The position numbers and the translations under genes were made by a program. DNA of 38,949 nucleotides. Origin: Alphaproteobacteria bacterium MarineAlpha9_Bin3 (lineage in GTDB: Bacteria; Pseudomonadota; Alphaproteobacteria; TMED109). The notes under the pieces were generated by a model. That model was not told the DNA's origin, made no database searches, and worked only from the letters and a program-made list of their open reading frames with translations. Positions 1 to 38,949 of the stretch are shown here, one piece after another. The stretch spans positions 1 through 38,949 of the forward strand of contig PTKH01000015.1 in the NCBI GenBank assembly GCA_002937655.1. The letters run 5' to 3'. The first letter of the stretch is position 1; every line of letters begins with the position of its first letter.

Positions 1-1949
1 AGTGACTCAATAAGAGTGCTATCGTTAGAAATACATATTGATGCTTTAGCTTTCATTTCAGCAGTCCAATCAGTAAAAGTAAAAGCTTGGTCTGCTAAAA
101 GAGTACCTGTATGAACTTCTATTACTCTACCCTGAAAAACATTATCACCAAATTGTTTTAACATTTGTGATTGAGTGGCATGAACGACATCACGGAAATC
201 AAGATGTTCTGACATTTTTCCCTTAAAGGTAACTTTAACGGATTCCGGTATTGGCATAGTAACCTCACCTGTTGCAAGAGCTAATGCAACGGTTCCTGAA
301 TCGGCTCCGAAAGCTACTCCCTTAGACATACGAGTATGCGAGTCTCCTCCAATTATTATAGCCCAATCATCAACCGTAATATCATTTAAAACTTTATGAA
401 TTACATCTGTCATAGCATGATAAATGCCTTTAGGATCTCTTCCGGTGATTAAACCAAAATCATGCATAAATTTCATCAATTTTGGCGTATTTGTTTGAGC
501 TTTTGAGTCCCAAACAGATGCTGTGTGACATCCAGATTGATATGCTCCATCAACAGTTGGTGATATAGTTGTCGCTGCCATAGACTCAAGTTCTTGTGCA
601 GTCATTAATCCAGTAGTATCTTGAGAACCAACTATATTTACTTTTGCTCTAACATCTGAACCTGCATGAAGAGTAGAATTTGGTTCAACTCCTACAGCAT
701 TAGCATTAAATATTTTTTCAACGGCAGTAAGACCTTGCTCTTTGTGTGACACTTCTTTAGAAGGCGCATAAGCTGATTTTAAATTAATATTTAAAGTCTC
801 GCTTGCAAAACTTTGTAATTTTTTTCCAAATACTATTGCGTATGAGCCGCCTGCTTTCATAAATTCTTTTTTTTGCGGATTAAAAGATGATGATATATCA
901 ACAAGCTCTTCTTTACCGTTTTCATCATATAATTTTTTATTTTTGGTATTTATGTTAAGAATAGTTCCTGTTTCTACTGAATACTTTTGTTCGAGAACTG
1001 GGTTTCCATCATTATTAATAATAGGATTTCCGTCTGAATCTAATTTTTTTACCCAATTTTTTAAATCAATTCCTATCCCGCCCGTTACACCGACAGTGGT
1101 TAAAAAAATAGGAGAAATTCCATTAGTTCCAGCAACTATTGGAGCATTATTAACAAAAGGTATATAGGGACTTGTTTTTTTTCCAGTAAGAAGGGCTACA
1201 TTATTCACTCCAGACATTCTGGATGAGCCAACTCCCATAGTTCCTTTCTCTGCAATCAGCATAACACTTTTATCTGGATTTTCTTTTTGTAATTTTTTAA
1301 TTTCAGCTTGAGCCTTTTCTGTAATCATACATTTTCCGTGTAGCTCTCTATCTGATCTAGAATGTGCTTGATTTCCTGGAGATAATAGGTCTGTTGAAAT
1401 ATCACCTTCTCCTGCCACATAAGTAACTACTTTTATTTCTTCATTTATATCTGGTAAATTTGTATAAAATTCTGCCTTTGCATAGCTTTTAAGAATATCT
1501 AGAGCTATTAAATTACCATCATGATAGGCGTTTTTAAGACGGGTAGTATCAGCTTCGTATAGAAATACTTGTGTTTTTAGAATTTTTGCAGCATCTTTAG
1601 CAGTACTTTGATCATCACTTAAAGCTAGATCTAAAAGCACTTCTACAGATGGTCCACCCTTCATGTGGGATAAAAGCTCTAATGCAAATGACTTTGATAT
1701 TTCTTTGATTTTTATTTTGCCTGAAATTATTTTTTTTAAAAATTTTGACTTTTCTCGAGCTGCACTTGTTGTTCCTGGTAAAGTATTATATATGAAAAAA
1801 TTAAGAGAGTCTTTTCTATTAATGTTTGTTTCATCTTGTATATTTAATATAATTTCTTTTATAAGGTCACCATTATCAATAGGTTTAGGTTGTAAATCTT
1901 GTTTTTTTCTTTCATTGATTTCATTTAGATAGTCTCTATACAAATTCAT
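1..1949 (-). CDS. acnB: Aconitate hydratase B (partial, 3' end outside window)
   Basis: Reading the minus strand from an ATG at 1949 gives about 649 uninterrupted residues that run off the left edge. Aconitase B interconverts citrate and isocitrate in the TCA cycle, and in some bacteria also hydrates 2-methylaconitate. The N-terminal part is the HEAT-like AcnB domain (MNLYRDYLNEINERK). Further on come a swivel-type domain and the catalytic core with SGCHTASVW, GGDSHTRMSKG and ATGEVTMPIPESV, which are AcnB rather than AcnA hallmarks. AcnB is usually about 850-930 residues, so roughly the last quarter, including further iron-sulfur cysteines, is missing only because the window ends. AGGA lies 7 nt before the ATG. 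It appears monocistronic here, with a good promoter upstream. Family assignment is secure; substrate preference cannot be read from the sequence. Confidence 0.95.
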   Translation of the reverse strand, partial: MNLYRDYLNEINERKKQDLQPKPIDNGDLIKEIILNIQDETNINRKDSLNFFIYNTLPGTTSAAREKSKFLKKIISGKIKIKEISKSFALELLSHMKGGPSVEVLLDLALSDDQSTAKDAAKILKTQVFLYEADTTRLKNAYHDGNLIALDILKSYAKAEFYTNLPDINEEIKVVTYVAGEGDISTDLLSPGNQAHSRSDRELHGKCMITEKAQAEIKKLQKENPDKSVMLIAEKGTMGVGSSRMSGVNNVALLTGKKTSPYIPFVNNAPIVAGTNGISPIFLTTVGVTGGIGIDLKNWVKKLDSDGNPIINNDGNPVLEQKYSVETGTILNINTKNKKLYDENGKEELVDISSSFNPQKKEFMKAGGSYAIVFGKKLQSFASETLNINLKSAYAPSKEVSHKEQGLTAVEKIFNANAVGVEPNSTLHAGSDVRAKVNIVGSQDTTGLMTAQELESMAATTISPTVDGAYQSGCHTASVWDSKAQTNTPKLMKFMHDFGLITGRDPKGIYHAMTDVIHKVLNDITVDDWAIIIGGDSHTRMSKGVAFGADSGTVALALATGEVTMPIPESVKVTFKGKMSEHLDFRDVVHATQSQMLKQFGDNVFQGRVIEVHTGTLLADQAFTFTDWTAEMKAKASICISNDSTLIES

Positions 1950-1997
1950 GTTTGTATCCTAAAAATATTCAAATTTTAGCGAAAATATAATAACTTA

Positions 1998-2025
1998 TTT
2001 ATATCTTTATTACAATTTAAGTCAA
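1998..2025 (-). promoter_or_regulatory. Probable sigma70-type promoter of acnB
   Basis: On the minus strand TTGACT (2025-2020) is followed after 16 nt by TATAAA (2003-1998). Each hexamer is one mismatch from the consensus. The predicted transcript start lies around 1991, giving a leader of about 40 nt before the acnB ATG at 1949. Seen by eye only. Confidence 0.5.
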
Positions 2026-2074
2026 GGTGAAAGCAAGCATTACTGCCATATTTACAATATTAATAACATTTAAA

Positions 2075-2097
2075 ATAATAAAATTAAATTTTATTAT
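2075..2097 (-). terminator. AT-only hairpin after the Nudix gene
   Basis: A perfect 10-bp inverted repeat (2075-2084 and 2088-2097) with a 3-nt loop lies 8 nt past the minus-strand Nudix stop codon. On the minus strand it is followed by TTTTA. It could be a weak intrinsic terminator, but the stem holds no GC pair and AT-rich DNA makes such repeats by chance. Confidence 0.3.
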
Positions 2098-2105
2098 CTT
2101 TATAA

Positions 2106-2501
2106 TTAATCACCGTATTCGGTTATTATATCATCTATTAACGGTAGATCTGCTTCAAGCCAATTTAAAGATTTAAGATCATTTATTTTTAATAATTTAT
2201 AATCTGTATGTTCGTATAATTCTCCATTAAAATCTTTAGTTTTACAAACATAGCTATGCAGTTTTACTATAAAATCTGAATAACTATGAGTAATTGTCTT
2301 AAACTTTTTTTGAATGATAATATCTATACTTAGCTCTTCTTGAATTTCCCTAATTAAAGCATCAACATAAGACTCATTATCTTTTACTTTTCCGCCAGGA
2401 AATTCATATTTAAAAGAAACATAATCGTACTTACTATATCCTCTTTTTAGACATAATATTTTATCTTCAATAAAGATTATTGCTGCAACGACTTCTATCA
2501 C
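2106..2501 (-). CDS. Nudix hydrolase, MutT/NudG-like
   Basis: The 131-residue protein opens with MIEVVAAII, like small MutT/NudG enzymes, and carries a Nudix box at about residues 36-58: GGKVKDNE, seven residues, then REIQEEL. The REXXEE core that binds the metal is intact. The usual glycine near the end of the box is replaced by serine (EELSI). Members hydrolyse nucleoside diphosphates linked to another moiety; this subgroup typically cleans oxidised or modified (d)NTPs in the cytoplasm. The length is normal for the family. It stands alone between acnB and a divergent DUF2805 gene. The exact substrate (8-oxo-dGTP or a modified pyrimidine nucleotide) cannot be told from the sequence. Confidence 0.85.
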   Translation of the reverse strand: MIEVVAAIIFIEDKILCLKRGYSKYDYVSFKYEFPGGKVKDNESYVDALIREIQEELSIDIIIQKKFKTITHSYSDFIVKLHSYVCKTKDFNGELYEHTDYKLLKINDLKSLNWLEADLPLIDDIITEYGD

Positions 2502-2605
2502 ATTAAAACCTAATTAATTTTTTAATATATTAAACTAATAAAAAATAATGATCTATTTAAATTTTTCTTCACGTATTACAATATGATTTTGGATCTAGAT
2601 GTACA

Positions 2606-2803
2606 ATGAAAAATATAGATGAAATTATTGAAATGGCTTGGTGTGATAAAACTAGTTTTGATGACATTAAGTCTTTTTGTAATTTAAAAGAAAGCGATGT
2701 TATAAAAATCATGAGGGATAATTTAAAAGCTTCAAGTTTTAGAATGTGGAGAAAAAGGGTTAAAGGTAGAAAGAGTAAGCATAAAAATTATAAAAAATTA
2801 TAA
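2606..2803 (+). CDS. DUF2805 / TIGR03643 family mini-protein
   Basis: The 65 residues match what I know of the DUF2805 family: an N-terminal helix EIIEMAW, a middle segment with a helix-turn-helix-like pattern (TSFDDIKSFCNLKESDVI), then the conserved SSFRMWRKRVKGRKSKH and a lysine-rich tail. The function is unknown; the small basic character suggests nucleic-acid binding, which is inference. From memory, this family is often found in genomes that also have DUF2256 and a cryptochrome/photolyase-like gene. A DUF2256 gene is indeed at 18647, but no photolyase is in this window. An 8-codon frame (2583-2609) ends overlapping its ATG and might couple translation. No strong Shine-Dalgarno is visible. 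Confidence 0.85.
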   Translation: MKNIDEIIEMAWCDKTSFDDIKSFCNLKESDVIKIMRDNLKASSFRMWRKRVKGRKSKHKNYKKL

Positions 2804-2809
2804 CTATAA

Positions 2810-3139
2810 TTATTGTTTTATTTCTATATTAGAACATCCTTCTATACTTTTATTTCCGTTAGGCATAACGGTGTTACAAAAATTAGTTGACCTTATGAAA
2901 GCACTACTTAAATTTACATCTATTAAATTTGAATAAGATAAATCAGTTCCTATAAGTATTGAGCCTTTAAGTGATGACCCTTGCAAGTTTGAACCTTTAA
3001 AATTCCTACCACCAAGATCTGCATTTGATAAATCACATTTTATACAAATATTAGTATTTATAAGTTTTAACAGATCATTTTCATCGTATGCTTTTAATTC
3101 AAATGAAATTAAAAAAAAAATTAAATATTTTAACATCAT
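2810..3139 (-). CDS. Secreted pentapeptide-repeat protein
   Basis: The 109-residue protein begins with a short hydrophobic signal-like segment (MLKYLIFFLISFELKA), so export is likely. The centre has pentapeptide repeats of the A(D/N)LXX kind: CDLSNADLGGRNFKGSNL, then QGSSLKGSILIGTDLSYSNL and further irregular units, enough for about two turns of a right-handed quadrilateral beta helix. Cysteines at about residues 32, 35, 88 and 102 may form disulfides after export. Such proteins act as scaffolds or interaction surfaces; no enzymatic residue is evident. It converges on the DUF2805 gene, with only 6 nt between the stops. The precise role is unknown. Confidence 0.7.
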   Translation of the reverse strand: MMLKYLIFFLISFELKAYDENDLLKLINTNICIKCDLSNADLGGRNFKGSNLQGSSLKGSILIGTDLSYSNLIDVNLSSAFIRSTNFCNTVMPNGNKSIEGCSNIEIKQ

Positions 3140-3191
3140 ATATTATTCCATATTATAATATTATTACTCTTATATAGATATAGGTGAATAA

Positions 3192-4208
3192 ATGGATCAT
3201 TTAAAAAAAATTTGTGTTATCGGTGCTAGCGGTTTAGTAGGTTCGAGTATAGTCAGATGTGGGCTAGATAAGGGATATATTGTAAATGGTACTTTAAGAG
3301 ATGCAACAAATACAAATAAAACCAAATATTTATACAATTTAGTAAACGGTAATAAGTTACAACTTTACTCGGCCGATATGAAAAATGAAATGGATTTTTT
3401 AAAACCTTTTGAAGGAGTCGATGCCGTTTTTATAGCGTGTCTAATTCCTATATATAAGGGCCCAGATGGCACCCTAGCAAAAGAAATGTCTTATAAAAAA
3501 GGTTATAAAGAAATTATAAATCCAACAGTTGAAGGATGTTTAAATATTCTTACTACTGCTAAAAAAAAAGATATTAAAAACATAGTAATATGTTCTTCCA
3601 CTTCAAGTACTAATCCAATACCAAATGTAAAACTTAAAAATGAAGTTGATCATTGGTCAGATGAAAAAATTCAATGTAGACAAAAAAAATATACTTCTGC
3701 AACTAAGACTGTTATGGAAAAAATGGCTATAAAATTTTGTAAAGAAAATAACATAAGATTATCAATTATTTTACCCACAGGTCTTTATGGAGATGCAATT
3801 TTACCAGAGCATCTGAAACATAATCCTTTTGCTTGGTTAATAAAAGCAATAGATGGGGATTATCCTCGTCATTTAGTAACACCTAATGATTCTGCTTCAA
3901 TGATACATTTAAGAGATTTAGCAAATATGTTTTTGACTGTATACGAAAAACCAGATTGTAAGGGAAGATACTATGGTGTTTATGATAGTATTCATTGGCA
4001 AAATATATATGCAGAGTGTAAAAAACTTTTACCACAAATGAAAATGCCGGAACCTATTAAGGAGACTGCTGTTATACCTACAGGATTTGATTTTACGAGG
4101 CGTGATAGCTTAGGTATTAATATTAGAGATTTTAGTACAACATTAAAAGAAACTATAGATTGGATTAATTCAAAACCATTCGCTGATGAAAAAAAACAAA
4201 ATTTCTAA
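3192..4208 (+). CDS. NAD(P)-dependent epimerase/reductase (extended SDR, DFR-like)
   Basis: The 338-residue protein begins with a Rossmann fold: GASGLVGSSIV (about residues 11-21) fits the GxxGxxG dinucleotide motif of extended short-chain dehydrogenases, dihydroflavonol-reductase/cinnamoyl-CoA-reductase type. The strand VVICSSTSST carries the usual Ser/Thr region and TKTVMEKMA matches the helix with the catalytic lysine. The tyrosine is displaced: the sequence reads Y-T-S-A-T-K, five residues from Y to K instead of the canonical YxxxK. Either the register shifts locally or the family has diverged. The substrate is likely a carbonyl on a small molecule or nucleotide sugar; I cannot tell which. 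It is flanked by a divergent pentapeptide-repeat gene and a hairpin downstream. Confidence 0.8.
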   Translation: MDHLKKICVIGASGLVGSSIVRCGLDKGYIVNGTLRDATNTNKTKYLYNLVNGNKLQLYSADMKNEMDFLKPFEGVDAVFIACLIPIYKGPDGTLAKEMSYKKGYKEIINPTVEGCLNILTTAKKKDIKNIVICSSTSSTNPIPNVKLKNEVDHWSDEKIQCRQKKYTSATKTVMEKMAIKFCKENNIRLSIILPTGLYGDAILPEHLKHNPFAWLIKAIDGDYPRHLVTPNDSASMIHLRDLANMFLTVYEKPDCKGRYYGVYDSIHWQNIYAECKKLLPQMKMPEPIKETAVIPTGFDFTRRDSLGINIRDFSTTLKETIDWINSKPFADEKKQNF

Positions 4209-4270
4209 ATATTAGTGTGCAATGAAAGAAGCTTTTAAGAAATTAAATTTGGATGCTAGTTAAAATATTT

Positions 4271-4305
4271 TATCACTAATTTTATTTTTTTTATAAAAGG
4301 TGATA
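4271..4305. terminator. Two-part hairpin between SDR gene and inverse-autotransporter gene
   Basis: TATCAC (4271-4276) pairs with GTGATA (4300-4305), and inside it TTTTAT (4280-4285) pairs with ATAAAA (4293-4298) around a loop of seven T. It lies about 60 nt after the SDR stop and 20 nt before the Shine-Dalgarno of the next gene. It may end the SDR transcript or be an operator/leader structure for the following gene; the T-run lies in the loop, not after the stem. Confidence 0.35.
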
Positions 4306-4321
4306 TAATTAGAGCAAAAAA

Positions 4322-5221
4322 TTGGGGAGAAATAATATTAATTATTTTAAATCAATAATATCTATATTTTTTATAATATTTTTTTGTAAATTGGCTTTAA
4401 CTGAAGAATATATTAGTACAGCAAAGCAAATAATTGGTGAGTATTTAATTGGTGGTATTGAGAATAATACTCCTGATTTTATTAAAACTTTAGATATAGA
4501 ATATATTCATTCTGATGATTATGATTCCACTTTCTCTTTAAATGCAGTCTCTTCTATTTATGAAGGAGATACAGATGTATTTTTTAATCAAACTAGTGTC
4601 TATCAACATGACGGTAACACAACTTTGAATACAGGTTTAGCGTATAGAAATTTATTTAGTGATAAAAAAATTATATTTGGAGTCAATGCATTTTATGATC
4701 GAGAAATTAAAGTTACTCATCAAAGGGTAGGTTTAGGTGTAGAATTGTTAACTTCGGTTTTTGACTTGAGAAGTAATATTTATGAATCTTTTTCTAAGAC
4801 TAAACTAGTTGAGTCAAATAACACTGAAAAAGCATTAGATGGATGGGATTTGAGAGGCGATTATCATTTACCTTCTTCTATAGTAGATGATTACAGAGTA
4901 TCTTTATTTACATCTTATTATGATTGGTCTGAAAGTGGAGGAGATTTTTCTTCAGATGGTTATAAAATTGGATTTACAGGAAGACCGTACAAAAATTTAT
5001 TTTTAGAAGCCGCAATAGATGATGATGGTTCAAGCAATAAGGATTTTTACTTTTTACTGAACTATTCTTTAAAGTTGTATGAATCTAATAACGAATTAAC
5101 AGTAAATTCTGGTAACTTTGAATTACAAAATGTGGAACATAGAATGTATGAAAAAGTAATCAGAGAAAATAGAATTGTTAAAGTAGTAAAAGGCGCTGTT
5201 AAAGTTAAGAGGGGAAATTAG
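4322..5221 (+). CDS. Stand-alone inverse autotransporter (intimin/invasin-type) beta-barrel protein
   Basis: After a signal peptide (about residues 8-27) the protein matches the inverse-autotransporter beta domain. The diagnostic segments appear in order: FGVNAFYDREIKVTHQRVG (about 119-137), LGVEL, ALDGWDLRGDYHLPS (about 171-185), GYKIGFTGRPYKNLFLEAAID (about 213-233), and the closing EHRMYEKVIRENRIVKV that in intimins precedes the linker to the passenger. Here the protein ends about 15 residues later, so there is no Ig-like passenger. It should sit in the outer membrane. The stop codon touches the ATG of the next gene, implying translational coupling. The start is unclear: TTG 4322 overlaps the strong GGGGAGA (4324-4330), so that Shine-Dalgarno better serves an ATT at 4337 (6-nt spacing, 294 residues). 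There is no in-frame ATG nearby. Confidence 0.8.
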   Translation: MGRNNINYFKSIISIFFIIFFCKLALTEEYISTAKQIIGEYLIGGIENNTPDFIKTLDIEYIHSDDYDSTFSLNAVSSIYEGDTDVFFNQTSVYQHDGNTTLNTGLAYRNLFSDKKIIFGVNAFYDREIKVTHQRVGLGVELLTSVFDLRSNIYESFSKTKLVESNNTEKALDGWDLRGDYHLPSSIVDDYRVSLFTSYYDWSESGGDFSSDGYKIGFTGRPYKNLFLEAAIDDDGSSNKDFYFLLNYSLKLYESNNELTVNSGNFELQNVEHRMYEKVIRENRIVKVVKGAVKVKRGN

Positions 5222-5944
5222 ATGAATATAAAAAAATTATTTTATATTATAAGTATAATTTTTACATTTTTTATAATTCCTAAGATGGTTTTTTCTCAGA
5301 CATTTGATACACCAGAGGTATATATAGTTACCGTAAATAGTATGGATCTATGTGAAGATGCTGCCTGTGCAAAATATGTTCGATTAGGCGCAATTTCTAA
5401 GTCTTTTGATATAGCTTCAGCAGCAGCTGCAGGCGATGTGGGAACGTATGTTGAGGAAATTGCATTAGAAGTTGGTAAATCTTACACACATGCAAGATGG
5501 AATTTAAATAGAGCTATGACTGTTAAGGGAGGAGCTTCTGTTGGAGGAGGGGTTACATGCTCTACTGCGGCAAATGGAACAGCAGGAACTGAAACTGTCG
5601 CCGCTTATACGGCAGGTGACCAAACAGAAGCAAACTTAGCTCTTTTTATGGTTGATTTAGGAAAATTAGCAAATAGTGGAGGCCCAGTTGCTTCTGATTA
5701 TACCTCAAAAGGAGTCCAATTAGTTAGTAATGATTTTCCATCCGCAACTACTTTTGATTATATTAAAGAATTAACTTCTACTTATACAGTGACTGAAGAA
5801 GTTCCAGTTATATCAATGTCTTTCAATGTTACAGATAATTTAGGTATAGGTTATAATAATTCTGGTTCGGCTTCAAATGGGGTTCCGAATAATAACTGTT
5901 ATTATTGGGTTGAAGATCCTTCACCAATAATTTCTATTAAATAA
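5222..5944 (+). CDS. Secreted protein of unknown function, partner of the beta-barrel
   Basis: Not assigned to a named family. The 240-residue protein has a clear signal peptide with likely cleavage after VFS (about residue 25). The mature part is rich in Thr, Ser, Ala and Gly and in short beta-type stretches (EVYIVTVNSMDL, TYTVTEEVPVISMSFNV). Four cysteines, a close pair (44 and 49), one after a GGG run (about 115) and one near the C-terminus, suggest disulfides outside the cytoplasm. It has no membrane segment after the signal and no LPXTG, lipobox or autotransporter barrel of its own. Its ATG directly follows the stop of the inverse-autotransporter barrel gene, with AGGGGA just upstream, so the two are surely co-expressed. 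Inference: a surface or matrix protein that uses, or is displayed by, the barrel. Confidence 0.65.
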   Translation: MNIKKLFYIISIIFTFFIIPKMVFSQTFDTPEVYIVTVNSMDLCEDAACAKYVRLGAISKSFDIASAAAAGDVGTYVEEIALEVGKSYTHARWNLNRAMTVKGGASVGGGVTCSTAANGTAGTETVAAYTAGDQTEANLALFMVDLGKLANSGGPVASDYTSKGVQLVSNDFPSATTFDYIKELTSTYTVTEEVPVISMSFNVTDNLGIGYNNSGSASNGVPNNNCYYWVEDPSPIISIK

Positions 5945-6012
5945 TTTTAATTTTTAAATTATATGATAATTTATAATTTTTTATTAGTTACTAATTTATG
6001 GAGGTAGGTTTA

Positions 6013-6507
6013 TTGTTTACAAATATTAATAAAGTTTCTAATAGTTATGACCCTGATAAAGTACACTGGCGAAATTATAAAGACCCACATAATAAAGATT
6101 TCAAAATTGATTTTGATTATAGTCTTTTAGGTTTTGACATCCAAAATGGAAGGTTAGATATGCTTCTTAGATACCCGAAGGGAAAAAGCCATTGTAGAAG
6201 ACATCGTCATATAGCCTCTACACTTACTTTAGTTTTGCAAGGAGAGCAATTTCTAACAGAGATAAAAGAGGATGGATCCAAAAACTTAATACATAGGAAA
6301 CAAGGAGACTATGCTCTAGCAAAATCTGATGCTTCTCCTCATTTAGAACATGGCGGTGAAAAGGGTGGAACAGTATTTTTATCTATGCAGGCAAAAGATG
6401 GTATCTTATTTGAATATTTTGACGAGAATATGGACCATAGCTGGACAGTATCAGTCGAGGATTTTGTAAATAGCTGGAATGAGGGCTCAACTTATGGGTC
6501 TAAGTGA
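6013..6507 (+). CDS. Cupin-domain protein
   Basis: The protein (164 residues from the TTG at 6013) has a cupin beta-barrel pattern: PKGKSHCRRHRHIASTLTLV with clustered histidines for metal binding (GX5HXH-like motif 1), the turn LQGEQFL, then QGDYALAKSDASPHLEHGG as motif 2 with further histidines. ChrR/anti-sigma cupins and dioxygenase-like cupins look similar, so only the fold can be called. A strong GGAGG (6000-6004) sits 8 nt before TTG 6013; an in-frame ATG at 5998 overlaps that Shine-Dalgarno and is less likely. The SMP-30 gene follows after 13 nt, so both probably form one transcript, perhaps acting on a sugar acid or lactone. Confidence 0.75.
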   Translation: MFTNINKVSNSYDPDKVHWRNYKDPHNKDFKIDFDYSLLGFDIQNGRLDMLLRYPKGKSHCRRHRHIASTLTLVLQGEQFLTEIKEDGSKNLIHRKQGDYALAKSDASPHLEHGGEKGGTVFLSMQAKDGILFEYFDENMDHSWTVSVEDFVNSWNEGSTYGSK

Positions 6508-6520
6508 ATTTATTTAACTT

Positions 6521-7396
6521 ATGATTAATTATTCTATTGTTAGTAATGAGAGGTCTACTTTAGGAGAATCTCCCATATGGGATGAGAAATTAAAAAGAAT
6601 ATATTGGGTAGATATAGAAGGTAAACGTTTACATGCATGGTCTTATATAGAAAATAAAAACCTAAATTGGAATTTTGAGCATAGACTTTGTGCAATATCC
6701 TTAACGACTAATACTAATTTACTTTTATGTGCATTTGATACTTTTTTTGCTTATTTTGATTTAAGAAATCAGAATGTAAAAAAAATAAATAACCAGGTAT
6801 CTCTTCCACCAAGCGTGCGCTTTAACGATGGCAAAACAGATGGTTTTGGAAGATTTTGGTGTGGAACCATGAGTGAGTCTGACCCTTCGAGACCAGAGGG
6901 TGCAATATATATGTTGGATAAAAATTTAGAAATTCATGAAGTAATAAAAGGTATTCACATTAGTAATTCTATTACTTCATCTGTGGATAAAAAATATTTA
7001 TATTATGCTGATACATTTAAAAAAATTATTTATAAGTCAGAGCTATATGAAAATAAACCTTATGTTAAGAATTCATCAATATTTGTAGATAATACTGATT
7101 TAATAGGATTTCCTGATGGTTCTTCAGTTGATAGTAATAGTTCTTTATGGAATGCAGAGTGGAATGGAGGGAGAATAGTGCAATATAATCACCATGGAAG
7201 AATTTTAAACAGCATTAAAGTTCCTATGAAAAAACCTACTTGTGTTGCATTTGGAGGTCCAGATATGAATAAATTATTTATTACTTCTGCAAGAGAAAAA
7301 ACTGACGGTATAGATTATATTTCGGGAAAAACTATTTGTATAAATACCTCAGAAAAAGGAAATCTCTCAAATAGATTTTTTATTAAATTTAAATAA
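6521..7396 (+). CDS. SMP-30/gluconolactonase/LRE family lactonase
   Basis: A 291-residue six-bladed beta-propeller of the SMP-30/regucalcin family. The expected metal ligands are present: Glu16 in GESPIW, Asn149 in HISNSI and Asp199 in FPDGSSVD. RFNDGKTDGFGRFWCGTM (about 100-117) is the family signature containing the substrate-side Asn/Asp. Such enzymes hydrolyse sugar lactones (gluconolactone, arabinolactone, xylonolactone and others) in the cytoplasm with a divalent metal. There is no signal peptide. It follows the cupin gene closely and may work with it; the lactone substrate cannot be assigned. The length is typical. Confidence 0.88.
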   Translation: MINYSIVSNERSTLGESPIWDEKLKRIYWVDIEGKRLHAWSYIENKNLNWNFEHRLCAISLTTNTNLLLCAFDTFFAYFDLRNQNVKKINNQVSLPPSVRFNDGKTDGFGRFWCGTMSESDPSRPEGAIYMLDKNLEIHEVIKGIHISNSITSSVDKKYLYYADTFKKIIYKSELYENKPYVKNSSIFVDNTDLIGFPDGSSVDSNSSLWNAEWNGGRIVQYNHHGRILNSIKVPMKKPTCVAFGGPDMNKLFITSAREKTDGIDYISGKTICINTSEKGNLSNRFFIKFK

Positions 7397-7473
7397 ATAA
7401 TAAATTAATAATCTCGTATTTACTCAATAAATTCCATGTATGAGAGGTTATAATTGTTAAAGTTAATATAAAT

Positions 7474-7575
7474 ATGATTAAAAGTATCATTCCCGGTATA
7501 ATTAATGGTTTAATGATTATGTTTTTTTTCAATTTATTGCCTAATTATGAAAAATTAATAAGTATTATTTATTAG
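7474..7575 (+). CDS. Candidate small membrane peptide (33 codons)
   Basis: The stretch 7397-7702 contains no normal gene. This frame from ATG 7474 encodes MIKSIIPGIINGLMIMFFFN and a short tail, one hydrophobic segment with a positive start, as in bacterial single-span micro-proteins. GAGAGG (7442-7447) is followed 5 nt later by an in-frame ATT (7453), which would give 40 residues. Conservation is unknown, and chance frames of this size are common in AT-rich DNA. Confidence 0.25.
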   Translation: MIKSIIPGIINGLMIMFFFNLLPNYEKLISIIY

Positions 7576-7612
7576 CTATATATATGTTTAATATTTATCT
7601 TATGGAGATTAT

Positions 7613-7657
7613 ATGAAGAAAATAGTATATAAATTAGATCGTATTATACATTTTTAA
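7613..7657 (+). CDS. Candidate leader peptide (14 codons)
   Basis: ATG 7613 has a well-placed GGAG (7604-7607) and opens a 14-codon frame, MKKIVYKLDRIIHF, ending 45 nt before the CIA30-domain gene. It could be a leader peptide or the remnant of a gene. Only the ribosome-binding site supports it. Confidence 0.2.
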   Translation: MKKIVYKLDRIIHF

Positions 7658-7702
7658 CGTATTAAATAGTGTAATTTTTGTTCATAATTTTAGGATTCCA
7701 AA

Positions 7703-8245
7703 ATGATTAGATTACTTACATTTTTATATTTAATATTTATAAACACCGTTATGGGAGAAGAAATTTTGTTTGAAGACTTTATTAATAAGCCTGAAAAAAA
7801 ATGGGAGTTTATAACTGACCAGGTTATGGGAGGTATATCAGATGGTAAAGTTGAATTTCTTTCAGAAGATAATAAAAATTTTGCCCGTATGTCAGGCTCT
7901 GTCCGATTAGAAAATAATGGAGGCTTCATTCAAATAAGAAAAAAACTAGATTTTAGAATAAATAAAAATAGTAAAGCAATTAAAATAGATGTCAGAGGTA
8001 ATAATCAAGAATACTACATCCATATAAGAACTAGTGGAACTATTTTGCCTTGGCAGTATTATCAAGCATCTTTTATCGTATCAAGTGAATGGGAAACAAT
8101 AGATTTAAATTTTGCCAATTTTAAGAGATCAGGAGTAATGTTATCAAAAAATATCAACCCTAAAAACATTAAATCAATTGCAATTGTCGCATATGGGCGT
8201 GAACATAAGTCTTTTATTGATATAGAAAAAATTATTATTTATTAA
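7703..8245 (+). CDS. Secreted CIA30-domain (NDUFAF1-like) protein
   Basis: The 180-residue protein starts with a signal peptide (MIRLLTFLYLIFINTVMGEE, cleavage near residue 18). It is otherwise one CIA30 domain: WEFITDQVMGGISDGKVEF (about 33-51) is the signature, followed by the galactose-binding-like beta sandwich (GGFIQIRKKLDF, IKIDVRGNNQEYYIHIR, ETIDLNFANF). The fold is that of mitochondrial complex I assembly factor NDUFAF1, but bacterial versions are widespread and their role is unknown. The signal peptide points to the periplasm, away from the usual complex I assembly site. Its 3' end overlaps recQ, on the other strand, by 11 nt. Confidence 0.8.
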   Translation: MIRLLTFLYLIFINTVMGEEILFEDFINKPEKKWEFITDQVMGGISDGKVEFLSEDNKNFARMSGSVRLENNGGFIQIRKKLDFRINKNSKAIKIDVRGNNQEYYIHIRTSGTILPWQYYQASFIVSSEWETIDLNFANFKRSGVMLSKNINPKNIKSIAIVAYGREHKSFIDIEKIIIY

Positions 8246-10022
8246 TAACAGTTAAGAAAATGGGTCCATACTTTTTTAGTTTACTTGGCCCTACACCATT
8301 TATTTTTAGCATCTCTTGAAGGCTTTTAGGTCGTACAGTTGCCATTTCTACTAGGCTTGAATCAGAAAATACAACAAATGCTGGAATAGAATTTTCTTTA
8401 GAAATATTTAGTCTTAATTGTTTAAGTGAACTTAAAATTTCTATACTATTCGCATCTAAATTTAATGCTTCTTTCATTATTTTTAATTTAGGAGCTTGAG
8501 ATTTTTTAGTTTCAATTTTTTTATAGTTAAAATATTCTTTATCTTTTAATATTTGATAGCCAGATTCTGTTATTTGTAAGCATCCAAATTTTTTAATATT
8601 TATGATTAGATGGCCTGCAGAAATTAATTGCCTAATAAAACCTTGCCAAAAATCTATTTTATAGTCACTTCCAATACCAAAAGTTTTAACTTTATCATGA
8701 TTTTTTTGTAGGATTTTTTCAGTTTTATTTCCTAATAAAATATTTATAATATGTTGCGCCCCAAAAATTTGCCCAGATCGGTATATTGCAGATAAAACCA
8801 TTTGTGCCAATTTAGTCCCATCTAACATTTTGGGTGGGTTAATACAGTTGTCACAATTTTTACACTCTTTCACTTTTTCATCAAAATAAGCCAATAGAGA
8901 TTTTTTTCTACATGTAGGTGTTTCACAATATGCTAATAAACTATCTAGTCTTTTATTTTCTCTTAATTTATGTTGGATGTTTTCACCATCACTTTCTATA
9001 AAACGTCTCCTTTGAAATAAATCATTTAGTCCATAAAGTAAAAGCGTGTCTGCAGGGTGCCCATCTCTTCCTGCTCTTCCAATTTCTTGATAATAGGCTT
9101 CAATACTTGATGGTAAACTAAGATGTGCCACGAATCTAACATTTGCTTTATCTATTCCCATGCCAAATGCAATAGTTGCTACTATAATAACTCCTTCTTC
9201 ATTCATAAAAATTTCTTGATTTTTTTTTCTAATTGTTCCTTCTTGGCCAGCATGATATGGGATTGATCTATGATTATGTTTATTGAGAAATATTGAAACA
9301 TCCTCAGTTTGTTTTCTTGATAGACAATATATTATTCCAGATTCTTTACTTTTGTTTTCTAAAAAAAAAAGTATCTGCTTTTTCCAATTATCTTTTTGTT
9401 CTACAGCTAAGCTTAAATTTGGTCTGTCAAAACCTTGAACAAATATTTTAGTATCATTTTTATTTAGTTTTTTAACTATATCCTCTCTAGTAATTTTATC
9501 TGCTGTAGCAGTAAAGCCTGCTATAATTGCATTAGGATATATTGTAGACAATTTAGAAAGTTGTTCATATTGAGGTCTAAAACTTACACCCCATTTGGAA
9601 ATACAGTGCGCTTCATCAATTGCAAACATATCAATATCTATATTACTGAGCTCTGTTAAAGTTTTATCACTCATTAAATTTTCAGGAGATAAATATAATA
9701 TTTTTATCTTACCATTTTTAAAATTATTTATTGTTTCTTTATTTAATTTATCTCCACGATGAGAATGAATTCTATCTGCCGATACTCCTATTTCCTTTAA
9801 GGCTAAAATTTGATCATCCATTAAGGCAACTAATGGAGAAACTACTATAGTGCCTCTCTTAAATATTAAGGCCGGAATTTGATAACATAGTGATTTTCCC
9901 GCACCTGTAGGCATAACAGCGAGTATATTATTTTTATTAAGTAACATATTTATAATTTCTTCTTGTCCAGAGCGGAAAGAATTGTATCCAAATACATTGT
10001 TAAGTATTTGTAAAGCTTGCAT
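8235..10022 (-). CDS. recQ: ATP-dependent DNA helicase RecQ
   Basis: The 595-residue protein has the full RecQ layout. Helicase lobe 1 holds Walker A TGAGKS (39-44) and DEAH (136-139) followed by CISKWG. Lobe 2 has the DRPNL region, YHAGQ and QEIGRAGRDG. The RecQ-Ct zinc site is CETPTC... ...CKNCDNC (about 368-394). A winged-helix region follows, then a C-terminal HRDC domain (about 515-595) ending in the helix-hairpin-like NGVGPSKLKKYG. RecQ unwinds 3'-5' in recombination (RecFOR pathway) and fork repair. The length is close to E. coli RecQ (about 610). It converges with the CIA30 gene (11-nt overlap) and diverges from rhlE across 208 bp. Confidence 0.96.
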   Translation of the reverse strand: MQALQILNNVFGYNSFRSGQEEIINMLLNKNNILAVMPTGAGKSLCYQIPALIFKRGTIVVSPLVALMDDQILALKEIGVSADRIHSHRGDKLNKETINNFKNGKIKILYLSPENLMSDKTLTELSNIDIDMFAIDEAHCISKWGVSFRPQYEQLSKLSTIYPNAIIAGFTATADKITREDIVKKLNKNDTKIFVQGFDRPNLSLAVEQKDNWKKQILFFLENKSKESGIIYCLSRKQTEDVSIFLNKHNHRSIPYHAGQEGTIRKKNQEIFMNEEGVIIVATIAFGMGIDKANVRFVAHLSLPSSIEAYYQEIGRAGRDGHPADTLLLYGLNDLFQRRRFIESDGENIQHKLRENKRLDSLLAYCETPTCRKKSLLAYFDEKVKECKNCDNCINPPKMLDGTKLAQMVLSAIYRSGQIFGAQHIINILLGNKTEKILQKNHDKVKTFGIGSDYKIDFWQGFIRQLISAGHLIINIKKFGCLQITESGYQILKDKEYFNYKKIETKKSQAPKLKIMKEALNLDANSIEILSSLKQLRLNISKENSIPAFVVFSDSSLVEMATVRPKSLQEMLKINGVGPSKLKKYGPIFLTVINK

Positions 10023-10086
10023 TATACATCCATATTATTAGGTTACTCATATATATTATAATTTTAGTATTTTATTATTACAATTA

Positions 10087-10130
10087 ATATCATATTTAAA
10101 TAGCTTGCTATTAAATAATGTATATGATAT
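10087..10130. repeat. Long imperfect inverted repeat upstream of rhlE
   Basis: ATATCATA (10087-10094) is mirrored by TATGATAT (10123-10130). Inside, AATAGC pairs with GCTATT around the sequence CTTG, so an RNA copy would end in a CUUG tetraloop closed by G-C. One side has a bulge of several bases. It lies about 100 nt before the rhlE start, in the divergent recQ/rhlE gap. It may be a 5'-UTR structure of rhlE; a terminator role is unlikely because no T-run follows. Confidence 0.4.
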
Positions 10131-10230
10131 CGCCGCTATTATTACTTAGCATTAAAATGAAATAGTCCTTATAAAAATTAATAGAAGGCATTTTAAAAGC
10201 GCCTAAGATTCAATTAGAAAGTGTAGTTAT

Positions 10231-11703
10231 ATGAATTTTAAAGATTTAGGGCTTTCAGGTCCAATACTAAGAGCTATTACTTTTGAAAATTACAATAAAC
10301 CAACACCTATACAAATATCAGTTATTCCAAAATTTCTAAATAATGATGATATAATAGGTATAGCTCAGACTGGCACAGGTAAGACAGCAGCTTTTGTTCT
10401 TCCTATTCTGGAAAGATTGATAAAAAAAAATACTAAAAATATAGAAAAAAAATTTCCTGTCCTTATTCTTGTTCCTACTCGAGAATTAGCTATGCAAATA
10501 GTTGATAAAATTAGTATCTATGGAAAAATTATTAGGCCGAAAACAGTTTTAGTAGTTGGAGGTGCTAAGCCAGGACCGCAGATAAAATCATTAAAAAAAG
10601 GGGCAGATATAGTAGTAGCAACTCCCGGAAGATTATTGGATCATGTGCAATCTAAAGTAGCAATTTTAAGTGAAACAAATACTATAATATTAGATGAAGC
10701 AGATCAAATGCTAGATCTCGGTTTTATGCCAAGCATTAAGTCAATCATTTCTAATTTACCAAAAGATAAACAATCAATACTTTTATCTGCGACAATGCCA
10801 AAATCGGTTCGAATGTTAGCAGATAGCTTTCTAAAAAATCCACAAGAAATAAATGTGGCGCCTGCTGCAACACCAATAGAATTGATCGACCAAAGAGTTT
10901 TTTTAGTAAAAAGAGAAGCGAAAATTAAATTTATTCAAGATATATTTAATAATCATAATATTTATAAATCTATTATTTTTGTACGGACTAAGATAGGTGC
11001 TAATAAATTAGCTTTTAAACTAAATAAACTTGGCATCAAAGTAGATGCCATTCATGGCGATAAAAGCCAGAGTCAGAGAAATAGAACATTAAAAAATTTT
11101 AGAATTAGTAAATTAAATATCTTAATAGCAACAGATATTGCTGCTAGAGGAATAGATATAGAAGATATATCTCATATTATAAATTACGATATGCCTAATG
11201 ACTCTGAAATATATGTTCATCGTATTGGTAGAACTGCTAGAGCTGGAAAGAATGGAATGGCAATTTCTTTATGTGAGATATCCGAAAAAAAGAAACTTCA
11301 GTCTATAGAGAATTTAATTAATTATTCCTTAAATGCAACGGTTTTAAATATTTCTGATAATCTTGTATTGGATAAAATTAAACAAAATATAAATTTTAAG
11401 AATAAAACTAATGATATAAATATTAATAAAAAAAGTAAAAGTATAAAAAAGAAAAGCACAGCAAAACTTTTTAATAAAAAAGCTAAAAAACGATTTGCAA
11501 AAAAAAGAAAAAAGAAAAAAAGTGAGGAAGTTCAAAATTTTAGTCCTAAAAACAATAATAAAATATTTAGTGATGAAGATAAAAAAACAAATAATAATAA
11601 AACAGTGTTTAAGAAAAAAAATAGAAATAGGCTTTTAAAAAATAGGTTTAAGAAGGGAAGGAAAGAATTTAATTTAGATTCAAGTTTTTCAGGAAAATTT
11701 TAG
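10231..11703 (+). CDS. rhlE: DEAD-box RNA helicase, RhlE type
   Basis: The 490-residue protein opens with NFKDLGLSGPILRAI and has all DEAD-box motifs: Q motif (PTPIQ, about 25-29), AQTGTGKT (45-52), PTRELA (82-87), TPGR (131-134), DEAD (155-158), SAT (186-188), ATDIAARGID, and HRIGRTARAGK. The C-terminus (about 375-490) is a very lysine-rich, low-complexity extension that would bind RNA non-specifically. It helps remodel rRNA or mRNA structure, often in the cold. RhlE is favoured over CsdA/DbpA because there is no C-terminal RNA-recognition domain and the N-terminus fits. An imperfect hairpin precedes the gene. It converges with the monooxygenase gene 14 nt away. Confidence 0.92.
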   Translation: MNFKDLGLSGPILRAITFENYNKPTPIQISVIPKFLNNDDIIGIAQTGTGKTAAFVLPILERLIKKNTKNIEKKFPVLILVPTRELAMQIVDKISIYGKIIRPKTVLVVGGAKPGPQIKSLKKGADIVVATPGRLLDHVQSKVAILSETNTIILDEADQMLDLGFMPSIKSIISNLPKDKQSILLSATMPKSVRMLADSFLKNPQEINVAPAATPIELIDQRVFLVKREAKIKFIQDIFNNHNIYKSIIFVRTKIGANKLAFKLNKLGIKVDAIHGDKSQSQRNRTLKNFRISKLNILIATDIAARGIDIEDISHIINYDMPNDSEIYVHRIGRTARAGKNGMAISLCEISEKKKLQSIENLINYSLNATVLNISDNLVLDKIKQNINFKNKTNDININKKSKSIKKKSTAKLFNKKAKKRFAKKRKKKKSEEVQNFSPKNNNKIFSDEDKKTNNNKTVFKKKNRNRLLKNRFKKGRKEFNLDSSFSGKF

Positions 11704-11716
11704 GATTAATATTTAA

Positions 11717-13369
11717 CTACTTTAATTTGAACCCAACATAATTATTCTTAGACACTTTATTGCATTTTTCAACATATTTAGCATAGCCCCCAACATAAGG
11801 CATGAAATTTTTAGCTTTACCCTCTATATTGCCGCCTATATACCAAGAGCTACATGATGAACGTACATGATCAATAGAAACTTCTTGATTATGTTTATAC
11901 CAGTACTCTTCAGCTTCTTGGGTTGGTTCTATAAAACTTTTATTATTAATTTTCATATAATTAATACAGTCAAATACCCAGTTAACATGTTGTTCTATCG
12001 AAACTATCATATTCGTTAAAACTGAAGGACTTCCCGGTCCTGAAATAGTAAATAAATTTGGAAAACCTGCGGAAGCTATTCCTAAGAAGTTTTTTGGACC
12101 CTCTGACCATTTATTTTTAAGTTTAATGCTATTTATTCCCTGTATATCAATATTAAATAAAGTACCAGTCATAGCATCAAAACCAGTAGCTAAAATTATT
12201 ACATCCACTTTAAAATTATTATTTTTAGTAGATATGCCATCTTTATTAAATTCTTTGATAGCGTCTTTTTTTATATCTATAAGTGAAATATTAGGCTTAT
12301 TATATGTTTCATAATAATTACTATCTACCGCTAATCTCTTGCAGCCAATAGGATAGTTAGGAGTTAATAATTTTGCAGTATTAGTGTTCTTAACTAATGA
12401 TTTTATTTTTTTTCTAACAAATTTTGCTGCAGTTTCATTAGCTTTTCTATTAAAATTTAAATCTTCAAAGGCGGCAATAAAAGGAACTCCTCCATCATTC
12501 CATCTTTCTTCATATATAGCTTCTCTTATATTTTCTGATACGTCTAATGCAGATTGTTTATTTAATGGTAAGGCCATAGCTGCAACTGAATTTTGAGCTT
12601 TTAATCTGAATTTAGAATAGTTATATTTTATTTCTTCAACATATAAATCATTATCGTATCCTATAGGTTCTCTCATATGTTTTTTATTTTTTCCTTTTAA
12701 ATATTTAAGCGAAGCATTTCTTGCCGGCACCGTATAGTGAGGAGTTCTTTGAAAAACATATAGATGTTTTACTTTTTTTATGATTTCAGGAATGCATTGA
12801 ATTGCTGAAGAACCTGTTCCAATTATACCCACTACTTTATTACTTAGATTTACATTATGTTTAGGCCAGTTACCTGTATGCAGTATATCTCCATTAAAAC
12901 TTTTTAAATTTTTAAAATTGGGCTTATTTAAAGTAGAAAGACATCCTGTAGCCATTATACAAAATTTAGTTTTTATTAATTTATTCTCATGGTCTTTTAA
13001 TTCCCATATATTTTTATCTTCAATAAATTTAGCGGCTTTTATCTCAGTATTAAATAAAATATTTTTTCTTAGTTTAAAACGGTCTGCGACATGACTTGCA
13101 TACTCTAAAATTTCTGGCTGAGTAGCATATTTTTCAGTCCATTCCCAATCTTCCTGAAGCTCTCTAGAAAACTGGTATGAGTATTGCATGCTTTCCACAT
13201 CACATCTGGCTCCTGGATACCTATTCCAATACCAAGTGCCACCAACATCTGAACCTCTTTCTATTGCAATAGCATTTAAATTATAAGACTTTGCTTTGAA
13301 TAGGCTATATAGACCTGCAAAACCTGCTCCAATTATTACTACGTCATAAATATTTTTACTATTTAACAT
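11717..13369 (-). CDS. Flavin-containing Baeyer-Villiger monooxygenase
   Basis: The 550-residue enzyme starts with an FAD-binding Rossmann motif, GAGFAG (14-19), then DVGGTWYWNRYPGARCDVES (41-60), typical of cyclohexanone-monooxygenase-like proteins. The type I Baeyer-Villiger fingerprint FNGDILHTGNWP (158-169) fits FxGxxxHxxxWP exactly, and a second dinucleotide motif, GTGSSA (184-189), binds NADPH. FAD and NADPH are used to insert oxygen into a ketone, giving an ester or lactone; some relatives oxidise S or N. The length is normal. It is divergent from a small membrane protein and a cytochrome c, with about 130 bp between. The substrate is unknown. Confidence 0.92.
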   Translation of the reverse strand: MLNSKNIYDVVIIGAGFAGLYSLFKAKSYNLNAIAIERGSDVGGTWYWNRYPGARCDVESMQYSYQFSRELQEDWEWTEKYATQPEILEYASHVADRFKLRKNILFNTEIKAAKFIEDKNIWELKDHENKLIKTKFCIMATGCLSTLNKPNFKNLKSFNGDILHTGNWPKHNVNLSNKVVGIIGTGSSAIQCIPEIIKKVKHLYVFQRTPHYTVPARNASLKYLKGKNKKHMREPIGYDNDLYVEEIKYNYSKFRLKAQNSVAAMALPLNKQSALDVSENIREAIYEERWNDGGVPFIAAFEDLNFNRKANETAAKFVRKKIKSLVKNTNTAKLLTPNYPIGCKRLAVDSNYYETYNKPNISLIDIKKDAIKEFNKDGISTKNNNFKVDVIILATGFDAMTGTLFNIDIQGINSIKLKNKWSEGPKNFLGIASAGFPNLFTISGPGSPSVLTNMIVSIEQHVNWVFDCINYMKINNKSFIEPTQEAEEYWYKHNQEVSIDHVRSSCSSWYIGGNIEGKAKNFMPYVGGYAKYVEKCNKVSKNNYVGFKLK

Positions 13370-13496
13370 TTTTTATCCAATTAATAATTTAAATATATTA
13401 TATTTTTTTATTACTCTCTATTATTTTTTATTAAATAAAAAAAATGATCTATTACATAACTTACTTCGTAATTTATTAAAAATAAGGAGTAAAATA

Positions 13497-13727
13497 ATGT
13501 TAAAAGAATCTTATGCGGCCGTAATGAGCTCTAATACTAACCCTTTAAATGGGTTACCTAAGATGGTTAGATTTCAACTAATGACAAGTTTAGCTTTCAT
13601 GTGGTCATTTATTTTCACTATGTGGATTGGATCTATACAGTTTTTTGGACCATCTGCAGTAGTCCATACTTTAGTTTTGATAGGAGTATTTTTTACAGCT
13701 GAGATATTTAAAAAAGCAAATAAATAA
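13497..13727 (+). CDS. Small two-span membrane protein, unknown function
   Basis: Not a family I can name. The 76-residue protein has a polar N-terminus (NTNPLNGLPKMVRFQLM) and two hydrophobic segments, about residues 29-48 (SLAFMWSFIFTMWIGSIQFF) and 52-69 (SAVVHTLVLIGVFFTAEI), ending in a positively charged tail. Both termini probably face the cytoplasm. An AAGGAG Shine-Dalgarno about 8 nt upstream of the ATG supports expression. The cytochrome c gene starts 14 nt after its stop, so the two likely share a transcript and may work together at the inner membrane. The divergent neighbour is the Baeyer-Villiger monooxygenase. Confidence 0.65.
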   Translation: MLKESYAAVMSSNTNPLNGLPKMVRFQLMTSLAFMWSFIFTMWIGSIQFFGPSAVVHTLVLIGVFFTAEIFKKANK

Positions 13728-13741
13728 TATTAATTTTGTTG

Positions 13742-14029
13742 ATGATTAGAAGTTCTTACTTAAAGTTAAAATTACTATTAATTTTAATAGTATGTTTGGT
13801 GCCTTTCTACTCTTATGCAGATAGTACAAATGGAGAATCCCTTTTTAACAGAAATTGTGCTACTTGTCATAAGAGAACGGCCCCAAATATTTTAGGAACT
13901 AACTTAAAAGAAAAAACCTTTCTCATGATAGTTAAACATGGAAGAGCTGGAACTATGATGGGCTCTTTTAAAAGCAAATTCACTGATAAAGAAATTTTAG
14001 ATATTTACACTTATCTTATAAAAAAATAA
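13742..14029 (+). CDS. Small c-type cytochrome (class I)
   Basis: The 95-residue protein has a signal peptide (MIRSSYLKLKLLLILIVCLV, cleavage near YADS) followed by one heme-binding motif CATCH (39-43), with Met72 or Met73 in GTMMG as the likely axial ligand and a C-terminal helix EILDIYTYL. It should be a periplasmic single-heme electron carrier, or a subunit used by a dehydrogenase. I chose ATG 13742; two TTG codons directly upstream (13736, 13739) are alternative starts without better support. It follows the small membrane protein by 14 nt and converges with egtD, the two stops being adjacent. Confidence 0.88.
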   Translation: MIRSSYLKLKLLLILIVCLVPFYSYADSTNGESLFNRNCATCHKRTAPNILGTNLKEKTFLMIVKHGRAGTMMGSFKSKFTDKEILDIYTYLIKK

Positions 14030-15013
14030 CTATTTTTCCCATAATGAGTTTATAAAACCGTTATCCTTGCTCAAAAAGTTATACTCTATTTTAAATCCAG
14101 TTTTATATGCAACATATTCTATATCTTTTAGAGAAAATTTAAATGAATATTCTAAATGTATTGGCTCATTACATTCAAAAGAATATTTTTTATTTAATAA
14201 TTCTATGTATACGGTTTGCCTCTTGGTTGAAATTAAAAAACTTTCCATTGCTCCTAATAAAGGGTTGTACGTTCCATAATGTATAAAGTTATTTAAATTA
14301 AAATCTCCTTTTAACTGCTTATTTATTCTAGATAATAAATTTAAGTTAAATTTTTCCGTAAATTTACTTGAGTCATTATAAGCTTTATTAAGTTTCTTAG
14401 GGTCTTTTTTTAAATCAAATCCAGTCAAGATATAGCTTTTATTTTTAATATTATTATAAATATTTTTCATAAATTTTATTGACTGTTCTCTTTCAAAATT
14501 GCCTATGTTTGACCCTAAAAAAAGAATTAATTGCTTGTTTTTAGATAATTTTTTAACAAATTTAAGTCCTTCAAAATATTCACTAACTATTCCATTTATA
14601 TTAAGGTTATTGTTATTTTTGAAATTTTTATTTAGTAATTTAAGTGCTTTTAAAGATATATCTATAGGATAATAATTTACAAAACATCCATATTTTATAA
14701 AACCGTCAATAATGATTTTACTTTTACTGCCATCTCCAGGACCTAGTTCTATTATATCTATTTCATCTAACTTAAATAATTTAGGTAATTTAGATTTAAT
14801 TTTATTTAATATTTCTATTTCTTTTCTTGTCAGATAATAATCTGGATGTTGAGTAATTTTTTGAAATATTTTTGATCCTTTATCATCATAAAAATATTTA
14901 GAGGAAAGAGCTTTGTTTTTTAAGCTAAGACCTTTATCTATATCTCTTGCAAATATATTAATAATAGGTTTTTGTTTTTTATTTATTTTTTGTTGTATTA
15001 TTTTAATTTTCAT
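14030..15013 (-). CDS. egtD: L-histidine N-alpha-methyltransferase EgtD
   Basis: The 327-residue protein makes hercynine by three SAM-dependent methylations of histidine, the first step of ergothioneine synthesis. The family N-terminus is visible in KYFYDDKGSKIFQKITQHPD (39-58) and YYLTRKE. The SAM site is ELGPGDGSK (89-97), followed by YYPIDIS, and FLGSNIGNFER is the typical later motif. The length matches EgtD (about 320). Its ATG overlaps the egtB stop by one base (TAATG), so both are translated from one transcript. Lysine and asparagine codons are very frequent, as in the neighbours. Confidence 0.94.
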   Translation of the reverse strand: MKIKIIQQKINKKQKPIINIFARDIDKGLSLKNKALSSKYFYDDKGSKIFQKITQHPDYYLTRKEIEILNKIKSKLPKLFKLDEIDIIELGPGDGSKSKIIIDGFIKYGCFVNYYPIDISLKALKLLNKNFKNNNNLNINGIVSEYFEGLKFVKKLSKNKQLILFLGSNIGNFEREQSIKFMKNIYNNIKNKSYILTGFDLKKDPKKLNKAYNDSSKFTEKFNLNLLSRINKQLKGDFNLNNFIHYGTYNPLLGAMESFLISTKRQTVYIELLNKKYSFECNEPIHLEYSFKFSLKDIEYVAYKTGFKIEYNFLSKDNGFINSLWEK

Positions 15014-16239
15014 TAAATATCTCTTGCTAATCTAATTCCTGAAAACATCCATCTTTGATGCGGTTCATAAAAGTTTCTATATGTACTCCTAATATGGTTT
15101 TTAGGACTGGCAATACATCCTCCTTTTAATACGAATTGTCCACACATAAACTTTTCATTGTATTCTTCTATATTCTCATTAAAAGATTTAAATCTTGGAT
15201 ATGAGGAATAATGACTTTTAGTCCACCACCATAGATTATTCATAACAAGATTTATATCATTTGCGTGATAAATGTATTTATCAGTATGTAAAGTATTATT
15301 TTTTGAAGTATTGTTATTTAAAAATATTTCTGATTCTTCTTCTGTTGGTAGGCGACTATTTGCCCATTTTGCATAGGCAGATGCTTCATAATAATTTATA
15401 TGACATACAGGAGCATCGCCATCTAAAGCTTGAAGCCCGTGTAAAGTAAACTCTTTTATATTTTTCCTATTAATAATATTCCAATATTTTGGAGAATTTA
15501 CTTTATATTTATTTACCCAATCCCAACCTTTACTTAACCAATATTCTGGTTTTTGATAGCCTTTTGATTCTATAAATTTTTTAAATTCATCATTAGTTAC
15601 AAACTGTGTATTTATTTTAAAAGAATGAATATAGGTTTTATGCCTTGGTTTTTCATTATCATATGCAAAACCTTTATTTTTTGCACCTACATAGTATAAA
15701 CCATTACTAAAAGTTTTCCATTTCTTATATTTACGTTTGATTTTTGGTACTTTATTTTTAAAAAGACTTATTTTCTCTAAAGTGATATTTAATATATACT
15801 TAATATCCATTAATATTAATTCTTGGTGTTGTTCTTCATGATTAATTCCTAACTCCAAAAGAAAGTTAATTTCTTTATTATTATTATTTATAATGAGTTT
15901 TTTGATTTCATCATTGATATATTTTCTATATTTTTTAATCTCTGAAACAGTTGGACGGGATAGATGACCTCTTTTATTTTGACTCCAATGGTTACCTAAT
16001 GATTTATAATAGGAATTGAAAATAGTATTATAAGAGTTGTTGTATCTTATATATTTTTTATTAAATTTTAATAAAATTATCACTTCAAAAAACCATGAAG
16101 TATGTCCCAGGTGCCACTTAATAGGACTTACCTCATCACTAGGTTGTACTACAAAGTCTTCTGTTTCTAAGTTTTCACATAAAGAAAGTGTTTTCTCTCT
16201 AACATTAATAAAGCGTTGAAGTAATTGTTTTTTATTCAT
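15013..16239 (-). CDS. egtB: Ergothioneine biosynthesis sulfoxide synthase EgtB
   Basis: EgtB is a non-heme iron enzyme that joins hercynine to a thiol (gamma-glutamylcysteine or cysteine) with oxygen. The 408-residue protein shows the N-terminal DinB-like domain with iron ligands His46 (in WHLGHTSWF) and His134/His138 (in NHEEQHQE). The C-terminal formylglycine-generating-enzyme-like domain has GDAPVCHINYYEASAYAKW, RLPTEEE and the ending RWMFSGIRLARD. The three-histidine spacing matches the structurally known EgtB. egtD follows with a one-base overlap. The later genes egtA, egtC and egtE are not in the window, so the final C-S lyase must be encoded elsewhere. Confidence 0.95.
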   Translation of the reverse strand: MNKKQLLQRFINVREKTLSLCENLETEDFVVQPSDEVSPIKWHLGHTSWFFEVIILLKFNKKYIRYNNSYNTIFNSYYKSLGNHWSQNKRGHLSRPTVSEIKKYRKYINDEIKKLIINNNNKEINFLLELGINHEEQHQELILMDIKYILNITLEKISLFKNKVPKIKRKYKKWKTFSNGLYYVGAKNKGFAYDNEKPRHKTYIHSFKINTQFVTNDEFKKFIESKGYQKPEYWLSKGWDWVNKYKVNSPKYWNIINRKNIKEFTLHGLQALDGDAPVCHINYYEASAYAKWANSRLPTEEESEIFLNNNTSKNNTLHTDKYIYHANDINLVMNNLWWWTKSHYSSYPRFKSFNENIEEYNEKFMCGQFVLKGGCIASPKNHIRSTYRNFYEPHQRWMFSGIRLARDI

Positions 16240-16371
16240 TTAATTGTCAATTTTTTATATATATAAAGTACTTAGTTTTTTTATTAGACTATATCTTAGT
16301 ATTTAAAAATAAATTATATAAGATAATATAATAAATAAAGTAGTATTTTATATATAGGAATAAATAATTTT

Positions 16372-17835
16372 ATGAATATTAATGCTGTAAATTTTGATAA
16401 TAGTTATGCTCGTTTACCTAAAAAATTTTATTCTAATGTTTTGCCAACTCCTGTTAAAAAGCCAAATATTATAAAGTTTAATACACTATTGGCAAGGGAC
16501 TTAGGTTTACAATTAAATGATATAGAAAAAGAATTATTCTTGTCAGGTAATTCATTATTATCTAATTCTATTCCAATAGCTATGGCTTACGCAGGTCATC
16601 AATTTGGGCATTGGGTTCCGCAATTAGGTGATGGGAGGGCTATTCTTTTAGGAGAGATAATAGATAAAAAAGGATTTAGACGGGATATTCAATTGAAAGG
16701 TTGTGGCCCTACCCCTTATTCTAGGATGGGAGATGGCAGAGCTTGGCTGGGACCTATTCTAAGAGAATATATATTAAGTGAAGCTATGAATAACATAGGA
16801 ATTCCTACAACAAGAGCCCTTTCTGCAATTTCTACCGGAGAAACTGTATATAGAGAAAAAGAGTACCCTGGAGCAATATTAACAAGAGTAGCCTATAGCC
16901 ATGTAAGGGTCGGAACGTTCCAATATTTTGCATCTAGAAAAGACTTAAAAGGATTAAAAATCCTAGCAGATTATATAATAAAAAGACATTATAAAGACTG
17001 TGAGAAAGAAAAAAATCCTTATTTAAGTTTGTTGAAAGAAATTATAAAACGCCAAGCTGATTTAGTTTCTAAATGGATGGGAATAGGCTTTATACATGGA
17101 GTTCTAAATACAGATAATACTTCTATATATGGTGAGACTATAGATTATGGGCCTTGTGCTTTTATGGATGAGTATGATTCCAATAAAGTATTTAGTTCTA
17201 TTGATCAAGCAGGAAGATATGCATATAAAAATCAACCAGAAGTAATAAGGTGGAATTTAGCGTGTTTAGCATCTTGCCTATTACCTTTAATAAATGAAGA
17301 TGAAAAAAAGGCTGTTATCTTAGCACAAAGTGCAATTGATGAATTTCCTAATATATATAATATGTATTGGTTAAAAATTTTTAGAAATAAATTAGGGTTA
17401 AGAAAAAATTATGAAGATGATATAAATCTAATTAATGACTTATTAGATATAATGGAAAAAGACAAAACAGACTTTACTTTAACTTTTAGGGCTATGAGTA
17501 CTTTAGTAAATAATGATAAATCTCATTTTAAAAATTATTTTTTAAATCCAAACATTATTGAAAACTGGATTGAAAAGTGGAAAAATAGATTATTATTAGA
17601 AAATGAAAATATAAATAATATAATTAATTTTTTAAATAAAATTAATCCTGCGTACATTCCAAGAAATCATAGGGTAGAAGAAATCATTAATGAAGGATTA
17701 AAAGGAGATTACTCATATTTTGAAAGACTAAATAAAATTTTGACAAAACCTTTTGATAATCAAAATGAAAATGTAGAGTATCAAATAGGTCCTAATGAAA
17801 CCCAAAGAGTATCTCAAACATTTTGTGGAACATAA
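16372..17835 (+). CDS. selO: Protein adenylyltransferase SelO (YdiU)
   Basis: The 487-residue pseudokinase-fold enzyme transfers AMP from ATP to Ser/Thr/Tyr of target proteins, linked to redox stress. Key features: YAGHQFGHWVPQLGDGRA (73-90), IQLKG with Lys109, REYILSEAM with Glu137, HGVLNTDN with Asp248/Asn249, and DYGP with Asp258 for metal binding. The C-terminus ends TFCGT; in animals the equivalent position is selenocysteine, and bacterial proteins carry cysteine. The length is that of bacterial SelO. It starts 133 nt from divergently transcribed egtB, suggesting shared control of two redox-protection systems (inference). Confidence 0.95.
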   Translation: MNINAVNFDNSYARLPKKFYSNVLPTPVKKPNIIKFNTLLARDLGLQLNDIEKELFLSGNSLLSNSIPIAMAYAGHQFGHWVPQLGDGRAILLGEIIDKKGFRRDIQLKGCGPTPYSRMGDGRAWLGPILREYILSEAMNNIGIPTTRALSAISTGETVYREKEYPGAILTRVAYSHVRVGTFQYFASRKDLKGLKILADYIIKRHYKDCEKEKNPYLSLLKEIIKRQADLVSKWMGIGFIHGVLNTDNTSIYGETIDYGPCAFMDEYDSNKVFSSIDQAGRYAYKNQPEVIRWNLACLASCLLPLINEDEKKAVILAQSAIDEFPNIYNMYWLKIFRNKLGLRKNYEDDINLINDLLDIMEKDKTDFTLTFRAMSTLVNNDKSHFKNYFLNPNIIENWIEKWKNRLLLENENINNIINFLNKINPAYIPRNHRVEEIINEGLKGDYSYFERLNKILTKPFDNQNENVEYQIGPNETQRVSQTFCGT

Positions 17836-17884
17836 AGTTATTTCATGATAAATTATATCTCTTAATTTTAAATTGGGGGAAACA

Positions 17885-18637
17885 ATGAAATTAAATGGTA
17901 TAAAAGAATCGTGGAATAAGGGTTTGCCAATTGTGAATGGTTGGTCTTCAATAGCAAATACTTTTAGCTCTGAAATTATGGCAGCTTCCGGCTTTGATAG
18001 TATAACTCTTGATATGCAACATGGGTTAGTAGGATATCAAAAAGTTGTTGAAATGTTACAAGCAATTTCAGGTTATAATATAACTCCTATGGTGAGAGTT
18101 CCATGGAATGATCCGAGTATGGTAATGAAATGTTTGGATGCAGGTTCATATGGAATAATATGTCCAATGGTAAATACTAAAGAAGAGTGTGTTAAATTTG
18201 TTTCTGCGTGTAGATATGCACCAAGGGGAAATAGAAGCTTTGGGCCTGTTAGAGCTAGAATTTATGGAGGAGATGATTATTTCCATCATGCAAATGATAC
18301 TTTATTAAACTTTGCAATGATTGAAACTACTGAAGCGGTAGACAACTTAGAAAAAATTTTATCAGTAGAAGAATTAGATGCAGTATATGTAGGGCCAAGT
18401 GATCTTGCAGTGACTATGGGCTATGTTCCATATACATATGAAAAAGAAGTAGAAGATTGTATAAAATATATAGTAGATACTTGTAAAAAATATAATATTA
18501 AAGCAGGTATTCATTGTCCTGATGGAAAAACTGTAAAAGAGCGATTTAATATTGGGTATGACTTAGGTACAATTTCTGCAGACGCAGCTCTTCTAACACA
18601 AGCGTCTAAAAGAGAAATTACAGATGCGAAAAGTTAA
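17885..18637 (+). CDS. HpcH/HpaI-type aldolase/citrate lyase family enzyme
   Basis: The 250-residue enzyme is a class II, metal-dependent pyruvate aldolase. Catalytic and metal positions are present: His46 in LDMQHG, Arg71 in VRVPWND, Glu147 in MIETTE and Asp173 in VGPSDLA. The family motif around NRSFGPVRAR is also there. Members cleave 4-hydroxy-2-oxo acids into pyruvate (or a 2-oxo acid) plus an aldehyde. ATG 17885 is chosen because GGGGGAAA directly precedes it; an upstream TTG (17873) is part of that Shine-Dalgarno. A DUF2256 gene and a ThDP enzyme follow on the same strand, and a sugar-type importer lies further on, suggesting catabolism of a sugar-derived oxo acid. Confidence 0.9.
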   Translation: MKLNGIKESWNKGLPIVNGWSSIANTFSSEIMAASGFDSITLDMQHGLVGYQKVVEMLQAISGYNITPMVRVPWNDPSMVMKCLDAGSYGIICPMVNTKEECVKFVSACRYAPRGNRSFGPVRARIYGGDDYFHHANDTLLNFAMIETTEAVDNLEKILSVEELDAVYVGPSDLAVTMGYVPYTYEKEVEDCIKYIVDTCKKYNIKAGIHCPDGKTVKERFNIGYDLGTISADAALLTQASKREITDAKS

Positions 18638-18646
18638 TTATTTGAT

Positions 18647-18781
18647 ATGAAAAAAAGCTTACTTCCAGAAAAAATATGTGTAGTTTGTAAAAGGCCATTT
18701 AAGTGGAGAAAAAAATGGCAATTAAATTGGGAGAACGTAAAATATTGTTCAAAAAAATGTTCAGCTTTATTAAAAAAATAG
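18647..18781 (+). CDS. DUF2256 zinc-ribbon mini-protein
   Basis: A 44-residue frame matching the DUF2256 family: KICVVCKRPFKWRKKW, then WENVKYCSKKC. Four cysteines, C11-x2-C14 and C34-x3-C38, would bind one zinc. The RPFKWRKKW segment between them is the family hallmark. The function is unknown; the basic zinc ribbon suggests nucleic-acid or protein binding. From memory the family often occurs in genomes or loci with DASH cryptochrome/photolyase and with DUF2805, whose member is at 2606 here. It starts 9 nt after the aldolase stop and ends 18 nt before the ThDP enzyme, so it is co-transcribed with metabolic genes. Confidence 0.88.
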   Translation: MKKSLLPEKICVVCKRPFKWRKKWQLNWENVKYCSKKCSALLKK

Positions 18782-18799
18782 AGGTTAATAATTGTAATA

Positions 18800-20371
18800 A
18801 TGAAATCTGATTTGAAAATAAATGGTGCAGAAAGTTTAGTTAGAACGCTTGTTCATAATAAAGTCGATGTTTGTTTTTCTAATCCTGGTACATCTGAGAT
18901 GCATTTTGTAGCAGCTCTAGATAAAGTTCCTGGTATAAGATGTGTTTTAGGATTGTTTGAGGGTGTTCTTACTGGTGCAGCTGACGGATATTATAGAATG
19001 ACCGGAAGGCCTGCTTCGACGTTGTTACATTTAGGTCCTGGTTTAGCTAATGCATTAGCAAGTGTTCATAATGCTAAAAAAGCTCATTCAGGGATGGTTA
19101 ATATAATAGGACAGCATACTTTACAGCACTTAGAACTTGAATCTCCTTTAACTTCTGATATTGAAGCAATAGCTAAACCTGTATCTCATTGGGTTAAAAC
19201 ATCAAAAAAATCAGAGGATTTATCAAAAGATGGAGCAGAAGCTATTGAACAGGCTAAAAAAGCCCCTGGACAAATATCATCGCTTATTCTACCAGCAGAT
19301 ACTGCATGGGGCAAAGGAGGAGAAATTGTTCAAACTAAAAATTTAGATACAAAAATAAAAGTTTCTCAAGAAACTATAAAAAATACTGCAGAGTTTTTAT
19401 CAAATGGTAAATATTCTACTCTTCTTTTAGGAGGAGGAGCATTAACTGAAAAGGCAAGTCTATTAGCAGGAAAAATTGCCAGTAAGACTGGTTGCGGTAT
19501 TATAACAGAAGCTGCTAATGCTCGTTTATCAAGAGGAGCGGGAAGATTAAATATGTTAAGAATACCTGGAGCTGGTGTTGTTGATAGGGCGTTAGCAATG
19601 TTAGAAAAAGCAGGTCAATTAGTTCTAGTGGGTTCAAAACCACCTGTTGCATTTTTTGGTTATCCAGATAAGCCAAGTTTATTATATAAAGAAGGAACTC
19701 CCATAATGAGTCTTGCTGATGTAAATCATGATATTTATTCGGCATTAGTTGATCTTGCAACTGAACTTGATGCATTAAATCAATCTCCAAAATTTTTAGC
19801 AAAACCCAAAAAACTAGAAATTCCTAGCGGCAATATAACAAAAGAAAAATTAGCTTTAGCAATAGGAAATAAACTACCAGAAGATGCAATTGTAGTTGAT
19901 GAATCTGTTACCACAGGAAGAGATTTCTTTCCATATACTGCTGGTGCCCCTCCTCATGATTGGATAAATAATAGGGGAGGAGCCATAGGATATGGAATGC
20001 CTGTTTCAATTGGAGCAGCTGTAGCCTGTCCAGATCGAAAAGTTATTTTGTTAGAAGGTGATGGAAGCGGAATGTATACTGTACAATCTTTATGGACTAT
20101 GGCGAGAGAAAATTTAGATATTACTGTATTAATATTTGCTAATCGTACATATGAGATATTAAAAGGAGAGCTAATCAATGTTGGTGTACAAAACCCAGGC
20201 CCTAGAGCAGTAGATATGTTAACATTAGATAGGCCAAATATAGATTGGATTAACATTTCAAAAGGCATGGGAGTGGAAGCTGTTAGAGTAAGTGACTGCA
20301 GTAAGCTTTTAGATGCATTAAAAATCGGTATAAAAAAAAATGGGCCGTTTCTAATTGAAATTATTTTTTGA
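18800..20371 (+). CDS. ThDP-dependent enzyme, acetolactate synthase/benzoylformate decarboxylase-like
   Basis: The 523-residue protein has the three-domain layout of the acetolactate-synthase large-subunit/2-oxoacid decarboxylase superfamily. The N-terminal Pyr domain has SNPGTSEMHFVAAL and the catalytic Glu54 (GLFEG). A central domain has LLLGGGALTEKA. The C-terminal PP domain has the ThDP motif starting GDGSGMYTVQSLW and closing at FANRTY. Such enzymes decarboxylate a 2-oxo acid and release an aldehyde or join it to an acceptor. No regulatory small subunit is adjacent, so biosynthetic IlvB is less likely than a catabolic role. It lies downstream of the aldolase and the DUF2256 gene. The substrate cannot be assigned. 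The 3' end overlaps a minus-strand gene by 11 nt. Confidence 0.87.
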   Translation: MKSDLKINGAESLVRTLVHNKVDVCFSNPGTSEMHFVAALDKVPGIRCVLGLFEGVLTGAADGYYRMTGRPASTLLHLGPGLANALASVHNAKKAHSGMVNIIGQHTLQHLELESPLTSDIEAIAKPVSHWVKTSKKSEDLSKDGAEAIEQAKKAPGQISSLILPADTAWGKGGEIVQTKNLDTKIKVSQETIKNTAEFLSNGKYSTLLLGGGALTEKASLLAGKIASKTGCGIITEAANARLSRGAGRLNMLRIPGAGVVDRALAMLEKAGQLVLVGSKPPVAFFGYPDKPSLLYKEGTPIMSLADVNHDIYSALVDLATELDALNQSPKFLAKPKKLEIPSGNITKEKLALAIGNKLPEDAIVVDESVTTGRDFFPYTAGAPPHDWINNRGGAIGYGMPVSIGAAVACPDRKVILLEGDGSGMYTVQSLWTMARENLDITVLIFANRTYEILKGELINVGVQNPGPRAVDMLTLDRPNIDWINISKGMGVEAVRVSDCSKLLDALKIGIKKNGPFLIEIIF

Positions 20372-20852
20372 TAGTAAAATTATTATTTTTTAAAAATCTA
20401 TAAAATCTTGGGACAAATTTTTTACACATTTTTTGATCATTAGTTATTATTTCTGAACCTTCAATAAAATCACCATTTATTTTATTATTTTCCTCTAAAA
20501 GTTTAAGGTACTGCCGTGTCATAATAAGGATTTCTCTTTCAGTATTTTTCTTAATTTTTCTTTGTTCAGTTCCCTTTTGTATCATAATTCTTGTAATTAA
20601 AGCTCCTTCTTGTAAATTATATGAAGCTAGTAATATGTTATTATTAGGTATTACTTTGTTGATAGCCTTAAATAAACTTCCACATTGTATAGAAAATACA
20701 GATAGATAATTTAATTTACCTTTTTCAGTTTTAAGATTTTGCTGTTTTATTAATTTCGAAAGAGGAATTAAATTTTCATCTGCATTAATAGTACTAATAT
20801 TTAGAAAAAAAATAATTGAAATTAATATTTTAAAAAATTTAAAGATCTTCAT
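20361..20852 (-). CDS. Secreted protein of unknown function
   Basis: I do not recognise the family. From ATG 20852 the 163-residue protein has a signal peptide (MKIFKFFKILISIIFFLNIS, cleavage near INADE) and a soluble, lysine-rich mature part with two cysteines (in IQCGSLF and KMCKKF). An upstream frame extension of 14 residues would bury the signal sequence, so the inner ATG is preferred. It overlaps the upstream small gene by 14 nt and converges on the ThDP enzyme gene. It is probably periplasmic. Confidence 0.6.
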   Translation of the reverse strand: MKIFKFFKILISIIFFLNISTINADENLIPLSKLIKQQNLKTEKGKLNYLSVFSIQCGSLFKAINKVIPNNNILLASYNLQEGALITRIMIQKGTEQRKIKKNTEREILIMTRQYLKLLEENNKINGDFIEGSEIITNDQKMCKKFVPRFYRFLKNNNFTIKK

Positions 20853-21006
20853 TTTGTAATTTACCAGCAGTTTTATATTGTTCAATAATTCCATCTATAG
20901 AAATACAATCAAGTTTATGTTTAGTCCATAGTTCTTTTGTATGATTAAGTTTTTGTACATTTCCGTATAAACATCTACCTTCTATATTATTAATAACTTT
21001 CTCCAT
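20839..21006 (-). CDS. Small protein of unknown function (55 codons)
   Basis: ATG 21006 opens a 55-codon frame, MEKVINNIEGRCLYGNVQKL and onwards, ending ...LQNEDL. It has two cysteines (12 and 34), mixed charge and no membrane segment. Its stop codon overlaps the start of the downstream secreted-protein gene (ATG 20852) by 14 nt, the arrangement of translationally coupled operon genes, which is the main reason to think it is real. No clear Shine-Dalgarno is seen. It starts 100 nt from the divergent importer operon and could share its control region. Confidence 0.5.
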   Translation of the reverse strand: MEKVINNIEGRCLYGNVQKLNHTKELWTKHKLDCISIDGIIEQYKTAGKLQNEDL

Positions 21007-21021
21007 TTTTATTAAAAAATA

Positions 21022-21039
21022 TTTGTATATTTATACAAA
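21022..21039. promoter_or_regulatory. Perfect 18-bp palindrome, candidate operator
   Basis: TTTGTATA (21022-21029) and TATACAAA (21032-21039) form a perfect inverted repeat with a 2-bp centre. It sits between the divergent small-gene pair and the importer operon, 67 nt before the binding-protein start. A TATATT (21066-21071) downstream could be the -10 box. A dimeric regulator binding here could control both directions (inference). Confidence 0.45.
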
Positions 21040-21105
21040 GTATTATTAAACTTAATAACCTAGTTTATATTATATCAAATTTATATCATTATTGGGGGAG
21101 ATTGA

Positions 21106-22455
21106 GTGAAAAAGGTAAATATAAATAGAAGAAAGTTTGTAAAAGGAATAAGTGCAGTTAGTGGATATGCAATTGCGGCTCCTTATGTAAAGACATCTCA
21201 TTCTGCAGGAAAATTATTGTTGGGTATTTGGTCACATTGGATTCCAGGAGCGGACGATAATCTTAGAATTATTCTTGAAAAATGGGGAGAGAAGAATGGA
21301 GTTGAAGTTAAGGTAGATTTTATTACTTCTATTGGTAATAAGTTACTTTTAACTGCACAAGCAGAGTCTAGAGCACAAACTGGACATGATATTTTTTCTC
21401 TTCCTACCTGGTATTCTACTATGTTTAAGCATAGGTTGGATCCTATTGATGATGTTGTTGAAGATATAATCAATAAACATGGCCCATTATTAGATTCAGC
21501 ACGATTTTATGCACATCTTGATGGTCACTGGAGAGGATCACCAGCACCAACTGGATCATTCTTCGATTCTTTTGTATCAAGATATGATTTATTTAAGGAA
21601 CATGCAGGTATTGATTTAAAAGAAATATTTCCAGCCCATAATAACAGAAGTGAAGAGCTTATAAACAACTGGACTTATGATACATTTCTTACTGCTGCAG
21701 AAAAATTATATAATGCAGGTAAACCATTTGGAGCTACAATAGGTGCAACACCAGATAGTAGATGGTTAAGTGCATTATTTACTGCATATGGTGCAGAGTT
21801 AGTTAATAAGGACGGTGAAATTTCTGTAGATTCAGATGAAATTAGAGAAGTATTAGAATATCTTAAAAGGCTTACACAATTTATGCCAAAAAGTGTTTAT
21901 GCATGGGATGATTCTAGTAATAACCGTTGGATTATTTCAGGTGAGGGTTCTGTTATATCTAATCCTGCAAGTGCTTGGGCAGTAGCAAAAAGAGATAATC
22001 CAGAAGTATCCAAAAAATTATGGCATCATGATGCTCCTCGTGGACCTAAAGGAAGATTTAGGCCAGATAATTCTCAGTTCTGGGGTATATGGAGTTTTGC
22101 GCAGAATAAATCTGCTGCTAAAGATTTACTTAGATACGTCGCTGAAAAATCTGTAGTTGATTCTTGTGTTGAAGCCTCTAAAGGATACGATATTCCATTG
22201 ATCGTTTCACATTTTAAAAATAATAAAACTTGGGTAGAAGCTTCTCCTCCTGACGGAGTTTTATATAATTATCCTATGAGAGGTGATGAAGTACCTGTAG
22301 CTCCAGGTTATCCTGCGCCTCCTGAAATAGCATCACAAATTACTACGCAATATATAATTGCCAATTTAGTGGCTAGAATTACAGCAAAAGATCAATCTAT
22401 AAAAAAGGGTATTCGTTGGGCCGAGAATGAACTAGAAGGTATAATGAGAGGCTAA
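21106..22455 (+). CDS. ABC importer, extracellular solute-binding protein (family 1, Tat-exported)
   Basis: The 449-residue protein starts with GTG, preceded by GGGGGAGA at 6-nt spacing. Its N-terminus has a twin-arginine signal, NRRKFVKG (7-14), followed by a mild hydrophobic stretch ending near HSAG, so it is exported folded. The mature part resembles family 1 sugar-binding proteins (KLLLGIWSHWIPGADDNL, then EKWGEKNGVEV; later SWAVAKRDNPEV and FWGIWSFAQNKS). It captures a substrate in the periplasm for the two permeases that follow. The gene context (UgpABCE/MalEFGK type) indicates a sugar, sugar acid or glycerol-phosphate-like solute; the substrate is not readable. The permease ATG overlaps its stop by one base. 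Confidence 0.9.
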   Translation: MKKVNINRRKFVKGISAVSGYAIAAPYVKTSHSAGKLLLGIWSHWIPGADDNLRIILEKWGEKNGVEVKVDFITSIGNKLLLTAQAESRAQTGHDIFSLPTWYSTMFKHRLDPIDDVVEDIINKHGPLLDSARFYAHLDGHWRGSPAPTGSFFDSFVSRYDLFKEHAGIDLKEIFPAHNNRSEELINNWTYDTFLTAAEKLYNAGKPFGATIGATPDSRWLSALFTAYGAELVNKDGEISVDSDEIREVLEYLKRLTQFMPKSVYAWDDSSNNRWIISGEGSVISNPASAWAVAKRDNPEVSKKLWHHDAPRGPKGRFRPDNSQFWGIWSFAQNKSAAKDLLRYVAEKSVVDSCVEASKGYDIPLIVSHFKNNKTWVEASPPDGVLYNYPMRGDEVPVAPGYPAPPEIASQITTQYIIANLVARITAKDQSIKKGIRWAENELEGIMRG

Positions 22456-23342
22456 TGAAAATAAATAATTTATTTGTATGGTTAAAACAAAAACCACGCA
22501 TTGCTTTTTTTATGTGCTTACCATTAATTTTAATGGTGGCGTGCTTAATTATTTATCCATTTTTTTACTCTATATTTTTAGCAACGTTAAATAAAGCAGA
22601 AACAAAATTTGTAGGATTAGCCAATTTTTTATTTTTATTTAAAAGAGAAACATTTTGGTTGGTAGTTCAGCAATCAATATTTTTTGCTTTAGTAGCAGTT
22701 TTTTTTAAAGCACTAATTGGCTTCATAGCAGCACATTCCATAAATGAACTTCCTTCAAAAGGTCAAAGAAAATGGAGAGGTATGTTATTAATACCATGGG
22801 TGATCCCACCTGCATTATCAACATTAGGTTGGTGGTGGCTCTTTGAACCGACTTATAGTGCACTTAATTGGCTTCTTGAAAAATTATCGGTTGATGCAAT
22901 ACCTTGGTTAAGTGAAACTTTTTGGGCCAGGTTTTCAATTATTTTAGTTAATATATGGGTTGGGGCTCCTTTTTTTCTTATTATGTACCTAGCAGCTCTT
23001 AAATCAATCCCCGAAGATTTATACGAAGCAGCTTCTATAGATGGAGCTAACTATTGGCAAAAATTATTTTTTATTACATTACCTATGATGAAAAATATTA
23101 TTTCAATAACTATACTTTTTTCAATAATTGTTACTTTTGCTAATTTTGATATTGTAAGAGTATTAACTAGGGGCGGGCCAATTGACACAACCCATCTATT
23201 TGCTACTTATGCTTTTAGAGTAGGTATTGAATCTGGAGATATCCCTCTTGGAGCGGCAGTTTCTTTATTTATGTTTCCTGTTCTTGCAGTTTTATCATTT
23301 ATTATTTTGAGAAATGTAAGAAAAAGAACAAATGAGGTTTAA
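22455..23342 (+). CDS. ABC importer permease, MalF/UgpA type
   Basis: The 295-residue inner-membrane protein has six hydrophobic segments, the first near residues 16-40. The BPD_transp_1 coupling motif is EAASIDGANYWQKLFFITLP, the EAA loop that docks onto the ATPase. Length and topology match MalF/UgpA-like sugar permeases without the extra N-terminal helices of E. coli MalF. It is translated from an ATG overlapping the binding-protein stop; the second permease starts at the base after its own stop. It forms the channel with the product of 23343-24212. Confidence 0.92.
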   Translation: MKINNLFVWLKQKPRIAFFMCLPLILMVACLIIYPFFYSIFLATLNKAETKFVGLANFLFLFKRETFWLVVQQSIFFALVAVFFKALIGFIAAHSINELPSKGQRKWRGMLLIPWVIPPALSTLGWWWLFEPTYSALNWLLEKLSVDAIPWLSETFWARFSIILVNIWVGAPFFLIMYLAALKSIPEDLYEAASIDGANYWQKLFFITLPMMKNIISITILFSIIVTFANFDIVRVLTRGGPIDTTHLFATYAFRVGIESGDIPLGAAVSLFMFPVLAVLSFIILRNVRKRTNEV

Positions 23343-24212
23343 ATGAAATTTTTATCTTATAGAAATAGTATAAATAGTAATAGAAAATGGGCCTTATTTG
23401 CTGCCTATGGTTGCTTAATATTTTTTGTTATTTTCTTTTTATTCCCACCATATTATATGCTGATCACTTCATTAAAGACAAATAAAGAGATAGCAGAGTT
23501 ATCAACAAACCCTTGGCTAATAAAACAAGGATTAACTTTAGAACATTATAAATATTTATTCACAGAGACTCCTTTTTTAATATTTTTTAAAAATACTATA
23601 ATTGTAACTATATCAGTGGTTATAATATCTATGGTAATAAGTGTATTGGCTGCTTATTCATTATCTAGATTAAGATTTTGGGGTTCTGGTGTTTTAGCAA
23701 CTGGAATATTTCTTACATATTTAGTTCCTGACACACTCTTATTTATACCACTATTTAAAATAGTAGGATGGCTGGGTCTATTGAATAGTTATTGGGTTTT
23801 AGTATTAGTATATCCAACATTAAGTGTACCATTTTGTACTTGGCTAATGATTGGTTATTTTTCATCTATTCCTAAAGAAATAGATGAAGCAGCTTTAATT
23901 GATGGTGCAAATCATATGCAAATGTTATTGAAAGTTTTCATACCTGTAGCTATGCCAGGTTTAATAGCAGCAACTATTTTTGCATTTACAGTGTCATGGG
24001 CTGGTTTTTTGTATCCTTTAGCATTCATTTATAGTGAAACTGAAATGGTACTGACTGTAGGCACAGTAACAACTTTAATTAAAGGAGATGTTTTTCATTG
24101 GGGAGGTTTAATGGCTGGTGCATTATTAGCAGCAGCGCCACCAGTAATCGTTTATGCATTTTTAATGGATTATTATATAGCAGGTTTAACTTCAGGAGCT
24201 ACAAAAGGATAG
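23343..24212 (+). CDS. ABC importer permease, MalG/UgpE type
   Basis: The 289-residue second permease has six membrane segments, starting at about residues 16-38, and a large periplasmic loop ([20 protein letters not shown]) as in MalG/UgpE. The EAA loop reads [20 protein letters not shown] and contacts the ATPase. The C-terminus is short. The gene begins directly after the stop of the first permease and ends 4 nt before the ATPase ATG, so the importer genes form one operon. Confidence 0.92.
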
Positions 24213-24216
24213 AATT

Positions 24217-25305
24217 ATGGCAGACGTTGAGATAAAAGATTTACATAAAATTTTTGACAGAACAGAAGCAGTTAGAGGAATTGATCTCAGTATTAAAGAT
24301 AAAGAATTTGTAATATTAGTGGGACCATCTGGATGTGGAAAAAGTACAGTATTAAGAATGATAGCAGGCTTAGAGGAAGTTACTGAAGGTGATATATATA
24401 TAGGAGATAAATTAGTAAATGATATTCCTCCCAAAGATAGAGATATAGCGATGGTATTTCAAAGTTATGCTCTATATCCTCATATGACTGTATTTGAAAA
24501 CATGTCTTTTGGTTTGAGATTAAGAAAATTTTCAAAGGAAGATATTAAAAAACGTGTAGAAGAAGCAGCAAAAGTTTTAGGTATTTCTGAACTCTTAAAA
24601 AGAAGGCCTAGACAGTTATCTGGAGGTCAAAGACAGAGAGTTGCAATGGGTAGAGCTATAGTTAGAAACCCTAAAGTTTTTTTATTTGATGAGCCTCTAA
24701 GTAATTTAGATGCAAAGATGCGGGGACAAATGAGAATTGAAATTAAAAGGGTACACCAGCATTTAAAAACTACAACTATTTATGTGACTCATGATCAAGT
24801 AGAAGCTATGACTTTAGCTGATAGAGTTGTAGTAATGAAAGATGGTAAAATTGAACAAATAGGCACACCTGATGAAATTTATAATTTTCCTAGAACAGGC
24901 TTTGTTGCGGGATTTATTGGTTCTCCAGCAATGAATTTTATTCCAGGAAATATAGTAAAAAATAAAAATGGATATTCAGTTTTTATAAACAAACAAATTT
25001 CATTTTATTTAGATAAAGAAAAAGAAAAAAAATTAGAAGGGCTTGATGGGAAAGATGTTTTACTAGGAATAAGACCAGAACATATTAATGAAAAAAAGTC
25101 GGAAGATGCTATTGAATATGATGTTAAAATTGATTTAGTAGAGCCGCTCGGTATGGAAACTATGGTTTATTTTACGATAAATAAAGTCCAATTATGCGGA
25201 AGGGTTTCTCCAGAAAATAATTTAATGAGTAATAATAAAGCAACTTTAAATTTTAATAAAAATAAATTTCATATAATTGATCCTAAAACAGATAAAGTCA
25301 TATAA
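24217..25305 (+). CDS. ABC importer ATPase, MalK/UgpC type
   Basis: The 362-residue ATPase shows Walker [10 protein letters not shown] (36-44), Q-loop [16 protein letters not shown], signature [15 protein letters not shown] (134-148), Walker [17 protein letters not shown] (154-169) and the H-loop [11 protein letters not shown]. The C-terminal third (about 245-362) is the TOBE/OB regulatory domain typical of the carbohydrate (CUT1) class. It powers the importer formed by the two permeases encoded just upstream. The quinone-oxidoreductase-like gene follows after 18 nt. Confidence 0.94.
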
Positions 25306-25323
25306 TAGGAGTTAACCTACTAA

Positions 25324-26304
25324 ATGCAAAGTAAAGTAATTCAAATTGATCAAGTTGGTGGTCCAGAAAATATGAAACTGAGGCATATAGATGTTTCTGA
25401 ACCAGACAAAGGCCAAGTTATTATTAAAAATGAAATGATAGGCTTGAATTATATAGACTTAATGCAACGAAGCGGTATGCATCCAATCTCTTTTAAAGAA
25501 TTTCCTGCAACTTTAGGTATGGAGGCAGCGGGAACTATAGAATTGGTTGGTGATGGTGTGAAAGCTTTTAATATTGGAGATAAAGTTTCTCATTGTATGA
25601 ATTTAGGAGCTTATTCAGAAAGGATGTTAATAGATGCAAATAAATTAATATTACTTGATAAAAATACATCTTTGGAAATTGCTGCTGCATCTACACTTCA
25701 AGGTTTAACGGCACAATACTTACTAAATGAGTCTTGGCATCTAAAGCCGGGTCAGACTATTTTAGTGCATGCTGCTGCTGGAGGAGTAGGATTAATTCTC
25801 TGCCAATGGGCTAAACATTTAGGAGCAAGAGTTATAGGTACTGTTGGAACAGAGGAAAAAGCAGATTATGCATTACAGAATGGATGTGATCATACTATTT
25901 TATATTCTAAGCAAAATTTTCCTGATAAAGTTAAGGAAATAACGGATGCAAAAGGAGTAGACGTTATATATGATGCTATTGGCAAAGATACATTCAGTAA
26001 AGGTCTCAGTTGCTTAGCAGAAAGAGGAAGAATAGTATGTTATGGCTTTGCATCGGGTCCAATAGAGCCAGTTGATATAACAAAAATAAGACCTTTTTCT
26101 GGTTCAATTGCAACTGGCGCTTTATTAACTTATACAAAAAATTCGAATGAGAGACAAAAAAATGCTAATCAGCTTTTCAGCCTAATAAATAAAGGAGTTT
26201 TAAAAATTAATATTAATCAAAAATATTCATTAGAAGAAGTTCAGTTAGCACACAGGGATCTTGCAGGAAGAAAAACTATTGGGTCTTCTATATTAATACC
26301 TTAA
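25324..26304 (+). CDS. Quinone oxidoreductase-like, medium-chain dehydrogenase (zinc-free)
   Basis: The 326-residue enzyme belongs to the quinone oxidoreductase branch of medium-chain dehydrogenases. The GroES-like N-terminal domain (about 1-120) lacks the zinc-binding cysteines and histidines of alcohol dehydrogenases. The NADPH-binding domain has HAAAGGVGLILCQWAKHLGA (149-168) and GTVGTEEKADYA. QOR proteins reduce quinones or conjugated enones using NADPH. It lies 18 nt after the importer ATPase on the same strand, so it probably belongs to that operon and may act on the imported compound. It converges with typA (14 nt apart). Confidence 0.88.
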   Translation: MQSKVIQIDQVGGPENMKLRHIDVSEPDKGQVIIKNEMIGLNYIDLMQRSGMHPISFKEFPATLGMEAAGTIELVGDGVKAFNIGDKVSHCMNLGAYSERMLIDANKLILLDKNTSLEIAAASTLQGLTAQYLLNESWHLKPGQTILVHAAAGGVGLILCQWAKHLGARVIGTVGTEEKADYALQNGCDHTILYSKQNFPDKVKEITDAKGVDVIYDAIGKDTFSKGLSCLAERGRIVCYGFASGPIEPVDITKIRPFSGSIATGALLTYTKNSNERQKNANQLFSLINKGVLKININQKYSLEEVQLAHRDLAGRKTIGSSILIP

Positions 26305-26318
26305 TAATATAATTTACT

Positions 26319-28130
26319 TTACTTAGAATTCTTTTTTCTTTCTTTAGAGTCCAGATACCTTTTTCTCAGTCTAAGGTTTAATGGCGTGACTTCTAATAAT
26401 TCATCATCATTTATGTATGCCATCATTTCTTCTAATGACATTATTCTTGGAGGAACAAGAACAACTGCTTCATCTGAACCTGACGCTCTCATATTAGTTA
26501 ATTGTTTACCTTTAAGCACATTAATTTCTAAATCATTGTCTCTTGAATGTTCTCCTACAATCATTCCCTTATAAACTATAGTATTATGTTCTATGAACAT
26601 AGATCCTCTATCTTGTAGTTTCCAAATTGCAAATGCTACAGCTTTACCTGTATCAGTAGATATTAAAGCTCCGTTTCTTCTACTAGGAACTTCTCCTTTA
26701 AATGAGTCATATGAATGGAATACTCTATTAAGAACTCCGGTTCCACGAGTATCAGTTAAAAATTTGCTTTGATATCCTATTAAACCTCTGGAAGGGGAAT
26801 AAAATGTTAGACGCGTTTTACCAGCTCCAGAGGATCTCATATCTTGCATTTCAGACTTTCTCTTATTCATAGAATCAACTACTGAGCTAACATATTCTTC
26901 ATCAACATCGATAATTACCTCTTCAATTGGCTCAATAATTTTATTATTTTCATCTTTTTTAAGTAAAACTTTAGGTCTAGAAACTGTTAATTCAAAACCT
27001 TCTCTTCTCATCGTTTCTATTAATACTCCTAACTGTAGTTCGCCTCTACCTCCTATTTCAAAAGAGTCTTTTGTATTACTTTCTCCGAATGTAATAGCAA
27101 CATTAGTCTCTGCTTCAGCTAATAATCTTTCTCGTATTAAAGTAGAGGTTATTTTTTTACCCTCCGTACCAGCAAAAGGAGAGTCATTTACTGTTATAGT
27201 TACGGACATAGTAGGAGGGTCAATAGGGTTTGACTTCATAGCGCTTTCAATTGTTAAGTCACAAATAGTATCTGCAACCGATGTTTTTGCTAGGCCAGCC
27301 ACACATATTATATCTCCAGGAAAAACTTCATTAACTGGGACTCTATTTAAACCCTCAAACTTAAGTAACTTTGTTAACCTTCCATTTTCAATCTGTTTAC
27401 CATTCAGATTTATAGATTTTACAGTATCATTAACTTTTGCAGATCCTTGCTCAACTCTTCCTACAAGACATCTACCCAAATAAGGATCAGAGTCTAAAAG
27501 AGTTACGAGCATAGCAAATGGCAAATCTTTATTAACTTTAGGAGGTTTAACATGTTTAATTATAAGATTTAGTAAAGGGTGTAAATTTTCTCTAGGATTA
27601 TTTAATTCGTTTACACACCATCCATCCCTACCTGAAGCATATAAAGTCGGAAAATCTAATTGCTCTTCATTTGAATCTAAAGAAATAAATAAATCAAATA
27701 TTTCCTCTAAAACTTCATCTGGTCTTCCATCTGGTCTGTCAGCTTTATTAATTATTACTATAGGTCTTAAACCTTGAGCTAAGGCTTTTCCTAATACAAA
27801 TTTAGTCTGCGGCATTGGTCCTTCAGCTGCATCAATTAGGAGAATTACTCCATCTGTCATACCTAATACTCTCTCAACTTCTCCCCCAAAATCTGCATGA
27901 CCAGGTGTATCAATAATATTTATAGTAATATTCTCCCATGAAATTGAGGTAGGTTTTGCTAGTATTGTAATTCCTCTTTCTTTCTCTAAATCTCCAGAGT
28001 CCATCAATCTTTCACTTACATCTTCGTTTTCTCTAAACATTCCACTTTGTTTCATAATAGAGTCAATTAATGTAGTTTTTCCATGATCTACGTGAGCAAT
28101 AATTGCTATATTACGTAATTCTTTTGACAT
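26319..28130 (-). CDS. typA: Ribosome-associated GTPase TypA/BipA
   Basis: The 603-residue translational GTPase resembles EF-G. The N-terminal G domain has AHVDHGKTT (12-20), the switch II motif [12 protein letters not shown] and [13 protein letters not shown]. Domains II, III and V follow, and the C-terminal BipA-specific domain contains [10 protein letters not shown] and [10 protein letters not shown]. It binds 70S ribosomes, helps 50S assembly, and matters in cold or stress. The length equals E. coli BipA. It is monocistronic here and divergent from hupE across about 160 bp. Possible promoter hexamers (TTGCAA, 17 nt, TTTAAT) lie upstream on the minus strand. Confidence 0.96.
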
Positions 28131-28294
28131 ATTATTCTTTCTAATGAGATTTTTAATATTAAACGATAACTTTATTAAAGCGTCCTAGATATACTGTTGC
28201 AAGATGTCATAAAATATATTCTAGTCAAGTAATAGTAGATATTTAATAAAAATATTTTAAACTATATTTATAAATACATTTTGGGTTAATTATT

Positions 28295-28894
28295 ATGAGA
28301 TATTTATTTTGTTTATTATTACAGGTGTTTTTTTTCTCTTTTATAATTAATTATGATAGTTACGCTCATTCATTAACAAACAATAGTAATGGTTTTGGAA
28401 GCGGTTTTAGCCATCCTATATTAGGATTAGATCATTTTTTAGCGATGTTAGCAGTAGGTATTTGGGGGGCTCAGATGGGAGGAAAACAAATCTGGTCTCT
28501 TCCAATTTCTTTTCCTATTATAATGTGTATAGGTGCAATAATTTCTATATCTAATATTTTCATACTTTATTATGAAGAGTATATAATAGCTTTTTCTGTT
28601 ATCATTTTAGGATTATTTATATTCTGTGAATGGAAGACTAATGAACTTATAGCGATTTTAATAATTTCTTTTATCGCTATCTTTCATGGTTATGCTCATG
28701 GAAGTGAAATACCAAAAGCCATTGACCCTAAGAGTTTTATAATAGGATTCGTTATATCTACAGGATTAATCCATTTAGTAGGTATATTCTTAGGTTATAC
28801 TTTAACATATATTTATAAGGGTTTAATTTCTAAGTTATTAGGAATATTTATATTTATAACGGGAATTTATCTTTTTGTAAGTTTATATCTCTGA
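28295..28894 (+). CDS. HupE/UreJ family nickel/cobalt-type membrane transporter
   Basis: The 199-residue protein has an N-terminal signal-like helix (ending DSYAHS) and six more hydrophobic segments. The two family motifs are present: HPILGLDHFLAMLAVGIWG (about 44-62), with the conserved HxxxGxDH pattern, and FHGYAHGSEIP (about 130-140). HupE/UreJ proteins import Ni2+ or Co2+ for hydrogenase, urease or cobalamin synthesis. No nickel enzyme gene is in this window, so the metal cannot be decided. The stop overlaps the next gene's ATG by one base (TGATG). Confidence 0.88.
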   Translation: MRYLFCLLLQVFFFSFIINYDSYAHSLTNNSNGFGSGFSHPILGLDHFLAMLAVGIWGAQMGGKQIWSLPISFPIIMCIGAIISISNIFILYYEEYIIAFSVIILGLFIFCEWKTNELIAILIISFIAIFHGYAHGSEIPKAIDPKSFIIGFVISTGLIHLVGIFLGYTLTYIYKGLISKLLGIFIFITGIYLFVSLYL

Positions 28895-29544
28895 TGTTAA
28901 AAAAAAATACTAACTTATTCATTTTAAGCTTTTTATTATTTATATTTATTTTTATACTTATGAAATTAATATTTATACCAGTTGACAATTATGGTTTATT
29001 TTTATCTGGTTCATATAATATTTTTACCAATTATTTCTTGTTATTAAGTATATTAGGTTATTCATTATTATTATTTAAATGTGATAATAAATCATTATTT
29101 TTAATCATAAATATATTTTTATTTATATTTTTTATCACACAATTTTTATTTACTATAATTTTAGAACTTATATTTCATTTTAAAATTGATTTAATTTTTG
29201 GTTTTGATCGTTTCCCTGAAGCTATTTTATATATTTTAAATATATTAATAGGTATTTTGATGTGGTTTCCTACTAATAAAGTTCTTTATAAATACTTAAT
29301 TTCTATTATTATTTCTTTTATACTTTCATTACATATTGGGCTTAAAGATATTGAAGTTTTTTCTTTAAAAAGTTTTATAAGTTATCCAGGTGGAAATATT
29401 TTGATCATTATAGTACTAATAGGCTTATTAATTTTTATTTCAAATTATTTTCAGCAAAGATACATCTTAGTTGGGTCTAAAATATTGGGAAGCTGGATTA
29501 TAGTAATAGGTGTAATATCAAGTATATTTTCTCTAATATATTAA
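28894..29544 (+). CDS. Polytopic membrane protein of unknown function, coupled to hupE
   Basis: I do not recognise a family with confidence. The 216-residue protein has about seven hydrophobic segments built mostly from Ile, Leu and Phe. The polar marks are few: a VDNYG loop after helix 1, FHFKIDLIFGFDRFPE in the middle, and a YPGGN loop before the last two helices. Its ATG overlaps the hupE stop, so it is translationally coupled and may be a partner of the metal transporter. Its 3' end overlaps yidD (other strand) by 4 nt. The strong bias toward AT-rich codons is extreme even for this genome. Confidence 0.6.
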   Translation: MLKKNTNLFILSFLLFIFIFILMKLIFIPVDNYGLFLSGSYNIFTNYFLLLSILGYSLLLFKCDNKSLFLIINIFLFIFFITQFLFTIILELIFHFKIDLIFGFDRFPEAILYILNILIGILMWFPTNKVLYKYLISIIISFILSLHIGLKDIEVFSLKSFISYPGGNILIIIVLIGLLIFISNYFQQRYILVGSKILGSWIIVIGVISSIFSLIY

Positions 29545-29756
29545 TCGGGCACAGGGTCATCACCTGAATTACCCCATGGATGACAGCGTAAAATTCTTTT
29601 AGTAGATATATATAGTGCTTTAATTAAATTATGTTTGGTAATCGACTCAATAGCATAATTAGAGCAAGAAGGATTGAATCTACAATGTGCTCCTAATATT
29701 GGAGATATGATATATTGATATAATTTTATGGAATAAATTAATAATTTTTTTATCAT
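29541..29756 (-). CDS. yidD: Membrane protein insertion efficiency factor YidD
   Basis: The 71-residue protein (from ATG 29756) matches YidD: an amphipathic N-terminal helix (MIKKLLIYSIKLYQYIISPI), then GAHCRFNPSCSNYAIE with the family cysteines, and RCHPWGNSGDDPVPD near the end. YidD assists the YidC insertase at the inner membrane. A GTG at 29774 inside thrS would add six residues, but the family usually starts near MIKK. It is the last gene of the folE-maf-cysS-thrS-yidD operon, 4 nt after the thrS stop. yidC itself is not in the window. Confidence 0.93.
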   Translation of the reverse strand: MIKKLLIYSIKLYQYIISPILGAHCRFNPSCSNYAIESITKHNLIKALYISTKRILRCHPWGNSGDDPVPD

Positions 29757-29760
29757 ATTT

Positions 29761-31704
29761 TTATTGCGGAACACACGATTCTATTTTTAAATTTTTAATT
29801 ATTTCTTCTAGTTTTCCAGTTTCAGTATCTGTGGATCCTAGTCTTCTAACAGATAATACTTCTTTTTCTGCTTCTTGTTTTCCAATAATTATAAGCACAG
29901 GAATTTTAGCATTACTGTGTTCTCTAATTTTATAACCTATTTTTTCATTTCTAATATCTATCTCCGCCCTGATATTATTTTTCATGAAAAGATTTAGTAC
30001 TTTCTCTGCATAATTATTAGTTTCAGATGTAATAGTCGCAATAACAACTTGGGTAGGAGATAGCCATAAAGGTAAACGACCTGAGTAATTCTCTATTAGA
30101 ATACCAATAAACCTCTCAATCGAACCAAATAATGCTCTATGCAACATAACTGGGGGATACTTTTGTCCATCTTCAGCAATAAAATTAGCAGATAATCTTT
30201 CAGGCAAGTTTAAATCTACCTGAAGTGTACCACACTGCCAGTCTCTACCTATGGCATCCCTTAAAACAAATTCTATTTTAGGGCCATAAAAAGCCCCTTC
30301 ACCTGGATTATAGGTATATGATAAACCACTTGCTTCAATTGCAATTTTAAGCGCCTCCTCAGACCTATCCCAAATATTATCATTACCAACTCTTTTCTCA
30401 GGTCTATCAGAGAATTTTATATGTATATCTTCAAAACCAAAATCTTTATAAATACTTAATATTAAGTTGCAAACAGTTTTGCATTCATCAGTAATTTGAT
30501 CTTCTGTACAAAATATATGGGCATCATCTTGTGTAAAACCTCTTACTCTCATAAGGCCATGAAGTGCTCCTGAAGGTTCATATCTATGAACTTTTCCAAA
30601 TTCAGATAATCTCAGAGGTAGGTCTCTATAACTTTTTATTCCTTGTTTATAAACTTGGACTGCCCCAGGACAACTCATAGGTTTAAGGGCATATATTTTA
30701 TCTTCCTTTGCTTCTGTAGTAAACATACTATCACCAAATTTTTCCCAATGACCTGACTTTTCCCATAAAGATCTATCCATAATATCTGGTGTATTAATTT
30801 CTTGGTAGCCAGCAGCATCTTGTCTTTTTTTCATATAATTAATAAGAGTCTGATAAAGAAGCCAACCTTTGCTGTGCCAAAAAACTGAACCCGGAGATTC
30901 TTCTTGAAAATGGAATAAATCCATTTCTCTGCCTAACTTTCTATGATCTCTTTTTTCAGCCTCTTTCAACATTTCTAGATGAATATCTAGATCATTTTTA
31001 TTTTTCCAAGCAGTTCCATAAATTCTCTGTAGCATTTCATTATTAGAATCTCCTCGCCAATATGCACCTGCTAATTTAGTTAACTTAAAAGCGCCAATAT
31101 GCTTTAAATTTGGCAAATGGGGACCGTAACATAAGTCTATAAAGTCTGAACCATCTTGAGAGTATATTTGAAAATTATCTAATTGATCTGAATTATTAAT
31201 TATATCTATTTTATATTTTTCATCTCTATCATTAAATAATTTTATAACATCTTTCTTATTGTAAATAGATTTTTTTATAGAACTTCCATTTGATATAATT
31301 TTACTCATTTCTTTTTCTATCTTAGGTAAGTCTTCTGAAGAAATAGGCTTTTCAAAATATACATCATAATAAAAACCATTATCTATTGTAGGACCTATAG
31401 CTAACTTGGCATTTGGATATATGTTTTTAACAGCCCTAGCTAATACTTGAGCCGTTAAAGTATGTCTCATGATTTCTAGTCCTTCATCAGTATTAACAGT
31501 AATGATAGAAATATTGCTATCTGAATTTATTTCATCACATAAATCTTTTTGAATTCCGTTAATACTAACGGCTATAGCATCTTTAGCTAGAGATTTTGCT
31601 ATACTTTCCGCAACTTGAATACCAGTAATACCTTTTTGATATTTTTTTTTGTTACCATCAGGAAATGTAATAGTTATATTATTTTCAATACTCATTTTTA
31701 TCAT
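29761..31704 (-). CDS. thrS: Threonine-tRNA ligase
   Basis: The 647-residue class II synthetase has an N-terminal TGS domain (about 5-66), a second editing-type domain (HTLTAQVLARAVKNIYPNAK, then the SAD-like region with YWRGDS), and the catalytic core: GSVFWHSKGW, zinc ligand in MSCPGAV, motif 2 region HRYEPSGALHGLMRVRGFTQ, and motif 3 with HRALFGSIERFIG. The C-terminal anticodon-binding domain covers about 550-640. It attaches threonine to tRNA-Thr. The start could be ATG 31704 or ATG 31695 (MSIENN); the ribosome-binding site is weak for both. It is 13 nt after cysS in the same operon. The length matches E. coli ThrS (642). Confidence 0.97.
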   Translation of the reverse strand: MIKMSIENNITITFPDGNKKKYQKGITGIQVAESIAKSLAKDAIAVSINGIQKDLCDEINSDSNISIITVNTDEGLEIMRHTLTAQVLARAVKNIYPNAKLAIGPTIDNGFYYDVYFEKPISSEDLPKIEKEMSKIISNGSSIKKSIYNKKDVIKLFNDRDEKYKIDIINNSDQLDNFQIYSQDGSDFIDLCYGPHLPNLKHIGAFKLTKLAGAYWRGDSNNEMLQRIYGTAWKNKNDLDIHLEMLKEAEKRDHRKLGREMDLFHFQEESPGSVFWHSKGWLLYQTLINYMKKRQDAAGYQEINTPDIMDRSLWEKSGHWEKFGDSMFTTEAKEDKIYALKPMSCPGAVQVYKQGIKSYRDLPLRLSEFGKVHRYEPSGALHGLMRVRGFTQDDAHIFCTEDQITDECKTVCNLILSIYKDFGFEDIHIKFSDRPEKRVGNDNIWDRSEEALKIAIEASGLSYTYNPGEGAFYGPKIEFVLRDAIGRDWQCGTLQVDLNLPERLSANFIAEDGQKYPPVMLHRALFGSIERFIGILIENYSGRLPLWLSPTQVVIATITSETNNYAEKVLNLFMKNNIRAEIDIRNEKIGYKIREHSNAKIPVLIIIGKQEAEKEVLSVRRLGSTDTETGKLEEIIKNLKIESCVPQ

Positions 31705-31717
31705 ATTTCTTTATAAA

Positions 31718-33109
31718 TTAATTTTTACTTCGCCAGATTGTATCATCATTTTTATCTTCTATCTCTATCCCCATACTATTTAATTTGTCTCTAATATTAT
31801 CTGCCTCAGTATATTGTTTTTCTTTTCTAGCTATTTTTCTTTTTTCTATCAATTCTTCTATCATTTTGCTATCAATATTATCATTATTACTTCCATATTT
31901 TAACCAAGAGCTTGGACTATCTTGAATTATTCCTAGTATTTTTCCAGAAGATATAAGGCTTGATTTTAAAAATTTTTTTTCTGACTCTTTACATTTTGAT
32001 AGTTTATCTGCAATTAAGTTTATTTCAAATAAAGCTTTAGAAGAATTTAAATCATCAGATAAAGCTTCTTTTATATTTTCTGAAGCTGGAATATCTATAT
32101 CTAAAGGTATCTCTTCTACTTCTTTTAAAATTCTATATATTCTATCTAAATTCTTTTTTGCTTGATCTATAATTTTAGAATTCCAATTTAAAGGTTGACG
32201 GTAATGAGTTGAGATTAATGCTAACCTTAAAGTTTCACCAGAATATTCTTTAAGTAAATCATCAACTAAAAATATATTTCCTAGAGATTTGGACATTTTT
32301 TCCCCATCCATGGTAACAAAACCATTATGTATCCAGTATTTTGCATAATCTTTTGATTCTTTAAAATTATGAGCGGCACAACTTTGAGCAATTTCATTTT
32401 CATGATGTGGAAAAGTCAAATCTAATCCACCTCCATGAATATCAAAAGGTAATGACAGAGTTTTTTCAGACATTGCTGAACATTCTATATGCCAGCCAGG
32501 TCGTCCACGACCCCATGGAGATTTCCAGCCAGGTTGATCATCAGTACTAGGTTTCCATAAAATAAAATCGCCTGAATTTTTTTTATAATTAGCAACTTCA
32601 ACTCTACTGCCTGCTATTTGATCTTCTTTATTTCTTCCTGATAATACTCCATAATTTTTATAAGACGTTACATCAAATAATACATGTTTTTCAGCAATAT
32701 AGGCATTGTTTTGTTTAATCAATTTATCTATTAATTCTATCATCTCTTTTATGTGCTCTGTTGCTCTAGGTTGAACATCAGGTTGTAAAACATTTAACGC
32801 ACTCATATTTTGATTATAAATTTTTTCATATTTAGAAGTTAATTCATTTATTGGTATATTAGATTCTAATGCAGTATTAATTATTTTATCATCAATATCC
32901 GTAATGTTTGAAACATATGTAACTTTGGGATAAAGTGATCTCATATATCTGACTAATAAATCGCAAACAACGGCCATTCTAGCATTACCAATATGAGCGT
33001 AATTATAAACTGTTGGCCCACAAGCATAAATTCTTATATGATTTTCATCTATAGGAATGAAAACCTCTTTTTTATGTCCTAAGGTATTATGTATTTTGAA
33101 TTTACTCAT
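31718..33109 (-). CDS. cysS: Cysteine-tRNA ligase
   Basis: The 463-residue class I synthetase shows CGPTVYNYAHIGNAR (30-44), containing the zinc-ligand Cys30 and the HIGH-type motif HIGN, then WHIECSAMS, HGGGLDLTFPHHENE with further zinc ligands, and KMSKSLGN as the KMSKS loop. The C-terminal helical anticodon-binding region is complete. It charges tRNA-Cys. Its ATG directly follows the stop of maf without any gap, and thrS follows after 13 nt, so all are one transcript. The length is close to E. coli CysS (461). Confidence 0.97.
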   Translation of the reverse strand: MSKFKIHNTLGHKKEVFIPIDENHIRIYACGPTVYNYAHIGNARMAVVCDLLVRYMRSLYPKVTYVSNITDIDDKIINTALESNIPINELTSKYEKIYNQNMSALNVLQPDVQPRATEHIKEMIELIDKLIKQNNAYIAEKHVLFDVTSYKNYGVLSGRNKEDQIAGSRVEVANYKKNSGDFILWKPSTDDQPGWKSPWGRGRPGWHIECSAMSEKTLSLPFDIHGGGLDLTFPHHENEIAQSCAAHNFKESKDYAKYWIHNGFVTMDGEKMSKSLGNIFLVDDLLKEYSGETLRLALISTHYRQPLNWNSKIIDQAKKNLDRIYRILKEVEEIPLDIDIPASENIKEALSDDLNSSKALFEINLIADKLSKCKESEKKFLKSSLISSGKILGIIQDSPSSWLKYGSNNDNIDSKMIEELIEKRKIARKEKQYTEADNIRDKLNSMGIEIEDKNDDTIWRSKN

Positions 33110-33739
33110 TTAACTATCATCTTTAATATTTTCTATTGAATAAATATTTTTTTTTCGTAATTGTTTTAGCAGTCCTGTTAAAGGAAGCCCTTGAATAGTT
33201 TCATTATTGCCATTTACATTCGAAAATAGGTGCATGCCTAAAGACTCATATTTATATGAACCACAACTATTAAATGGTTTATCAATTTCCAAATAATTAA
33301 TTATCTCTTTTTCTTCAAGATTATGCATAGTTAATTCTGCTTCTTCCGTATCTGACCAAATTTTCTGTCCATTATAATATAAACATATACCACTTGTTTG
33401 TTTATGAGTTTTTCCTGATAATTGTTTTAATTGTTTAATTGCATTAGACATATTGCTAGGCTTCGAAAATATTTTTTCATTTAAATTACAAATTTGATCA
33501 GCACCAATAACATAACTATTAGGATTATTTTTACTAACATCGTAAGCTTTTTCAGAAGCCAGAGTCATGGCTATCTCTTTAATATTCAAATTAATTATTT
33601 TTTTCTTTAGTTCGTATTCATTGATATTAGAAACAATTACGGAAAATTCTATACCTGTTTTTTTTAAAATTTCATAACGAATATTTGAAGCTGATGCTAG
33701 TATTATTGGAACTGAAGGTGTAATAATTTTATTACCCAT
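33110..33739 (-). CDS. Maf-like nucleotide pyrophosphatase
   Basis: The 209-residue protein opens with VPIILASASNIRYEILKKTG, the Maf signature (normally ASxSxxRxxLL), and has GADQICNL with the catalytic Asp region and QGLPLTGLL near the C-terminus. Maf/YceF proteins hydrolyse non-canonical or methylated nucleoside triphosphates (m7GTP, dTTP, UTP subtypes) in the cytoplasm. The GADQ variant favours the YceF-like branch (inference). ATG 33739 is preferred because GGGGA lies just upstream; a GTG at 33751 would include that site. It stands 30 nt after folE and abuts cysS. Confidence 0.88.
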   Translation of the reverse strand: MGNKIITPSVPIILASASNIRYEILKKTGIEFSVIVSNINEYELKKKIINLNIKEIAMTLASEKAYDVSKNNPNSYVIGADQICNLNEKIFSKPSNMSNAIKQLKQLSGKTHKQTSGICLYYNGQKIWSDTEEAELTMHNLEEKEIINYLEIDKPFNSCGSYKYESLGMHLFSNVNGNNETIQGLPLTGLLKQLRKKNIYSIENIKDDS

Positions 33740-33769
33740 AACATTCCCCACATTTTTAAAATTACAAAG

Positions 33770-34369
33770 TTAGTTATTAATTAAGTTCATAAATTCAGAT
33801 CTAGTTCTGTAATCACTTCTAAAAACCCCAAGCATCTGACTTGTAATGGTGGTTGCATTTGTCTTATGAATACCTCGGGTAGTCATACATTGGTGTCCCG
33901 CGTCAACAACAACTGCTACACCTTTAGGTTTAAGAACTCTATTAATACTTGCAGCTATCTGAGCAGTCATAGTTTCTTGAGTTTGTAATCTTTTACCATA
34001 TACATCGACAACTCTGGCTAACTTACTTATACCTACTACCCTGTTATTAGGTATATAAGCTAGATGAGCTTTACCTAAAATTGGAACCATATGATGTTCG
34101 CAATGAGATTCTAATCGTATATCTTTAATAATTATCATTTCATCATAACCTGCAACTTCTTCAAAAGTTTTGTTTAAAATTTCATCAGGATCCATGTCAT
34201 ATCCTGCAAAAAATTCTTCATAAGCTTTAATGACTCTTTTAGGTGTCTCTAATAATCCTTCTCTAGTAGGATCATCTCCAGCCCATGCAATTATAGTCTT
34301 AATTGCATCCATCGCCTCTTCTCTGGAAGGTTTAGATATTGGTTTATTTATAATTTTATCCTTAGTCAT
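33770..34369 (-). CDS. folE: GTP cyclohydrolase I
   Basis: The 199-residue enzyme makes 7,8-dihydroneopterin triphosphate from GTP, the first step of folate synthesis. Seen: PTREGLLETPKRV (34-46), the zinc/substrate motif ESHCEHHMVPILGKAHLAYI, VVGISKLARVVD, QTQE-type RLQTQETMTAQIA, and HQCMTTRGIHK with the second zinc cysteine. The length is usual for type IA. GGAG precedes the ATG. It is the first gene of the folE-maf-cysS-thrS-yidD operon and diverges from hisI across about 160 nt; folE/hisI adjacency is frequent in alphaproteobacteria (from memory). Confidence 0.97.
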   Translation of the reverse strand: MTKDKIINKPISKPSREEAMDAIKTIIAWAGDDPTREGLLETPKRVIKAYEEFFAGYDMDPDEILNKTFEEVAGYDEMIIIKDIRLESHCEHHMVPILGKAHLAYIPNNRVVGISKLARVVDVYGKRLQTQETMTAQIAASINRVLKPKGVAVVVDAGHQCMTTRGIHKTNATTITSQMLGVFRSDYRTRSEFMNLINN

Positions 34370-34528
34370 CTTAGCTCCGTAATCTAATGAAATTGTTTAA
34401 TCCTATTTGTATAGTAACATATATACGTAGTACTAGTAATTTTCAAAGATTATTTCTTTTAATTTTTGTAATTTTTATGTAAGTATCAAGAAGTTAAATA
34501 GTAAAAATTTATTTTATAGGTTTTGATA

Positions 34529-35011
34529 ATGAACTTTAAAGAAAGAATTTCAATAAAACAAGTTGAAGAGGGAATAGAATTAGCCCCTAAATTTGATGAT
34601 AAAGGAGTAATACCTTGTATTACAGTCCATGCACTGACAAAAGAAGTCCTTATGTTTGCATACATGAATAAGGAAGCTATGCAATTAACAATATCTACTG
34701 GTTTAGCTCACTATTGGTCTCGATCAAGGGAAAGTTTATGGAAAAAAGGTGAAACGTCAGGAATGTTCCAAAAGATTAAAAGAATGTTAATTGATGATGA
34801 TCAAGATAGTTTAGTTATAGAAGTCTCATTAACTGAACCTAATATAGGAGGAAATGAAGCATCATGCCATGTAGGTTACAGAAGTTGTTTTTATAGAGAA
34901 GTACCAATTGGTAACTCAAATGTTGATAAGCCTCTAAAATTTATTGAGAGTGAAAAAGCATTTGATCCCGAAAAAGTTTATAAGGATATGCCCAACCCTA
35001 CCAAATTATAA
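34529..35011 (+). CDS. hisI: Phosphoribosyl-AMP cyclohydrolase
   Basis: The 160-residue enzyme opens the adenine ring of phosphoribosyl-AMP in histidine synthesis. Features: LMFAYMNKEAMQLT, HYWSRSRESLWKKGETSG (the strongest family signature) and CHVGYRSCFYRE with zinc cysteines. It lacks a fused HisE domain, so phosphoribosyl-ATP pyrophosphatase must be separate. ATG 34529 is chosen; a TTG two codons upstream is less likely, and AGG lies 8 nt before the ATG. It converges with hsp20 on a perfect hairpin. It is about 20-30 residues longer than the shortest HisI proteins, at the C-terminus. Confidence 0.95.
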   Translation: MNFKERISIKQVEEGIELAPKFDDKGVIPCITVHALTKEVLMFAYMNKEAMQLTISTGLAHYWSRSRESLWKKGETSGMFQKIKRMLIDDDQDSLVIEVSLTEPNIGGNEASCHVGYRSCFYREVPIGNSNVDKPLKFIESEKAFDPEKVYKDMPNPTKL

Positions 35012-35042
35012 TTACTCTTATATATTAAGTGAAAAATAATTT

Positions 35043-35065
35043 GGGAGGTAACTAAGTTACCTCCC
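35043..35065. terminator. Bidirectional terminator between hisI and hsp20
   Basis: GGGAGGTAAC (35043-35052) and GTTACCTCCC (35056-35065) form a perfect 10-bp, GC-containing stem around TAA. It lies 31 nt after the hisI stop and 11 nt after the hsp20 stop, in a convergent gap. The minus-strand side is followed by AAATTATTTTT, the plus side by TATATATTT, so it may stop transcripts from both genes. Confidence 0.75.
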
Positions 35066-35076
35066 TATATATTTAA

Positions 35077-35556
35077 CTATTTAGAAATATGTCCCTCAAT
35101 TGTTTTTGAAGCACTATCAAGAAATTTTTTAAATGCATTTCCTGTTTTAATTTCTATATTTTTAGGCTTTAATTCCTCTGGAAGTTTGCGTTCTAAATGA
35201 ACTTGTAAAATTCCATTTTGCATGCCTGCACCAATTACTTCGACATATTCAGCAAGCCTAAAAGTTCTTCTAAATGGACGATTAGCTATACCTCGATGTA
35301 CATATTGTGAATTCTCGTCATCTTTATTGCCAGTTATTGTTAAAATTCCATTTTCTAAACTTATAGAAAGGTTTTTTTCATCAAATCCAGCTACAGCTAA
35401 CTCAATAGTATAATTATCTTTGCCGTTTGAATGTATATTATATGGTGGGTAGTTATCTGTTACCTCATTCATTTTTATCATACTATCAAAAATGTTTTCT
35501 AAATGATCAAATCCAATAGAATGTCGATAAAACGGTCTTAAATCAAAAGTAGTCAT
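35077..35556 (-). CDS. Small heat-shock protein, Hsp20/IbpA family
   Basis: The 159-residue chaperone starts MTTFDLRPFYRHSIGFDHL, typical of the IbpA/HspA class, and has an alpha-crystallin domain at about residues 38-140: YTIELAVAGFDEKNLSISLE, GILTITGNK, RPFRRTFRLAEYV and NGILQVHLERKLPEE. The C-terminal tail has the KNIEIK region that resembles the I-x-I anchoring motif. It binds unfolded proteins in oligomers. GGAGGG (minus strand of 35564-35569) lies 7 nt before the ATG. The long upstream leader has a sigma32-like promoter and hairpins that can cover this Shine-Dalgarno, so heat control at both levels is likely. Confidence 0.95.
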   Translation of the reverse strand: MTTFDLRPFYRHSIGFDHLENIFDSMIKMNEVTDNYPPYNIHSNGKDNYTIELAVAGFDEKNLSISLENGILTITGNKDDENSQYVHRGIANRPFRRTFRLAEYVEVIGAGMQNGILQVHLERKLPEELKPKNIEIKTGNAFKKFLDSASKTIEGHISK

Positions 35557-35676
35557 AAATTTGCCCTCCTTTGAGCGACTTAATTTGAAAGCCCTATAAT
35601 TGGCACTTTCTGTTAATAAAAATCTAGAATTTAAGTTCTAGATAACTTAAGACAACCCATAGAGGCATTGCCTTAA
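35557..35676 (-). promoter_or_regulatory. Probable ROSE-like RNA thermometer in hsp20 leader
   Basis: The predicted leader is about 120 nt. From the 5' end on the minus strand: AGGC/GCCT hairpin (35673-35663), a perfect 8-bp stem ATCTAGAA/TTCTAGAT with a 6-nt loop (35643-35622), then GGCTTTC (35593-35587), which can pair with the Shine-Dalgarno stretch GGAGGGC (35569-35563) using G-U pairs and hide it. Several hairpins with a weak one over the Shine-Dalgarno is the layout of ROSE elements in alphaproteobacterial small heat-shock genes. Pairing was judged by eye, without energy calculation. Confidence 0.5.
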
Positions 35677-35683
35677 TATATAT

Positions 35684-35710
35684 ATGGTAATAAACAAGGT
35701 TTTTTACAAG
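35684..35710 (-). promoter_or_regulatory. Sigma32 (RpoH)-like promoter of hsp20
   Basis: On the minus strand CTTGTAA (35710-35704) is followed after exactly 14 nt by TACCAT (35689-35684). The heat-shock consensus is CTTGAAA, 11-16 nt, CCCCAT, so the -35 element has one mismatch and the -10 element two. It is the right distance for a leader of about 120 nt to hsp20. Confidence 0.5.
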
Positions 35711-35723
35711 AGTATATGAAGTA

Positions 35724-36098
35724 TTATTTATGTTTTAATTTTATATCTTTTTTAATATCTTCATGGTCACCAACAACTATATGGTGCTTACTTTTAGTAA
35801 TCCACTTTTCTAATAAAGGAATAGCAAGTAAGGGAATTATTCCTCCAAGAGCAATTCCTAATACTGCTGATCTAAGGTGAGGGTCAACTAGTGACGCTAT
35901 AATATCTGCAATTATATGAGATAAGGCAGCTCCTATAATTCCAGCTATATATCCATTTGATATTATTTTAAAAAACCTATTAATACTCCAACCAGTATAA
36001 TAACCTAAAAGCATAATCGAGGAATGAACAAAGCCAAAAGCAAGCCCTTTAAGATGAGCATTTTCTCTGTAAAGCCAAATTTCTAGTAAATGTTCCAA
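35724..36098 (-). CDS. Small membrane protein of unknown function
   Basis: I cannot name the family. The 124-residue protein has about three hydrophobic segments: about residues 16-37 (GLAFGFVHSSIMLLGYYTGW), 47-70 (NGYIAGIIGAALSHIIADII) and 76-96 (LRSAVLGIALGGIIPLLAIP). The glycine pattern and histidines (HSS, SHIIAD, DPH) could suggest metal or channel function, but that is weak. The tail is charged (SKHHIVVGDHEDIKKDIKLK). It sits between the hsp20 promoter region and the divergent CaiB gene, apparently as a single gene. Confidence 0.6.
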   Translation of the reverse strand: MEHLLEIWLYRENAHLKGLAFGFVHSSIMLLGYYTGWSINRFFKIISNGYIAGIIGAALSHIIADIIASLVDPHLRSAVLGIALGGIIPLLAIPLLEKWITKSKHHIVVGDHEDIKKDIKLKHK

Positions 36099-36175
36099 AT
36101 TAATATACCTAAAAAAGTATTGTTATAGTATAATAAAATAATATATTTTAAAGATTTGAAAGTATATATATAGAT

Positions 36176-37354
36176 ATGAGTGAAGCATTACAAGGAATTA
36201 AATTAATAGATCTAACAAGAGTTAGATCTGGCCCCTCAGCGGTAAGGCAATTTGCTGATTGGGGAGCTGATGTAATAAAAGTAGAGACTCCGCAAGCAAT
36301 TGATGGCTCAGAAGATTTGGGAGGTCATAGGCTCGGATCTGATTTTCAAAATTTGCATAGAAATAAAAGGAGTATAACACTTAACTTAAAAACTAAAGAT
36401 GGACTTAATATATTTAAGAAGTTGATTAAAAATGCAGATATTTTGGTTGAAAATTATAGACCAAATGTAAAAAAGCGATTGGGTATAGATTATGAAAACT
36501 TAAAAAGTATAAACCCTCGACTTATTTATGCAAGTATTTCAGGTTTTGGCCAAAATGGACCATATTCTGACCTTCCAGGTTTTGATCAGATTGCTCAAGG
36601 TATGGGCGGATTAATGTCAGTCACGGGCCATGAGGGTAAAGGTCCATTAAGAGTAGGTATTCCGGTTGCAGATTTAAGTGCTGGTTTGCATTGTGCTCTA
36701 GGAATATTAACCGCACTTTTTGAAAGACAAAAATCAGGATGTGGTCAAATTGTAAGTGCATCATTATTAGAATCACAAATAGCAATGTTAGACTTTCAAG
36801 CGACAAGATATTTAATTTCAAATGAGATTGCAGGTCAAACGGGGAATGACCATCCTACTATGACCCCAATGGGTACATACCAAACTGCTAACGGATATAT
36901 TAATATCGCCTCAATTGGAGAGGCAATGTGGAGAAGGTTATGTAATACATTAGATATAAGAGAATATCTTGATGATAAGGATTTTGAAGATGATTCCGCA
37001 AGAACTAAAAATAGAAGTAAATTAACTTCAGTTATTAATAAGGCATTATCTAAATACAATAATGAGGAATGGATAAAAAAGTTAAATAAAGCAAGTATTC
37101 CATGTGGACCAATTAATAATATAGAAGAAGTTTTTAATGATCCACAAGTAAAATATTCTAATATTGTAGAATCTGTTAATCATCCAAAATTAGGAAAAAT
37201 TAAACTAGTGGGACAAGCTGTGAAATTAAGCAGAACTCCAAGTAAACTAAAAAAAGCAGCACCTGAAAAAGGCGAGCATAATAAAGAAATATTAACTGAG
37301 TTAGGTTATAATGATAAAGAAATAAAGAATTTAAAAATAGGGAATATTATATGA
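36176..37354 (+). CDS. CoA-transferase family III (CaiB/BaiF)
   Basis: The 392-residue protein moves CoA between carboxylic acids. Family motifs: LQGIKLIDLTRVRSGPSAVR (5-24), ADWGADVIKVE (27-37), NKRSITLNL (63-71), ADILVENYRP (87-96), PRLIYASISGFGQNGPY (114-130), and the catalytic Asp166 in GIPVADLSAG, matching Asp169 of formyl-CoA transferase. The C-terminal half (DHPTMTPMGTYQTANGYINI) is normal too. The crotonase-family gene starts inside its last codon (ATGA overlap), so the two are one operon and probably act on the same acyl-CoA. The donor and acceptor acids are not identifiable. Confidence 0.93.
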   Translation: MSEALQGIKLIDLTRVRSGPSAVRQFADWGADVIKVETPQAIDGSEDLGGHRLGSDFQNLHRNKRSITLNLKTKDGLNIFKKLIKNADILVENYRPNVKKRLGIDYENLKSINPRLIYASISGFGQNGPYSDLPGFDQIAQGMGGLMSVTGHEGKGPLRVGIPVADLSAGLHCALGILTALFERQKSGCGQIVSASLLESQIAMLDFQATRYLISNEIAGQTGNDHPTMTPMGTYQTANGYINIASIGEAMWRRLCNTLDIREYLDDKDFEDDSARTKNRSKLTSVINKALSKYNNEEWIKKLNKASIPCGPINNIEEVFNDPQVKYSNIVESVNHPKLGKIKLVGQAVKLSRTPSKLKKAAPEKGEHNKEILTELGYNDKEIKNLKIGNII

Positions 37355-38145
37355 GCAATAAAGATATTGAAGGTGATATTAACTTCTATATAGAAGATAA
37401 TATAGGCTATGTTTTATTAGATAATCCAAAAAGATTAAATGCCATCTCACTTGAGATGTGGAAAAAAATTGGTCATGCATTAGATATTTTTAGTGAAAAT
37501 AAAAATTTAAGATGTCTGGTGATTAGAGGTAAAGGAAATAAATCTTTTTCTGCTGGAGCTGATATTTCAGAATTTAATGATAATAGATCGCGTGAAAAAG
37601 CTGTATTAGAATATGATAATGTCTCTAAAAGTACTCTTGATAAAATACAAAATTATACTAAACCCACTATAGCTGTAATTGATGGTTATTGCATTGGGGG
37701 CGGCTTAGCGACAGCTTTATCTTGTGATATAAGGCTAGCTTCTGAAAAAAGTACTTTTGCAATCCCAGCTGCTAAACTAGGTCTTGCCTATGACTATCTG
37801 GGAATTAAGAGATTAAGAGATATAATTGGACCTGCTAGAGCTAAATATATATTTTTTACTGCAAGACAATTCTCATCTAGAGAAGCTTTACAAATAGGTA
37901 TCATCGAAGAAATATTTAATAATGGTGATTTTGATAGTGATATTATTAAAGTTCTAAATTCAATAAATAATAATGCACCTTTAACTTTAGCCTCAGCTAA
38001 ATTAGCAATAGATTCAGATCCTTTTGATACTGACATGATTAAAAAGTGCAGAGAGTTTGAAAGTATTTGCTTTTCAAGTAAGGATTATGAAGAAGGCCGT
38101 TTAGCTTTTTCTGAAAAAAGAAAACCCATATTTAAAGGACACTAA
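37351..38145 (+). CDS. Crotonase-superfamily (enoyl-CoA hydratase/isomerase-like) protein lacking catalytic Glu residues
   Basis: The 264-residue protein has the crotonase fold: GYVLLDNPKRLNAIS (about 17-31), the oxyanion-hole loop SAGADISEF (about 69-77) and the second oxyanion loop in GYCIGGGLATALSCDIRLAS. Aligned by eye to mitochondrial enoyl-CoA hydratase, both catalytic glutamates are replaced by alanine (GGGLAT for GGGCEL, and IPAAKLG for QPEILLG). Classical hydration is therefore unlikely; isomerase, hydrolase, decarboxylase or another acyl-CoA reaction is more probable. It overlaps the CaiB gene by 4 nt. The annotation 'enoyl-CoA hydratase' would be misleading. Confidence 0.88.
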   Translation: MSNKDIEGDINFYIEDNIGYVLLDNPKRLNAISLEMWKKIGHALDIFSENKNLRCLVIRGKGNKSFSAGADISEFNDNRSREKAVLEYDNVSKSTLDKIQNYTKPTIAVIDGYCIGGGLATALSCDIRLASEKSTFAIPAAKLGLAYDYLGIKRLRDIIGPARAKYIFFTARQFSSREALQIGIIEEIFNNGDFDSDIIKVLNSINNNAPLTLASAKLAIDSDPFDTDMIKKCREFESICFSSKDYEEGRLAFSEKRKPIFKGH

Positions 38146-38296
38146 TAATCATAAAAATAACTTAAAGTATTTTTATAATATTTCTTCATATATAGATTAA
38201 AATTTAATTAGATAAAAAAAATAAAGTAAGTATAAATTATATAAATTGATAATAAAGTAAACTTGTTATTAAATGAAATAGAATTGGGAAAGAGTT

Positions 38297-38949
38297 ATGA
38301 GTGAATTGATTTTAGTAAGACATGGGCAAAGTTTATGGAATTTACAAAATCGTTTTACTGGTTGGTATGATGTAGGTTTATCAGATAAAGGTATAAAAGA
38401 GGCTGAAAAAGCTGGAAAATTATTATTAGAAAAAAATATTAGAATAGATTATGCCTATACTTCCTTTCTAATGAGAGCGAATAGAACGCTCGAAATAATA
38501 TTAAGAAATTTAGATTTAAATAATATTGATATAAGAAGGGCTTGGGAATTTAATGAGAGGCATTATGGGAGTTTGACCGGTCTTAATAAAGCAGAAATGA
38601 GAGAAAAATTAGGAGAGGATCAAATTAAGATATTTAGAAGGTCATGGGATATAGCTCCGCCTGAATTATCTGAAGATGATGAATTTAATCCAAGAAACGA
38701 TAAAATATATGCTAATATTAAAGCTAATTTTATTCCAAATACAGAATCATTAAAAGATACATATGATAGAGTAATTCCATATTTTGATAAGAATATTAAA
38801 CCTAAAATAATAGATGAAAAAAATATAATAATTGCTGCTCATGGAAATTCGTTAAGAGCATTATGTAAACTACTATTTAACATATCTAATGAAAATATTA
38901 ATAAATTAGAGATTCCAACTGGAAACCCACTATTAGTAAAATTAGATTC
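38297..38949 (+). CDS. gpmA: 2,3-bisphosphoglycerate-dependent phosphoglycerate mutase (partial, 3' end outside window)
   Basis: About 217 residues are present before the window ends. The N-terminus SELILVRHGQSLWNLQNRFT holds the catalytic His in the RHGQS motif, followed by GWYDVGLSDKG, a GpmA signature, then YTSFLMRANRT, WEFNERHYGSLTGLNKAEM with the catalytic Glu, and AAHGNSLRALCK with the second His. The enzyme interconverts 3- and 2-phosphoglycerate in glycolysis/gluconeogenesis. GpmA is about 230-250 residues, so only a short tail is missing. GGGAAAG precedes the ATG by 5 nt. The gap 38146-38296 before it holds no gene, only AT-rich DNA with possible promoter elements. Confidence 0.95.
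   Translation, partial: MSELILVRHGQSLWNLQNRFTGWYDVGLSDKGIKEAEKAGKLLLEKNIRIDYAYTSFLMRANRTLEIILRNLDLNNIDIRRAWEFNERHYGSLTGLNKAEMREKLGEDQIKIFRRSWDIAPPELSEDDEFNPRNDKIYANIKANFIPNTESLKDTYDRVIPYFDKNIKPKIIDEKNIIIAAHGNSLRALCKLLFNISNENINKLEIPTGNPLLVKLD

Follow-up and report, generated by a model that had tools for sequence, protein, structure and literature searches.

A passenger-less inverse-autotransporter barrel gene and an adjoining gene for a separate exported protein, conserved as a pair in Alphaproteobacteria

Two adjoining genes and their junction

The stretch of DNA analysed here (referred to as 'the window', and comprising 38,949 nucleotides in all) contains two open reading frames on its forward strand that lie exactly where the original prediction had placed them, the first (299 amino acids) at positions 4322-5221 and the second (240 amino acids) at 5222-5944, starting at the very next base. 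The features of the locus are as follows.

4322-5221, forward strand: passenger-less inverse-autotransporter barrel protein, 299 amino acids, TTG start (PF11924, phmmer, Foldseek)
4322-4405, forward strand: likely signal peptide of the Sec type on the barrel protein, from residue 1 to roughly residue 28 (hydrophobic N-terminus, judged by eye)
4487-5077, forward strand: 12 predicted barrel strands, residues 56-252 (AlphaFold2 model, pTM 0.50, two-sequence alignment)
5156-5218, forward strand: C-terminal tail of the barrel, with a V-x-R-x-N-x-I motif and a short strand-like end, at the site where a passenger usually starts
5208-5214, forward strand: AGAGGGG, a Shine-Dalgarno-like sequence for the partner gene, within the barrel gene's final codons (read directly; 11 pair junctions)
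5222-5944, forward strand: separately exported partner protein, 240 amino acids, ATG start, cysteines at 44, 49, 113 and 226 (no known family)
5222-5299, forward strand: likely signal peptide of the Sec type on the partner, from residue 1 to roughly residue 26 (hydrophobic N-terminus, judged by eye; helix at 3-24 in the model)

The first protein matches the Pfam inverse-autotransporter beta domain (PF11924, IAT_beta) across residues 69-283, above the curated cutoff and with an E-value of 4.7e-28; the match covers profile positions 61-279 of 279 and thus reaches the last position of the profile, beyond which the chain continues for just 16 residues (284-299). In phmmer searches of the PDB the protein retrieved invasin (4e1t, 1.1e-9) and intimin (4e1s, 0.0042), and an AlphaFold2 model built from two sequences, of modest confidence (mean pLDDT 49.9, pTM 0.50), displayed 12 barrel strands and found its best PDB matches, using Foldseek, among the intimin and invasin barrels 4e1s (4.5e-8), 5g26 and 4e1t. 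The same passenger-less ending is present in the paired relatives of this barrel, and within the tail V279, R281 and N283 are invariant across 19 non-redundant barrels (below 70% identity). The protein is an intimin/invasin-type barrel that lacks a passenger, as had been predicted from its early stop after the domain. The listed TTG start is preceded by a weak Shine-Dalgarno sequence, and an in-frame ATT at 4337, following GGGGAG at 4324-4329, offers an alternative.

The stop codon of the barrel gene (TAG, 5219-5221) is directly followed, in the same frame, by the ATG of the partner gene; across 11 pairs the corresponding gaps measure approximately 0 to 38 nucleotides, and scans for promoters and terminators returned nothing above chance. 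The second protein was predicted to carry an N-terminal signal and four cysteines and to lack an anchor, and this is evident in its sequence, in which the hydrophobic N-terminal signal is accompanied by neither a lipobox cysteine nor a C-terminal anchor. Even cysteine numbers prevail: of 41 partners, 37 have 4, 6 or 8. Searches of Pfam, NCBIfam and the PDB with the window partner and its relatives gave no significant match, and its pairing with the barrel provides a context for a protein family that is named in no library tested. A fold prediction for the partner, again from a two-sequence alignment, reached a pLDDT of 30 and was unusable.

Distribution, subtypes and inheritance of the pair

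A close copy of the pair, with the same neighbours, was found in PAYS01000027.1 (Candidatus Pelagibacterales bacterium SP94). A class-wide search identified inverse-autotransporter domains in 44 of 385 genomes, and most of the barrels of approximately 280-365 amino acids had, immediately downstream, a gene encoding an exported protein; short barrels lacking a recognised partner were found at two loci (L023 and L033). A profile of the partner matched 10 of the same 385 genomes, with a barrel adjoining in all ten, a count that is non-independent because nine of those genomes, together with the window, had supplied the profile.

An independent test was provided by the 136 genomes of the order that includes G404, among which only G238 and G404 had contributed profile sequences. 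Partner matches were found in 40 of these genomes and PF11924 in 43 (47 barrels in total), with a profile-detected partner beside 41 of the 47 barrels (38 downstream, 3 upstream); about a third of the genomes in this one order have the pair. For five further barrels an adjoining exported gene was found by inspection. A divergent yet significant partner lies downstream of the barrel in G848 and G765 and upstream of it in G849 (contig 10), and in G824 and G859 the downstream exported proteins belong to a separate subtype and are related to each other. The last of the 47 barrels (G862, contig 84) has a contig that terminates just upstream of it. Partners occurring without a barrel, which had been named in advance as a potential refutation, amounted to four matches in this order, all of them at contig ends.

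Across all searches, the pairs belong to eight families of Alphaproteobacteria. A wider draw of 349 genomes from the phylum yielded the window as its only match, so that the partner family is patchy in distribution. No fusion of barrel and partner was seen among the loci examined, and no relatives were found on viral contigs or plasmids. The two-gene arrangement is thus conserved, beyond chance, in dozens of loci. The original prediction of a coupled pair conserved in order held for the adjacency, and mostly for the succession of barrel and then partner, but a few loci place the partner first; in three such loci (L113, L136 and L137) the barrel tails close with a sequence of the LG(V/L) type. 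Barrels fused to passengers, also named beforehand as evidence against the proposal, do exist in the class (such as L017, with a Big_5 domain), although the partner profile was matched only beside passenger-less barrels. At one locus in another genus of the window's family, an open reading frame with a long Gly-Asp dipeptide repeat (L007, 2463-3008, reverse strand) lies downstream of a 495-amino-acid inverse autotransporter.

The neighbourhoods of the pairs vary between genomes, which fits a self-contained unit. One genome of the window's own genus (G003; L116, contig 8) has the same neighbours, an epimerase and a cupin gene, but has lost the barrel and the greater part of the partner from between them; a scar of approximately 35-44 codons from the 3' end of the partner gene is all that persists, indicating that the barrel-partner unit can be lost.

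The partners divide into subtypes, whose relationships were examined through profiles of restricted composition. A model of the L018 and L020 partners alone retrieved the window partner (E 1.3e-20), and a model of the window and L010 partners retrieved that of L020 (9.4e-16). Profile comparison linked the window group to the other main partner group with a probability of 93% (E 3.6e-7), whereas the window and L010 alone, compared with that same group, gave a probability of 10%, which is not significant. In G859, the barrel chain carries an OmpA domain (PF00691, 8.4e-19) ahead of the barrel and no passenger, and a gene 121 nucleotides downstream encodes a protein of 695 amino acids with a Lectin_C domain (24.7 bits, cutoff 22.6) and a Big_2 match just under its cutoff (22.3 bits against 22.8). 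An OmpA-type peptidoglycan-binding domain fused ahead of an inverse-autotransporter barrel was observed at L110 (3080-5230, reverse strand). The C-terminal domain of the 695-residue protein shares 38% identity (8e-79) with the protein that stands alone beside the G824 barrel. Domains of the lectin and Ig-like kinds classically make up the passengers of intimin and invasin (PMC6714894), and in G859 they are carried on a separate chain, in trans. Homology of this lectin-bearing subtype to the window partner was sought and rejected as not significant (hhalign probability 1-2%), and the G859/G824 subtype is tied to that of the window by position only.

Distances among barrels and among their partners are correlated (r 0.82, Mantel p 2e-4, 19 non-redundant pairs): barrel and partner are inherited as a unit. 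Purifying selection acts on both genes, with dN/dS values between the window and L010 of 0.08 for the partner and 0.36 for the barrel, alongside 0.2-0.36 for neighbouring genes where computable. Between the same two loci the partner (window 5222-5944, L010 2046-2765) is 88% identical, against 50-67% for the other five genes compared; such identity, at a synonymous divergence like that of the barrel, is unusual for a surface protein. Recent transfer was considered as its cause and was rejected, given a dS of 0.89 against 0.95 in the barrel. In pairs other than these two, conservation is usually lower in the partner than in the barrel.

The type of barrel tail tracks the type of partner, a correspondence that can be explained by co-inheritance alone. 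Many tails finish in a glycine-rich stretch that overlaps the Shine-Dalgarno site of the partner gene, so that tail conservation is partly explained by translation and, taken alone, argues only weakly for docking. The partner-first loci, in which the tail needs to supply no Shine-Dalgarno site, nonetheless retain a short tail, which favours a role for its protein sequence.

Proposed export and display of the partner

Inverse autotransporters have been studied almost only in enterobacteria, and the route by which their passengers cross the outer membrane is still debated. The recurrence of the pair side by side in many Alphaproteobacteria suggests that the adhesin part has been turned into a second protein, and we propose, as a reading with about an even chance of being correct, that the pair constitutes an inverse autotransporter split into two genes, in which the barrel aids the export of the partner and then displays it at the cell surface. 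Both proteins would be carried across the inner membrane by Sec, and the barrel inserted by BAM, with its C-terminal tail placed, as in intimin, within the lumen; the disulfide-rich partner would then be exported through or with the barrel and held by it at the surface, probably via the strand-like tail. The displayed partner would correspond to the adhesive or ligand-binding part that belongs to the same chain in other inverse autotransporters. It is possible, although on balance doubtful, that the pairs form a distinct subclass of type V secretion, defined by a passenger-less barrel, a short tail that acts as a docking strand, and an interchangeable partner that brings adhesin domains in trans. 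A barrel and a passenger part that exist as two proteins would allow the two steps to be separated experimentally.

A rather unlikely alternative holds that the barrel acts as a translocator and lets the partner go into the medium as a free exoprotein, unanchored at the surface, exactly as in the ZirT-ZirS system. ZirS is found in culture supernatants in a ZirT-dependent manner, with the same dependence of its secretion on ZirT in E. coli (PMC2270342), and the window partner has no anchor of its own; two arguments, both weak, run the other way, namely that the lectin and Ig-like content of the G859 protein better matches a surface-held adhesin, and that the correspondence between tail and partner types suggests lasting contact. 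Retention of the partner in the periplasm, as a plug, chaperone or assembly factor of a pore-like barrel, is improbable: it would accord with a partner that bears a Sec-type signal only, and with a barrel that lacks any passenger it could itself display, but the lectin and Ig-like domains in G859 point outward, as does the precedent of ZirS. That the two genes are mere neighbours with no functional link is very improbable; the link between them is drawn from genomic data rather than from direct interaction, but their adjacency is kept across different gene neighbourhoods, no partner was found without a barrel save at contig ends, and both were lost together in G003. Finally, the idea that a stop codon or sequencing error has broken up one long inverse-autotransporter gene (splitting by such an error was a refutation anticipated by the original prediction, and the second gene does follow in frame after a single TAG) is refuted by the conservation of the arrangement, as well as by the partner's own signal peptide and Shine-Dalgarno site, the differing stops (TAA, TAG, TGA) and frames of other pairs, and the purifying selection on both genes noted above.

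Split export and display is the preferred reading, and the earlier interpretation as a whole is partly supported.

Relation to known systems

The claim that known inverse autotransporters always carry their passenger in the same chain, which accompanied the original prediction, does not hold, because ZirT-ZirS (PMC2270342) and SinH-SinI / IatB (PMC6714894; NF040711) have separate partners. ZirT and ZirS (with ZirU) of Salmonella enterica resemble the window pair in combining an intimin/invasin-type barrel with a separate partner, bearing a Sec signal (a probable one in the window), encoded directly downstream (PMC2270342), but ZirT comprises 660 amino acids and has been described with an IgSF passenger (PMC6714894), whereas the window barrel carries no passenger. 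As of 2008, ZirS was without homologues beyond Salmonella. A search of PDB chains with the partner profile gave no relevant match.

SinH-SinI / IatB (NF033423, NF040711; PMC6714894) likewise pairs an inverse autotransporter with an associated protein that is encoded after it and exported separately, but SinH has a long passenger (724 amino acids in all). No similarity between E. coli SinI and the partner was detected by hmmsearch or hhalign, and NF040711 matched none of the partners tested, so that by these tests the alphaproteobacterial partner is not a member of the SinI family. Intimin and invasin (type Ve) share with the window protein a PF11924 barrel in which the last strand is followed by the V-x-R-x-N-x-I segment, and differ in carrying Ig and lectin domains in the chain, where the window barrel has only its 16 terminal residues. 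Two-partner secretion (type Vb, as in FhaC-FhaB) is similar in encoding translocator and exported protein as two genes, but relies on an Omp85/POTRA barrel and a TPS domain; the window barrel is of another family, and a Pfam search of the pair found no Omp85/POTRA or TPS domain, with IAT_beta alone in the barrel and nothing significant in the partner.

A literature search, outside which most subscription journals lay, found no earlier account of the alphaproteobacterial pair. Because the known barrels keep their passengers and E. coli SinI is, by the searches above, unrelated in sequence to the partner, the pair represents a variant of the known layout of inverse autotransporter and separate partner: the principle of such a barrel with a separate partner is already known, and it is in the passenger-less barrel and, as far as the comparison with SinI indicates, in the partner family that the alphaproteobacterial pair differs.
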